Below are positions 1 to 52,292 of a stretch of DNA of 52,292 nucleotides, in pieces (position 1 is the stretch's first letter; every line of letters begins with the position of its first letter). Below the pieces are notes generated by a model. That model saw nothing but the letters and a program-made list of their open reading frames with translations, did no database searches and had not been told where the DNA came from. Source of the DNA: Psychroflexus sediminis (GTDB lineage Bacteria > Bacteroidota > Bacteroidia > Flavobacteriales > Flavobacteriaceae); assembly GCF_900099815.1 (NCBI RefSeq), contig NZ_FNCW01000014.1, positions 1 through 52,292 on the forward strand, read 5' to 3'. A program made the position numbers and the translations under genes.

Positions 1-317
1 GTAATTTTAATAAGTTTGATAATCCAAGAAAATTTAGCTGCCACTGTGGTTTAGCTCCTTTTCCATACCAGTCGGGAAGCAGTATTAAAGGAAAAACCAA
101 GACTCATTTTCTGAGAGATAAATCTTTAAAATCTATTTTGACAAAGGGAGCTATCACAGCTGCACAGCATGATCCTCAGCTAAAGGCATATTACAATCGT
201 AAGATTAAAGATGGAAAACATCACATGAGTGTAATAAACGCCATCGCTAATAAACTCGTTTTAAGAATATTTGCTGTTGCAAAAAGAGATGAACCTTTTG
301 TGAAATTATCGGCTTAA
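1..317 (+). pseudogene. IS110-family transposase, C-terminal part (cut by window edge)
   Basis: The frame starting at base 3 is open to a TAA at 315-317 and gives about 104 residues. It contains CGLAPFPYQSGSSIKGK, followed by a helical stretch with HMSVINAIANKLVLRIFAV. This resembles the C-terminal transposase_20 domain of IS110/IS116/IS902 elements, in which GLAP..SG..G is the conserved signature and the invariant serine is catalytic. The 5' part lies outside the window, so I cannot say whether the element is complete. Nothing recognisable as a terminal repeat is visible between 318 and 429. Confidence 0.8.
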
Positions 318-429
318 AAATTTGTTTTTAACTTAGAATGCTCGATGCTAAAACATAGAAAAATCATCTTATATAATATGAAATTCTAAATTACCAAAGT
401 TTGATTACGAATGTTCAATAGAATTAGTT

Positions 430-1608
430 TCAGTCTGGAAACACCGCGATAAAAACTTCAGCATTAGAGCGTTCCACCTGTTCTTTTAAATGCTCAACTG
501 AAATTTTTCCAATTTTATACTGAAGCTGCTTTTGGGTGCCGCAAAGTATTGCCTCTTTAAAACAGAAAGGCTCTAAGTCTTCTCTATCATAAGAAGAAAT
601 GTAGATTTTGATAAGCTTTTCAGAATCAAACTCAGAAATACTTGTGTTTACTTTGGAATAAGGATAGGAATAGTTTTTCAGTAAAGAAACCAGGTCTGAA
701 AGCACGGCACTGGCCGTAGGGACGCTCCCGGCTCCTTTTCCCTGAAGCAGCTGCTGATGTGCAAAGTCAGCATTGATTTCCACCGCGTTATTTTCGAATT
801 CAATGGAAGTGATGGCTTCGGAAGTCGGGATAAACTGGGGGGCCACGTAGGCTTCCAGTTTGCCATCTTCCATCTTGGAATGCCCGATTAATTTGATGCT
901 GAAATTTTTCTCCTTGGCAAATTCAATATCCTCCGGTTTAACATGTCGTATCCCAAGATTTAAAATATCCTCTGGGGTGTTCAGTATCCCAAAGGCATGG
1001 TAATTACTTATGATGAGCTTAAACTTGGAATCCCAGCCGTCGATGTCCAGAGTAGGGTCAGATTCTGCAAAGCCGTGTTTTTGCGCATCGGTGATGATCT
1101 CCTCAAAAGGCTGTGGATTTTGAAACAAGCGGGTCAGTACATAATTGCTGGTCCCGTTGCTTATGGATTTTAAGGAGGTTAACGCATCATAACCAAAAGA
1201 TTCCTCCAAAGTTCGTATCACAGGAATACTTCCACAAACGGCGGCTTCGTAAAGCAGGCTTACCTTCTGTTTTTGGGCTAAAGCAATGAGTTCTTCAAAA
1301 TGTTCGGCCAGCATTTTCTTGTTTGCAGATATAACGTGTTTTTTATGGTTTAAAGCCTGTTTTACGATGTGAAAAGCGGCATCTGCATCATCGATTAACT
1401 CTAAAACCACGTTGATATCTTCATCTTCAAGAATATCTTCTGCGGCATAGCTAAAGTGTTTGGAGTCGATAGATCTCGGTTTGCTCGGGTCTTTAACCAC
1501 GATGGTTTTTATGTTAATTTCTGACATTTCTTTTTTCTTGAGTACATGGTATATGCCAGAACCTACACTACCAAACCCAAACAATCCGATTCTTAAATTT
1601 TGTGACAT
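430..1608 (-). CDS. hom: Homoserine dehydrogenase (monofunctional, no ACT domain)
   Basis: It reduces aspartate semialdehyde to homoserine with NAD(P)H, the branch point to methionine and threonine. The 392-residue product starts with a Rossmann fold (GFGSVGSG, residues 11-18). A middle catalytic domain contains SNGTSNYVLTRL near residue 150 and DGWDSKFKL near 190. There is no fused aspartokinase, and no clear C-terminal ACT domain is seen. It is the last gene of the minus-strand methionine operon, 3 bases after metX, so the upstream SAM riboswitch should also control it. Enterobacterial ThrA/MetL are kinase fusions, so this is a different, pathway-dedicated form. Confidence 0.93.
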   Translation of the reverse strand: MSQNLRIGLFGFGSVGSGIYHVLKKKEMSEINIKTIVVKDPSKPRSIDSKHFSYAAEDILEDEDINVVLELIDDADAAFHIVKQALNHKKHVISANKKMLAEHFEELIALAQKQKVSLLYEAAVCGSIPVIRTLEESFGYDALTSLKSISNGTSNYVLTRLFQNPQPFEEIITDAQKHGFAESDPTLDIDGWDSKFKLIISNYHAFGILNTPEDILNLGIRHVKPEDIEFAKEKNFSIKLIGHSKMEDGKLEAYVAPQFIPTSEAITSIEFENNAVEINADFAHQQLLQGKGAGSVPTASAVLSDLVSLLKNYSYPYSKVNTSISEFDSEKLIKIYISSYDREDLEPFCFKEAILCGTQKQLQYKIGKISVEHLKEQVERSNAEVFIAVFPD

Positions 1609-1611
1609 GGA

Positions 1612-2622
1612 TTATAGTTTAAAGTGTTTTTGTAATAATGATTTTATCTTTTCAACCTCAATTAAAAACCCATCATGACCATAGCTGGAATCTATGATTT
1701 CCAGTACTGAATTAGCGATGTGTTGATCAAGAAATTCCTGCTCTTCTACAGGGAATAGAAAATCGGTCTGAATTCCTATCACCAGGGTTTTGGCCCTGAT
1801 TCTGGATAGTGCATTTTCAAAACCTCCTCTATTTCTCGCTACGTTATGGCTGTCCATGGCTTTGGACAAATACCAGTAGGCTTTCGCGTCAAAACGCCTG
1901 GAAAGTTTTTCCCCCTGGTATTTTTGATAGGAAGAGGCCCTGAAGTGATCTGTGGTATTGTCCTGATCGATTTGCGAGTTCTGGTAAGTCCTGTAGTTCC
2001 TGTAACTCACCAAAGCAATGGCCCTGGCAGCTTCAAGGCCTTTTTTACCGGCCTCTTTTTTGTTTTCAAAAAATGTAGAATCTGCCTCAATCGCCATACG
2101 CTGGGTTTCGTTGAGGGCAATGCCCCAGGAAGAATGTTTGGCGCTGGTTGCTAGTAAAATCAGATTTTTGATTTTCTCAGGCTTTAGAATAGCCCATTCC
2201 ATCGCCTGCATACCTCCCATAGACCCCCCCAGGAGGTATTGAATCTGGTCGATTCCCAGATGTGCACTCAAAAGATCCAGGCTCTTTGAAATATCCCGAA
2301 TGCTAAACTTAGGGAAATTCAGGCCGTAGACTTCTTTGGTTTCCGGATGCAAGCTTTGCGGATTGGTACTCCCATAGCAGGAACCAATCGTATTGACGCA
2401 AATCACAAAATACCTATCGATATCAATACCGTTTTTCTCATCAAAAATGCCCGGCCACCATTCTTCGGGATGCGCATTGGCGGTTAAGGCATGGCATATC
2501 CAGATGACATTTGAAGCTTCAGCATTGAGCTGGCCTAAGGTGTTATAAGCCAGCTCAAGCTTAGGTAAAGTCTGACCATTTTCGAGTCTGAAAGGCTTTC
2601 GATACGTAAATAATTTAGGCAT
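1612..2622 (-). CDS. metX: Homoserine O-acetyltransferase
   Basis: An alpha/beta-hydrolase-fold enzyme that acetylates homoserine with acetyl-CoA, the first committed step of methionine synthesis. The 336-residue product has the nucleophile elbow GGSMGG with Ser134, an acid in the [10 protein letters not shown] segment, and the catalytic His316 in [18 protein letters not shown] and [14 protein letters not shown] are typical of the MetX family. The start overlaps the end of the osmC-like gene by 8 bases, indicating translational coupling. Succinyl specificity cannot be excluded from sequence alone, but the partner is an O-acetylhomoserine sulfhydrylase-type enzyme, which favours acetyl. Confidence 0.93.
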
Positions 2623-3079
2623 AGGCTTCTTCGGTGTAAGCTGACTTTGTAATGTGATACTGAATTGGGGTCGCCTGACTTAAATTATCGCTGACTGGAC
2701 ATCTTTGTTTTACGCTTTTCAACAGAAAGTCTATGCTTTCCTGAGTGGCGTTGGTGACAAAATCGATACTCACCTCCAAAGACTGAAAGCCTGCCCGGCC
2801 TTCTTCGCTTAGCCCCAGGAATTTGTCAGCCTCTATATTTCCGTTGATATTGATATTAAAATCATAAAGTTTGATCCCCAGTTCTTTAGCTACCAAATTG
2901 ATGACCACATTCAGGCAGCCCGCATAGCCTGCCAGGAGATATTCTACCGGATTGGCGGCTAAATCCTGTCCGCCAAGTTCGTGGGGTTCGTCCACTAAAA
3001 AGCTAAATTGCCTTGAAGTGCCTTTATATAAGGTTGAATTGATACTGGATCCGTTTATTGAAAAGTTTGATAAACTCAT
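2615..3079 (-). CDS. OsmC/Ohr-family protein
   Basis: A 154-residue protein with the two conserved cysteines of the OsmC/Ohr fold: Cys55 in [15 protein letters not shown] and Cys127 in [10 protein letters not shown]. Characterised family members reduce organic hydroperoxides through this cysteine pair. Here the gene lies between the sulfhydrylase and metX, with 5 bases to the former and 8 bases of overlap with the latter, so it is part of the riboswitch-controlled methionine operon. That suggests, but does not prove, a role tied to sulfide or thiol chemistry during homocysteine formation rather than general peroxide stress. Confidence 0.88.
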
Positions 3080-3084
3080 TCTAT

Positions 3085-4566
<1,482 letters not shown>

Positions 4567-4625
4567 TCAAAACTGAATTGAATGGAAAGCCTGGTGTTTA
4601 AAAAATACAAGTTCATTTTCTTATA

Positions 4626-4725
4626 ATTTATATGTCCCTTTTTGGGCAGGAATTAGCACCTTTTCAACACTATGTTGAGGTTGCCGAGGGTCGCGGAGCC
4701 TGTCTCTCGCCTCTTCTTTATAAAT
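4626..4725 (-). promoter_or_regulatory. SAM-I (S-box) riboswitch
   Basis: On the minus strand the segment carries the S-box core in order: AAGAAGAGG, a GGCTCC...CCTCGGCAACC block, a short hairpin, then AAGGTGCTAATTCC and a final stem. The outer stem P1 pairs ATTTATA (plus-strand 4719-4725) with TATAAAT (4626-4632). It sits just downstream of a promoter and about 230 bases before metY, and should lower operon expression when S-adenosylmethionine is abundant. The expression platform in 4393-4625 is not obvious. Confidence 0.9.
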
Positions 4726-4754
4726 CATACACCGAAAAGTGGCAGATGATGATA

Positions 4755-4784
4755 CAAACATAATTCAAACTATACCAATGACAA
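4755..4784 (-). promoter_or_regulatory. Promoter of the methionine operon
   Basis: Read on the minus strand: TTG (4782-4784), 19 bases, then TATGTTTG (4755-4762). This matches the Bacteroidota housekeeping consensus TTG-N19-TAnnTTTG exactly. Transcription would begin near 4749, about 25 bases before the riboswitch aptamer. Confidence 0.8.
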
Positions 4785-4823
4785 GGTCAAAAAAGCTGAA
4801 ATATGTTAAATATTGTTAAAACG

Positions 4824-4853
4824 AAAAAAGCCTCTATTTACAGAGGCTTTTTC
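4824..4853. terminator. Bidirectional terminator-like hairpin without an obvious gene
   Basis: AAAAAGCCTCT, a six-base loop, then AGAGGCTTTTT: a strong stem with an A-tract on one side and a T-tract on the other. It lies between the methionine promoter and recA. Those two are transcribed away from each other, so neither needs it. It may end an unrecognised minus-strand transcript from 4854-5142. Confidence 0.7.
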
Positions 4854-5142
4854 AAAATGTTGTCAAAACAACAAGGTTTGGCTAATTCGTTGTTATACAT
4901 TTTTAATTTTTTTCAATCAATCAAAAAGTAAACAACGTCAGCCCCCGTCTATTTTGCAACTAGACACCGTCATGAACGAAATCGAAATTCCATTTGTACG
5001 GGTAAAAGATGTTTTTCTTAAAAACTTCAAATAGTGATATTTATTAGTAAGATGTGTTTTTACTTAAATGGTTGCGTAATGAAGGTCCAAATAATAAAAA
5101 AGAAATACTATTTTTACATAAAATGAATTCAATTAAAAAAAA
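4854..5142. other. recA upstream region, no recognised gene
   Basis: 289 bases with no convincing protein gene. A short open frame at 4971-5033 encodes 20 residues beginning MNEIEIPFVRVKDV and could be a leader peptide or chance. A GTCTA/TAGAC hairpin lies at 4947-4965. No clear TAnnTTTG promoter for recA is visible. Together with the orphan terminator at 4824, the segment could hold a small RNA. Confidence 0.35.
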
Positions 5143-6165
5143 ATGGCAAAAGAAAATAGCGAGAAAGATGCAAAGTTAAAAGCGCTTCAATTGACTTTGG
5201 ATAAGCTTGATAAGACTTACGGTAAGGGAACGGTAATGAAAATGAGTGACCAGGCAGTTCAGGATGTAGAGGCGATTTCTTCGGGTTCTTTAGGTTTGGA
5301 TTTGGCTCTCGGAGTTGGAGGATATCCTAGAGGAAGAGTAGTAGAAATATATGGACCAGAATCTTCTGGTAAAACCACATTGACGCTTCATGCCATTGCG
5401 GAAGCTCAAAAAGCAGGTGGCATAGCAGCTTTTATAGATGCGGAACATGCGTTTGACAGAACTTATGCCAGGAACCTTAACATAGACATTGATAATCTAA
5501 TCATATCCCAGCCAGACCACGGAGAACAGGCTTTGGAAATCACTGAAAATTTGATTCGTTCCGGAGCTATTGATATTATTGTGATTGACTCCGTAGCGGC
5601 TTTGACTCCAAAAAGTGAGATTGAAGGTGAAATGGGAGATTCCAAAATGGGTCTTCATGCGAGACTGATGTCTCAAGCCTTAAGAAAAATGACATCGACC
5701 ATTAGCAAAACCAATTGTACCGTGATTTTTATAAACCAATTGCGAGAAAAAATTGGAGTGATGTTTGGAAACCCCGAAACAACGACCGGCGGTAATGCCT
5801 TAAAATTTTATGCATCTGTAAGACTTGACATCAGACGTTCTACGCAGATTAAAAATGCCAATAGTGATGTGATGGGTAATAAAACCCGAGTGAAAGTGGT
5901 CAAAAATAAAGTAGCTCCCCCATTTAAAATGGCAGAATTCGATATAATGTATGGAACTGGGATTTCTAAAGTTGGTGAAATCATTGATATTGGAGTCGAT
6001 TACGAAATCATTAAAAAAGCAGGGTCCTGGTTTAGTTATGAAGACACCAAGCTAGGTCAGGGTAGAGATGCCGTAAAAACTTTATTGCAGGACAACCCTG
6101 AACTGATGGATGAGCTGGAAGAAAAAATCGTAGAAGCTATCAAATTGGCAAAATCTGAAGATTAA
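5143..6165 (+). CDS. recA: Recombinase RecA
   Basis: A DNA-dependent ATPase that forms filaments on single-stranded DNA and catalyses strand exchange. The 340-residue product has Walker [10 protein letters not shown] (residues 71-79), Walker B IDIIVIDS (143-150), the [11 protein letters not shown] segment with DNA-binding loop L1 around residue 160, and the loop L2 segment with [12 protein letters not shown]. The length is normal and no intein is present. No LexA-type operator is recognisable upstream. A short poly-A run precedes the ATG instead of a Shine-Dalgarno site, which is usual in Bacteroidota. A terminator follows 20 bases after the stop. Confidence 0.98.
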
Positions 6166-6185
6166 AATACTACCCTTTAAAATAC

Positions 6186-6224
6186 ATAAAAAAACCGGTG
6201 ATGAACTCATCGGTTTTTTTATGC
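6186..6224 (+). terminator. recA terminator
   Basis: A-tract, then an ACCGGTGATG...CATCGGT stem and a run of seven T. It lies 20 bases after the recA stop codon. Confidence 0.85.
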
Positions 6225-6292
6225 CTGCTATTTTTTTGACCCAACGCAACCTTCTTTCTTTTATTTCGTCTATTAAGTAAACGCAACTGCCA

Positions 6293-6721
6293 ATGAAATT
6301 TTTCACCAAATTTGTGATGGCTGGTTTTTTGACCTCCATTATTCTTTCGAGCTGTGAATCTGCGGATGATAATTTTTTTCAATCCACAGAAGTCTCCCCT
6401 ATACTAGCTGCTAGCGTACCAGATACAATGCGGGTTGGAGAAGCCTACGTTCTAGAAGTCACTTATGAAAAAAAGTCAGATTGTCATAGCTTTTCAGGGT
6501 TTGATGCTGAAATACAGCAAGATAGTTTGTATTTTGTTCGCGCAATAACTATATTCACTCAAAAAGAAGGCATTAGTTGCGAACTCGAGAATGAAGGAAT
6601 ACCAATAGACGTCGATTTTATTAATTCATTTGAATCTGATTTTTATTTCAAATTCTTAACCGCAAACGATAGCCTTGGACAACCCGTTTTCATAGACAAA
6701 AAGGTGATTGTAATAGAATAA
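6293..6721 (+). CDS. Small lipoprotein of a sigma-factor operon
   Basis: The 142-residue product has a lipoprotein signal peptide with lipobox LSSC (Cys21). The mature part is mostly beta-type, with two cysteines (CHSF and ISCE) that could form a disulfide. No family is recognised. The acidic ESADD directly after the lipidated cysteine is compatible with outer-membrane or surface retention. It ends 6 bases before the ECF sigma factor gene, so it probably belongs to the same transcript and may sense or modulate the envelope signal. Confidence 0.75.
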   Translation: MKFFTKFVMAGFLTSIILSSCESADDNFFQSTEVSPILAASVPDTMRVGEAYVLEVTYEKKSDCHSFSGFDAEIQQDSLYFVRAITIFTQKEGISCELENEGIPIDVDFINSFESDFYFKFLTANDSLGQPVFIDKKVIVIE

Positions 6722-6727
6722 ATACCA

Positions 6728-7282
6728 ATGAAACTAAAAAACCTAATCAAACGCTGTAAGCAGAATGACCTATCGTCACAAAGGCTTTTATATGAGATGT
6801 TTGCAGAGGTTCTTTTTAGTATTTCTTTAAAATATTCCCGCAATTATGCTGAAGCAGAAGATAATTTGCAAGATGCATTTATTAAGATTTTTGAGAAAGT
6901 ACATCAATTTCAACACAAAGGTTCTTTTGAAGGCTGGTTAAAACGAATAACGATTAACATTTGTCTTGAACGCTATCGAAACCAAAAAGTATTTGAGTTG
7001 GTGAATGAAGACGCTCTCAAAGCTGAAGAGGTTTATGTAGAAGACGAAAGCTATTCCTTACAATTTCTTTTGAATTGCATACAGAATCTTCCGGACAGAT
7101 ACAGAATGGTTTTCAACCTTTATACACTTGATGGTTTTTCTCACAAAGAAATTGCTGTAAAACTGGATATTAGTGAAGGCACCTCGAAATCAAACTTGTC
7201 TAGGGCAAAAGAAATTTTAAGAAAAAAAATTATCGAAGCCAAGGCTTATGGTGAATATCCTTATAAAATAGATCGGAATTAA
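6728..7282 (+). CDS. ECF-type RNA polymerase sigma factor
   Basis: The 184-residue product has region 2 (LKYSRNYAEAEDNLQDAFIKIFEKVHQF, binding the -10 element and core polymerase) and region 4 (LPDRYRMVFNLYTLDGFSHKEIAVKLDISEGTSKSNLSRAKEILRKKI, a helix-turn-helix). No sigma-1.1 or region 3 is present, as expected for group 4. The next gene begins immediately after the TAA and encodes the likely anti-sigma partner. Which promoters it controls cannot be told from the window. Confidence 0.93.
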   Translation: MKLKNLIKRCKQNDLSSQRLLYEMFAEVLFSISLKYSRNYAEAEDNLQDAFIKIFEKVHQFQHKGSFEGWLKRITINICLERYRNQKVFELVNEDALKAEEVYVEDESYSLQFLLNCIQNLPDRYRMVFNLYTLDGFSHKEIAVKLDISEGTSKSNLSRAKEILRKKIIEAKAYGEYPYKIDRN

Positions 7283-8665
7283 ATGAAATCTTCTAAATCT
7301 ATAGAGCGCTTGTTTCAAGAAGGTTTTAAAGACTTTCAGGCTTCGCCATCACCAAAAGTCTGGAATGGTATTGAGGAGAAATTAACAGGAAAAAAACATT
7401 CCAGGAGAATTTTGCCCTTTTGGTGGCAAGTAGCCTCGGTTGCTGCTATTGTACTTATATTTAGTTCTATAGGCGTTTTTTATTATAATTCATCGGTTTA
7501 TAAACCCTCTATAACGTTTAAGAAGCCTGCATCATTAAAATCAACTTCCTTAGAACTTATTCCTCTTCAATATAGATTTTCATCGGTTACTGAAAGTTTA
7601 TCCAAAATGGAAAATTCTTTTGAAAGCCGTTTAGCTTTTCAAATTAGAGAACCGGAAGCAGGCAGTTCAGTATTAGCCGGTTCAACTTTAAATTTTAATC
7701 AAAAAGACTGGTATGCAGCCCCTGCAGAAAAAACAAAAACTACAGAAAGGTCGTTTTCGACAGTTAGCCAGTTGAAGGGTTCTTTGATAAATTTTCTTTC
7801 AAGCCCCTCTGTAACTTACAGCCTTGCCAAAGCTGATGTAAAGGAAAACACGGTAAGCAAGAAAAAATCACTGTTTGATGCGATGCAGGAAGATAATCTT
7901 TCAGCAGTTGACGAGGCTAAGTCCATAGATAAGCCCTGGACTGTTCAGCCCAATATTGCTCCTGTTTTTATGAGTTCTCTTAGCGGAGGAAACCCTATAG
8001 AATCAACTCTCCAGGGAAAAACAACGAGTAATCCCAACCTGTCTTACGGCGTCAATGTTGCCTATGCCATTAATAAAAAGATTAAAATAAGAACAGGAAT
8101 CAACCAGGTAGCTATGGGATATGCAACTCAAGATGTTGTTTTATCCATCACCTCTCCGTCTTTTAAAGGAGAGAATTCGAGTAATATCAATAGGCAATCA
8201 AGCCAATTAGGCCAATTTTCTCTGATTTCCGCAATTAATAACCGAGATGTACAGACTAGAGCGGGTATCACTTCTTTAGGTCTTAGACCTTCAAAGGTAA
8301 ATCCTGTTGGCGTACTAAATCATGAACTGGGCTTTGTAGAAGTGCCTTTGGAGGTAGAATATGCGCTTTTAGATGAAAAAATAGGCATACATGTATTGGG
8401 CGGAGCCAGCACTTATGTATTAAATAACAACGAGATCTTTTTCGAAAATAATGGACGCTCTTCGAATATCGGTGAAGCAAATAATCTCAACACCTTTAGT
8501 TTTAGCGCCAATCTGGGTGTAGGTATGGATTATAACTTTTCAGAGCAGGTATCCTTTAATTTAGAGCCTAAGTTCATGTATCAAATTAACACCTTCGAAA
8601 GTAATACCTCCAGCTTTCAGCCTTATTTCTTCGGAATTTATTCCGGAATAAAATTTAAGTTTTAG
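7283..8665 (+). CDS. Putative dual membrane-spanning anti-sigma factor with C-terminal beta-barrel
   Basis: The 460-residue product has three parts. Residues 1-42 form a cytoplasmic head (SIERLFQEGFKDFQASPSPKVW). One hydrophobic helix follows at about 45-66 (WWQVASVAAIVLIFSSIGVFYY). A periplasmic linker runs to about 230. The C-terminal 230 residues alternate like an outer-membrane barrel (YGVNVAYAINKKIKIRTGI, FFGIYSGIKFKF) and end in phenylalanine. There is no cleavable signal peptide. An inner-membrane helix plus an outer-membrane barrel in one chain, encoded right after an ECF sigma gene, matches the Dma-type anti-sigma factors reported in Bacteroides. The function is inferred from architecture and position. 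Confidence 0.72.
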   Translation: MKSSKSIERLFQEGFKDFQASPSPKVWNGIEEKLTGKKHSRRILPFWWQVASVAAIVLIFSSIGVFYYNSSVYKPSITFKKPASLKSTSLELIPLQYRFSSVTESLSKMENSFESRLAFQIREPEAGSSVLAGSTLNFNQKDWYAAPAEKTKTTERSFSTVSQLKGSLINFLSSPSVTYSLAKADVKENTVSKKKSLFDAMQEDNLSAVDEAKSIDKPWTVQPNIAPVFMSSLSGGNPIESTLQGKTTSNPNLSYGVNVAYAINKKIKIRTGINQVAMGYATQDVVLSITSPSFKGENSSNINRQSSQLGQFSLISAINNRDVQTRAGITSLGLRPSKVNPVGVLNHELGFVEVPLEVEYALLDEKIGIHVLGGASTYVLNNNEIFFENNGRSSNIGEANNLNTFSFSANLGVGMDYNFSEQVSFNLEPKFMYQINTFESNTSSFQPYFFGIYSGIKFKF

Positions 8666-8695
8666 GAATTAGACTTTCAAAATTTAAATTGCCTG

Positions 8696-8725
8696 TTGCT
8701 TATGTAAGTAAAAAAATTAACTTTG
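8696..8725 (+). promoter_or_regulatory. Promoter of the HU-like/SPOR gene
   Basis: TTG (8696-8698), 19 bases, TAACTTTG (8718-8725): a full match to the Bacteroidota consensus. The ATG at 8731 is only 5 bases past the -7 element, so the transcript would be leaderless or nearly so. It rules out the in-frame upstream start at 8689. Confidence 0.75.
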
Positions 8726-8730
8726 TTCGT

Positions 8731-9681
8731 ATGAGAGTAGAAGAGTACATACAAGACCTGTTATACCGATACGAATGCGTTATAGTGCCAGGATTAGGCG
8801 CTTTTGTTACACAAAAAAACACGTCCATCTATCATGCGGACTCTCACAAGTTCTCACCTCCTTCCAGGAAATTAACCTTTAATAAAGCGATTCAAAATCA
8901 CGATGGCCTTTTAGCAGAAACCATTGCCAAAGGAGAATCTATGGATTTTGAGAGTGCAAAGCACAAAATCCAGCTTTTTGTCAATGATTTTCAAACGGCT
9001 TTAAACCTTGAAAAAGTTATAGACATTCCTCGGTTAGGAAGATTTCATCAAGATAAAGAGGGTAAAGTATCTTTTGAGCCTGATGCTTATGTTAACTATT
9101 TTATAGAGTCTTTCGGACTGGATGATATCACACTGGATACCATTTCGCAATCATTAGAAGAGATCAAAGGACAAGAGGACTCAAGTGTAAAAGTTAGAAA
9201 ACTGGATACTTCAAGCTCAACAGAAAGAAAAAACAACAAAGCCTATCTAAGGTATGCTGCAGTAGGAGTAATTGCCCTTGGCCTTGCCGGTTTTGCAGGA
9301 TTGTATCAGTATAACACGTACGTGATTTCACATAACGATGCTCAGGCTCAAAAAGCTGAATCCCTTCTGCAGGATAAAATTCAGAGTGCCGAATTCAGCT
9401 ACACCTTATCCGAACTCCCTTTAAGCACCACAAAGCTTGAAACTTTAAAACCAAAATACCACATTATTGCCGGGGCTTTTCGAGTGAAAAGCAATGCTAA
9501 TCGAAAGGTAGAGCTTCTCCGGGCTCAGGGCTATAAGGCTTCGATGATTGGAGAAAATGCCTATGGCTTGCACCAGGTGGCTTTTGACAGTTATGTGCAA
9601 AAAGAGGAGGCCTTGTCTCAGCTTAGAACAATAAAGGCGACAGAAAATCCAGAGGCCTGGTTGTATGTAAAGCAACTTTAG
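8731..9681 (+). CDS. HU-like (CCDC81-type) and SPOR-domain membrane protein
   Basis: The 316-residue product begins with a domain like the Bacteroidota HU-CCDC81 proteins (VEEYIQDLLYRYECVIVPGLGAFVT; IPRLGRFHQDKEGKVSFEP), about residues 1-125. A charged linker and one membrane helix follow at about 173-193 (YAAVGVIALGLAGFAGLY). The C-terminal SPOR domain covers about 238-316 (KYHIIAGAFRVKSNANRKVELLRAQGY). SPOR domains bind denuded peptidoglycan at division sites, so a cell-envelope or division role is likely. I chose the ATG at 8731 rather than the frame start at 8689 because a consensus promoter ends at 8725. Confidence 0.88.
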   Translation: MRVEEYIQDLLYRYECVIVPGLGAFVTQKNTSIYHADSHKFSPPSRKLTFNKAIQNHDGLLAETIAKGESMDFESAKHKIQLFVNDFQTALNLEKVIDIPRLGRFHQDKEGKVSFEPDAYVNYFIESFGLDDITLDTISQSLEEIKGQEDSSVKVRKLDTSSSTERKNNKAYLRYAAVGVIALGLAGFAGLYQYNTYVISHNDAQAQKAESLLQDKIQSAEFSYTLSELPLSTTKLETLKPKYHIIAGAFRVKSNANRKVELLRAQGYKASMIGENAYGLHQVAFDSYVQKEEALSQLRTIKATENPEAWLYVKQL

Positions 9682-9682
9682 G

Positions 9683-9712
9683 TTAGGGTTAACAAGACAA
9701 AACCTATCTTTG
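9683..9712 (+). promoter_or_regulatory. Promoter of the thioesterase gene
   Basis: TTA (9683-9685), 19 bases, TATCTTTG (9705-9712). One mismatch in the -33 element. The ATG follows at 9726. Confidence 0.65.
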
Positions 9713-9725
9713 CAAAAAAATATAC

Positions 9726-10244
9726 ATGGAAGTAAAATATCCTGAAGATTCTAAAACCACACTTACAGATTTAGTTTTACCCAGTGAAACGAATCCACTC
9801 AACAACCTGTTTGGTGGAGAACTTTTGGCCAGAATGGATCGTGCGGCGAGTATTGCTGCAAGAAGACATTCCAGACGTATCGTCGTCACGGCATCTGTCA
9901 ACCACGTCGCTTTCAACAAAGCCATCCCCTTAGGGAGTGTGGTGACTGTTGAAGCTAAAGTTTCCAGAAACTTCAAAACCTCGATGGAAATATTTATCGA
10001 TGTCTGGATCGAAGACCGTGAAAGCGGAAAACGGTCTAAAGCCAATGAAGCGATTTATACGTTTGTTGCTGTTGATGATACAGGAAATCCCGTAGAAGTT
10101 CCTAAATTAGAGCCGCAAACCAAACTTGAAAAAGAAAGGTTTGATGCTGCTTTAAGACGTAAGCAGTTAAGCTTGGTTCTGGCAGGTAAAATGAAACCAC
10201 AAAACGCGACTGAGCTTAAAGCTCTTTTTGAAAATAATAAATAA
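9726..10244 (+). CDS. Acyl-CoA thioesterase (hotdog fold, BACH type)
   Basis: It hydrolyses acyl-CoA thioesters in the cytosol. The 172-residue product carries the family signature DLVLPSETNPLNNLFGGELLARMDRAASIAARRH, with the hotdog helix and its catalytic Asp/Asn region at about residues 18-35. Further on is VVTASVNHVAFNKAIPLGSVVTVEAKV. It is a single-domain protein, unlike the double-hotdog eukaryotic BACH. It has its own promoter and is probably transcribed with the membrane protein that starts 5 bases after its stop. Confidence 0.88.
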   Translation: MEVKYPEDSKTTLTDLVLPSETNPLNNLFGGELLARMDRAASIAARRHSRRIVVTASVNHVAFNKAIPLGSVVTVEAKVSRNFKTSMEIFIDVWIEDRESGKRSKANEAIYTFVAVDDTGNPVEVPKLEPQTKLEKERFDAALRRKQLSLVLAGKMKPQNATELKALFENNK

Positions 10245-10249
10245 ATACT

Positions 10250-10687
10250 ATGTACGAAGTTATTCAGATTGTTCACTCCTATTGGGCTTATTTGGTCGTT
10301 TTAGTCCTTGTATTAGCGACTTTTAATGCGATTATCAAAACCCTGGGCAAAAAATCATTTGGCCCGCAAGACTTTAGAATTTCACTGTTTACGCTTATTG
10401 TTTCGCATCTACAATTGCTTATTGGTCTTGTCTTATATTTCGTAAGCCCTTATTTCAGTGCCTTTTCAGAAGTTGGTATGAAAGGCGTCATGCAGGACAG
10501 CACTTTGAGATTATACCTTGTGGAGCACCCATTAACGATGATAATAACGATTGTCCTCATCACCGTAGGCTACAGCAAGCACAAAAAGAAACTGGCGTCC
10601 AATAAGAAGTTTAGAACCATCGCTATTTTTTATGCCCTGGCCTTACTGCTTATGCTTTCAAGGATTCCCTGGAAGGCCTGGTTTTAA
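10250..10687 (+). CDS. Four-helix inner-membrane protein, unknown function
   Basis: The 145-residue protein has four predicted membrane helices, at about 10-30, 45-66, 92-108 and 122-140. Conserved-looking histidines lie inside or near helices 1, 2 and 3 (VHSYW, SHLQ, EHPLT), which could bind heme. Similar flavobacterial proteins are often labelled cytochrome b-like, but I see no definite heme motif. It follows the thioesterase by 5 bases in an apparent operon. The assignment stays open. Confidence 0.72.
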   Translation: MYEVIQIVHSYWAYLVVLVLVLATFNAIIKTLGKKSFGPQDFRISLFTLIVSHLQLLIGLVLYFVSPYFSAFSEVGMKGVMQDSTLRLYLVEHPLTMIITIVLITVGYSKHKKKLASNKKFRTIAIFYALALLLMLSRIPWKAWF

Positions 10688-10851
10688 TATAAGCATATCA
10701 TAACAGGCTTAAGACGTAAAGCTCCCGGAAGCACTTTCAGGGAACTTAACCTGACTTTGGATGCGTATGCACCTGAATTAAAACGCTGAAGTTTGTTTAT
10801 GAAATCCCATATAATTTCCTTTCCTAAGTCACTGAGACAGGATTCAACCAT

Positions 10852-10885
10852 AAAAAAGCCCTTTAAAATTAATTAAAGGGCTTAT
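10852..10885 (-). terminator. rplU-rpmA terminator
   Basis: On the minus strand, AAGCCCTTTA, an eight-base loop, TAAAGGGCTT and then a T-run. It lies about 20 bases beyond the rpmA stop. Confidence 0.85.
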
Positions 10886-10906
10886 TGTATATTAGAAGTT
10901 AATTGC

Positions 10907-11167
10907 TTAAGCTTCAAATGGAGTGACATAGACAAAAGACTTATCATCTTTTGTTTTCTTAAAATGTACGGTTCCATCCACTTTAGCGTGTAATGTATGA
11001 TCCTTTCCAGCATATACATTCTCGCCTGGCTTGTGAGCAGTTCCTCTTTGTCTCACGATGATATTTCCGGCAACAGCAGCCTGTCCGCCAAAAATTTTAA
11101 CGCCAAGACGTTTTGATTCTGATTCTCTTCCGTTTTTTGAACTTCCAACACCTTTCTTATGTGCCAT
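10907..11167 (-). CDS. rpmA: 50S ribosomal protein L27
   Basis: The 86-residue protein has the L27 signature [29 protein letters not shown] and [12 protein letters not shown]-like residues ([19 protein letters not shown]). L27 reaches toward the peptidyl-transferase centre and helps place the P-site tRNA. The N-terminus begins directly with MAHKKG, with no Firmicutes-type cleavable extension. It follows rplU by 23 bases on the same strand and is ended by a terminator. Confidence 0.97.
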
Positions 11168-11190
11168 GATGTTTAGTTTTTGTAATTATG

Positions 11191-11688
11191 TTACTTACTT
11201 AATAATTCGATCAATTCAGCTTTTTTCAAAGCAGAGTATCCTTCCAAGCCTCTTTCTTTGGCCATTTCTTTAAGCTCAGCCACAGTGTGCTTGCTCAAGT
11301 CAGTTGTTTCTTCTTTATTAGCTTCTTTGGTTTCTTCTTTTTTCTTAGAAGTGGAAGCAGATTTTGAAGAACCTCCGGAAACAGAGATGTCTCCAATTTG
11401 GAGTTCAGTAAGGTACTGGCGGTGACCATTTTTCTTACGGTATCCTTTTCTTCTTTTCTTTTTAAAGACAATAACCTTGTCTCCTTTCAGGTGCTTAACG
11501 ACTTTTGCGCTAATGGAAGCACCGTCTATAGCCGGGGCGCCTAGAGTAATGTTGTCTCCGTCTGCATGTAAAAGAACTTTGTCAAAAGATACATCAGCAC
11601 CTTCCTCTTCTTTTAAACGGTGAACAAACACTTTCTGGTCTTTCGCAACTTTAAATTGCTGCCCTGCTATCTCTACAATTGCATACAT
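11191..11688 (-). CDS. rplU: 50S ribosomal protein L21 with C-terminal Rho-N/SAP-like tail
   Basis: Residues 1-102 are ordinary L21 ([47 protein letters not shown]), which binds 23S rRNA. A Ser/Lys/Glu-rich linker (about 103-130) then leads to a last 35 residues, [30 protein letters not shown], which look like the helix-extended-loop-helix Rho N-terminal/SAP nucleic-acid-binding fold. Total length is 165, against about 103 in most bacteria. The tail is known from annotated Bacteroidota L21 proteins; its role is not known to me. Confidence 0.94.
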
Positions 11689-11723
11689 AGTGTTTAGTTA
11701 TTTAATTTTTACTAAATAGTTTG

Positions 11724-11754
11724 CAAATATAGTACTTTAAAAATAAAAGGGCAA
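11724..11754 (-). promoter_or_regulatory. Promoter of rplU-rpmA
   Basis: On the minus strand, TTG (11752-11754), 20 bases, TATATTTG (11724-11731). A good Bacteroidota consensus, giving a leader of about 30 bases. Confidence 0.75.
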
Positions 11755-11774
11755 TTTAAATTGAAATGAAAATA

Positions 11775-12215
11775 CTAACCTTTCAAACTGCGTTTTAGCA
11801 GCTGCATGAAGGAGAGAGTCAGGACTATGGTCGTAGCAAAACCACCAAGTAAAACGGTGAAACTAAATATTCCAACACCCACTGTATAGGACTTAGAGAA
11901 GTTTTCTGCGATTTTACTCATGAAATCGGGATCGACTTCTGTCACATAGACTGCCATAAAAATGGTAAAGAGGATAGTAGCCAGAAAACCGGTCACTATT
12001 CCGGCCTGAAAGCCTTTTGTGTAGGTATAATCCTCTTTTAATTCAATTCGCTTATATCTTATGGCTTCATAGATGGCAAAACCGGTAATAACCCCATTAA
12101 ATAAACTAAATAATGGATTGGTATGCAGTCCAAATAAGGACAAAACCAAAAAGTATGCTATTAAAGAGGAAGCTAATGCTATTCCAAATCTTACAGAAAG
12201 TACAAATCGACTCAT
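11775..12215 (-). CDS. DUF4199-type membrane protein
   Basis: The 146-residue integral membrane protein has about four helices, at roughly 6-28, 33-50, 68-92 and 112-138. The motif KGFQAGIVTGFLATILFTIFMAVYVTEVDPDF fits the DUF4199 family, common in Bacteroidota and of unknown function. It stands alone, between the ribosomal operon and the M16 pair. A possible promoter, TTA-N19-TAAATTTA, lies just upstream on the minus strand. Confidence 0.75.
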   Translation of the reverse strand: MSRFVLSVRFGIALASSLIAYFLVLSLFGLHTNPLFSLFNGVITGFAIYEAIRYKRIELKEDYTYTKGFQAGIVTGFLATILFTIFMAVYVTEVDPDFMSKIAENFSKSYTVGVGIFSFTVLLGGFATTIVLTLSFMQLLKRSLKG

Positions 12216-12378
12216 GGGTTAAATTTATTTGCTAATATATCAAAATTAAGAATGGATAAGAATTTTCAACGTGAATTAATAAACTCTTAAGGATTACAAA
12301 AATATAAAATGGATTGAATTTTTTTTGTAACAAATCATATACTTTTAGACCTATATGATATAACCAAAAACAAAAAAA

Positions 12379-13692
12379 ATGACTAAGACTATTATGTTAT
12401 CTGTTTTTGTATTTTTTATCACGCTGGCGCAGGCCCAGAAGGTGGAATTTACAGAATACGACCTGGACAACGGTTTGCATGTGATCCTGCATCAGGATAA
12501 CACAGCTCCTGTTGTAATCACCTCTGTTATGTATAATGTGGGTGGAAAGGATGGCCCTAGAGATCGTACCGGCTTCGCTCACTTCTTTGAACATTTGTTA
12601 TTTGAAGGCTCAGAAAATATAGGAAGAGGTGAGTTCATGAAAATAATTCCTGCTAACGGAGGTACGTTTAATGCAAATACTTCTCAGGACAGGACCTATT
12701 ATTATGAAATCTTCCCGTCCAATAAGCTGGAACTGGGACTATGGCTAGAGTCTGAACGCATGCTCCATCCAGTAATTGATGAACAGGGAGTAGAGACTCA
12801 AAATGAGGTTGTAAAAGAAGAAAAGCGACAAAGCTACGATAGACCTTATGGTAAATTTTTAGAGGTTGTAGGCGAAAATCTTTTCACAGTTCATCCCTAT
12901 AAGGATACGAATATTGGAGAAATGGAGCACTTAGATGCGGCAACTTTAGAAGAATTTAATGCGTATTTCAACAAATATTATGGTCCTAACAATGCTGTTC
13001 TGATTGTTGCTGGAGACATAGACAAAGAGGAGACCATGAAAATGGTTAAAGCATACTTTGGTGAAGTTAAGCCTCGTCCTGAAGTGATAAGAGATTTCCC
13101 TGAAGAAGAGCCTATAACGTCTACTAAAAGGGTGAAAGCTTACGATGCAAATATCCAGATCCCCGCAATCATTGCTGCCTATAGATTACCTGGACAGGCA
13201 ACCCGTGATGCTTTTGTATTAGACATGATTTCAACTTATTTAAGCGGAGGAAAGAGTTCTGTTTTGTACAAAAAATTAGTTGATGAACAAAAGATGGCTT
13301 TACAAGCTCAGGCTGTCAACCTAGGTCAGGTAGATTATAATATTTTTGCTTTGTTAGCTCTGCCCTTAGGCGATGTTTCTTTGGATACTCTTTTAGAAGA
13401 AATAGATGAAGAGATTCTTAAAATGCAAACTGAATTAATTTCAGAAAGAGATTACCAGAAATTATTAAACCAATTTGAAAGCAGATTCGTAAGTTCTAAC
13501 TCTAGTGTTGCAGGGATAGCCAGTTCTTTGGCTACATATTACTTGTTGTATGAGGATGTGGATCTGATCAACACTCAATTGGAACTTTACCGATCTATAA
13601 CAAGAGAGGAAATTAGAGACGTTGCTAAGAAGTATTTAAGCCCTAATCAAAGGGTAGAAATCGAGTATTTACCAAAAAAAGAAGATAACTAA
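12379..13692 (+). CDS. M16-family zinc metallopeptidase, catalytic subunit
   Basis: The 437-residue product has a signal peptide (residues 1-20, cleaved near AQAQ) and the inverted zinc motif HFFEH (68-72). The third zinc ligand should be a glutamate in NEVVKEE (142-148). It degrades peptides in the periplasm. The next gene starts 1 base after its stop and encodes a homologue without the zinc motif. Such active/inactive pairs form heterodimers in this family, as with mitochondrial processing peptidase. Confidence 0.92.
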   Translation: MTKTIMLSVFVFFITLAQAQKVEFTEYDLDNGLHVILHQDNTAPVVITSVMYNVGGKDGPRDRTGFAHFFEHLLFEGSENIGRGEFMKIIPANGGTFNANTSQDRTYYYEIFPSNKLELGLWLESERMLHPVIDEQGVETQNEVVKEEKRQSYDRPYGKFLEVVGENLFTVHPYKDTNIGEMEHLDAATLEEFNAYFNKYYGPNNAVLIVAGDIDKEETMKMVKAYFGEVKPRPEVIRDFPEEEPITSTKRVKAYDANIQIPAIIAAYRLPGQATRDAFVLDMISTYLSGGKSSVLYKKLVDEQKMALQAQAVNLGQVDYNIFALLALPLGDVSLDTLLEEIDEEILKMQTELISERDYQKLLNQFESRFVSSNSSVAGIASSLATYYLLYEDVDLINTQLELYRSITREEIRDVAKKYLSPNQRVEIEYLPKKEDN

Positions 13693-13693
13693 G

Positions 13694-15760
13694 ATGAAAA
13701 CAATAAGCATAAAATTAGTAGCTTTTATAGGTGTTGCTTTGATTGCATTTGGAGTCAACGCTCAAATAGATAGATCTCAAATGCCTGAAGCTGGCCCTGA
13801 ACCCAAAATCAATCTTGAAAAGCCAAAGGAATTTAAATTAAAGAACGGAATCACCCTTATGGTGGTTGAAAATAATAAGTTACCTCGCGTTTCTTATCAA
13901 TTGAGAATCGACAATTTGCCTTACAAGGAAGGAGATAAAGCAGGTGTTGCAAGTTTATTATCTGCAATGCTCGGTAATGGAACCACTTCGATTTCTAAAG
14001 ATGATTTCAACGAAGAAGTTGACTTTTTAGGAGCTAGCATAAGCTTTGGTTCAAGTGGAGCCTTTGGAAGTGGATTGGCGAAATACTCAGATCGCATTGT
14101 CGAGTTGATGGCAGATGCTACAATCAATCCTTTATTGGTTGAAGAAGAATTTGAAAAGGAGAAAGAAAAACTGATCGAAAATTTAAAGTCAAGCGAAAAA
14201 AGCTTAGATGCTGTTTCCGGAAGAGTTGTAAGCGCTTTGGCTTATGGCAAGGATCACGTTTATGGAGAGTATTTAACAGAAGAAACGGTCAACAATGTTA
14301 CTTTTCAAGATGTGAAAGATCTTTATCAGGTGCGTTTTGCTCCCAACGATGCTTATATTGTTGTCGTAGGAGATATTGATCCAAAAGCTGCAAAAAAACA
14401 AATAAAAAAGTTTTTCGGGGATTGGGAAAAGCAGGATTTACCAAACATAACTGAACCGAAATTGACAGAGAATGTATCGACTACTCAAATCAATTTTATC
14501 GATATGCCAAACGCCTCTCAAACGGACATTACAGTAACAAATAATGTTGACTTGAAGCAGAACGACGAAGATTATTTTGCTGCATTGATGGCAAATAACA
14601 TTCTTGGAGGAGGTGGTGAAGGCTACCTGTTCAAAAATCTTCGTGAAGACAAAGGCTATACTTATGGAGCTTATTCAAGTTTAGGGTCAAACCGATATGG
14701 TGTCTCTAGATTCAATGCTTCTGCTAAGGTAAGAAATGCCGTTGCGGATAGTGCAGTGGTTGAGTTCGTTAAAGAAATAAAACGAATTAGAACAGAGCCA
14801 GTTGATGCGCAAACTTTAGAAAACGCTAAAGCGAAGTATGTTGGAAATTTTGTAATGGCATTGGAGCGTCCTCAAACCATTGCAAACTATGCGCTTAGTA
14901 TAAAGCTCAATAATTTACCACAGGATTTTTATGAAAATTATCTTGATAATATCAATAAGGTGTCTGCTGAGGATGTTAAGGCAGTTTCCCAAAAGTATTT
15001 TAAGATTGATAATGCTAGAATAGTCATGGTGGGTAAAGGAAGTGAGGTTGTAGATAAGCTTGATAGATTGAACCTTCCTGTAAATTATTTTGATCAATAT
15101 GCGAATCCGATTGACAAACCTGAGTTTAAAAAAGAACTGCCGGAAGGGGTTACAGTGGCAACTGTGTATGAGGATTATATCACTGCTGTAGGTGGAGAAG
15201 AGGCGATTTCTAAAGTCAATTCCATGATGATGAAAGGGAATGCAAGTGTTCAGGGGATGACTTTATCTTTTATAAGTAAAGCGGCTAAAGGCGGAAAATC
15301 TCTCACTATGATCGAAATGAATGGAATGACGCTTAGCAAGCAGGTTTTTGATGGCGAAAAAGGCTATGCTGCTGGTCAGGGTCAGAGAATAGATTTAAAC
15401 GAGCAGCAGGTGAAAGACTCTAAAGCAAGCTCTGGTCTCTTTCCTGAATTAAGTGTGTCAGAAAACGCAGAACTTAAGGGGATTGAGTCAGTAAATGGCG
15501 AAGAGGCTTATGTTGTTCAGCTTACAGATAATGTAAGAGAATTCTACAGTGTAGATTCTGGCTTGAAACTGGCCACTGAAACTACAGCAGAACAAATGGG
15601 ACAAAAAATGGTATCCACGATTTCATACCTGGATTATACAGATAAAAACGGAATCTTGATTCCCATGACCTTAAGTCAAAATTTTGGTCCACAAACTGTC
15701 GATATCAAAATAGAAGAAGTAAAATTTAACGAAGGCGTTACCGATGCCGATTTCGAATAA
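13694..15760 (+). CDS. M16-family peptidase, non-catalytic partner with C-terminal extension
   Basis: The 688-residue product has a signal peptide (about 1-23). The position of HxxEH is occupied by VASLLSAMLGNGT, so zinc binding is lost. It keeps the substrate-binding R/Y segment NLREDKGYTYGAYSSLGSNRYGVSRF near residue 310. After the two M16 half-domains (to about 465) comes an additional roughly 190-residue domain, starting PEGVTVATVYEDYITAVGGEEAISKV and rich in beta-strands, resembling lipoprotein-carrier-like folds seen in Bacteroidota M16 partners. It should pair with the upstream gene product. Confidence 0.9.
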   Translation: MKTISIKLVAFIGVALIAFGVNAQIDRSQMPEAGPEPKINLEKPKEFKLKNGITLMVVENNKLPRVSYQLRIDNLPYKEGDKAGVASLLSAMLGNGTTSISKDDFNEEVDFLGASISFGSSGAFGSGLAKYSDRIVELMADATINPLLVEEEFEKEKEKLIENLKSSEKSLDAVSGRVVSALAYGKDHVYGEYLTEETVNNVTFQDVKDLYQVRFAPNDAYIVVVGDIDPKAAKKQIKKFFGDWEKQDLPNITEPKLTENVSTTQINFIDMPNASQTDITVTNNVDLKQNDEDYFAALMANNILGGGGEGYLFKNLREDKGYTYGAYSSLGSNRYGVSRFNASAKVRNAVADSAVVEFVKEIKRIRTEPVDAQTLENAKAKYVGNFVMALERPQTIANYALSIKLNNLPQDFYENYLDNINKVSAEDVKAVSQKYFKIDNARIVMVGKGSEVVDKLDRLNLPVNYFDQYANPIDKPEFKKELPEGVTVATVYEDYITAVGGEEAISKVNSMMMKGNASVQGMTLSFISKAAKGGKSLTMIEMNGMTLSKQVFDGEKGYAAGQGQRIDLNEQQVKDSKASSGLFPELSVSENAELKGIESVNGEEAYVVQLTDNVREFYSVDSGLKLATETTAEQMGQKMVSTISYLDYTDKNGILIPMTLSQNFGPQTVDIKIEEVKFNEGVTDADFE

Positions 15761-15781
15761 GTTTTAGTGTTTATGATTCTT

Positions 15782-15811
15782 AAATCCCGCTGAATGGCGG
15801 GATTTTTTTTG
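15782..15811 (+). terminator. M16 operon terminator
   Basis: AATCCCGC, a five-base loop, GCGGGATT, then an eight-T run, 22 bases after the stop. Confidence 0.88.
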
Positions 15812-15916
15812 TTTTAGGTAAAAAAACAGTCAGGCCCCGGTTTTTTTGAATAATTAATCATTTAGAAAAGTTTGCATAAGCGTATTATTGCAGACGTACA
15901 GTCTAAATAAAACAGC

Positions 15917-17107
15917 ATGCGCTTCAAAGATTTACCCCAGCTTTTAGTATTGGTTTTGCTCATGGTTCAATGCAAAAATCCAAGTGCATCAGACCAGCAG
16001 TCAGAAGTCATGTTTGCGACCTTCAACGTCAGTATGGAATCTGAAAATTATTTAGGCCGATATGCCGATGGTGTGTCTTCTCAGGTGCTAATCGATAAAC
16101 TGGCCGGGGGAACGAGTCCACATATAAAAAATATTGCCAAAATCATACAGACCCAAAGGCCGGATGTAATTCTGCTCAATGAATTTGACTATATCGAAAA
16201 TCCTGAGCAGGGAGTAGAGCAATTCATCAAGGCTTATCTTAAAGTGCCTCAGGGAGAAGCACAAGCGATCGACTATCCTTATTATTACTATGCTGCCTCC
16301 AACACCGGAATAGAAACGCCGTTCGATCTTAACGGAGACGGCAAATTTGAAGGCAGTGCCAACGATGCCTTTGGTTATGGACGATATCCTGGACATTATG
16401 GGATGGTACTGCTATCAAAATACCCCATCGACAAAGCGAATATCCGCACCTTTCAGAAGTTTAAGTGGAAGGATATGCCCGGTTATCTGGTAACCCAAAC
16501 GGCTGACGGGAATAATTTTTATAGCGATGAAGCCTGGGATGCTTTCAGGTTGTCTTCCAAATCGCACTGGGATGTGCCTGTAAAATTTGGTGATCAAACC
16601 ATACATGTATTGGCAAGTCATCCTACTCCACCAGGTTTCGATGCTGAGGAAGATAGAAATGGCAAGAGAAATCACGATGAGATAAGATTCTGGAAAGACT
16701 ATATCGATAAAACCCAGGGCGCTTATATTTATGATGATAAGGGTGAAACCGGTCCCCTGGGGTCAGAGGCCTTCGTCATTATGGGAGATTTGAACGCTTC
16801 ACCTTATGAAGGTAACGCCAGGACCGAAGGCATCAGCGATTTACTGAATCATCCTAGGGTGAATAATGAGTTTACCCCTTCCAGCAAAGGCGGTGAATCC
16901 TTAAGCCCTGATAATCCCTATGGAAAATACCACACGGCTTTTTGGAAATTGAGAGCCGACTATGTCCTGCCTTCCAAAGATTTGAATGTGGTCGATCATG
17001 GTGTATTCTGGCCGGTAGAAGGCGAAGCTTTGCATGAATTGATGCTGGATAGGGAATCCAGCTCCGATCATAGACTGGTCTGGGTTGAGGTCAAGCTCGA
17101 AGACTAG
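15917..17107 (+). CDS. Endonuclease/exonuclease/phosphatase-family lipoprotein
   Basis: The 396-residue product starts with a lipoprotein signal ending LMVQC (Cys19). The EEP fold is clear: ATFNVSMESENY with the first-strand Asn, LLNEFDYIE with the metal-binding Glu, MGDLNASPYEGN with the catalytic Asp and Asn, and SSDHRLVWVEV with the terminal Asp-His. Substrates of such exported enzymes include phosphodiesters and nucleic acids; the actual one is unknown. The gene is monocistronic, with a terminator before it and a repeat-rich spacer after it. Confidence 0.87.
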   Translation: MRFKDLPQLLVLVLLMVQCKNPSASDQQSEVMFATFNVSMESENYLGRYADGVSSQVLIDKLAGGTSPHIKNIAKIIQTQRPDVILLNEFDYIENPEQGVEQFIKAYLKVPQGEAQAIDYPYYYYAASNTGIETPFDLNGDGKFEGSANDAFGYGRYPGHYGMVLLSKYPIDKANIRTFQKFKWKDMPGYLVTQTADGNNFYSDEAWDAFRLSSKSHWDVPVKFGDQTIHVLASHPTPPGFDAEEDRNGKRNHDEIRFWKDYIDKTQGAYIYDDKGETGPLGSEAFVIMGDLNASPYEGNARTEGISDLLNHPRVNNEFTPSSKGGESLSPDNPYGKYHTAFWKLRADYVLPSKDLNVVDHGVFWPVEGEALHELMLDRESSSDHRLVWVEVKLED

Positions 17108-17113
17108 TTTTTC

Positions 17114-17163
17114 ATTTCAACACCTTCAAGGCTTTTACGATGACACTTTCTACACAGGTTTTG
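17114..17163 (-). pseudogene. Duplicated 3' end of hemD (remnant)
   Basis: On the minus strand this reads CVESVIVKALKVLK followed by a stop, matching the true HemD end SIESVIVKAVKVLK-stop at 17559-17600. About 41 of 46 bases are identical. It is displaced about 450 bases downstream of the present hemD end. An insertion that supplied a new 3' end to hemD would explain it. Confidence 0.8.
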
Positions 17164-17281
17164 GTGGATAAACAAAGTTATGCTTGCCCGGCGAGGGAAT
17201 AGTCAGGGTGTAACTTAAGACATAACAAGGTTAGCTTACTGTTAGCTCTATAGCATGATTTGGTGTGGGCATTCATATTTT

Positions 17282-17347
17282 GTACCTAAAGGCACAAGGT
17301 GGTGCCGGTGGCTTTCTCTATTACCTATATAAAGTCTCTAAAGAGAC
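17282..17347 (-). repeat. Palindromic repeat unit A (REP-like)
   Basis: Two short hairpins of the pattern GTNYC-4-GRNAC: 17282-17295 and 17334-17347, spaced 52 bases start to start. Read on the minus strand, the order and flanking bases resemble unit B at 17458-17522. Confidence 0.65.
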
Positions 17348-17457
17348 AAGTCAATCAAAGCGCTCTCTCTTAGTTAAGGTTTGAAAATGAGTTTTGAGCC
17401 TTTTTCGCCAGGCATATGTTAAGTCACGAACTCCATAAAACTAGTAACTACTAACCT

Positions 17458-17522
17458 GTCCCGTTAGGGACTATATTTTGGTAAACCCTAATACGAAACA
17501 GGCTCAGCGTGCCGTCAGGTAC
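17458..17522 (+). repeat. Palindromic repeat unit B (REP-like), inverted relative to unit A
   Basis: Hairpins GTCCC-GTTA-GGGAC (17458-17471) and GTGCC-GTCA-GGTAC (17509-17522), spaced 51 bases. Each is followed by an ATAT-rich tail, as in the reversed unit A. An inverted pair of this kind resembles repeats mobilised by Y1 (RAYT) transposases; none is encoded here. Confidence 0.65.
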
Positions 17523-17558
17523 GCTATATGGTTTGGGATAAAGCTAAAAGAAAAAAGT

Positions 17559-18206
17559 TTACTTCAACACCTTCACCGCTTTCACGATGACACTTTCTAT
17601 ACTGGTTTTACTCGACACAAAAACAGATTCAGAATACAATCCGGCCTGCCTGGCCGTCGTGGGCCCGATGCAAATCAGTTTGGATGTTGAAGCCGGATTT
17701 GCTTCAAAAAAGCTGTCCACTCCGGAAGGACTGAAGCACAGCACGGCATCAAATGTTCGGTTGAAGGATTTAGGGGTTTTGATGGTTTCGTAAACGAAAA
17801 TCTCTGTGAGACTGACTTTTGCTTTTTTAAGGGCTTCAGAAAGCTCAGGTCTTCGCTGCCGGCTTCCAAAAAAGGTAAAAGCCTGATCGGCATAGCTTTC
17901 GATGATGGCGTCAGCTAAGGCCTTCCCATGTTCAGCGATGAGTTCGACTTCAAATCCCAGGGATTTCAATTTTAAAGCGGTGTTTTCACCCACACAAAAG
18001 CAGGTTTTGATTTTGAAATCCCGGATTAATTCAACTGTTGTCTGACTGGTGATAATGGCATTTGGGTAAGGTGCTTCGGATACGGAGGCCGGCAATTCTA
18101 AGGCTTGTGTCTTTATAAAATTGTATTCGGTAAGACTAAGGTCCGCGTTGAGGAGCAGGTTTTTCTGAGCGGGTGAAAGCCGTTTTGTAGAAAGGACAGA
18201 AGACAT
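17559..18206 (-). CDS. hemD: Uroporphyrinogen-III synthase
   Basis: It inverts ring D and closes hydroxymethylbilane to uroporphyrinogen III. The 215-residue product shows the weakly conserved family pattern: SSVLSTKRLSPAQKNLL at the start, CVGENTALKLKSLGF in the middle, and CFSPSGVDSFFEANP plus CIGPTTARQAG toward the end. The gene begins 1 base after hemC. Its last 14 codons are duplicated at 17114-17163. Confidence 0.88.
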   Translation of the reverse strand: MSSVLSTKRLSPAQKNLLLNADLSLTEYNFIKTQALELPASVSEAPYPNAIITSQTTVELIRDFKIKTCFCVGENTALKLKSLGFEVELIAEHGKALADAIIESYADQAFTFFGSRQRRPELSEALKKAKVSLTEIFVYETIKTPKSFNRTFDAVLCFSPSGVDSFFEANPASTSKLICIGPTTARQAGLYSESVFVSSKTSIESVIVKAVKVLK

Positions 18207-18207
18207 C

Positions 18208-19116
18208 TTACAGTATTTTCCGCAGTTCTTTCATCAGTCGATCACCCCCCTGTCTCAAAACCAGTTCAGCGCAGCGTTTACCAAAACCATCTGCCTGGTC
18301 TAAAGCTGTGGATTCTTCGATGATGTAGCTTTCGGTTCCATCCAGACCAAACAGTCCGGCTTTTAGTTTCAGTTCATCACCGTCAATACTAGCTAGGGCG
18401 CCAATAGGAGCTGTGCAGCCCCCTTCTAAAGTTCTAAGGAACTCTCGCTCAACTTTTACAGCCAGAGCGGTTTCAGCGTGATTTATAGGACGCAAAGCCT
18501 CTTTACAAATCGTATTTGAATCCAAAGTTACAACCAGCATCGCCCCCTGGGCAGCTGCAGGAATCATCCAGTCGAGTTCGGTGTGGTTGTCCGGTTTTAA
18601 ATCGATGCGCTCAAGTCCAGCTGCAGCAAATATGGCTCCAGCCCAGTCGCTGTCCTCCAGCTTTTGCAGACGGGTGTTGACGTTTCCTCGCAAGTTGACG
18701 ACCTCATGATTTGGATATTTTCGCAGCCACTGGGCTTTGCGTCTCAAGCTTCCCGTGGCAATCGTTTCTTTTGAAGAAAAATGCTCAACACCTTTATGAA
18801 TAAGGATGTCACTTGTGTTGGCTCTTGGTAAAACAGCCGCTTGCACAACGCCTATTGGCAATCTTGTAGGCACGTCTTTCATGGAATGCACGGCAATATC
18901 AATTTCTTCTTTGATGAGGGCCACATCCAGGGTTTTGGTAAAAATCCCAGTGATGCCCATTTCGTAAAGCGGTTGTTCGAGATTGAGATCTCCGGTAGAT
19001 TTGACGGGTTTAAGAATGGGAGTATAGCCTTCGCGTTCCAGGAGTGATTTTACTTGGTGTGCCTGCCATAAGGCCAACTCACTATCACGAGTTCCTATCC
19101 GTATAGTTTTTGACAT
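18208..19116 (-). CDS. hemC: Porphobilinogen deaminase (hydroxymethylbilane synthase)
   Basis: It condenses four porphobilinogens to hydroxymethylbilane. The 302-residue product has IRIGTRDSELALWQA at the N-terminus, HSMKDVPT (residues 77-84) with the catalytic aspartate, ATGSLRRKAQ (120-129), and the dipyrromethane-cofactor cysteine Cys234 in EGGCTAPIG. The gene lies 33 bases after hemA and 1 base before hemD in the tetrapyrrole operon. Confidence 0.97.
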   Translation of the reverse strand: MSKTIRIGTRDSELALWQAHQVKSLLEREGYTPILKPVKSTGDLNLEQPLYEMGITGIFTKTLDVALIKEEIDIAVHSMKDVPTRLPIGVVQAAVLPRANTSDILIHKGVEHFSSKETIATGSLRRKAQWLRKYPNHEVVNLRGNVNTRLQKLEDSDWAGAIFAAAGLERIDLKPDNHTELDWMIPAAAQGAMLVVTLDSNTICKEALRPINHAETALAVKVEREFLRTLEGGCTAPIGALASIDGDELKLKAGLFGLDGTESYIIEESTALDQADGFGKRCAELVLRQGGDRLMKELRKIL

Positions 19117-19149
19117 AAAGAAACAGAGTTATAGGGATGAAAATTAAGG

Positions 19150-20406
19150 CTAATCAGATTCAGTTTCCAGTTCGAAGACTTTCTTGAGTAAAGCAATGCT
19201 GTCTTCCGTAGAACCGTTGGCGCTTCTTAAGTGGCTTGCAAAGCTTCTTGTGATTTTATGAATCACGCGATCACTGATGAGTTCGGCCTGCTCTTTATCA
19301 AACTGATTGTTCTTTTTGCTTTGATAATCCAATTCTTCATCCTGGAAGATTTTGAATTTTTCTTTAAGGGCTTTGATAGTTGGAGCAAATTTTCTGGTGT
19401 CCAGCCACTCATCAAATTCAGTTTTTACATCTTCAATGATAGCTTCTGCATCTGGGATAAAAGCTCTTCTTTTAGATAGAGTTTCATCGGTAAGCTGAGA
19501 TAAATGATCCAGGTGAAGCAGCTTCACATTGGTCATTCCTTCCACATCTTCAGCTACATTTTTAGGAATGGAAAGGTCCAGAATTAAAAGCTCTTTTTTA
19601 GGATAAATCAGTTCTTTGGTGATGGTTGGAGTTTGTGCACCAGTGGCCACAATCAAAATATCAGTAGAACGGATTTCCGACTGTAATTCTGAAAAGTCCT
19701 TGACGATCAAATTGAATTTGCCAGCGATTTCTTCAGCTTTATCTTTAGTTCTGTTGATGAGCGTAATGTTTTTATTACTGGTATGCTTCACCAGGTTCTC
19801 ACAGGTGTTTCTCCCTATTTTACCAGTCCCAAACAAGAGTATTTTCTTATCTGAAACATGAGTGGTGTGGTCTAAAATATATTGGACAGAGGCAAAAGAA
19901 ACCGAAGTTGCTCCTGAAGATATTTTAGTTTCATTTTTGATTCTGCGGCTGGCCTGTATCACAGAATTGACCAGTCTTTCCATGAAATGATTGATCATTC
20001 CCTTTTTCTTGGACAAAGTGAAGGCCGATTTGATCTGACTTATGATTTCAAAATCACCAAGAATCTGACTATCCAGTCCGCCTCCCACACGAAACATATG
20101 AATGATGGCCGCTTCATTTTCCAGAACATACCCGCTTTCCACAAAGGTGGTCTGGTCTCCGATGCTAAATTCACAAAGCAGATCTATCAATACCTCTGCC
20201 TCGTCGGCAAATGCATAGATTTCAGTTCTGTTGCAGGTTGAAGAAGTCACCACAGAAGTAAGACCAATAGATTTAGCCTTGTCAAGCAAAGCTTTTCTCT
20301 GGTCTATGTTTAGGTTGAATTTACCTCTAGTCTCTGCATCTGCTTTTTGATAGCTGATGCCTATGACGTAAAAGTTTTTATGTTTAGAGACGTTGTATTT
20401 CTGCAT
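19150..20406 (-). CDS. hemA: Glutamyl-tRNA reductase
   Basis: The first step of the C5 pathway: it reduces glutamyl-tRNA to glutamate-1-semialdehyde. The 418-residue product carries the catalytic Cys58 in SSTCNRTEIYAF, GLDSQILGDFEIISQIK, the NADPH-binding LLFGTGKIGRNTC, and a C-terminal dimerisation helix. The gene leads the hemA-hemC-hemD operon and is divergent from an AraC-type regulator, a conserved-looking pairing that suggests local control. A TAGTTTTG -7 element at 20433-20440 lies 27 bases upstream. Confidence 0.96.
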   Translation of the reverse strand: MQKYNVSKHKNFYVIGISYQKADAETRGKFNLNIDQRKALLDKAKSIGLTSVVTSSTCNRTEIYAFADEAEVLIDLLCEFSIGDQTTFVESGYVLENEAAIIHMFRVGGGLDSQILGDFEIISQIKSAFTLSKKKGMINHFMERLVNSVIQASRRIKNETKISSGATSVSFASVQYILDHTTHVSDKKILLFGTGKIGRNTCENLVKHTSNKNITLINRTKDKAEEIAGKFNLIVKDFSELQSEIRSTDILIVATGAQTPTITKELIYPKKELLILDLSIPKNVAEDVEGMTNVKLLHLDHLSQLTDETLSKRRAFIPDAEAIIEDVKTEFDEWLDTRKFAPTIKALKEKFKIFQDEELDYQSKKNNQFDKEQAELISDRVIHKITRSFASHLRSANGSTEDSIALLKKVFELETESD

Positions 20407-20432
20407 TCTTTGATTCCAAAAAATATGGTGTA

Positions 20433-20440
20433 CAAAACTA
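20433..20440 (-). promoter_or_regulatory. Possible -7 element of hemA
   Basis: Minus-strand TAGTTTTG fits TAnnTTTG. The -33 region reads TTTTT rather than a clean TTG, so support is partial. Confidence 0.45.
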
Positions 20441-20605
20441 GAATATAAGCAGAGTTAAAAATAACGCTGTAAGTTCCTTTTTTGTCGTTTGGCGTATTTT
20501 TAATTGAAATCTGATAAATATCAGCTTAATTAAGTATTTTTGTAGTATTGATAACCAGTTAGAGCCTGTTTAATTAGAACCGTTCTAAATAATAAACGAC
20601 TAGAA

Positions 20606-21493
20606 ATGGCCTTGATGTCAGATAAAAATATCGCTAGAGGTTCCGAGCAACTTATAGAGATTGAAGAAGGGATATCCATCTTATCCGTTAAAAATGATTC
20701 GGACTACGAAGAATGTATCACGCACCAGATCAGTGCGGATTTCATTCAATTTCATTTTTGTGTGAAAGGCGAGATTAAATTCAATTTTAACGAAGGGAGG
20801 TATGCTTTAAATATTAAGGAAGATTCCTCTTTACTGCTTTATAATCCGGAGCGGGATTTACCGCTTAATCTCGAATCGTCTTCCAATTCCTGGTCGGTCT
20901 CCATTTTGATATCCATCAAAAAACTGCATACTTTATTTTCTGCTGAGGCCAATTATATCGATTTCCTGACCGAGGATAATCGCGATAAAAAATTCTATAA
21001 GGAAGTCATGGTTTCGCCGGCTATGGCTGTGATTTTAAGTCAGATTTTGAACTTCAATCTCCATCCTTCAGTTAGAAAAATATATCTCAAGGGCAAAGTT
21101 TACGAATTGATAGGGCTTTATTTCAACCGGCCTGCAGAGGCTGATATTGAGCAGTGTCCGTTTCTAGATGATGAAGATAATGTGAAGAAAATCAAATTGG
21201 CTAAAAGTATTATTCTTCAGCGAATGACAGAGCCCCCTACTTTGCAGGAACTTGCCGATGAAGTCGGGTTGAGCTTAAAAAAACTGAAAGAAGGTTTCAA
21301 GGAAATTTACGGGGATACCGTGTTCTCTTTTCTTTTCGATTATAAAATGGATTACGCCAGAAAACTATTGGAGAAAGGTCAGCACAACGTAAATGAGGTT
21401 GGCCTGAGTATCGGTTACAGCACGGCCAGTCATTTCATTGCAGCCTTCAAGAAGAAATTTGGAACTACGCCAAAGAAATATATCCAGGGCTGA
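20606..21493 (+). CDS. AraC-family transcriptional regulator next to hemA
   Basis: The 295-residue product has an N-terminal sensing domain (about 1-180) and a C-terminal AraC double helix-turn-helix: PPTLQELADEVGLSLKKLKEGFKEIYGDTVFSFLFDYKMDYARKLLEK and VNEVGLSIGYSTASHFIAAFKKKFGTTPKKY. It is transcribed away from hemA, with 199 bases between them, so it may act on the heme operon. A TATTTTTG -7 element lies at 20535-20542, but without a well-spaced TTG. An alternative start is Met4 (MSDKNIARG). Confidence 0.88.
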   Translation: MALMSDKNIARGSEQLIEIEEGISILSVKNDSDYEECITHQISADFIQFHFCVKGEIKFNFNEGRYALNIKEDSSLLLYNPERDLPLNLESSSNSWSVSILISIKKLHTLFSAEANYIDFLTEDNRDKKFYKEVMVSPAMAVILSQILNFNLHPSVRKIYLKGKVYELIGLYFNRPAEADIEQCPFLDDEDNVKKIKLAKSIILQRMTEPPTLQELADEVGLSLKKLKEGFKEIYGDTVFSFLFDYKMDYARKLLEKGQHNVNEVGLSIGYSTASHFIAAFKKKFGTTPKKYIQG

Positions 21494-21622
21494 ATTTTGG
21501 ATAAGAGTTTAAATTAGAAATGGGTTTGAAAGCTATGATCTCATCATTCTATTTAAAATTAATCATTTCAACTAGATGAGTTTATCATTTATATGTCTTA
21601 GAAAAAATTCTATTGCAAATCT

Positions 21623-22285
21623 TTACTTTACAATCACCCGTTTGTTGGTGATTTCAAATCCGGAAAGGACGTCCCGGCAAAACCAATAGCCTTGTAAGTC
21701 AATAAAATAAGTCTCTACGACTGTACCTTTGAGGTCTTTAAGGCTACCCATCAATAAAAAATAAATTGTAGGAGACCTGTAAAGGGGCGTTTCGGTATCT
21801 GTACTGCTGTTGATTAAGATATTATAGGATTTAAACCGGTGAACTAAAGTATCCTTTGGCTTAATGCGAATATGCTTCAGTTTTTTATCATCAATGAGGG
21901 TGTCTTTGACCTTATCCAGCCGAAATTGGTTTCTCGCTTTCTGAATAGATTGAGAAACACTTGAAACGCCTTGTGGAAACCCCATGATAATGGTGTTTGC
22001 TGCCAGAAAATCGGTTTTAAAAAACTGATTAAACGCAGTATATTTTCCATAATTGATCAAGTCTACATTTGCAATTTCATTTTCAGAATTATTGAAATTG
22101 AGAAAAGAACTGTTGTCTGTGTTGTTAGCAAAAAAGACTTTGTCCTGAATTATTGTTCCGATAGGATGTTGACATGTCAGGTGTTCAAAATAATGGATCC
22201 GGTTGTAAAATAATTTGTCTTGACTGTGCAGGTTCGTGCTCAGCGAAACTAGTATAACAAGACATGAAATGAGTTTAAGTTTCAT
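21623..22285 (-). CDS. Exported protein of unknown function
   Basis: The 220-residue product has a type I signal peptide (MKLKLISCLVILVSLSTNLHSQ, cleavage near residue 22). The mature part is mixed alpha/beta, with no motif I recognise; it contains QHPIGTIIQDKVFFANNTDNSSF and a C-terminal EITNKRVIVK. It starts 5 bases after the mpg stop, so the two are probably co-transcribed, but a functional link to DNA repair is not evident. Confidence 0.7.
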   Translation of the reverse strand: MKLKLISCLVILVSLSTNLHSQDKLFYNRIHYFEHLTCQHPIGTIIQDKVFFANNTDNSSFLNFNNSENEIANVDLINYGKYTAFNQFFKTDFLAANTIIMGFPQGVSSVSQSIQKARNQFRLDKVKDTLIDDKKLKHIRIKPKDTLVHRFKSYNILINSSTDTETPLYRSPTIYFLLMGSLKDLKGTVVETYFIDLQGYWFCRDVLSGFEITNKRVIVK

Positions 22286-22290
22286 AGTTT

Positions 22291-22887
22291 TTATTTCACA
22301 GAAACGAATTTAGAATCTTTATCGTAAAATCTCCAGGGCAACTCTGCATCTTCTTCTGCATAATCTATGCCAATTCTTGTGGTTTCTACAATATTAGCAG
22401 TTTGTTGTCCAACATCTTTTATCCAAATGTCATCACCTGTCACACTATATTGGTTATGAGATTTGGTGATGCCCAAAGCTTTGCTCACATTTCCCGGACC
22501 TGCGGTTAAGGTTTTATCTACCTCCACTTTCTTTCGGCGTTTCTGCATAATGTCGATGCCTTGAGTAGGTTCGATAGCTCTTATCAATATGGCATCCGCA
22601 TTTCCTTGGGTATTTGTGACGATGTTGAAAAGGTTATGAATACCATAGCACAGGTAAACATAAGCAATTCCACCGGATTCGTACATCACTTTGGTGCGCT
22701 CGGTAAACCTTCCAAGATGCGCATGACAGGCTTTATCCCCCCGACCAGCGTAGGCTTCCGTTTCGGTGATAATGCCAGAAGTGATGACGCCGTCGATATG
22801 AGTGGTCAACTGTTTTCCAATCAAATCTTTGGCGAGAAAAACGACATTTGTGTTTTCAAAATAACTTTTCGAAAGTGCTTGAGGCAT
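22291..22887 (-). CDS. mpg: 3-methyladenine DNA glycosylase (AAG/Mpg family)
   Basis: A base-excision-repair glycosylase for alkylated or deaminated purines. The 198-residue product has LAKDLIGKQLTTHIDGVITSGIITETEAYAGRGDKACHAHLGRFTERTKVMYESGGIAYVYLCYGIHNLFNIVT, which includes the catalytic glutamate in ETEAY and the intercalating tyrosine segment. GPGNVSKALGIT follows near residue 130. Length and motifs are complete. Confidence 0.94.
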   Translation of the reverse strand: MPQALSKSYFENTNVVFLAKDLIGKQLTTHIDGVITSGIITETEAYAGRGDKACHAHLGRFTERTKVMYESGGIAYVYLCYGIHNLFNIVTNTQGNADAILIRAIEPTQGIDIMQKRRKKVEVDKTLTAGPGNVSKALGITKSHNQYSVTGDDIWIKDVGQQTANIVETTRIGIDYAEEDAELPWRFYDKDSKFVSVK

Positions 22888-22941
22888 ACCTTAGATTTTC
22901 GATTTAAAATAACTAAATTTAATGCTCAATACGGATTTCCT

Positions 22942-23481
22942 ATGAAAACTTTAATGTTCTGTTTAATAATCACAACTGCTATGGCACAAAATTTTACCAT
23001 TTACGATTTCGAACCTGACAAAAACATCAAAGACTGGGACATTGTAAATGACGGGGTGATGGGTGGTTTGTCTCAGAGTTCAATTCATCTTAGCGAAGAC
23101 GGAAACGCGGTTTTTTCCGGAAAAATTTCGCTGGAAAACAATGGCGGTTTTGCTTCAGTAAGGCATCAAACCACGATTAAAAATATTCATGATTATAGCC
23201 ATGTGAATATTCGGGTAAAAGGAAAGCCATCAACGTATCAATTCAGAATCAAGAAGAGTGGTGAAGAAGAAGCTCCTTCTTATGTCCAGGAATTTAAAGT
23301 GACTCCGGAATGGCAAACGATTCAATTAAAACTATCTAGTTTTTATCCCAGATATAGGGGAAGAAATTTAAATTTGCCCAACTTTGAGGCTGACGTGATT
23401 CGGGAAGTTGCCTTCCTTATAGGAAACAAAAAGGAAGAAGAATTTCAATTGGAAATAGATAAAGTTTACTTAACCAAATAA
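22942..23481 (+). CDS. CIA30-family exported protein
   Basis: The 179-residue product has a short signal peptide (MKTLMFCLIITTAMAQ). It is followed by a CIA30/NDUFAF1-like beta-sandwich (YDFEPDKNIKDWDIVNDGVMGGLSQSSIHLSEDGNAVFSGKISLENNGGFASVR; later IREVAFLIGNKKEEEFQLEIDKVYL). The fold resembles carbohydrate-binding modules. In mitochondria the relative assists complex I assembly; the bacterial role is unknown. The open frame extends upstream to 22561 antisense to mpg, but the signal peptide fixes the start at 22942. Confidence 0.85.
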   Translation: MKTLMFCLIITTAMAQNFTIYDFEPDKNIKDWDIVNDGVMGGLSQSSIHLSEDGNAVFSGKISLENNGGFASVRHQTTIKNIHDYSHVNIRVKGKPSTYQFRIKKSGEEEAPSYVQEFKVTPEWQTIQLKLSSFYPRYRGRNLNLPNFEADVIREVAFLIGNKKEEEFQLEIDKVYLTK

Positions 23482-23487
23482 AAATTT

Positions 23488-23760
23488 ATGAAAGAAGCAG
23501 ATAAAAAATTTGTTGACAACTGGGAGAAAATCAAAAGTCAGGGCAAAGCAAAATACATCATCAAACATGGCTTTGGTTTTGGGATATTAATTTTCGCAGT
23601 CAACCTGGTGATCAATTACTGGGACAAATGGGGACAGCTGAGCAATACTGATTTTTTTGTACAGCTGGCCATTTCCATCGTTGTGGGTGGTGGAATTTAC
23701 GGCATCTTTTCGTGGACCTTAAACGACTTTATTTACCGTAAGAAGCTGAAGGATAAGTAG
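23488..23760 (+). CDS. Small two-helix membrane protein
   Basis: The 90-residue protein has an amphipathic, charged N-terminus and two membrane helices, at about 29-44 and 57-78 (FFVQLAISIVVGGGIYGIFSW), and ends in a basic tail. No family is recognised. It starts 6 bases after the CIA30 gene and probably shares its transcript. Confidence 0.65.
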   Translation: MKEADKKFVDNWEKIKSQGKAKYIIKHGFGFGILIFAVNLVINYWDKWGQLSNTDFFVQLAISIVVGGGIYGIFSWTLNDFIYRKKLKDK

Positions 23761-24028
23761 AAGCCCCCTAACTTTTTATCACCGCATCACCAAAAAATAT
23801 CGAATAGCAAATACTGAATACCGGATTTCAAATTTGTTATTTCAAATCTATTATTTCAAATTTCAAGCTCACCGCCTCAAATTTTGAATTTTTAAGTTTT
23901 TCTACTTCGTACTTCTAATATTTACCTTCTACTATTATTTTCGTCTTCGTCTTCGTCTTTGTCTATTTGTTTAGTCTCTGAACTCTCTCTTTTCTCTTTG
24001 TTCTTTCCTCTTTTTATCTTCATCGTCT
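23761..24028. other. Low-complexity spacer between convergent genes
   Basis: 268 bases of A/T-rich and pyrimidine-rich sequence, with repeats such as TCGTCTTCGTCTTCGTC at 23941-23957 and several TTATTTCAAAT copies at 23835-23862. No gene, hairpin terminator or promoter is convincing. Confidence 0.5.
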
Positions 24029-25624
24029 TCACTCAGGAATCATGGCCTTTAAATCTTCTAAGGTATTGGCGTCTGCAATTTTTTTATCCTGTCGCCAGCG
24101 CAGGATTCTTGGAAAGCGTGTGGCAATGCCGCTTTTGTGGCGTTTGGATTCTGCGATACCTTCAAAGGCGATTTCGAATACCTGTTCGTGCTCCACACTT
24201 CTTACAGGACCAAAACGCTCGATGGTGTTTTTCTTGATCCACGCATCAATTTTCTTAAATTCTTTATCCGTCAGACCGGAGTAAGCTTTGGCGAAAGTGA
24301 CCAGCTCTGTTTTATCGTCATTCCACAGCGCAAAGGTATAATCTGTAAACAGGTTACTCCTTCTACCGTGTCCACGCATCGCATAGGTAAGCACCGCATC
24401 AATACTAAACGGATCTGATTTCCATTTCCACCAGTCTCCCTTTTTGCGACCAACACCATAGCTGGAATCCGCTCGTTTTATCATAAGTCCTTCAGACTTG
24501 ATCTCCCTTGCTTTTTGACGTTCCCTGGCCATGTCCTCCCAGGATGAAAAGCGCATGGTTTCAGACAAATGAAAAGGCTTTATTTTTGATGAATACTCAG
24601 CGAAAAGGTCATCTAGAATTTCTCTTCGTTTTTCAAATGGGGTTGAGCGAATGTCTTCTCCCTGGTATTCCAGTATATCGTAAGCTTTCAGGATAACGGG
24701 CAATTTTTTTAAAAGGGCTTTGCTGACATTTTTACGACCGATTCGGGTTTGCAGGTCCTTAAAATCTCCGATTCCCGCGTTTGGATACGGCAAAATCTCA
24801 CCATCCAAAACGGTTCCATCGGGGAGAACTTCCGTAAACGCTTCGAATTCTGGATATTTGTCGGTGACCAGTTCTTCGCCACGACTCCACACAAAAAGCT
24901 GTCCTTTTCTAACAATCAGCTGTGAACGGATACCGTCCCATTTGTGTTCCGCAATCCAGTCGGCAGGATTTCCCAGTTCCGACGCCTCCTCTTCTATGGC
25001 ATAAGCGAGATAAAAGGGATACGGCTTGGACAAGTAATCCGCTTCATTTTCTTCCAGGATCAATTCAGAATATGAAATCTTGCCAGGGTCCCAGTTTCCC
25101 ATGAGTTTGAAAGCCAAAATATCCTCATCGATGCCGGTAGCTATGGAAAGTGCGCGGGTCATCAGTTTCTGACTTACGCCTATTCTGAACCCGCCTGTAA
25201 TCAATTTGGTAAATACAAAACGCTCGTAATAATTCAGCTGGCTCCAATTCTCGATGAGGTATTGTTTTTTCTCTTCTTCTGATTTTGGTTTGAGCTGAAG
25301 TATTTCCTGTAGATACTGACTTAAGCTTTTTTCGGTAGTTTTTACTTTTTCGGGGACAACAAGCGCAATAGTTTCGGCGAGGTCGCCCACAATATGATAA
25401 GATTCTTCAAAAAGCCATAGAGGAATATCTGCCAATTCTGAAGCGTAATTTCTTATCAGCGTACTATTTACTGGTCTGGGAGGTCTTCTGTGAGATAAAA
25501 TGGCAATGGTCCAAACTTTGTCAGTATCTGAAGCTTTTAGAAAGTAGTTGCTCAGCGCCTCCACCTTTCTATTGGTCTTGTTGGTGCTGTCTATCGTTTT
25601 TACCAATTGAGCAAAATCTTTCAT
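24029..25624 (-). CDS. ATP-dependent DNA ligase
   Basis: The 531-residue product joins nicks using ATP. An N-terminal DNA-binding domain (about 1-190) is followed by the adenylation domain with the nucleotidyl lysine Lys228 in EHKWDGIR, DGEILPY, SEGLMIKRADSSYG and WWKWKSDPF, and then an OB domain with a C-terminal RFPRILRWRQDK. This type often sits with a beta-CASP exonuclease and a DEXH helicase; none is next to it here. Instead it follows the S41 peptidase gene by 7 bases, at the end of a three-gene operon. Confidence 0.94.
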   Translation of the reverse strand: MKDFAQLVKTIDSTNKTNRKVEALSNYFLKASDTDKVWTIAILSHRRPPRPVNSTLIRNYASELADIPLWLFEESYHIVGDLAETIALVVPEKVKTTEKSLSQYLQEILQLKPKSEEEKKQYLIENWSQLNYYERFVFTKLITGGFRIGVSQKLMTRALSIATGIDEDILAFKLMGNWDPGKISYSELILEENEADYLSKPYPFYLAYAIEEEASELGNPADWIAEHKWDGIRSQLIVRKGQLFVWSRGEELVTDKYPEFEAFTEVLPDGTVLDGEILPYPNAGIGDFKDLQTRIGRKNVSKALLKKLPVILKAYDILEYQGEDIRSTPFEKRREILDDLFAEYSSKIKPFHLSETMRFSSWEDMARERQKAREIKSEGLMIKRADSSYGVGRKKGDWWKWKSDPFSIDAVLTYAMRGHGRRSNLFTDYTFALWNDDKTELVTFAKAYSGLTDKEFKKIDAWIKKNTIERFGPVRSVEHEQVFEIAFEGIAESKRHKSGIATRFPRILRWRQDKKIADANTLEDLKAMIPE

Positions 25625-25631
25625 ACACCCG

Positions 25632-27275
25632 TTAGTCTGTTGCTGGGTTTTCTTCTGAAGTTTTTGTTTTAAGACTTGCCGGCAGATCAGACCGTCCTAA
25701 ATTAGAATTTAGAAGAGCTGTGATGAAAGCTCCATTTTCGTTGGAAATCTTTTCAGCAAGATCGCTGCCAAACAACTGCCTTGCCATAGTCGCTTTTAGA
25801 TATTTTTTTAAAACATAACTGCTACTTCCAAAGTTGTAGTACATATTATAATCCCCAAGATAACGCGTGAATTTATCTAAGACTTCTTCAGTGATAAGTC
25901 TTCTTTCTAAAAAATCGTTTTGAGAAAGCGAATTATAATATATTCTGTCTTCATCCAACAAATTAAAAATAAACCGATCCATCACTCCACCTTCATACAT
26001 AAATTTGATATCCTGGATATCTTGTGAGGCGCTTCTAGGGACAAAAACATCTGGAATAATCCCGCCGCCTCCGTAAACAATCTTGCCTTCTGGAGTTTTA
26101 TACCTCAGGGAATCATCCGTTGTAATGCTGTCTTTACTCAGGAGTTCTCCATTGGTATAGCGCTCCATGTATCTGGAATAATAAGCTTCACTATTTCCAT
26201 TTTCATAAGGTCGCTGGATAGACCTTCCTGTTGGGGTATAATATCTGGCAACAGTCAGTCTCACGGCGCTTCCATCTCCAAGATTCATTTCCCGCTGCAC
26301 AAGCCCTTTTCCAAAAGAGCGTCGTCCAATGATAGTTCCTCTGTCATTATCTTGAATCGCCCCGGCTACAATTTCACTTGCAGAAGCGGATTTCTCATCT
26401 ATAAACACATACAGATTTTGGTCTTCATATATTCCGTATTCAGTAGCATAAGTTTTTCTTAAGTCCCCGCTTTTATTTTTGGTGAATAAAAGCAATTTTC
26501 CATCGGCGATAAATTCATCCAGAATAAGAGTAGCCTGCTTTAAAAACCCACCGCCATTATTTCTTAAATCCAAAATGATACTTTTCATTTTTGGAGTGGC
26601 AAACTGCTTCATTTTGGCTTTGAATTCGGAGTAAGTTGATTCAGCAAATCTATTGATTTTGATATATCCCAAGGTGTCATTCACCATGTATCCAGCGTCA
26701 ACACTCTTTAAGGGAACTGTGCCTCTGTTGATTTCAAAATCCAGTAAATCATTTACTCCAAAACGTTTGACTTTGAGCTTGACCTTGGAATTCTCGGGTC
26801 CTTTGAGCAGCTCTATGATGGAATCGTTCGACATATTATTTCCAAATAAAGGGACAGCGTCTGCGTACAGGATTCGGTCTCCAGCTTCAAGACCAGCTTT
26901 TTCACCAGGACCTTTTTCCAAGGTTCTTATGACAGCAATGGTATCTTTAATGGTGTAGAAATTTATACCAATCCCAACAAAATCTCCACGCATATTATCT
27001 TGGACATAGTCAAATTCTTGCCTGGAGATGTAAGCAGAATGCGGGTCTAAATTCTCTAAAATAGAGGTTACAGTAATGTCCACGATGCTATCTGTATTCA
27101 CTTCATCTACATATTCCTTATCGATGAAATTAATCAGTCTGTTTAGCTTTTGACGTTTAGAGGATGAGCTGTAAAGAGAGTTGTCCTGAAAATCCAATAG
27201 ATTTCCGAGCCATATTCCTGCTACAAAAAACACAGTTATAAGCAGGGGTAAAATTATTTTCATTTTTTTATTCAT
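25632..27275 (-). CDS. C-terminal processing peptidase (S41 family)
   Basis: The 547-residue product has an N-terminal signal/anchor helix (residues 5-24). A PDZ domain follows at about 85-175 (GIGINFYTIKDTIAVIRTLEKGPGEKAGLEAGDRIL). The tail-specific-protease domain contains the catalytic serine in DEKSASASEIVAGAIQDNDRG and the lysine in GRRSFGKGLVQ. It cleaves C-terminal tails of periplasmic proteins. The start overlaps the deaminase stop by 4 bases (ATGA), so translation is coupled. Confidence 0.94.
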   Translation of the reverse strand: MNKKMKIILPLLITVFFVAGIWLGNLLDFQDNSLYSSSSKRQKLNRLINFIDKEYVDEVNTDSIVDITVTSILENLDPHSAYISRQEFDYVQDNMRGDFVGIGINFYTIKDTIAVIRTLEKGPGEKAGLEAGDRILYADAVPLFGNNMSNDSIIELLKGPENSKVKLKVKRFGVNDLLDFEINRGTVPLKSVDAGYMVNDTLGYIKINRFAESTYSEFKAKMKQFATPKMKSIILDLRNNGGGFLKQATLILDEFIADGKLLLFTKNKSGDLRKTYATEYGIYEDQNLYVFIDEKSASASEIVAGAIQDNDRGTIIGRRSFGKGLVQREMNLGDGSAVRLTVARYYTPTGRSIQRPYENGNSEAYYSRYMERYTNGELLSKDSITTDDSLRYKTPEGKIVYGGGGIIPDVFVPRSASQDIQDIKFMYEGGVMDRFIFNLLDEDRIYYNSLSQNDFLERRLITEEVLDKFTRYLGDYNMYYNFGSSSYVLKKYLKATMARQLFGSDLAEKISNENGAFITALLNSNLGRSDLPASLKTKTSEENPATD

Positions 27276-27709
27276 TCCTCAAGATCTTGAATATGTTCTA
27301 GTTGAACACCAGCCTTTTTTAAAAAATCCAAACCTGAATTATCTTTATAAGCTTGCTGATACACCACACGAATGATGCCAGCTTGATGTATGAGCTTACT
27401 ACATTCTTTACAAGGAGATAAGGTGATGTAAAGGCTTGCATTTTTTGACGATTGTGTGGAAGCGGAGACTTTAAGAATAGCATTTGCTTCAGCATGAAGC
27501 ACGTACCATTTGGTAAGGTCGTCTTCATCCTCACATGCATTGTCAAATCCAGTCGGGGTACCATTGAAACCATCGGAAATGATCATGCGATCTTTGACGA
27601 TGATGGCTCCTACTTGTTTTCGCTTACAATGAGATAACTTACCCCACTCTCGAGCAATTCGCAGGTAAGCTTTATCATATTTGAGTTGTTTTTCTGTTAC
27701 CATTCGCAA
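27272..27709 (-). CDS. dCMP deaminase / ComEB-like cytidine deaminase
   Basis: The 145-residue protein has a complete zinc deaminase core: HAEAN (catalytic His and Glu), then SPCKECSKLIHQAG with the two zinc cysteines. CKRKQVGAIIVKDRMIISDGFNGTP is characteristic of deoxycytidylate deaminases, which feed dUMP to thymidylate synthesis. It leads the minus-strand operon deaminase, S41 peptidase, DNA ligase. Confidence 0.93.
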   Translation of the reverse strand: MRMVTEKQLKYDKAYLRIAREWGKLSHCKRKQVGAIIVKDRMIISDGFNGTPTGFDNACEDEDDLTKWYVLHAEANAILKVSASTQSSKNASLYITLSPCKECSKLIHQAGIIRVVYQQAYKDNSGLDFLKKAGVQLEHIQDLEE

Positions 27710-27801
27710 AATAAATTCGAATATAAAACTTATGATTCTTTACAAGCGTTAAGAAGCTGCCTAAATTTACTTAAACTCTAAATTGTTGATTTTGACAGCG
27801 T

Positions 27802-28386
27802 TCAGAAAATCCAATTGTCTATAAGGATGGGGATTGTCATTCCAAGGACGATTGAAGAAATGACAAGTACCCAATCTCTTTTGGAAAATCTGAAAATATT
27901 TTGAACAATAAACCCTAAAAGCAGAACTACAAAAACCACCAAAATTTGAGCGAGTTCTATTCCAAGGGCAAATTCTACCAGCATCAGTAAAATAGTATCA
28001 GTGCCTTTGGCAAGCATATTGAAGTAGGTCGAAAAACCAAAGCCGTGGACCAGGCCAAAGAAGAAAGTAAAAAAGTAAAGAAGAGTGGCTTTGTTTTTTC
28101 CTTTGATTTTTCCAACCGTAAAGACATTATAAACCGCCGTAACAATAATGCTTAAAGGAATTAAAAATTCAATGAGATCAGTGTTTACCCTCAGGATATT
28201 AAAAGCAGAAAGCGCCAAGGATAAAATATGACCCAATGTGAAAAGTGTCACCAGCCAAATGACCTTTTTACTCTGAGGGAAGGACAGAGATGCCACTAAA
28301 GCTGTAAGAAAAAGCACGTGATCGTATGCATTCCAGTCCAAAACATGCTCAAAACCCATTTTGAGGTACAGCCAAAAATCTTCCAT
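27802..28386 (-). CDS. HupE/UreJ-family membrane protein
   Basis: The 194-residue protein has about six membrane helices. It begins FWLYLKMGFEHVLDWNAYDHVLFLTAL and contains TLGHILSLAL and FGLVHGFGFSTYF. The conserved His/Asp residues in GFEHVLDWNAYDH and GLVHGFGF fit HupE/UreJ, thought to transport nickel or cobalt. No urease or hydrogenase gene is nearby, so the metal and its purpose are open. Confidence 0.85.
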   Translation of the reverse strand: MEDFWLYLKMGFEHVLDWNAYDHVLFLTALVASLSFPQSKKVIWLVTLFTLGHILSLALSAFNILRVNTDLIEFLIPLSIIVTAVYNVFTVGKIKGKNKATLLYFFTFFFGLVHGFGFSTYFNMLAKGTDTILLMLVEFALGIELAQILVVFVVLLLGFIVQNIFRFSKRDWVLVISSIVLGMTIPILIDNWIF

Positions 28387-28480
28387 GTGTTAAATCTTAA
28401 GTTTAGTTGATAAAATTAAATAAAAATTGCTTCTGAAATGGTTTCAGAGTATCTAATACTCAAAATAATTGAAGTATGAT

Positions 28481-28510
28481 TTCGACACGTCTGAAATTTG
28501 TTTATTTTTG
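28481..28510 (+). promoter_or_regulatory. Promoter of tRNA-Ala
   Basis: TTC (28481-28483), 19 bases, TATTTTTG (28503-28510), eight bases before the tRNA 5' end. One mismatch in the -33 element. Confidence 0.6.
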
Positions 28511-28517
28511 TAAGCTC

Positions 28518-28591
28518 GGGGGATTAGCTCAGTTGGCTAGAGCGCCACGCTGGCAGCGTGGAGGCCATCGGTTCGAATCCGATATTCTCCA
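28518..28591 (+). tRNA. tRNA-Ala (GGC anticodon)
   Basis: Acceptor GGGGGAT pairs with ATTCTCC (with G-U pairs). The D-arm is GCTC/GAGC, the anticodon stem CCACG/CGTGG with loop CTGGCAG (anticodon GGC), and the T-arm ATCGG-TTCGAAT-CCGAT. The discriminator is A28591; CCA is not encoded. The gene is intact, but pieces of its T-arm and 3' end recur downstream. Confidence 0.96.
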
Positions 28592-28599
28592 CTTTATTC

Positions 28600-28632
28600 T
28601 AAAACCACTTCTTTTAGGAGTGGTTTTTTTGA
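28600..28632 (+). terminator. Terminator after tRNA-Ala
   Basis: AAAACCACT, a short loop, AGTGGTTTTTTT. Similar copies lie at 29045 and 29424. Confidence 0.8.
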
Positions 28633-28683
28633 TTTCAAAATACGAAGTTGATTTTCCGGAAGTTTTGGTAATAGCTCATTACT

Positions 28684-28932
28684 ATGCAATATTTCACTTA
28701 CATACTAGAATCTTTAAAGGATGGCCGATTTTACATCGGCCAGTCTCAAGATTTACAAAAGAGACTTGAAGAGCACAACAAGGGGTTTTCTAGATACACT
28801 AAACCCTACAGACCCTGGAAGTTAATTTGGCAGCAAAGCTTTAACACCAGAAAAGAGGCATATCAACTTGAGCAAAAACTCAAAACTCTCAAATCCAGAG
28901 AAAGGCTAATTAAATTTATATCCAAAGGATGA
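28684..28932 (+). CDS. GIY-YIG nuclease, copy 1 (tRNA-Ala locus)
   Basis: The 82-residue single-domain GIY-YIG protein has the FTYI (4-7) and FYIG (16-19) halves of the signature, Arg27 in QKRLEEHN and the metal-binding Glu63 in QLEQKLK. It has no separate DNA-binding domain. It is preceded by the tRNA-Ala 3' end and terminator and followed at once by a T-arm fragment (28932-28941). Copy 2, 447 bases downstream, differs only at residue 43 (R to S) within the first 82 residues. A nuclease acting on tRNA genes or tRNA is inferred from position. Confidence 0.88.
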   Translation: MQYFTYILESLKDGRFYIGQSQDLQKRLEEHNKGFSRYTKPYRPWKLIWQQSFNTRKEAYQLEQKLKTLKSRERLIKFISKG

Positions 28933-29045
28933 GGCCATCGGCTCCGACATTAAAGCCTTTTTCAAAGGCTATTAATGCCGAGAGTCCACATGATTTATAG
29001 CTTCAGAGAAGCTTAAATCATGGGATTCGAATCCGATATTCTCCA
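28932..29045 (+). repeat. tRNA-Ala T-arm and 3' end fragments around an 84-base structured insert
   Basis: 28932-28941 repeats the tRNA stretch AGGCCATCGG. 29026-29045 repeats its last 20 bases (TTCGAAT...CTCCA). The 84 bases between hold two stem-loops: 28945-28980 (imperfect, CGACATTAAAGCC paired with GGCTATTAATGCCG) and 28989-29022 (CATGATTTA...TAAATCATG). Joined without the insert, the two fragments would restore the T-arm. Confidence 0.85.
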
Positions 29046-29079
29046 CAAAAACCACTTCTCTTAGGAGTGGTTTTTTTGA
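29045..29079 (+). terminator. Second copy of the tRNA-Ala terminator
   Basis: AAAACCACT/AGTGGTTTTTTT hairpin, part of the duplicated tRNA-end/terminator/nuclease unit. Confidence 0.75.
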
Positions 29080-29130
29080 TTTCAAAATACGAAGTTGACT
29101 TTCCGGAAGTTTTGGTAATAGCTCATTATT

Positions 29131-29424
29131 ATGCAATATTTCACTTACATACTAGAATCTTTAAAGGATGGCCGATTTTACATCGGCCAGTCCCAAGATT
29201 TACAAAAAAGACTTGAAGAGCACAACAAGGGGTTTTCTAGATACACTAAACCCTACAGCCCCTGGAAGTTAATTTGGCAGCAAAGCTTTAACACCAGAAA
29301 AGAGGCATATCAACTTGAGCAAAAACTCAAAACTCTCAAATCCAGAGAAAGGCTAATTAAATTTATATCTAAAGGCCATCGGCTCTCCCGATGCTTCGGG
29401 ACGATATTCTCCACTTCATTCTAA
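29131..29424 (+). CDS. GIY-YIG nuclease, copy 2 (tRNA-Ala locus)
   Basis: The 97-residue product is identical to copy 1 over the first 82 residues except S43 in place of R43. Here the stop codon is lost, and the frame reads on through the adjoining T-arm remnant, adding HRLSRCFGTIFSTSF. This tail is therefore translated tRNA-derived sequence. The nucleotide sequence is nearly identical to copy 1, so the tandem duplication is recent. Confidence 0.85.
   Translation: MQYFTYILESLKDGRFYIGQSQDLQKRLEEHNKGFSRYTKPYSPWKLIWQQSFNTRKEAYQLEQKLKTLKSRERLIKFISKGHRLSRCFGTIFSTSF
29373..29413 (+). repeat. tRNA-Ala T-arm with hairpin in place of the T-loop
   Basis: AGGCCATCGG, then CTCTCCCGATGCTTCGGGAC, then GATATTCTCCA. 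The T-stem ATCG/CGAT is preserved, while the T-loop is replaced by a TCCCGA-TGCT-TCGGGA hairpin. The same hairpin occurs in the tRNA-Cys locus at 51711-51732. Confidence 0.88.
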
Positions 29425-29452
29425 AACCACTTCTTTACGGAGTGGTTTTTTA
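29424..29452 (+). terminator. Third copy of the tRNA-Ala terminator
   Basis: AAAACCACT, loop, AGTGGTTTTTT. Slightly diverged from the other two. Confidence 0.7.
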
Positions 29453-29463
29453 TTTAAAGGAGC

Positions 29464-29478
29464 AGGCCATAGGTTCTC
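29464..29478 (+). repeat. Degenerate fourth T-arm fragment
   Basis: AGGCCATAGGTTCTC matches the T-arm AGGCCATCGG and then the GGTTCTC that opens the hairpin in the tRNA-Cys locus. It looks like a decayed end of an older copy. Confidence 0.55.
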
Positions 29479-29668
29479 ATTAAAAATCGATTTTAATTTT
29501 TTGAAATTTTGATTTTTAAAAGATTTTAGAAGACGTCAATACTTTTTTTAGGGCAGTTATCTTTAGCCATTCATTGTGGATTAAATATAGATTAATAATT
29601 TTCATAAAAATATCTAAGAAAAATAATCGCCAGGTAAAATGCTATACATTTAGTCTTCATAATACATC

Positions 29669-30784
29669 ATGAAAAGAGCTTTAGTAAGATTTAAAAATTG
29701 TGCTTTTAGAAAATTCCTTTCTCGCCATCAAAAGTATGCACCTGTCCTGTTCTTTACTGGCGGCTTTATTTTTGACACGTTCACTTTAGGCCGAATAGAT
29801 CGCACCTACGATATCGTGTTTCTCTGCCTGTATATGGCTTTATTAACGATAAGCCTTTATTTATTCAATTTAGACGATGATGGCAAGTGGGAGGGCACTT
29901 TCATCGGGCGTTATTCCAAATACTTTCCGCTGGTGATACAGTTTTTCTTTGGAGGTCTTTCAAGTGCTTTTGTCATTTATTTCTTTAGAAGTGTCTCCTT
30001 GTCAAAAACGATGGCCTTTTTCATTTTGCTACTTATTCTTTTATTTGCCAATGAATTTCTTAAAAAGAAAATATCCAATAAATACCTTCAGTTTAGTGTC
30101 TACTTTTTTATAAGCTTTACATTTTTTGCCTTTATGATCCCTGTGTTTATAAAGGAAATAAACACTGTTGTTTTTATTATTTCTGGACTCGTAAGTTTAG
30201 GAAGCACGCTGGCACTCATCGTATTCATTTACGCCTCCAGTCCAAGCACCAGAACAGAGATAAGCTTAAAAAAACTGGTAAGCCTTATCCTCTTTCTGTA
30301 TATATCTACCAATGTGTTTTACTATTTCAGGCTCATCCCGCCGGTTCCTCTTGCTATGGAAACGGGATTGGTGGCTCATGATGTCCAAATCAAGGATAAC
30401 AAATACATCCTTACCTATGAAAGTGACGACTGGTATATATTCTGGCGATCACATCAAATCGATTTTCATCGTCTTGATGATGAACCTGTGTATGTGTTTA
30501 CCTCTATTTTTGCACCTACAGATTTAAATACATCGGTTTTTCATCGGTGGAAATGGTATAATCCTGACACTGAAAACTGGGAAGTGACTGAAGATATTGG
30601 TTTTGAAGTTACTGGTGGACGTGGTCGTGGTTTTCGCGGATATACTTATAAAACCAATGTTACGGAAGGCCAATGGAAAGTTCAGGTGATCACTGAAGAA
30701 GAATTAATAATTGGTGTTGTAGATTTTGTGATTAAAAACACATCCGAATTTCCTGAGAAATCTCTGGTAGAAAAATCATTTTAA
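29669..30784 (+). CDS. DUF2914 membrane protein
   Basis: The 371-residue product has about seven membrane helices in residues 25-225. A C-terminal soluble domain follows (about 235-365), with HRWKWYNPDTENWEVTEDIGFEVTGGRGRGFRGYTYKTNVTEGQWKVQVITEEELIIGVVDFVI. This is typical of DUF2914, whose members end in a beta-sandwich with the W.W.....W and GRG.RGY motifs. Function is unknown. Confidence 0.85.
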   Translation: MKRALVRFKNCAFRKFLSRHQKYAPVLFFTGGFIFDTFTLGRIDRTYDIVFLCLYMALLTISLYLFNLDDDGKWEGTFIGRYSKYFPLVIQFFFGGLSSAFVIYFFRSVSLSKTMAFFILLLILLFANEFLKKKISNKYLQFSVYFFISFTFFAFMIPVFIKEINTVVFIISGLVSLGSTLALIVFIYASSPSTRTEISLKKLVSLILFLYISTNVFYYFRLIPPVPLAMETGLVAHDVQIKDNKYILTYESDDWYIFWRSHQIDFHRLDDEPVYVFTSIFAPTDLNTSVFHRWKWYNPDTENWEVTEDIGFEVTGGRGRGFRGYTYKTNVTEGQWKVQVITEEELIIGVVDFVIKNTSEFPEKSLVEKSF

Positions 30785-30807
30785 GTAAAATAGTAAGAAT
30801 AATTCTG

Positions 30808-31230
30808 CTAAACTTTCAATTCCTCAATAGCATACCATAATCTTTGCTGAGCTTGATTTTGAGAACCAAAAATACTTCGGGAAATGTTTAAATTTTGGTC
30901 CAAAACTATCCAATGCGGAGTGCCTTCACATTCAAAATAGTTGTAAGCTTCAGCATCAGGATCCAAATAAATTTCAAAAGGCGATGTTTTTGAAGTGAAA
31001 ATGTCTAAAATTTCAGTTTTAGAAAACATCTGATTTCCAAAATTGGTATGAATAACAATTAAATTCAATTCGGGAAAATGTTGAGATAACTTGTAAGCAA
31101 AAGGAATAGCTCTTCCAGTACAGCCAAGACAATACGTATTGTAAAAAAGGATAAGGTTTATTTGTCCTTTCTTTAATAGATCATGAATTGAAAGTATCTC
31201 GTTGTCTAAGGATTTGAGTTGAGTTTCCAT
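30808..31230 (-). CDS. Thioredoxin-fold protein with CLGC motif
   Basis: The 140-residue cytoplasmic protein has no signal peptide. LILFYNTYCLGCTGRAIPFAYKLS contains a CxxC redox pair (CLGC), and GTPHWIVLD carries the expected cis-proline. The arrangement resembles TlpA/peroxiredoxin-like reductases. It is convergent with the DUF2914 gene and divergent from pyc. A redox role on a thiol substrate is likely, but the partner is unknown. Confidence 0.78.
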   Translation of the reverse strand: METQLKSLDNEILSIHDLLKKGQINLILFYNTYCLGCTGRAIPFAYKLSQHFPELNLIVIHTNFGNQMFSKTEILDIFTSKTSPFEIYLDPDAEAYNYFECEGTPHWIVLDQNLNISRSIFGSQNQAQQRLWYAIEELKV

Positions 31231-31350
31231 TTATTTAGGTCTAATTAAATCGATTTTGTTTTAAAAAAACCCCAAATCTACGAGGTTGGCAAATTTATTT
31301 TTATAAATTTAAAACTTACCTGTATTAATTTCAAAATAAACACGATCAGA

Positions 31351-34300
31351 ATGAACATCAAAAAAGTTTTAGTGGCCAACAGAGGTGAAATCGCTATCCG
31401 AATTTTTCGCGCCTGTACGGAAATAGGTATTAGAACTGTTGGAATTTACACTTACGAAGACAGGTATTCCTTACACAGATACAAAGCCGATGAATCTTAC
31501 CAGGTCGGCGACGATAAAGAGCCGCTTAAACCTTACCTGGACATTGACGAAATCATTCGTGTCGCCAAAGAAAACGGTGTGGATGCCATACATCCTGGTT
31601 ATGGTTTTCTTTCTGAAAATTCAAAATTTGCTCAGGCCTGCGAGGACAATAACATCGTTTTTGTAGGCCCTAAAGTAGATGTTCTGAAATCTTTGGGCGA
31701 TAAGGTCACCGCCAAGAAAGTAGCTATCGACAATGAGGTGCCCATCATTGAAAGCAATAAAAAAGATTTGACCTCTCTGGAAATTGCCACGGAAGAAGCT
31801 GAACGTATAGGATTTCCCCTGATGCTAAAAGCTGCATCAGGAGGAGGAGGTCGCGGAATGCGGGTGCTTAGAAGCATGGATGAACTCGAAAATGCCTACG
31901 GCGAATCTAGGCGGGAAGCTAAAAATGCCTTTGGCGATGAAACGGTTTTCCTTGAAAAATTTATAGAAAACCCAAAACATATTGAAATTCAAATTGTGGC
32001 CGACAACCATGGCAACATTCTCCATCTTTTTGAAAGGGATTGCTCGGTCCAGCGCCGCTATCAAAAAGTAATTGAATTTGCGCCTTCCAAGGATCTGGAT
32101 GAAACGGTCAAAAACAATCTTTATAAGTATGCGGTCAAAATCTGTAAAGCAGTAAATTATAACAATATTGGTACTGTTGAATTCCTTGTGGATGATGACG
32201 GCAGTATTTATTTCATTGAAGTTAATCCCAGAGTGCAGGTTGAACATACGGTAACAGAAGTAGTGACAGGTATAGATCTGATTAAAACCCAGCTTTATAT
32301 CGCCGATAATTACAAACTATCTGACGAAGAAATAAAACTTCCTGACCAGGATTCGGTTTCTATAAACGGATATGCCGTGCAGTGTAGAATTACAACCGAA
32401 GATCCTAAAAATGATTTCAAGCCGGATTATGGAACCATTACCACTTACCGAAGTGCTTCAGGTTTTGGAATTCGCCTGGATGCCGGTAGTGTTTACCAGG
32501 GTGTGAAAATCTCTCCGTTTTTTGATTCGATGCTGGTTAAGGTCTCAGCGAGCAGCAGAACTCTGGATGATGCCTGCCGTAAAATGCGACGTGCCCTGGC
32601 AGAATTTAGGGTGCGTGGGGTAAAAACCAATATGGCCTTTCTCGATAATATTTTAAAAGACTCCACTTTCCGCGAAGGAAAAGTAACGGTGAATTATATC
32701 AAGAACACACCTGAGCTTTTCAACATCAAAGAGCCGAGAAACCGGGCTACCAAAATGGTTCATTTTCTAGGGGATATTACCGTCAACGGCAATCCCGATG
32801 TAAAGCACACCATCGATAACCCGAAATTCTTAAAACCAGAAGTTCCAAAATTATCCAAATCAACGCCTTACCAGAAAGGGACCAAAGATTTACTGACCAA
32901 GCTTGGTCCCGATGAATTTGCGAAGTGGTTATCCGATGAAAAGAAAATTCATTTTACCGACACCACCATGCGTGATGGGCACCAGAGTTTACTGGCAACG
33001 CGTATGCGAACCTATGATATGCAGAAAGTGGCGGAAAATTTTGCTAAATCTCATCCTGAAGTCTTTAGTATGGAGGTATGGGGTGGAGCCACCTTTGATG
33101 TGTGTATGCGATTTCTGAAGGAAAATCCGTGGGAGCGACTCAAAATTTTGAGAAAAGCAATGCCCAACATTTTGCTGCAAATGCTTTTGAGAGGATCCAA
33201 TGGGGTGGGCTATACCGCTTATCCGGACAACCTGATTGAGCGTTTTGTCACCGAATCCTGGAACAGTGGTATTGATATTTTCAGGATTTTTGATTCACAA
33301 AACTGGATGAAATCCATAGCGCCCTGTATAGAATACGTGAGAAAAAATACCGGTGGTTTAGCGGAAGCCTCGATGTGCTATACCGGGGATATCATGGATC
33401 CTAACCGAACTAAATACACATTAAGCTACTATACCCAGCTGGCCAAAGACCTTGAAAATGCCGGTGCTCATGTTTTGGCAATCAAAGACATGGCTGGTTT
33501 GCTTAAACCGAATGCTGCCAAAGAACTGGTGTCGGCCTTAAAATCTGAAGTTAAGATTCCAATTCACCTGCATACGCACGATACCTCGTCGATGCAGGCC
33601 TCTACTTACCTCAACGCCATAGAAGCCGGAGTAGATGTGGTAGATGTTGCCCTTGGCGGGTTGTCGGGTCTGACTTCACAACCCAATTTCAATTCACTGG
33701 TTGAGGTCCTTAAATACCATCCAAGAGAAAATAAACTGGATGTCCAAAAACTCAACGAATACTCCATATACTGGGAGCAGGTGAGAACTTATTACTATCC
33801 TTTTGAGTCCGGATTGAAATCCGGAACAGGAGAAGTGTATACCCATGAAATTCCCGGCGGTCAATATTCCAATTTGAAGCCACAGGCGGAATCTCTGGGA
33901 CTTGCAGACCGATTTCATGAAATCACAGATATGTACGCTCAGGTGAATAAACTCTTTGGAGATATTATCAAGGTAACGCCAAGTTCTAAAGTAGTGGGGG
34001 ACATGGCCCAGTATTTAGTGAGTAATAATTTAAGCATTGACGATGTTTTGGAAGACGGCGAAAATTTATCCTTTCCCCAGTCGGTCGTGAGTTTCTTTAA
34101 AGGGGATTTGGGTCAGCCCGTTGGTGGCTTTCCGGAGAAAATTCAGAAGATCATTTTAAAAGACGAAAAACCTTATACCGACAGACCCAATGCACATTTG
34201 GAACCCGTGGATTTTGAAAAAGAATTCAAAGAATTTCAAAATATGTTTTCGGCCGACATGGACAGAGTTTTAGAGTTCACCGACTTCTTATCCTATAAAT

Positions 34301-34803
34301 TATATCCCAAAGTGTTCACAGACGCTTACAACCACCATCTGAAATATGGTAGTGTTTTCAACATCCCCACCAAGAATTTTTTCTATGGAATGGAACCCGG
34401 TGAGGAGATCGTAGTTGAACTTGATCGTGGAAAAACTTTGCTGATTACCCTGGTTTCTGTTGGCAGAACCGATGATGACGGTATGGCCACTGTATTCTTT
34501 AAAGTAAACGGGCAAACTCGAAATATTCAAGTTAGAAATGAAGATGTAAAAGTAGTTAATGTTGCTCATGAAAAAGCAGACAAGTCGGATGAGAAACAAG
34601 TAGGTGCGCCGCTCCAGGGCTCACTAACTCAAATTCTTGTCAAAAAAGGAGATAAAGTGAAGAAAAACCAACCTTTGTTTATCATCGAAGCCATGAAAAT
34701 GGAAACCACCGTTACCGCCAATGCTGAAGGAGAAGTCAGTAAGATTGCCCTTAAGCCCGGTATTATGGTGTATGCCGATGATTTAGTGGTTGAACTGAAG
34801 TAG
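31351..34803 (+). CDS. pyc: Pyruvate carboxylase
   Basis: It makes oxaloacetate from pyruvate and bicarbonate with ATP and biotin. The 1150-residue chain has a biotin-carboxylase domain (about 1-450; GGGGRGM and ERDCSVQRRYQK), a carboxyltransferase domain (about 530-810; FTDTTMRDGHQSLLATRMR, with metal ligands including HLHTHDT), an allosteric/tetramer linker, and a C-terminal biotinyl domain with Lys1116 in EAMKMET. The length is that of the single-chain alpha4 type. A terminator follows the stop. Confidence 0.97.
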   Translation: MNIKKVLVANRGEIAIRIFRACTEIGIRTVGIYTYEDRYSLHRYKADESYQVGDDKEPLKPYLDIDEIIRVAKENGVDAIHPGYGFLSENSKFAQACEDNNIVFVGPKVDVLKSLGDKVTAKKVAIDNEVPIIESNKKDLTSLEIATEEAERIGFPLMLKAASGGGGRGMRVLRSMDELENAYGESRREAKNAFGDETVFLEKFIENPKHIEIQIVADNHGNILHLFERDCSVQRRYQKVIEFAPSKDLDETVKNNLYKYAVKICKAVNYNNIGTVEFLVDDDGSIYFIEVNPRVQVEHTVTEVVTGIDLIKTQLYIADNYKLSDEEIKLPDQDSVSINGYAVQCRITTEDPKNDFKPDYGTITTYRSASGFGIRLDAGSVYQGVKISPFFDSMLVKVSASSRTLDDACRKMRRALAEFRVRGVKTNMAFLDNILKDSTFREGKVTVNYIKNTPELFNIKEPRNRATKMVHFLGDITVNGNPDVKHTIDNPKFLKPEVPKLSKSTPYQKGTKDLLTKLGPDEFAKWLSDEKKIHFTDTTMRDGHQSLLATRMRTYDMQKVAENFAKSHPEVFSMEVWGGATFDVCMRFLKENPWERLKILRKAMPNILLQMLLRGSNGVGYTAYPDNLIERFVTESWNSGIDIFRIFDSQNWMKSIAPCIEYVRKNTGGLAEASMCYTGDIMDPNRTKYTLSYYTQLAKDLENAGAHVLAIKDMAGLLKPNAAKELVSALKSEVKIPIHLHTHDTSSMQASTYLNAIEAGVDVVDVALGGLSGLTSQPNFNSLVEVLKYHPRENKLDVQKLNEYSIYWEQVRTYYYPFESGLKSGTGEVYTHEIPGGQYSNLKPQAESLGLADRFHEITDMYAQVNKLFGDIIKVTPSSKVVGDMAQYLVSNNLSIDDVLEDGENLSFPQSVVSFFKGDLGQPVGGFPEKIQKIILKDEKPYTDRPNAHLEPVDFEKEFKEFQNMFSADMDRVLEFTDFLSYKLYPKVFTDAYNHHLKYGSVFNIPTKNFFYGMEPGEEIVVELDRGKTLLITLVSVGRTDDDGMATVFFKVNGQTRNIQVRNEDVKVVNVAHEKADKSDEKQVGAPLQGSLTQILVKKGDKVKKNQPLFIIEAMKMETTVTANAEGEVSKIALKPGIMVYADDLVVELK

Positions 34804-34818
34804 AAATCGAATACTAGT

Positions 34819-34853
34819 TACAAAGCCCTTTCACTTTGAGAGGGCTTTTGTAT
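34819..34853 (+). terminator. pyc terminator
   Basis: AAAGCCCTTTC, loop, GAGAGGGCTTTTG, 16 bases after the pyc stop. The T-run is short. Confidence 0.75.
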
Positions 34854-34886
34854 TTAAATGTAAAAATGTCTAAAAAATACCCGAGA

Positions 34887-34927
34887 CCCTTCAGCAGAAC
34901 CCAAAGCCTGAGCATGAAGCTGAAGGG
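34887..34927. repeat. Inverted repeat in pyc-glnS spacer
   Basis: A perfect nine-base arm pair, CCCTTCAGC and GCTGAAGGG, with 23 bases between. It is not followed by a T-run, so not an ordinary terminator. It may be a dispersed palindrome. Confidence 0.5.
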
Positions 34928-35066
34928 ATGCTGTGGCCTTAGGCTAATTTATTCTACACCTGAAATCTGTCGAAATCCAAAATCAGAAGAAATCTGAAAA
35001 AATCTTATGCAGCCTGCTCTGCGTAGCAAGGTGAATTTAAGTAAATTTGCAACTTAAATTAGAATT

Positions 35067-36740
35067 ATGTCTGAAGAGAAAAAATCTTTGAATTTCATTG
35101 AGCAGATCATTGAAGAGGATTTGAAAACCAACTATAAAGTAAGCGACTTAAAATTTCGCTTCCCGCCAGAACCCAATGGGTTTTTGCATATTGGACATGC
35201 ATCATCGATTTGCCTGAATTTTGGTTTGGGGCTGAAATACAATGCTCCCGTTAATTTAAGATTTGATGATACTAATCCGCTTAAGGAAGAAACGGTGTAT
35301 GTGGATTCCATCAAAAGCGATGTAAAGTGGCTTGGGTTTGAGTGGGCGCAGGAATGCTATGCTTCAGACTATTTTCAGCAGTTGTATGACTGGGCTGTAG
35401 AGTTGATTAAGGCCGGAGATGCTTATGTGGATAGCCAGTCGTCTGAAGACATCGCTTCCCAAAAAGGAACACCAACACAGCCGGGAACGGCGAGTCCTTA
35501 CAGAGATCGTTCTGTGAAAGAAAACTTAGAGCTTTTTGAAGCTATGAAGAACGGAGAAACCGGCGAAAAAGCCCATGTGCTCCGTGCTAGAATAGATATG
35601 GCTTCTCCAAATATGATTATGCGGGATCCTGTGATGTACAGGTGTCTGCACAAAGCCCACCACCGAACAGGAAACGACTGGATGATTTACCCAATGTACG
35701 ACTGGGCGCATGGAGAATCTGACTTTATTGAGTCGATCTCTCATTCGTTTTGTACGCTAGAATTTCTGCCACACCGCGAGCTTTACAACTGGTTTGTGGA
35801 GCGCGTGAGCAAGCCCGGTGAGCTGGTACCCAAACAGCGTGAGTTTGCCAGAAGAAACTTGAGTCACACAGTCGTTAGCAAACGGAAACTGGCTCATCTT
35901 GTAGAACAAAATATCGTGAGTTCCTGGGATGATCCCCGAATGCCTACCATTTCTGGATTGAGAAGACGCGGGTATACGCCAGAATCGATCAGAACTTTTG
36001 CAGACAGCATCGGCATCGGCAAACGGGAAAACATGATAGATGTCGCTCACCTGGAGTTTTGCGTGAGAGATGATCTCAACCAAAAAGCACCTCGTGTGAT
36101 GGGTGTGATGAACCCTTTGAAAGTGGTCATCACCAATTATCCTGAAGAACAGGAGGAATGGCTCATTGCCGAAAACAACCCTGAAGACGAATCTGCAGGG
36201 GAACATAAAGTTCCTTTCTCCAGAGAACTGTTTATCGAGCAGGAAGACTTCAGAGAAGAAGCCAACCGGAAGTTTTTCCGTTTGAAACTAGGAAAGGAAG
36301 TTCGGTTGAAAAACGCTTACATCATCAAAGCCGAGAATGTGGTGAAAGATGACAACGGCAACATTCTGGAAGTGCACTGTACGTATGATGCTGAGAGTAA
36401 AAGCGGGAGTGGGACGGAAGCCTCTCAGCGTAAAGTGAAAGGGACCCTGCACTGGGTGTCGATTCCACATGCTGTGGAAGCTGAGGTGAGACTTTACGAC
36501 AGATTGTTTAGCGTTGAAGATCCTACGGCCGACAAGGAAAAGGACTTCCTAGAATTCGTTAACCCGGAGTCTTTGGAAATCAGTAAGGCCTATGTAGAGC
36601 CCTATTTAAAATTAGCGAGGACTGAAGATAAATTTCAGTTTCAACGCATTGGGTATTTCTGTGTGGACAGGGATTCAACTGAGGACAACCTGGTTTTTAA
36701 CAGGACCGTAACGCTGAGGGATAACTGGAAGAATAAGTAA
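35067..36740 (+). CDS. glnS: Glutaminyl-tRNA synthetase
   Basis: It charges tRNA-Gln directly. The 557-residue product has the class I signatures FPPEPNGFLHIGHASS (HIGH box) and VVSKRKL in place of KMSKS. The catalytic domain contains RFDDTNPLKEE, and the C-terminus holds the two anticodon-binding beta-barrels. The start is at MSEEKKSLNFIEQIIEEDL. A TAAATTTG -7 element lies at 35042-35049, without a clear -33. Confidence 0.96.
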   Translation: MSEEKKSLNFIEQIIEEDLKTNYKVSDLKFRFPPEPNGFLHIGHASSICLNFGLGLKYNAPVNLRFDDTNPLKEETVYVDSIKSDVKWLGFEWAQECYASDYFQQLYDWAVELIKAGDAYVDSQSSEDIASQKGTPTQPGTASPYRDRSVKENLELFEAMKNGETGEKAHVLRARIDMASPNMIMRDPVMYRCLHKAHHRTGNDWMIYPMYDWAHGESDFIESISHSFCTLEFLPHRELYNWFVERVSKPGELVPKQREFARRNLSHTVVSKRKLAHLVEQNIVSSWDDPRMPTISGLRRRGYTPESIRTFADSIGIGKRENMIDVAHLEFCVRDDLNQKAPRVMGVMNPLKVVITNYPEEQEEWLIAENNPEDESAGEHKVPFSRELFIEQEDFREEANRKFFRLKLGKEVRLKNAYIIKAENVVKDDNGNILEVHCTYDAESKSGSGTEASQRKVKGTLHWVSIPHAVEAEVRLYDRLFSVEDPTADKEKDFLEFVNPESLEISKAYVEPYLKLARTEDKFQFQRIGYFCVDRDSTEDNLVFNRTVTLRDNWKNK

Positions 36741-37087
36741 GACGCTCTAAAATGCCTGATTTTGTCAGTTCTAGCTTCTTGAAATTTTTTTAAATTCATT
36801 TAATATCAAATAGGTTTTTTTATATGTTTTAGCATTGAGCGGAGTCGAGATGTAGATGGTTCTCGACTCCGCTCGAACTTAAACAAAACAGCCTGATTAT
36901 TAATAAAGTTGCCATTGATAACCTTTCTATTCGTTAACAAAACACTATCGAAAACTTTTTAAATTTCAGAGTTTAATACCTGTCCACTTTGCTCAATGGG
37001 GCAATTTTTATTTCTATTAAATGATTTCCTTGATTTTAAATATTTTTTTTGATAGGCCGATTGAATCACTTTAACCCATTTAACTCT
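36741..37087. other. glnS downstream spacer, no gene
   Basis: 347 bases of AT-rich sequence between convergent genes. The only structure I see is the palindrome at 36836-36878. Confidence 0.6.
36836..36878. repeat. TTGAGCGGAGTCGAGA palindrome (REP-like)
   Basis: TTGAGCGGAGTCGAGA, a ten-base spacer, TCTCGACTCCGCTCGAA. The arms are complementary over 16 bases apart from one extra G. Such GAGCG.AGTCGAGA palindromes are a dispersed repeat type in Flavobacteria. Confidence 0.75.
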
Positions 37088-37486
37088 TCAATTACCTACG
37101 TTGATTTGAAATTCAAACACCTTACTTTCAAACACTCGATTTCCATTGCTATCGGTCGGAGCAAGTATTTCGACATAGTCTTCTCCAACATAATCTTGTT
37201 GAGGCTGGTATATGTAAATAATTTCTCCGGTGTCCTGATTTCGTTCTAGTTTACTGATTTGGTAATGCTGCGCCTGTAACTTAAAGCTTGCGCTTTGGTC
37301 CTCTCGGTAGGTTCCTAAGCTTGATTCAACGATATTGTTACCTCCTGCTGAGTTATTACCAACATTGATTTGAAAAGAAGTGACGGGTTCTCCAGTATCC
37401 GGATAATTGATATCATCGTCCAGGAATAAGTCTACACAAGATATCAAGCTAAAACTTACAATTAAAAGAAGGATGATTTTTTTCAT
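37088..37486 (-). CDS. Small lipoprotein with internal FQINVGN repeat
   Basis: The 132-residue product has a lipoprotein signal with lipobox LISC (Cys17). The frame could begin 9 codons earlier, at 37513, but MKKIILLL is the normal signal start. The motif FQINVGN occurs twice, after the lipid anchor and as the very last residues. The mature protein is acidic and predicted to be beta-rich (an Ig-like or cadherin-like fold is possible: IYQPQQDYVGEDYVEILAPTDSNGN). No family is assigned with certainty. Confidence 0.7.
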   Translation of the reverse strand: MKKIILLLIVSFSLISCVDLFLDDDINYPDTGEPVTSFQINVGNNSAGGNNIVESSLGTYREDQSASFKLQAQHYQISKLERNQDTGEIIYIYQPQQDYVGEDYVEILAPTDSNGNRVFESKVFEFQINVGN

Positions 37487-37577
37487 AATAAATGGTTTAA
37501 ATAAGAGGTTCAAAGCACCTTTCCTCTTGCATCCGACGAGCGGAGCAAAAGGAATGCATAAAATCAGAACTGCCTTT

Positions 37578-38609
37578 TTAAGTTAGTTCTTGCTGAGATT
37601 TTTCCACCAAAGTTCCATCCGCAAACAAGGCGAAACGTCCCCGGTCTCCATGGGTAAATTCCGCTTTTGGCCAGGGCCATCCGCCAAAATGCGTGCGCTG
37701 GTATTCGCCGATGATTTCACTCATTTCTTCACGTGAATTGGCTACAAATGGTCCCTGTTGAACCACAGGTTCGTTGATGGGTTTTCCCTGTAGCAAAAGC
37801 AGCTCAGCTTTTTGAGTGCCATTGACTAGTTTAAGTTCCTGCGAAGCATCCAGATCAAGGGAATGTCCCTCGGGAATTTCAAAACCTTCGGTTTTGAGTT
37901 CTTCGCCTTCGTAGAAAAACAATACGCGGTTACTCTTGGCATCCCCGGCTGGGAGTGTAAATTCTGCTCCCGCTTCCAGGGTAATTCTCCACACCTGGAT
38001 GTCGTTGTTGTCTTCAGCCGCCAGCGAATCTGGTGTCGGATCCAGTGCTTTCTCTGATTTATACTTTCCGGCGATCACTTTGACTTTAATAGTTTTTCCG
38101 TTCTCGTCCTGTTCTTCAACTATCGGAATATTCTCATGCCAAAGCATCTTGTAATGCGGCTCTACTTTTTTGGATCGCCTGGGTAAGTTCAGCCAAATCT
38201 GAAACAAGAGTAAGGGATTTTCCTGATCCCGGTGCAGCAGTGGAAACATTTCCGAATGTAACACCCCTTTTCCGGCCGTCATCCACTGTGCATCGCCCTC
38301 GCCAAAACGCCCTTTGGCGCCCATAGAATCGGAGTGGTCTGCATAGCCCTGTTCCACCAAAGTGATGGTTTCAAAACCGGCGTGCGGATGGTAGGGGAAT
38401 CCCGGCACTTCCTGTCCGTGATACATTCTCCAGCCATCTTTTTTCTGGAAATCGTTTCCGAGAAATCGCCCTTTCAGAGCCTCTTTAGGTGGGCCTAAGT
38501 TAGCTTCGCCTTTAGGAAACTGATCCTGATGAAAGGCACAAAACATAAACGGATCTTTGGTTTCCCAGTGAAAACCGAGCTCTTTTATTTTTAAAACGGG
38601 CTTACTCAT
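37578..38609 (-). CDS. Pirin-family cupin protein
   Basis: The 343-residue bicupin has the pirin signature HPHAGFETITLVEQGYADHSDSMGAKGRFGEGDAQWMTAGKGVLHSEM, with metal-binding His and Glu residues at about 74-122. The C-terminal cupin follows from about residue 190. Bacterial pirins include quercetinases and regulators of pyruvate metabolism; which applies here is unknown. The gene lies 11 bases after the YraN gene on the same strand. Confidence 0.9.
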   Translation of the reverse strand: MSKPVLKIKELGFHWETKDPFMFCAFHQDQFPKGEANLGPPKEALKGRFLGNDFQKKDGWRMYHGQEVPGFPYHPHAGFETITLVEQGYADHSDSMGAKGRFGEGDAQWMTAGKGVLHSEMFPLLHRDQENPLLLFQIWLNLPRRSKKVEPHYKMLWHENIPIVEEQDENGKTIKVKVIAGKYKSEKALDPTPDSLAAEDNNDIQVWRITLEAGAEFTLPAGDAKSNRVLFFYEGEELKTEGFEIPEGHSLDLDASQELKLVNGTQKAELLLLQGKPINEPVVQQGPFVANSREEMSEIIGEYQRTHFGGWPWPKAEFTHGDRGRFALFADGTLVEKSQQELT

Positions 38610-38620
38610 AGCATTAAATT

Positions 38621-38983
38621 TTATTCAAAGTAATAAAAAGCATCCTCAAGATGCTCTATACGTTTTCCTAATTTATTTTTAATTATCGCTATAATATCAA
38701 AGCGCACTTCCAGATCGATATCCTTTTCATTTATATAATAGTCCACAGCCTTAATCAAACGTTTGATTTGTGCGGGCTTTAAAAAATCCTGCGGATCGCC
38801 AAAGTCTGGCGTGCTCCTGGTTTTCACTTCCACGACGACCAGATACTCACCGGATTTGGCAATGATGTCGACTTCAGCTTTATCGTAAACATAATTGGTT
38901 TCCAGGATGTCATAGCCCTTATTTCTCAGGAAATTCACCGCGTCTTTTTCGCCGCTTTTACCTAATTCGTTATGCTGTGCCAT
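38621..38983 (-). CDS. YraN/UPF0102-family nuclease-like protein
   Basis: The 120-residue product has LGKSGEKDAVNFLRNKGYDILETNYVYDKAEVDIIAKSGEYLVVVEVKTRS, the restriction-endonuclease-like (Holliday-junction-resolvase-like) core with the acidic E-D-EVK motif. Activity is unproven in most members. The open frame reaches 39124, but family homology starts at MAQHNELGKSGE, so I place the start at 38983. Confidence 0.88.
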   Translation of the reverse strand: MAQHNELGKSGEKDAVNFLRNKGYDILETNYVYDKAEVDIIAKSGEYLVVVEVKTRSTPDFGDPQDFLKPAQIKRLIKAVDYYINEKDIDLEVRFDIIAIIKNKLGKRIEHLEDAFYYFE

Positions 38984-39311
38984 GGCTATTATAACAACTA
39001 AATTTAACTCTAAGATACTTAAAGATAGCTTATCAACTCTATATCGGCTATGAAACCTAAACGTTAAACCTGAATCAAAAGTGTCCCATCTATACATTCG
39101 AGACTTTTTCCAGGCCTTCAACATAAAAAATTATTGAGGACACTAAACGGATAAGCATACGTCATTCTTGAAAGATCAATTCAAGTATGACTTTACATCA
39201 GAAATGAAGTCTTTGAAATTATGAAAAGGAGTTTGTTTTAGGAGGTTTGGAAATAATAATTTAAATCTATGGGAAGTGCTTTAAAAAAATAGAATTACAG
39301 CAAACTGCTTA
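38984..39311. other. Spacer upstream of the YraN gene, no gene
   Basis: About 330 bases between the chosen YraN start and the next terminator. The in-frame extension of YraN lies here but lacks homology. AT-rich, with no clear promoter consensus. Confidence 0.45.
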
Positions 39312-39346
39312 ATAAAAAAAAGCTCGAACAATCTGTTCGAGCTTAT
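39312..39346 (-). terminator. Terminator of the small lipoprotein gene
   Basis: Minus-strand AAGCTCGAACA, short loop, TGTTCGAGCTT and a seven-T run, 9 bases after the stop. Confidence 0.88.
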
Positions 39347-39354
39347 CAAGTTTA

Positions 39355-39561
39355 TTACTCGCTATCGATTTTATCGATGGTTTTGTCAATTTCCTCATTG
39401 ACTTTAGAATCCACCTTTTCTCCGGCACGTTCTATCGCTCCTTTCGATTCTATGGTCTCAACTCTCACTTCTTTGGTCGTTGTTGTTGTTTCCCGACAAG
39501 AGGTGAATACTATACTTGTTGAAAACAGAATAACCATTACTAACATTAAATTTCTCATCAT
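39355..39561 (-). CDS. Small lipoprotein with charged tail
   Basis: The 68-residue product has a lipoprotein signal with lipobox FTSC (Cys22). A threonine run and an acidic/basic helix follow (VETIESKGAIERAGEKVDSKVNEEIDKTIDKIDSE), which could form a short coiled coil. Met2 is an equally good start. It is monocistronic, with a strong terminator. The function is unknown; similar short lipoproteins are common in Flavobacteria. Confidence 0.72.
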   Translation of the reverse strand: MMRNLMLVMVILFSTSIVFTSCRETTTTTKEVRVETIESKGAIERAGEKVDSKVNEEIDKTIDKIDSE

Positions 39562-39736
39562 ATTGTTTAAGAGTTTACAGGTCGAAAGGTATTGCTAATT
39601 TTCAATTAACAGATAGCTTTAAAGTTTTATTATTCAACAGGTTAGGGTGGTAGTATAAAGCCTCATTCCAATCAGCTTATTCAGCATTGGCGATGTGCCA
39701 AAGCCTTCATTTGTAGTCAATTCAGTTTACACAGGA

Positions 39737-40633
39737 TTAGAACACCAAGCGAACCCTGTCAGAAGTAACGCTAAGCTGAGCCGTTTTGCCAAACATGACG
39801 GGCAAATTGGTTTCCACATGGCCTGCGGGGAAGTTAAAAGCTACGGGAATATTTAGGTGTTTTACCGCTTCAAAAATGATATCTTCAGCCGTTTTACCAA
39901 AGGGAACAGTGTTATCATTCATGTCGGTCATTCCCCCCACAATCAGTCCCGAAATCTGACTCAGAAGTCCGCTTCTTTTCAGATTCTGCATCATCCGGTC
40001 GATGTGGTAAAGGTATTCATCAAGGTCTTCGAGAAATAAAATTTTATTCTTAAAGCTGGGCATGCTTTGACTTCCTATTGCTGAATATAATACAGATAGA
40101 TTGCCACCCAGTACTTCCGCTTTGACTTCCCCATTCACATGATTCGTATGTCTGGAGGCATATTCAATCTGAAGATTCTTACCAAATAGTACCTTCTTAA
40201 GTTCACCTGAAGTGGAAGCAGACCGGGTCTCGATGGCAGAAGCCATTTGCGCATGAAGACTGGCAATGCCCATGTTTTGCAGGTGCAGATGAATGGCGGT
40301 GACATCCGAATAGCCAATCAGCCATTTAGGCTGGTTATTCAGCATAGAAAAATCCACCAGATCCAAAAGCCGGATTGAGCCGTAACCACCTTTGGCAAAC
40401 CAGATCGCTTTGATCTTAGGATCGTTGATCTGATTTTGAAAATCCTCGGCCCGTTCTTTATCGCTGCCTGCAAACTGATGCTCCTGTAAACCAATGCTTG
40501 TTCCTAAAACAGGTATCAACCCCCAGGTTTTTAATAAGTCGATTGCGGGTTGCAGGTCTTTTTCTGTAATGCTTCTTGCAGTGGCTATGATAGCGACCTG
40601 GTCGTTTTTTTCTAGGGGAGGAGGTTGAATCAT
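39737..40633 (-). CDS. LD-carboxypeptidase (S66 family)
   Basis: The 298-residue cytoplasmic enzyme trims the terminal D-Ala from murein tetrapeptides during peptidoglycan recycling. It has the nucleophile serine in GYSDVTAIHLHL, a catalytic glutamate in LFLEDLDEYLYHIDRMMQNL, and the histidine in FNFPAGHVETNLPVMFG. AIWFAKGGYGSIRLLDLVDF is also typical. No signal peptide, as for LdcA. Confidence 0.93.
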   Translation of the reverse strand: MIQPPPLEKNDQVAIIATARSITEKDLQPAIDLLKTWGLIPVLGTSIGLQEHQFAGSDKERAEDFQNQINDPKIKAIWFAKGGYGSIRLLDLVDFSMLNNQPKWLIGYSDVTAIHLHLQNMGIASLHAQMASAIETRSASTSGELKKVLFGKNLQIEYASRHTNHVNGEVKAEVLGGNLSVLYSAIGSQSMPSFKNKILFLEDLDEYLYHIDRMMQNLKRSGLLSQISGLIVGGMTDMNDNTVPFGKTAEDIIFEAVKHLNIPVAFNFPAGHVETNLPVMFGKTAQLSVTSDRVRLVF

Positions 40634-40697
40634 AGTTGAATTTGAAGCACTAAAATACTTAATTCCTACAAATTGATATTTCTACATAACTCATAGA

Positions 40698-41120
40698 TTA
40701 TTTAGTCATTAGCGATTTTAAAAACTCATCTGCTGTCATTACAGGTAATAATGATTTCTTAAAGTCCTTAGCATTTCTAGTGAGTATAAGGTCGCAGTTA
40801 GATTCGGTGGCACTGAAATATTGTAAAGCATCTTCAAAATCCTTTATAGAAGAATTTAGTCCCTTTTCTATAGTCTGTTCATTTAGAGAACATATTTCAC
40901 AGATAATTTTAAACTTTCTAAGTTTCTCTTTTGCTATTTTAGGGTTTTCAAACTTTGTTAAAAAATAGTTGACCGTTGCAAATGAAATTGGAGAAACCAC
41001 CATGACTAATTCACCTTTTTCAGCAAGCGTTGCAATTTTCGCGACTGAATCATAAAAGGGATGTCTTTCTCCAAGGAAGTCCAACATAATATTGGTGTCT
41101 AAAAAAATTCTTCTTTTCAT
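40698..41120 (-). CDS. PIN-domain toxin of a type II toxin-antitoxin pair
   Basis: The 140-residue PIN domain begins RIFLDTNIMLDFLGERHPF (the first acidic residue is in LDTN). It has KDFEDALQYFSA (second Glu/Asp pair) and LILTRNAKDFKKS (the last acidic residue). PIN toxins are Mg-dependent ribonucleases. Its start overlaps the stop of the antitoxin gene by 4 bases (ATGA), the usual antitoxin-first order. Confidence 0.88.
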   Translation of the reverse strand: MKRRIFLDTNIMLDFLGERHPFYDSVAKIATLAEKGELVMVVSPISFATVNYFLTKFENPKIAKEKLRKFKIICEICSLNEQTIEKGLNSSIKDFEDALQYFSATESNCDLILTRNAKDFKKSLLPVMTADEFLKSLMTK

Positions 41121-41365
41121 TTGTATTTTTCTAATACATAATTAGAATACTCATTTTTATAGTCAATATCAGAAGGGAGTTGAGTTCCAGTGGCTATACT
41201 TTTTACAAAGGGTGAAATGTCAAATTCTGAAGTGTCATTTTTGCTTGTTAACGATTGTAAATAAGCCTCTATAATTCGAGATAAACTCATTTTGTTTTCA
41301 GCTGCATATACTTTAGCCTTCTCTATAACGCTTTGATTGAGCTTTAAAGTCAGTTTTGAATCCAT
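41117..41365 (-). CDS. DUF6364-type antitoxin
   Basis: The 82-residue protein begins MDSKLTLKLNQSVIEKAKVYAAENKMSLSRIIEAYLQSL, a ribbon-helix-helix-like DNA-binding N-terminus as in the DUF6364 family. A flexible, acidic C-terminus follows that can bind the PIN toxin. It precedes and overlaps the toxin gene and has its own promoter, on which it should autoregulate. Confidence 0.85.
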   Translation of the reverse strand: MDSKLTLKLNQSVIEKAKVYAAENKMSLSRIIEAYLQSLTSKNDTSEFDISPFVKSIATGTQLPSDIDYKNEYSNYVLEKYK

Positions 41366-41385
41366 AGCTAATTATTCTATACGTA

Positions 41386-41415
41386 CAAATATAACACAAT
41401 AATCCGTACTGTTAA
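41386..41415 (-). promoter_or_regulatory. Promoter of the toxin-antitoxin operon
   Basis: Minus-strand TTA (41413-41415), 19 bases, TATATTTG (41386-41393), 20 bases before the antitoxin ATG. Confidence 0.65.
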
Positions 41416-41600
41416 ATGTTATGATGATTTTTTAGGATTCATCTGCTCAACTCCTACAAATCCAATTTAATTCTTAAATGAATGTCTGCTGTGAAATCAA
41501 AACCTTCTGCTCATCTCCCAAGGGACATCACTAGAGTTATAATTAATCTACAGGTCGTGTATAAAACCTTCGACTGCTTATGCTCAAGAATCGATATCCT

Positions 41601-41634
41601 TTGTCTTTTAATGTGACAGTGTTTATTACATTTG
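41601..41634 (+). promoter_or_regulatory. Promoter of metG
   Basis: TTG (41601-41603), 23 bases, TACATTTG (41627-41634). The spacer is at the long end of the accepted range; the ATG follows at 41653. Confidence 0.6.
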
Positions 41635-41652
41635 TGGTAAGAATTTTAGACT

Positions 41653-43722
41653 ATGAAAAATCCAAAACGTTATACGATTACCGCGGCCTTGCCTTATACC
41701 AACGGCCCCATACATATAGGTCATTTGGCTGGTGTTTATGTGCCTGCAGATATCTACACGCGCTACTTAAAATTAAAAGGCGAAGATGTGGTCTTCGTTT
41801 GTGGTAGCGATGAACACGGCGTGCCTATCACCATCAAAGCCAAAAAAGAAGGCGTAAGTCCACAGGATGTCGTCGATAAATACAACGCCATCATCAAACA
41901 GTCTTTTCAGGATTTCGGAATTCAGTTTGATAATTACTCCAGAACTTCAGCCCAGGTACATCACGATACGGCGACGGAGTTTTTTCAGAATATGTACGAT
42001 AACGATAAGTTTATCGAAGAAACGACCGAGCAATTGTACGACGAAAAAGCGGATCAGTTTCTGGCCGATCGTTTCGTGACGGGAACCTGCCCGAAATGCG
42101 GTAACGAAGAAGCCTACGGAGACCAGTGTGAAAAATGTGGATCTTCGCTTAACGCCACAGATCTAATCAATCCCAAGTCAGCGATTACAGGCGACGTCCC
42201 CACCTTGAAATCAACCAAGCACTGGTTTTTACCTTTAGATCAATACGATGATTTTTTGAAAGACTGGATCATAAAAGGCCACAAAAAAGACTGGAAGTCC
42301 AATGTTTACGGACAGTGTAAATCCTGGATCGATGAAGGCTTACGCGCCAGAGCGGTGACCAGAGATCTGGACTGGGGCATTCCTGTTCCCGTGGAAGGCG
42401 GCGAAGGCAAAGTGCTTTACGTCTGGTTTGATGCACCTATCGGTTATATCTCCTCAACTAAAGAATGGGCTGAGCGAGAAGGCAAAGACTGGGAGCCCTA
42501 CTGGAAAGACGAAGACACCAAACTGGTGCATTTTATCGGAAAAGACAATATCGTTTTTCACTGCATCATTTTCCCGGTCATGCTCAAAGCAGAAGGCAGC
42601 TATATTCTGCCGGATAATGTGCCGGCAAACGAATTTTTGAACCTGGAAGGTAGAAAATTGTCAACCTCCAGAAACTGGGCGGTTTGGCTGCATGAATACC
42701 TGGAGGATTTTTCAGGTCAAGAAGATGTGCTGAGATATGTCTTGACGGCCAATGCTCCAGAAACCAAAGACAACGATTTCACCTGGAAGGATTTTCAAAC
42801 CAGAAACAACAGCGAATTAGTTGCGATTTATGGCAACTTTATCAACAGAGTCGTGGTACTTACCAATAAGTATTATGAAGGCATGGTGCCCGAAGCTTCT
42901 TCATTTACAGAGACCGATTTAAAAGTTCTAAGCGATATTAAAGCCTTTCCGCAAAGCATTTCAGACTCCATAGAAAAATACCGTTTCCGTGAAGCTCAGG
43001 GTGTGATGATGAATTTGGCGCGACTGGGCAATAAATATCTAGCTGACGAAGAGCCGTGGAAGCTTCAGAAAACCGATCCGAAACGCACAGCGACCATCAT
43101 GTATGTGGCTCTGCAGGTGGCGGGAGCTTTGGCAGTCGTCAGTGAACCCTTTGTGCCGTTTACCGCAGAGAAATTGAAGAAAATGCTGAATTTTGACTCC
43201 TTCTCGCATCCCTTATTATGGGGGGATATTTCAAAACTAGACGAATTGATTCCTTCAGAGCATCAGATTAATTTAGCTGAATTTTTATTCAGTAAAATTG
43301 AAGACGACGAAATTCAAAAGCAGATTGAAAAACTGGAAGCTACTAAAGTTTCAAACGCTGAAGAAGAATCAAAACTGGAACCCCAAAAAGAGGAAGTTAC
43401 TTTTGAAGATTTTTCAAAACTGGACTTGCGAGTAGGCACAATCATTTCCGCAGAGAAAAAAGCGAAAACCAAAAAGCTGATGGTCCTGAAAGTCGATACT
43501 GGGCTTGATGAAAGAACCATTGTTTCCGGGATTGCCGAACATTATAAGCCTGAAGAACTAGTAGGCCAAAAGGTAAGCGTTGTGGTTAACCTTAAACCTA
43601 TAAAACTGAAGGGAACATTGAGTGAAGGCATGATTTTGATGACCCAGGATTCTTCAGGTAAATTAATCTTTATCAATCCGGAATCTAGAGAGCTAGTAAC
43701 TAATGGTTTAATTATTAATTAA
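41653..43722 (+). CDS. metG: Methionyl-tRNA synthetase with C-terminal tRNA-binding domain
   Basis: The 689-residue product has [22 protein letters not shown] (HIGH box), a zinc knuckle with CPKCG and CEKCG near residues 145-165, and [15 protein letters not shown], where KLSTS serves as KMSKS. The anticodon-binding domain is helical. A C-terminal Trbp111-like OB domain (about 585-689; [31 protein letters not shown]) increases tRNA affinity. Length matches the dimeric E. coli type. Confidence 0.97.
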
Positions 43723-43757
43723 TTTTATATTTGTTAGATAACATAAAAACAAAAACT

Positions 43758-44606
43758 ATGGAAGACATCTCAATAGAAAGTATTAGCGGACTGGCCAATT
43801 TATTTTTAGGTAAAGTAATTTCTTATCTGCCAAGCGTCATAGCTGCCTTAGTAATCCTCATTCTTGGATTTTGGGTCATTAAGTTAATCCTAGGCCAAAT
43901 CAGGAAAGTCATGGAGAAGCGCGAAGTGGATCCAGGGGTAAGAGGATTTGCATTGAGCATTCTTGGAATTGCTCTTAAGATCTTACTGTTCATTATTGTG
44001 ATTTCGAAACTTGGGGTAGAAACCACATCATTTGCCGCCATCTTAGCGGCTGCCGGTTTGGCCATCGGCTTGGCTTTACAAGGCTCCTTATCCAATTTTG
44101 CAGGAGGGGTTTTGATAATTATTCTAAAGCCATTTCGCGTAGGCGATTTTATAGATGCCCAGGGCGAATCGGGTACAGTGACTGAAATTACAATTTTTTA
44201 TACGTTTTTGACTACCATTGGTAACCAAAGAGTTATTATCCCAAACGGACAGCTTTCCAACAATAAGGTCGTCAATTACTCTTTTGAACCTATACGAAGA
44301 AATGCGATGCCCGTTGGTATTTCTTATGATAGCGATATTAAAAAGACCAGAGAAGTCTTACTGGATATAGTTAATTCTGATGAACGAACTTTAAAAGATC
44401 CGGAACCGGCTGTTGTAGTTACGGGGTTAGGCGATAATTCTGTAGATTTATCTTTAAGATTCTGGGCCAAAAAAGAAGATTACTGGGCCTTGAATTTTGA
44501 TACGATGGAAAAACTCAAAATCGAACTCGAAGATGCTGGTGTATCGTTCCCATTCCCACAGCGAGATGTGCATTTATTTGACATGAGTAAAGAAAAGGAA
44601 TCTTAA
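43758..44606 (+). CDS. mscS: Small-conductance mechanosensitive channel (MscS)
   Basis: The 282-residue product has three N-terminal membrane helices. The pore helix is AAILAAAGLAIGLALQGSLSNFAGGVLIIILKPFRVGDFI (about residues 90-130), with the A/G packing of MscS. The cytoplasmic vestibule domain follows. It releases solutes on hypo-osmotic shock. The frame can be read from a TTG at 43731, but a TATATTTG -7 element covers 43726-43733, so the ATG at 43758 is the start. Confidence 0.92.
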   Translation: MEDISIESISGLANLFLGKVISYLPSVIAALVILILGFWVIKLILGQIRKVMEKREVDPGVRGFALSILGIALKILLFIIVISKLGVETTSFAAILAAAGLAIGLALQGSLSNFAGGVLIIILKPFRVGDFIDAQGESGTVTEITIFYTFLTTIGNQRVIIPNGQLSNNKVVNYSFEPIRRNAMPVGISYDSDIKKTREVLLDIVNSDERTLKDPEPAVVVTGLGDNSVDLSLRFWAKKEDYWALNFDTMEKLKIELEDAGVSFPFPQRDVHLFDMSKEKES

Positions 44607-44610
44607 ACCT

Positions 44611-45273
44611 TTACTTACTCACAAAATCCTTGAGGTAAAAGGGTTCAAAATAAGCCACATCCTCAAAAGCTTTTTTATCAAACTTCCGTTTTGCTATAAA
44701 GAATTGTTCCTGGGCAGAAGGAAGTTTTTTATGATGAAAAACAGCATTGGGATGACTGCAAATGCCCTCAAATTTTTCAACACCACTTCCTATGAAATGG
44801 ACTTCCCCTGATTCAAGTTCCTTTTGAAAGGAATTTTCCTCTAAAACTTCAGCTTTGATTTCTCTTTTGGAATGGAAGTCAGCGTCAAAAACTTCTGAGT
44901 ATACTTCCATTCTCCTGGCATCGAGCATGGGGACAATCAAACCTTCCTCAATATCAACCTGCTTAGCTAAACAGAACAGAGTAGAGACTGAAATCAATGG
45001 AATATCCAAAGCAAAGGCCAAGCCTTTTGCGGCAGAAACGCCTATTCTGAGCCCCGTATAAGAGCCTGGACCTTTACTGATGGAGACCGCGTGCAGATCC
45101 CTAGGCGTTAATTTTTCCTGAGCCAGTAATTCGTTGATAAAACCATGCAGTTGCTCAGAATGTGAAAAATTCTTGGAGTTGACTTCTTTAAAAGCGAGTA
45201 TGGAGTCTCCGCGACCAATGCTCACCGAGCAATTGGTCGTGGAGGTTTCTAAACAAAGGATAATACTGTCCAA
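44611..45273 (-). CDS. tsaB: tRNA N6-threonylcarbamoyladenosine protein TsaB
   Basis: The 220-residue ASKHA-fold protein is the partner of TsaD in making t6A37. It begins ILCLETSTTNCSVSIGRGD and contains VSISKGPGSYTGLRIGVSAAKGLAFALDIPL and VPMLDARRMEVYSEVF, the typical TsaB markers. It lacks the metal-binding histidines of TsaD. It is the last gene of the efflux operon, 12 bases after the TolC gene; the functional link is unclear. Confidence 0.93.
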   Translation of the reverse strand: MDSIILCLETSTTNCSVSIGRGDSILAFKEVNSKNFSHSEQLHGFINELLAQEKLTPRDLHAVSISKGPGSYTGLRIGVSAAKGLAFALDIPLISVSTLFCLAKQVDIEEGLIVPMLDARRMEVYSEVFDADFHSKREIKAEVLEENSFQKELESGEVHFIGSGVEKFEGICSHPNAVFHHKKLPSAQEQFFIAKRKFDKKAFEDVAYFEPFYLKDFVSK

Positions 45274-45285
45274 AACGCTTTATTT

Positions 45286-46728
45286 TTAATACTCGACAAC
45301 TCTAATTCCAAAGTACAATTCTAAAACTTTTATATTGAATATGTAATCGTATTTAGCATTGATTAAAGTATTTTCTGCATTGGTAAGTCTAAATTTGGAC
45401 TGGCTCAGTTCAAAAGCATTGGAAACACCTACTTCAAAGCGTTGTTGAGCATAATCAAAAGCTAATTTTTGAGATTCTACGGCTTTCATAGCTGCGGCAT
45501 AGGCTTTTGCTGCGCCCTGTGCATCTACGTAAGCCTGATAAACATTGGCTTCCAGATCCAGTTCGGCCTGTTGTAATTCAAATTCAGCACGTTTCGCATT
45601 GACTTCCCTTCTTTTTATCTGATTGCGGGTTGCAAATCCATTGAAAATAGGAACATTCAACTGAAGACCGAATGTATACCCGTCGTTTCTGGACAGCTGA
45701 TCGAAGAAACTACTGGGTCCTGCAGTTTCTACTCTAAAATTCGGAGCGACTACGGCCTGGCCAGTGGCTTCAACGACGCCAATCTCTCTTGTGGGTTCAT
45801 TTGGATCAATACCGGCACCTACACTTCGTCCTCTGTCAGACTCTCTGGTGTTATAGTTTAGAAAACCGTTAAGCGAAGGATAAAGCTGACTTCTTGAAAT
45901 TTCAATGTCTTTTTCAGCTATTTCCAGATTCTGTTCAGCAACTTTAACCTCATAGCGATCTACCTTGGCCTTTTCAATGATCTCTTCCGGTGTCTTAGAC
46001 AAGATATCGGTCAGGGGAATATCGTATTCTTCGTCTGCAATATCAAAATTCTGGTAATCCTCAATCAAGAGGGTTTGTGCTAAACTTATTTTTGCAATTC
46101 TTAAATTGTTTTGCGCTACCACAATCTGTTGCTCTTCGTCAGCATTGATAGCCTCAATTTCTAACAAATCACCTTCCGGGGCACTCCCTGCTTCTACAGT
46201 TTTTCGGGTAAGCTCCAGTTGTTTTTTGGTGACTAAATTTTGTTCTACCAGCAGTTCAAGTTGCTGCTTATTGACCAGGATCTGCAGATACGAATTGGCC
46301 ACAAAAAGGGCAATATCATCCTTCATCAGTTGTAAGGAGTACTGGCTGGCAAGTTTCTCTAATTTGGCTCGCTGAAAGGTTCTCAGATTATTCAATCCAT
46401 CAAATAAGGTCACACCGGCGGTAACATTGGCCGAAAGATTCCTGACGGTTTGCGTTTCTAAAATTCCCGTAGTGACGTTTTGTGTAAGACCTGAATTCCA
46501 GGAGTTGCTTGTACTTCCGTTTAAGCTTGGCAAATAATTTCCAATGGCCTCGCTTCTGCTTATTTCTGCAGTTTCTATGTTTAAACGGGATTGTTTAACA
46601 GAGATATTGTTATCCATGGCATACCTCACACAGGCTTCCAAGGTCCATTCCTTTGGAACATCGTTCTCTTGAGCTTGTACCTGAACACTCAAAAAGAATA
46701 TACTTATAATTAATACAAATGATCTCAT
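45286..46728 (-). CDS. TolC-family outer-membrane efflux protein
   Basis: The 480-residue product has a signal peptide (about 1-19, VQAQ). Two TolC repeats of long coiled-coil helices follow (EACVRYAMDNNISVKQSRLNIETAEISRSEA; QQRFEVGVSNAFELSQSKFRLTNAENTLINAKYDYIFNIKVLELYFG). It supplies the outer-membrane channel of the tripartite pump encoded by the four upstream genes, 3 bases after the adaptor. Confidence 0.93.
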   Translation of the reverse strand: MRSFVLIISIFFLSVQVQAQENDVPKEWTLEACVRYAMDNNISVKQSRLNIETAEISRSEAIGNYLPSLNGSTSNSWNSGLTQNVTTGILETQTVRNLSANVTAGVTLFDGLNNLRTFQRAKLEKLASQYSLQLMKDDIALFVANSYLQILVNKQQLELLVEQNLVTKKQLELTRKTVEAGSAPEGDLLEIEAINADEEQQIVVAQNNLRIAKISLAQTLLIEDYQNFDIADEEYDIPLTDILSKTPEEIIEKAKVDRYEVKVAEQNLEIAEKDIEISRSQLYPSLNGFLNYNTRESDRGRSVGAGIDPNEPTREIGVVEATGQAVVAPNFRVETAGPSSFFDQLSRNDGYTFGLQLNVPIFNGFATRNQIKRREVNAKRAEFELQQAELDLEANVYQAYVDAQGAAKAYAAAMKAVESQKLAFDYAQQRFEVGVSNAFELSQSKFRLTNAENTLINAKYDYIFNIKVLELYFGIRVVEY

Positions 46729-46731
46729 AAA

Positions 46732-47856
46732 CTATCTTCTTCTAGGATTACCGGCAATAGGTTCTTCAACTCTATTCCATACTTTAATTTTATCTCCTTT
46801 GCTTACTCCAGAGATGACTTCCACATTAATTCCATCGCTCAGACCAAGTTCTACCATTCTTTTCTCAAACTTCTGCTCGCCGATTTCGACTTCCACGAAG
46901 GGTTTTTTGGTGTCTTTTTCAAATTGAACTAAAGCTTCACTGATCGCTAGAACATCGTCAGATCTTTCTAAAATGATTGACGCATTGGCGCTAAGTCCGG
47001 ATCTTATAAAAATGCTGTCATTGAGTTTTAAGCTTCCTTCAATATCAAATTGAACCGCTCCATTTTCTTCTGTACCCTTTGGAGAAATATAATCCAACGT
47101 AGCATTAAAGGTTTTGTCTTCTATGGCGCCAACGGTTATTTCCAAAGGCAGACCTTCTTTTATTTTACCGACTTCAGATTCGTCAACTTTTCCTTCGAAA
47201 ATCATATCGTCCGTTTTCGCGATAATGGCGATTGTAGTTCCCTCGTTGAAGTTATTGGCTTCAATAACCTGGTTACCCACTTCAATAGGAACATCCAGAA
47301 TCATCCCTGAGATTCTTGCTTTTATTTCTGTAGTAGCCGCATTTCCGGCATCCTGAGTGGTACCTGTCTGGATGATTTCCAAATTTTCCTCGGCAGCCTT
47401 AAGCGTTTGCAAGGCGTTGTCGTAGGCATTTTTAGCTAGATCGAAATCATTTTCAGAAATCACTCCCTTTTCAAAAAGTTCGCTTTGTCTTTCAAATATT
47501 TTTCTCTCATTGGCTAAATTGATTTTTGCCTGTCTTACCTGGTTCTTTGCTGAGTTCAGGCTAGTGATATTAGGAACCACCTTTAGCTGAGCAATCATAT
47601 CGCCAATCTTTACGATCTCTCCAGGCTTGACAAAAAGCTTGTCAACAACTCCGGAAATATTGGGTTTTACGTCTATTTCCTCTCTTGGTATGAGTGTCCC
47701 CGTAGCCATTGTTTTCTTTACAATCGTTTCGGTGGTGGGTTCTTCAGTTTTAAAAACTTCAGGGCTTTCTTGATTTTTTTGGTAGAGGTAAAATAAAGAT
47801 CCCCCAAATAAGACTACAATGACAAGTAGAATAATGATGGTGATAACTTTTTTCAT
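46732..47856 (-). CDS. HlyD/MacA-type periplasmic adaptor
   Basis: The 374-residue product has an N-terminal membrane anchor (about 5-25), a lipoyl-like hairpin (REEIDVKPNISGVVDKLFVKPGEIVKIGDMIAQL) interrupted by a coiled coil (about 105-165), a beta-barrel domain and a membrane-proximal domain. It joins the inner-membrane ABC transporter to the TolC channel. It lies 29 bases after the second permease gene. Confidence 0.93.
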   Translation of the reverse strand: MKKVITIIILLVIVVLFGGSLFYLYQKNQESPEVFKTEEPTTETIVKKTMATGTLIPREEIDVKPNISGVVDKLFVKPGEIVKIGDMIAQLKVVPNITSLNSAKNQVRQAKINLANERKIFERQSELFEKGVISENDFDLAKNAYDNALQTLKAAEENLEIIQTGTTQDAGNAATTEIKARISGMILDVPIEVGNQVIEANNFNEGTTIAIIAKTDDMIFEGKVDESEVGKIKEGLPLEITVGAIEDKTFNATLDYISPKGTEENGAVQFDIEGSLKLNDSIFIRSGLSANASIILERSDDVLAISEALVQFEKDTKKPFVEVEIGEQKFEKRMVELGLSDGINVEVISGVSKGDKIKVWNRVEEPIAGNPRRR

Positions 47857-47885
47857 GTTTAATTTCTATTAGGTAAAGGTTGTTT

Positions 47886-49145
47886 TTATTCAGTTCTTAA
47901 GGCGTCTACTGGTTTTACGCGTATCGCGTTTTGTGCTGGAATAAAACCGGCAAAAAGACCAGAAACAATTAATATTAATAAGGCGATGATAACGGTAATA
48001 AGATCCACACTTGGATTTGTAAAAGGAATATCAGAATTTTCAGGCATCAGCGCATTGATGATTGCCAAAACCCCAGTTGCAAATACGATTCCTGTCATCC
48101 CGGCAATAATGGTGAGAAAAACAGATTCAAAAAGAATCTGGCCTCTTATCTGCCAGGGTGTTGCTCCCAATGCCCGGCGTACTCCTATCTCGTTGGTTCT
48201 TTCTTTGACAACGATAAGCATGATGTTGCTGATGCCTATCACCCCAGACAACAAGATCAATATGCCTACAAAATAAGCTACGGCGTTGAGCGCTATGAAA
48301 AGTCCGGATATCTTTGAAAATTGCTCGAACAAATCAAAATTACCTATGGCTCTGTCATCGTCTGGAGCGATGTCATGATTTTCTTTTATAATGTCAAAAA
48401 TTTGAGGTTTTAGCCTGGTAATAGAATTATTATCGTTGGCAGTAATGGCCATCCAGCCCACGTTTTGACCCATATTGAAGGCTTGTGAATAAGCCGTAAA
48501 GGGAACATAAATTTGTTTCTGGGCTTCCTCAGCATTTCCGCCTCCAAAGCCTTTCTTTTTATAAATCCCTATAACCATAAAGTTGACTCCCTGAACTTTG
48601 ACATACGTCCCTATGGGATCTTCATCGAAATCATACAGCCCTTTGACAACGCCTTCCCCTATGACAGCAACCTTTCTTTTGGCTTCAATGTCATTTTGAT
48701 TCAAAAACCGACCTTTAAGTATTTTCATGGGTTCCTGATACTGTATGTCAGGATAATCGCCATACACATTGAAGGCGCCGCTTTTCAGGCCTCTTACGAC
48801 ATTGTTTTCTCCGCCAAAACCACCAAGCTGATTTCTTGGAGAAACGTATTTAAGCCCGCTGACACCTCTTTTTATTTCTTCTACATCATCAAGGTCAAAA
48901 CTATAGCGACGTCCTTTAGGTAAGCCGTTATACGATTTTGAAACGGTCTGTGACCACATAAACATAGAATTGGAAGAAATACCGTCAAAAAGTTGCTTGA
49001 CTCCGGTTTCAAAGCCATTCCCGGCTGCCAGCAGGATAACAAGAATAAATATGCCCCAAAAGACACCAAAGGCCGTCAATATGGTCCTGAATAAATTTGA
49101 AGTCAATGACTCTATAACTTCATTCCATTTGTCTCTGTTGAACAT
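47886..49145 (-). CDS. MacB-type ABC permease, second subunit
   Basis: The 419-residue product has an N-terminal helix, a large periplasmic MacB domain and three C-terminal FtsX-type helices (ILLSGVIGISNIMLIVVKERTNEIGVRRALGATPWQIRGQIL). It is paralogous to the adjacent permease; together they probably form a heterodimer, unlike the homodimeric E. coli MacB, in which permease and ATPase are fused. The start is 1 base after the preceding stop. Confidence 0.93.
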   Translation of the reverse strand: MFNRDKWNEVIESLTSNLFRTILTAFGVFWGIFILVILLAAGNGFETGVKQLFDGISSNSMFMWSQTVSKSYNGLPKGRRYSFDLDDVEEIKRGVSGLKYVSPRNQLGGFGGENNVVRGLKSGAFNVYGDYPDIQYQEPMKILKGRFLNQNDIEAKRKVAVIGEGVVKGLYDFDEDPIGTYVKVQGVNFMVIGIYKKKGFGGGNAEEAQKQIYVPFTAYSQAFNMGQNVGWMAITANDNNSITRLKPQIFDIIKENHDIAPDDDRAIGNFDLFEQFSKISGLFIALNAVAYFVGILILLSGVIGISNIMLIVVKERTNEIGVRRALGATPWQIRGQILFESVFLTIIAGMTGIVFATGVLAIINALMPENSDIPFTNPSVDLITVIIALLILIVSGLFAGFIPAQNAIRVKPVDALRTE

Positions 49146-49146
49146 A

Positions 49147-50391
49147 TTATTCGTCTCTTAAAGCATCTATAGGTTTAATTCTAGCTCCTCTCCAGGCAGG
49201 AAAGAATCCGGCAATTGCACCAGCTGCGATTAGTAATAACAAGGTGGAAACCGCAATATTGAAGTTAACACTCGGATTTTTTATAAAGTCAAGCTCAATA
49301 TAAGGGCCAACTATTTCTAATAAAACAAGTCCGAAAATCAATCCGAAAAGCCCGGAAATAGCTGTTACAAAAATGGATTCATGTAAAATCATTCCCACAA
49401 TAGACAGGGGCTCTGCCCCAAGGGCTTTCCGTATCCCTATCTCTTTGGTTCTCTCTTTTACGATGATAAGCATGATATTGCTCACACCTATAATTCCGGC
49501 CAGTAAAGTGGCGATCCCTACGCCCCAGAAAAATATCTGCATGGCACTGATTAGCACGTAAATTTCTTTCGTATTTTCAATATTGTTACTTATGAATAGT
49601 GCACTTTCATCTTTGGGGTCGATTTGCAGTTTTGTTTTCAACATCCTTTCCATCTGCGCTGCAAAGGCATTGGATTGTTTGAGAGCAAGCTCATAATTTT
49701 CCTCTTTTGGAAGTGTAAATCCCATGGACCGGATATCAGTTCCTGCCCCAAAAACAATTTGAGCGGTGTTAATAGGCACATATATTCTTGTTTCCTCTCT
49801 TTCACCACCTGGGTCTGTGAACACCCCTATGACCTTAAAATTCAGTCCTGAAACCTGTACATATTTACCTATTGGAGATTCATCTTCGAAAAGATCTTTT
49901 TTTACCCGGTTTCCAATAACCGCATATTTTTCCTTTGCTTTATTATCGTTTGCATTTATAAATCTTCCTTCAATGATATCTGCTTTTTCCAGATACTGGT
50001 AATCTGGCAGTACACCTTCTACCCGATAGTTCCCGGAATTATTTCCGTGGGAAATGAGACCTGCATAAATTTGATAGGTTGGAGATTTAAACTCAATTTC
50101 CTGTTTTGAATTTTCAGTAACGACTTCATAATCTTCATTTCTCAATTGAATTCTCCGGCCTTTATTGAAGCCTTCGTAGCTTAGGGCTGTCCTTCCCGGA
50201 TAAACATTGATAATATTCTCGGCATCATTTTGAAATTGACTTTCGATACCGTTTTGAAACCCAACACTTACGCCAAGTAAAATGACAAGGATAAATATAC
50301 CGGAAGCTACAGAAAATCCTGTAAGAAAAGTTCTAAGTTTATTCTTAGAAATGGTCTCAAAAACCTCTTGCCAGCGTTCTAAACTAAACAT
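49147..50391 (-). CDS. MacB-type ABC permease, first subunit
   Basis: The 414-residue product has one N-terminal helix, a periplasmic domain and three C-terminal helices. The FtsX motif GVSNIMLIIVKERTKEIGIRKALGAEPLSIVGMIL is near residue 300. Its start overlaps the ATPase stop by 8 bases, so translation is coupled. The substrate (peptide, lipid or drug) cannot be read from the sequence. Confidence 0.93.
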   Translation of the reverse strand: MFSLERWQEVFETISKNKLRTFLTGFSVASGIFILVILLGVSVGFQNGIESQFQNDAENIINVYPGRTALSYEGFNKGRRIQLRNEDYEVVTENSKQEIEFKSPTYQIYAGLISHGNNSGNYRVEGVLPDYQYLEKADIIEGRFINANDNKAKEKYAVIGNRVKKDLFEDESPIGKYVQVSGLNFKVIGVFTDPGGEREETRIYVPINTAQIVFGAGTDIRSMGFTLPKEENYELALKQSNAFAAQMERMLKTKLQIDPKDESALFISNNIENTKEIYVLISAMQIFFWGVGIATLLAGIIGVSNIMLIIVKERTKEIGIRKALGAEPLSIVGMILHESIFVTAISGLFGLIFGLVLLEIVGPYIELDFIKNPSVNFNIAVSTLLLLIAAGAIAGFFPAWRGARIKPIDALRDE

Positions 50392-51085
50392 TCTGTATCG
50401 CTCTTACCTGAGTTATTTTTCTATCGTCTATGATCACTCCATCTTTCAAATTGACAATGCGCTTAGACATTTGAGCAATATCCTCTTCGTGGGTCACCAC
50501 TAGAATGGTTCTGCCTTCATCATTAATTTGCTGAATGAGATCCATGATTTCATAGGAAGTTTTAGAGTCCAAAGCCCCGGTTAACTCATCGGCAAGAAGA
50601 ACTTTAGGGTCACTAGCCAGAGCTCTCGCGATGGCCACCCTTTGTTTTTGACCTCCGGAAAGTTCGTTGGGTTTATGATGTGCCCAGGCAGCAAGACCTA
50701 CTTTTTCAAGATAAGCCATGGACCTTTCCATGCGTTCAGATCTATTGACCCCCTGGTAATATAAGGGTAAGGCCACATTGTCCAGGGCAGATTTATAATT
50801 GATTAAGTTGAAAGACTGAAAAATAAAGCCTAAAAATTTATTTCGGTACTGAGCAGCCAGCTTTTCGTTCAGATTCTTAATGGGTACACCGTCTAAGGTG
50901 TAAGAGCCTTCATCGGCTTCATCCAGCATCCCCAGAATATTAAGCAGGGTGGATTTTCCGGAACCGGAAGACCCCATGATAGAAACCAATTCACCCTCTT
51001 CCACATTAAAATTAATTCCTTTTAACACGTGGAGAGAATTTTTCCCCATTTTGTAGGACTTGTGTAAATTTTTTATTTCTATCAT
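50384..51085 (-). CDS. MacB/LolD-type ABC ATPase
   Basis: The 233-residue ATPase has Walker A GSSGSGKST (residues 38-46), signature LSGGQKQRVAIARAL, Walker B VLLADELTGALD and the switch histidine in VVTHEEDIA. It powers the two permeases encoded behind it. It leads the six-gene operon ATPase, permease, permease, adaptor, TolC, tsaB. The upstream region has a CAACTTTG that is only a near match to the -7 consensus. Confidence 0.95.
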   Translation of the reverse strand: MIEIKNLHKSYKMGKNSLHVLKGINFNVEEGELVSIMGSSGSGKSTLLNILGMLDEADEGSYTLDGVPIKNLNEKLAAQYRNKFLGFIFQSFNLINYKSALDNVALPLYYQGVNRSERMERSMAYLEKVGLAAWAHHKPNELSGGQKQRVAIARALASDPKVLLADELTGALDSKTSYEIMDLIQQINDEGRTILVVTHEEDIAQMSKRIVNLKDGVIIDDRKITQVRAIQNV

Positions 51086-51193
51086 AAGACTTGAGTTGCT
51101 CTTAATAGGACTTTCAAAGTTGAGTAATGTTACAATGCCCGACGTTAAATTATGTTAAAACCTTATTAATAGGGTGGAATCGAAATAGAAGCT

Positions 51194-51227
51194 TTGAGTG
51201 TTCCGACTCAAGTCTGGCTTATCTTTG
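51194..51227 (+). promoter_or_regulatory. Promoter of folB
   Basis: TTG (51194-51196), 23 bases, TATCTTTG (51220-51227). It lies inside the longer open frame and so argues against a start at 51127. Confidence 0.6.
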
Positions 51228-51237
51228 TAAAAAAACC

Positions 51238-51597
51238 TTGGATAGAATTTCGTTAACCAATATTCGTGTTTATGCCTACCACGGCTGTTTGCCGGAAGAA
51301 ACAAAAATCGGCAGCGATTACCGTGTGGATCTGAGTGTGGAAGCCAATTTGGACCTGTCTGCAGAATCTGATGCTTTAAAAGATACCGTAGATTACGTGC
51401 ATCTCAATAAAATTGTAAAGGAAGAAATGACACAGCCTTCCAAGCTTTTAGAACATGTGGCGAAACGCATTCTGGACAGGATTTTTTCTGAATTGGATCC
51501 TGTGCAGACTTCAAAAGTAAAAGTGGCTAAATTAAACCCGCCCCTGGGAGGAGATGTTGAAAGTGTAAGCATAACCTTGTCTAGATCTCGAGATTAA
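51238..51597 (+). CDS. folB: Dihydroneopterin aldolase (TTG start)
   Basis: It makes 6-hydroxymethyl-dihydropterin in folate synthesis. The 119-residue product, DRISLTNIRVYAYHGCLPEETKIGSDYRVDLSVEANL, has the catalytic Glu in PEE, the central DTVDYVHL, and the terminal KLNPPLGGDVESVSITLSR with its catalytic lysine. The frame opens at 51127, but family homology starts at the TTG at 51238, 10 bases after a good -7 element, so TTG is the likely start codon. Confidence 0.9.
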   Translation: MDRISLTNIRVYAYHGCLPEETKIGSDYRVDLSVEANLDLSAESDALKDTVDYVHLNKIVKEEMTQPSKLLEHVAKRILDRIFSELDPVQTSKVKVAKLNPPLGGDVESVSITLSRSRD

Positions 51598-51617
51598 ATC
51601 TTATCTTCATTATTCTG

Positions 51618-51646
51618 TTGGGGATTGAAATAATTTCTTAAATTTG
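51618..51646 (+). promoter_or_regulatory. Promoter of the first tRNA-Cys copy
   Basis: TTG (51618-51620), 18 bases, TAAATTTG (51639-51646), 14 bases before the tRNA 5' end. Confidence 0.7.
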
Positions 51647-51660
51647 CACTTCTTTAAAAT

Positions 51661-51740
51661 GGTGTCGTGGCCGAGTGGCTAGGCAGTGGTCTGCAAAACC
51701 ATCTACAGCGGTTCTCCCGACACTTCGGGACGCTCGACAA
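51661..51740 (+). pseudogene. tRNA-Cys with hairpin-replaced T-loop
   Basis: GGTGTCG acceptor, D-arm, and a GCA anticodon arm identical to the intact tRNA-Cys at 52153. The T-stem AGCG/CGCT is kept, but the T-loop is replaced by TTCTCCCGACACTTCGGGA, an inserted hairpin. The 3' acceptor strand is cut to CGACA, so only five of seven pairs can form. Probably non-functional as a tRNA, although the promoter is intact. Confidence 0.85.
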
Positions 51741-51774
51741 ATGTTATTTCACTACCTTTAACAATTCTTCTATT

Positions 51775-52065
51775 ATGCATTTTGTATATATTATACATTC
51801 AGAAGATGTTAATAAGTATTACGTTGGCGAAACCTCTCATGTGGAACATAGACTAGCTCTTCATAAAAATCATTATTTTAAAGGTGCATATACAAGAATG
51901 GCTAATGATTGGGAACTAGTTTTAAAATTTGAATGTAGAAATAGGTCAGAAGCATTATTTATTGAAAAGTTTATAAAGCGAATGAAAAGCACTAAGTTTA
52001 TCAAGAAAATCATTCAAACTCCAACTATTTTATCTGATATTATAGAGAAACATAGAACTGAATGA
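51775..52065 (+). CDS. GIY-YIG nuclease (tRNA-Cys locus)
   Basis: The 96-residue single-domain GIY-YIG protein has VYI (4-6), YYVG (15-18), Arg26 in EHRLALH, and the metal-binding Glu64 in LFIEKFIK. It is clearly different from the tRNA-Ala-locus copies, so the two loci were not made by a recent duplication of one another. The open frame starts upstream at 51667 inside the tRNA; the ATG at 51775 matches the domain start. It is followed by an intact tRNA-Cys. Confidence 0.86.
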   Translation: MHFVYIIHSEDVNKYYVGETSHVEHRLALHKNHYFKGAYTRMANDWELVLKFECRNRSEALFIEKFIKRMKSTKFIKKIIQTPTILSDIIEKHRTE

Positions 52066-52130
52066 AATAGTATTATTTATCATAGAGGTAATTTTTTTAT
52101 AATTACGTCTAATCATTTAAAGATTATCCT

Positions 52131-52138
52131 TAAATTTG
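52131..52138 (+). promoter_or_regulatory. -7 element of intact tRNA-Cys
   Basis: TAAATTTG, 14 bases before the tRNA, the same spacing as in the first copy. No clean TTG upstream. Confidence 0.5.
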
Positions 52139-52152
52139 CAATCTCAAAATAA

Positions 52153-52223
52153 GGTCTCGTGGCCGAGTGGCTAGGCAGTGGTCTGCAAAACCATCTACAG
52201 CGGTTCGAATCCGCTCGAGACCT
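52153..52223 (+). tRNA. tRNA-Cys (GCA anticodon)
   Basis: Acceptor GGTCTCG/CGAGACC, anticodon stem GTGGT/ACCAT with loop CTGCAAA (GCA), and a normal T-arm AGCGG-TTCGAAT-CCGCT. The discriminator is T52223. The acceptor differs from that of the first copy by the C/G change in its fourth pair. Confidence 0.95.
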
Positions 52224-52239
52224 CAAGACTAAATCTATC

Positions 52240-52271
52240 AAAGCCTGACTTTCAATGAGTTAGGCTTTTTT
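52240..52271 (+). terminator. tRNA-Cys terminator
   Basis: AAGCCTGACT, loop, AGTTAGGCTT and a T-run. Confidence 0.8.
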
Positions 52272-52292
52272 CATCTACAGCGGTTCTCCCGA
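52272..52292 (+). repeat. Third tRNA-Cys T-arm fragment at window edge
   Basis: The last 21 bases are identical to 51700-51720, i.e. the 5' half of the T-arm plus the start of the hairpin that replaces the T-loop. A further element copy probably continues beyond the window. Confidence 0.8.

Follow-up and report, generated by a model that had tools for sequence, protein, structure and literature searches.

Very small units of a GIY-YIG nuclease gene and a split tRNA copy at tRNA genes of Psychroflexus and other Bacteroidota: a probable mobile element

The question raised by this locus is how nuclease genes and broken pieces of a tRNA can accumulate behind a tRNA gene that stays intact. The DNA analysed, called here the window, is a stretch of 52,292 nucleotides from Psychroflexus sediminis (contig NZ_FNCW01000014.1). 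Of the ORFs of GIY-YIG size in the units of the window, all are the nucleases and none is an integrase or a recombinase. The tRNA-Ala region of the window is probably a tandem array of a very small site-specific mobile element.

The units of the window and their anatomy

The tRNA-Ala array (28518-29476, all features on the forward strand) begins with an intact tRNA-Ala(ggc) at 28518..28592 (ARAGORN; Rfam tRNA, 66 bits), which is read as the regenerated host gene. It is followed directly on its 3' side by a terminator-like inverted repeat (28601..28627) and further on by a first GIY-YIG nuclease gene of 82 aa (28684..28932; PF01541, E 1.6e-17). Then come a partial tRNA-Ala copy formed by the variable region and the T-stem (28931..28944; GAGGCCATCGGCTC), an 81-nt insert with two imperfect palindromes, read from the sequence, at the place of the junction hairpin (28945..29025), a second tRNA-Ala 3' end corresponding to nt 55-75 of the query (29026..29046) and a second terminator-like inverted repeat (29047..29074). 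The second nuclease gene, of 97 aa (29131..29424; Pfam GIY-YIG, E 5.5e-17), has an ORF that runs through another partial tRNA-Ala copy (29372..29385; AAGGCCATCGGCTC) and through the junction hairpin TCCCGATGCTTCGGGA (29386..29401), which replaces T-loop nucleotides and for which 0 matches are expected by chance. A third tRNA-Ala 3' end (29402..29414) leads into a third terminator-like repeat that extends to about 29450, and a decayed T-arm piece recognised by its pattern (29463..29476; CAGGCCATAGGTTC) is probably the remnant of a solo unit.

Most of this had been anticipated. The original prediction described an intact tRNA-Ala at 28518, two near-identical GIY-YIG genes 447 bases apart, repeated tRNA ends and T-arm fragments, and a third 3' end with a decayed T-arm. 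The tRNA call and both Pfam matches agree with it; the genes start at 28684 and 29131, and the 300-nt blocks holding both ORFs are 98% identical at a spacing of 447 nt. The T-arm piece GAGGCCATCGGTTC (up to 2 mismatches) occurs four times in the 52-kb window, always in the tRNA-Ala region, against 0.14 expected, and CGATATTCTCCAC (up to 1 mismatch) occurs three times against 0.05 expected. The third 3' end with its decayed T-arm resembles the nuclease-free solo units of relatives (L153). The repeated order of the parts was also right, but the palindromic DNA between T-arm piece and 3' end had been overlooked, as had the hairpin that replaces arm nucleotides (two matches to its pattern in the window, none in 100 shuffles) and the continuation of the second ORF through the tRNA piece and the hairpin to 29424.

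Besides the two tRNA-Ala units, the window contains one tRNA-Cys unit (51661-52292, forward strand), which is the mirror image of the tRNA-Ala layout: a hairpin-broken copy, a GIY-YIG gene and the intact tRNA. The broken tRNA-Cys (51661..51739) consists of nt 1-54, the hairpin TCCCGACACTTCGGGA (51715-51730) and the 3' piece CGCTCGACA; the nuclease gene encodes 96 aa (51775..52065), and the intact tRNA-Cys(gca) lies downstream of its own unit (52153..52224; ARAGORN). The contig stops within a further broken tRNA-Cys piece with hairpin, of which the start is present (52272..52292); the break in the assembly is therefore probably due to the array. On another contig of the same genome (L004), a tRNA-Met is arranged as intact gene, terminator, GIY-YIG gene and partial copy with the hairpin CCCCGATAGCTATCGGGG.

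In general, a unit measures about 0.3-0.5 kb and consists of a single-domain GIY-YIG gene with an intact tRNA of the same strand on one side and, on the other, a partial copy in which a hairpin, mostly of 15-18 nt, takes the place of a short segment in one tRNA arm. In the tRNA-Phe partial copy, for instance, nt 57-61 are replaced by YYCCGANNNNTCGGRR. The same anatomy is found at Ala, Cys, Met, Asn, Phe, Arg, Leu, Asp, Ser and other tRNAs, and it comes in two layouts. In the downstream type (Ala, Phe, Asn, Met, Asp and others) the intact tRNA is followed by a terminator, the nuclease gene and the displaced 3' part with hairpin. In the upstream type (Cys, Arg-acg/tcg and a nuclease-free Ala form) the 5' part with hairpin is followed by the nuclease gene, a leader and the intact tRNA. 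As judged by comparison of sequences, the unit sits exactly at a fixed point of one tRNA isoacceptor; the carried half completes the host tRNA, and the displaced native half is the hairpin-capped piece beyond the nuclease gene. The parts are closely packed. In our own reading, the protein C-terminus of the tRNA-Asn units is encoded by the tRNA piece and the hairpin; in the tRNA-Arg units it is read from the 22 nt with which the intact tRNA begins, and the stop codon falls on the insertion point. The hairpin-broken piece is also found as tandem copies that have no nuclease gene (L075, L086, L087, L096, L153).

The hairpin was examined in a scan for split tRNA copies, which gave 203 rows, 176 of them with a stem of at least 6. 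Such stems are present in 123 of the 147 distinct inserts, compared with 3.0 (maximum 8) in 200 letter shuffles. The position of the hairpin is set by the tRNA and the family: 56|62 in 45 of the 56 hairpin copies of Phe (these and the other copy counts include redundant loci), 45|51 or 25|36 in Asn, 51|60 in Asp, 71|75 in Leu(taa), 35|41 or 36|47 in Met and 54|58 in Val. YYCCGANNNNTCGGRR is present in 34 of the 37 Phe loci that remain when six duplicates are dropped. In the 20 distinct 16-mers, each of the 120 pair cells is a standard pair; both sides are changed in 9 cells, where shuffles give 2.6 and none of 500 reaches 9. Pairs with a double change number two, which is not unusual (109 of 500 shuffles), and further pair types, also two, lie below the shuffles (500 of 500); the four inner pairs are fixed by the search pattern, and therefore only the two outer pairs are informative.

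The listed matches to the GGTTC-hairpin number 65, and 7 of the 43 partly redundant matches from the genus have no tRNA-like flank by our own reading. The GGTTC-hairpins at L183, L191, L192, L195, L198 and L204 are bordered by sequence that is not tRNA-like, for example TTGGGCGATGCAAA or TTGTGTCAAGACAAAA after the hairpin, and possibly mark another target. Separately, a tRNA-Phe piece that ends in the anticodon loop (TAGAGCAAAGGACTGAAAAT) lies just upstream of the intact gene at L344, L352, L357 and L361 with no evident hairpin, and this piece may belong to a different element.

The nuclease is a protein of about 80-96 residues with one GIY-YIG domain. PF01541 was found in 16 of 16 members, and Y, Y, G, R, H and E are invariant (alignment A2); Tyr, Arg, His and Glu are the catalytic residues of the domain. 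The structure predicted for the tRNA-Cys protein has a pLDDT of 89.5. The nearest solved sequences are UPF0213 (1zg2, E 4e-15) and SLX1 (7cq2, E 3e-7), and Foldseek with the tRNA-Cys model gave no match below E 0.001 and a weak likeness to 1zg2 (E 0.004) and Slx1 (E 0.2). Branched DNA is what SLX1 acts on, according to the title of its structure entry, and the present nuclease could plausibly have a cruciform or a hairpin as its substrate. The nuclease is under purifying selection, with dN/dS of 0.06-0.31 in 16 of 24 chosen pairs; the other eight gave no ratio (six saturated, one with no synonymous change, one with a missing row).

Distribution in the genus and the phylum

A search for the nuclease gave matches in 30 of 40 relatives, and 99 regions around the listed genus matches were analysed. 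A tRNA of the same strand lies within 900 bp of 58 of the 127 genus matches, and at least 11 of the 127 genes carry stops in the domain. In a genus tree of 123 rows (quick method, few columns, midpoint root), a group assigned by hand and called clade I, presumably COG2827-like, has such a tRNA at 0 of 44 genes, against 58 of 83 other genes. These figures place the long-branch row L109 (tRNA-Ser) with the rest though it is drawn beside clade I; as drawn, the counts are 1 of 45 and 57 of 82. Opposite-strand tRNAs occur near two clade I genes, at 571 bp (L105) and 1136 bp (L127). The genome of the window has 26 dispersed TCCCGA-N(2-8)-TCGGGA palindromes, some of which adjoin clade I GIY-YIG genes away from tRNAs (L005, L006).

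Outside clade I, 25 rows have no tRNA call. Fifteen of these hold tRNA pieces and eight form the protein-gene clade described below; L140 has only a doubtful 15-nt tRNA match, and in L119 this search found no tRNA piece. An rRNA-linked class of GIY-YIG genes was considered for 16 loci without a nearby tRNA call and was abandoned, as Rfam gave nothing at gathering threshold; several of these loci later proved to contain tRNA fragments. Two nuclease families stand side by side at tRNA-Asn (L053, L073) and tRNA-Arg (L093). One series (L110, G013) consists of eight tandem GIY-YIG genes about 360 bp apart with tRNA-Met pieces between them. In G003 (L176) a tRNA-Ala(GGC) is broken by a T-loop hairpin and followed by a second broken piece, and no intact GGC copy was found in that genome; regeneration is therefore not absolute and can fail or be lost.

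The eight genus genes of the sister clade (L051, L059, L065, L102, L104, L133, L136, L138) lie away from tRNAs, and seven of them are in or beside conserved protein-coding motifs (23S_rRNA_IVP, epimerase, ATPase domain). At L051, L059, L136 and L138 the gene is split at SIPSN^(T)EG, and the downstream halves at L136 and L059 match PF05635. At L065 and L102 a truncated start of an epimerase gene comes before the nuclease and a full copy after it (Pfam Epimerase, GDP_Man_Dehyd), an arrangement that repeats the upstream-type layout in a protein gene. L133 splits a gene with an ATPase domain (PF13749) that is uninterrupted in the relative L080, so that both loci form a filled/empty pair. L104 stands beside palindromes, and no gene was recognised there.

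In the phylum, a profile of the T-arm clade matches 164 of 395 Bacteroidota genomes at E 1e-8, although a match alone does not amount to a tRNA unit. Many matches are in tandem, and 60 of the 99 spacings between nuclease genes less than 700 bp apart, without deduplication, fall at 350-400 bp. The loci named here are the best 79 of at least 449 confirmed candidates, and a few of the 79 come from genomes of the genus set. Among these best 79, an intact tRNA lies within 900 bp in 70 (48 Phe, 9 Asn, 6 Leu, 3 Met, 2 Cys, 1 Val and 1 Arg); it is always on the same strand (70 of 70), and in 62 cases it is no more than 70 bp away. Seven of the remaining nine, several of which are at contig ends, have a split tRNA with hairpin or tRNA pieces; L326 belongs to a long tRNA-Val array 1056 bp from the gene, and L334 is the only one of the 79 at which no tRNA or tRNA piece was found. 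Record titles among the named loci include Flavobacterium, Psychroflexus, Christiangramia, Leeuwenhoekiella, Maribacter and Aequorivita, and also Prolixibacter, Cyclobacteriaceae, Chitinophagaceae and Saprospiraceae. A Phe unit is present in Flavobacterium johnsoniae CI04 (L296).

The tRNA-Ala case is one instance of a phylum-wide pattern, and the fragments, which recur at many other tRNA loci, are not random matches. Nuclease subclades follow tRNA identity: a joint tree of 242 rows has 33 changes of this identity, compared with 104-109 in the ten shuffles listed. Carriage by phages or plasmids was also considered and rejected: a search with one Phe-type protein gave no phage match and a single weak plasmid match at 38% identity.

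Empty sites, transfer and competing explanations

If the units move, empty places can be expected in related strains, and these were found at tRNA-Ala (L152, L155, L164) and at tRNA-Phe. At the tRNA-Ala place with HupE-like sequence upstream, those three loci have one tRNA and one terminator, and solo units or upstream-type copies occupy it in L153, L156, L160 and L163, with L163/L164 and L156/L152 as occupied/empty pairs. The best pair is the nuclease-free L163/L164, a nuclease-bearing tRNA unit with flanks this close not having been found in any filled/empty pair; its flanks are about 90% identical on both sides, and the filled L163 is longer by 184 nt. The leader of the empty L164 agrees with that of the broken copy at 86 of 97 positions and with that of the intact copy at 66 of 97. 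Since it is closer to the broken copy's leader, the native tRNA-Ala was split at the T-loop and completed by a foreign leader and 5' half. For tRNA-Phe, 25 genus loci were compared: eight contain a nuclease match, which is partial in one case, and several others look empty (L341, L343, L348, L362, with neither a GIY nor a T-loop-hairpin match in about 60 nt upstream and 150 nt downstream).

Horizontal transfer is seen in the tRNA-Asn arrays of two species, G001 and G008 (L053/L073). Their first nuclease genes agree in 237 of 237 nt; over the array as a whole, identity per 100-nt block is mostly 96-100%, with one block at 90%. On the other hand, the 800 nt upstream are 78.8% identical and the downstream sides are unrelated. 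Units are patchy between species, have been transferred recently at least once, form tandem repeats and decay to solo units. In filled alleles the displaced half is broken by the hairpin and the intact tRNA keeps the presumed site.

The original prediction of a small, integrase-free element that uses the T-arm and rebuilds the tRNA is supported by the empty sites and the recurring pieces. The T-arm is not the general target, as the D-loop, anticodon arm or variable region is used in other tRNAs, and the rebuilding of a 3' end holds for many units while some rebuild the 5' half with a new leader.

It is likely that these are free-standing homing-type elements which enter a tRNA arm together with the missing half, so that the gene survives. 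In this reading each unit comprises the nuclease gene, a tRNA half with its terminator or its leader and promoter, and a short perfect hairpin at a fixed point. The GIY-YIG enzyme would break DNA either in the tRNA arm or in the hairpin once it is extruded, and recombination between the homologous tRNA sequences may then copy the unit in (homing) or add a repeat (local amplification), selection retaining only outcomes with an intact tRNA. The hairpin could be the mark of the enzyme, which either cuts there or leaves it to protect the displaced half; it may also be a remnant.

An explanation without mobility is passive tandem duplication by slippage or unequal crossing-over at tRNA genes, the GIY-YIG gene being a passenger. 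Nuclease-free tandem arrays exist (L087, L096, L153), flanking direct repeats favour unequal exchange, and tandem growth alone could be passive. However, passive duplication leaves unexplained the fixed junction with a hairpin in place, the tRNA-matched subclades, the purifying selection and the foreign leader, and we consider it unlikely.

A service to the host, with a tRNA-linked nuclease acting in defence or in tRNA gene dosage like SegB in phage T6, is improbable too. SegB is a GIY-YIG enzyme and amplifies a tRNA segment (PMC13096335), and weak similarity to PADLOC PDC-S14 is present in 7 of 16 members. Yet the arrays that were read gain broken tRNA pieces instead of complete tRNA genes, presence is patchy between species, and the sister clade breaks ordinary protein genes. 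A defence system as such was rejected, the PADLOC similarity being weak.

It is very unlikely that a Y1 (RAYT) transposase has spread the hairpins as REP-type palindromes and that they reside in tRNA pseudo-copies by chance. The genome of the window does have its 26 TCCCGA-type palindromes and two Y1_Tnp genes, but both genes are on other contigs and no such palindrome occurs within 3.2-3.3 kb around either. Besides, the hairpin keeps one fixed tRNA position. Together with tRNA flanks, the Phe form was found 12 times, in 5 of the 395 genomes, and 0 times in the control; four of those five genomes have Phe units in the loci read, and the copy of our own genome is at a contig end. Remnants of ordinary tRNA-integrated islands that lost their integrase are extremely improbable: island attachment likewise rebuilds tRNA 3' ends, but the same minimal 0.3-0.5 kb form with one nuclease recurs in many species, some units rebuild the 5' half, and we know of no att feature like the junction hairpin.

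The homing-type reading can be extended, tentatively, to an ultra-small class of autonomous element not described before, made of a GIY-YIG domain and a 15-18 nt hairpin and free of integrase, in which a cut at the hairpin would free or copy the unit and the tRNA half would both target and repair. Sister lineages would do likewise at conserved protein-coding motifs, and conserved essential sequences might then be a safe home because the element always brings a spare half. If this is right, the units are among the smallest autonomous mobile elements proposed in bacteria, life inside an essential single-copy gene is solved without an integrase, and the solution is common, given the 164 of 395 sampled Bacteroidota genomes that match the T-arm-clade profile. 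The units also account for puzzling partial tRNAs and for assemblies that break off at tRNA genes. Their enzymes form a natural set with one tRNA arm for each, and allow direct tests of how the target is chosen, what the hairpin does and how the gene is regenerated.

Relation to known systems

No description of tRNA-linked units of nuclease and hairpin was found in the open PMC library, and such units may be in print elsewhere, in subscription journals or preprints. Integrase-borne islands target a tRNA and restore it. The present units differ from them in having no integrase, a far smaller size, a hairpin junction and both 5' and 3' versions. UPF0213 and SLX1 are the nearest in solved sequence and fold, and to our knowledge they are not parts of mobile units. 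I-TevI, the GIY-YIG endonuclease of a group I intron, shares the catalytic domain (PDB 1mk0, E 0.0043; Foldseek 1ln0, E 0.3). Unlike in the endonucleases of group I introns, there is no intron here, the gene is not spliced out and the tRNA is rebuilt; a group I intron was rejected for the window, where Rfam gives only tRNA above threshold in 28300-29800 and the nuclease gene lies outside the intact tRNA.

REP/RAYT systems also have short palindromes beside a nuclease gene and nuclease-free copies (PMC3116915, PMC2817692, PMC3733652). Their nuclease has the Y1 fold, whereas here a GIY-YIG nuclease is combined with a fixed tRNA site and a carried tRNA half. SegB, a free-standing phage GIY-YIG homing endonuclease, is comparable in its place near tRNA genes and in the tandem amplification of a tRNA segment, which has been proposed to proceed through a short homology that the 5' region of the tRNA shares with the 3' region of segB (PMC13096335). 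It differs in being a phage gene without isotype preference in that study; the protein described here is chromosomal and single-domain, with one tRNA target per subclade, a split tRNA copy, a hairpin and no phage match.

Together with SegB, the closest parallel is that of the mORFs (mobile endonuclease ORFs) of fungal mitochondria, known from atp6, atp9, cox2 and nad3 of Glomus and from atp6 of Allomyces (PMC3630166). There, a foreign end of the host gene comes in with a free-standing endonuclease ORF, which in Glomus atp9 is of the GIY-YIG kind; the resulting hybrid gene is functional, and the native end is pushed to the far side of the ORF. The layout of the present units matches this in that the ORF comes with a gene end that takes the place of the native one. 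No description of mORF-like elements in bacteria was found in the literature searched. The differences are that here bacterial chromosomes and tRNA genes are involved, that the units measure 0.3-0.5 kb, and that they have a junction hairpin, tandem arrays and replacement of the 5' half. Set against these systems, what is new is the junction hairpin, the tRNA targets in bacterial chromosomes, the 5' version and the small size.
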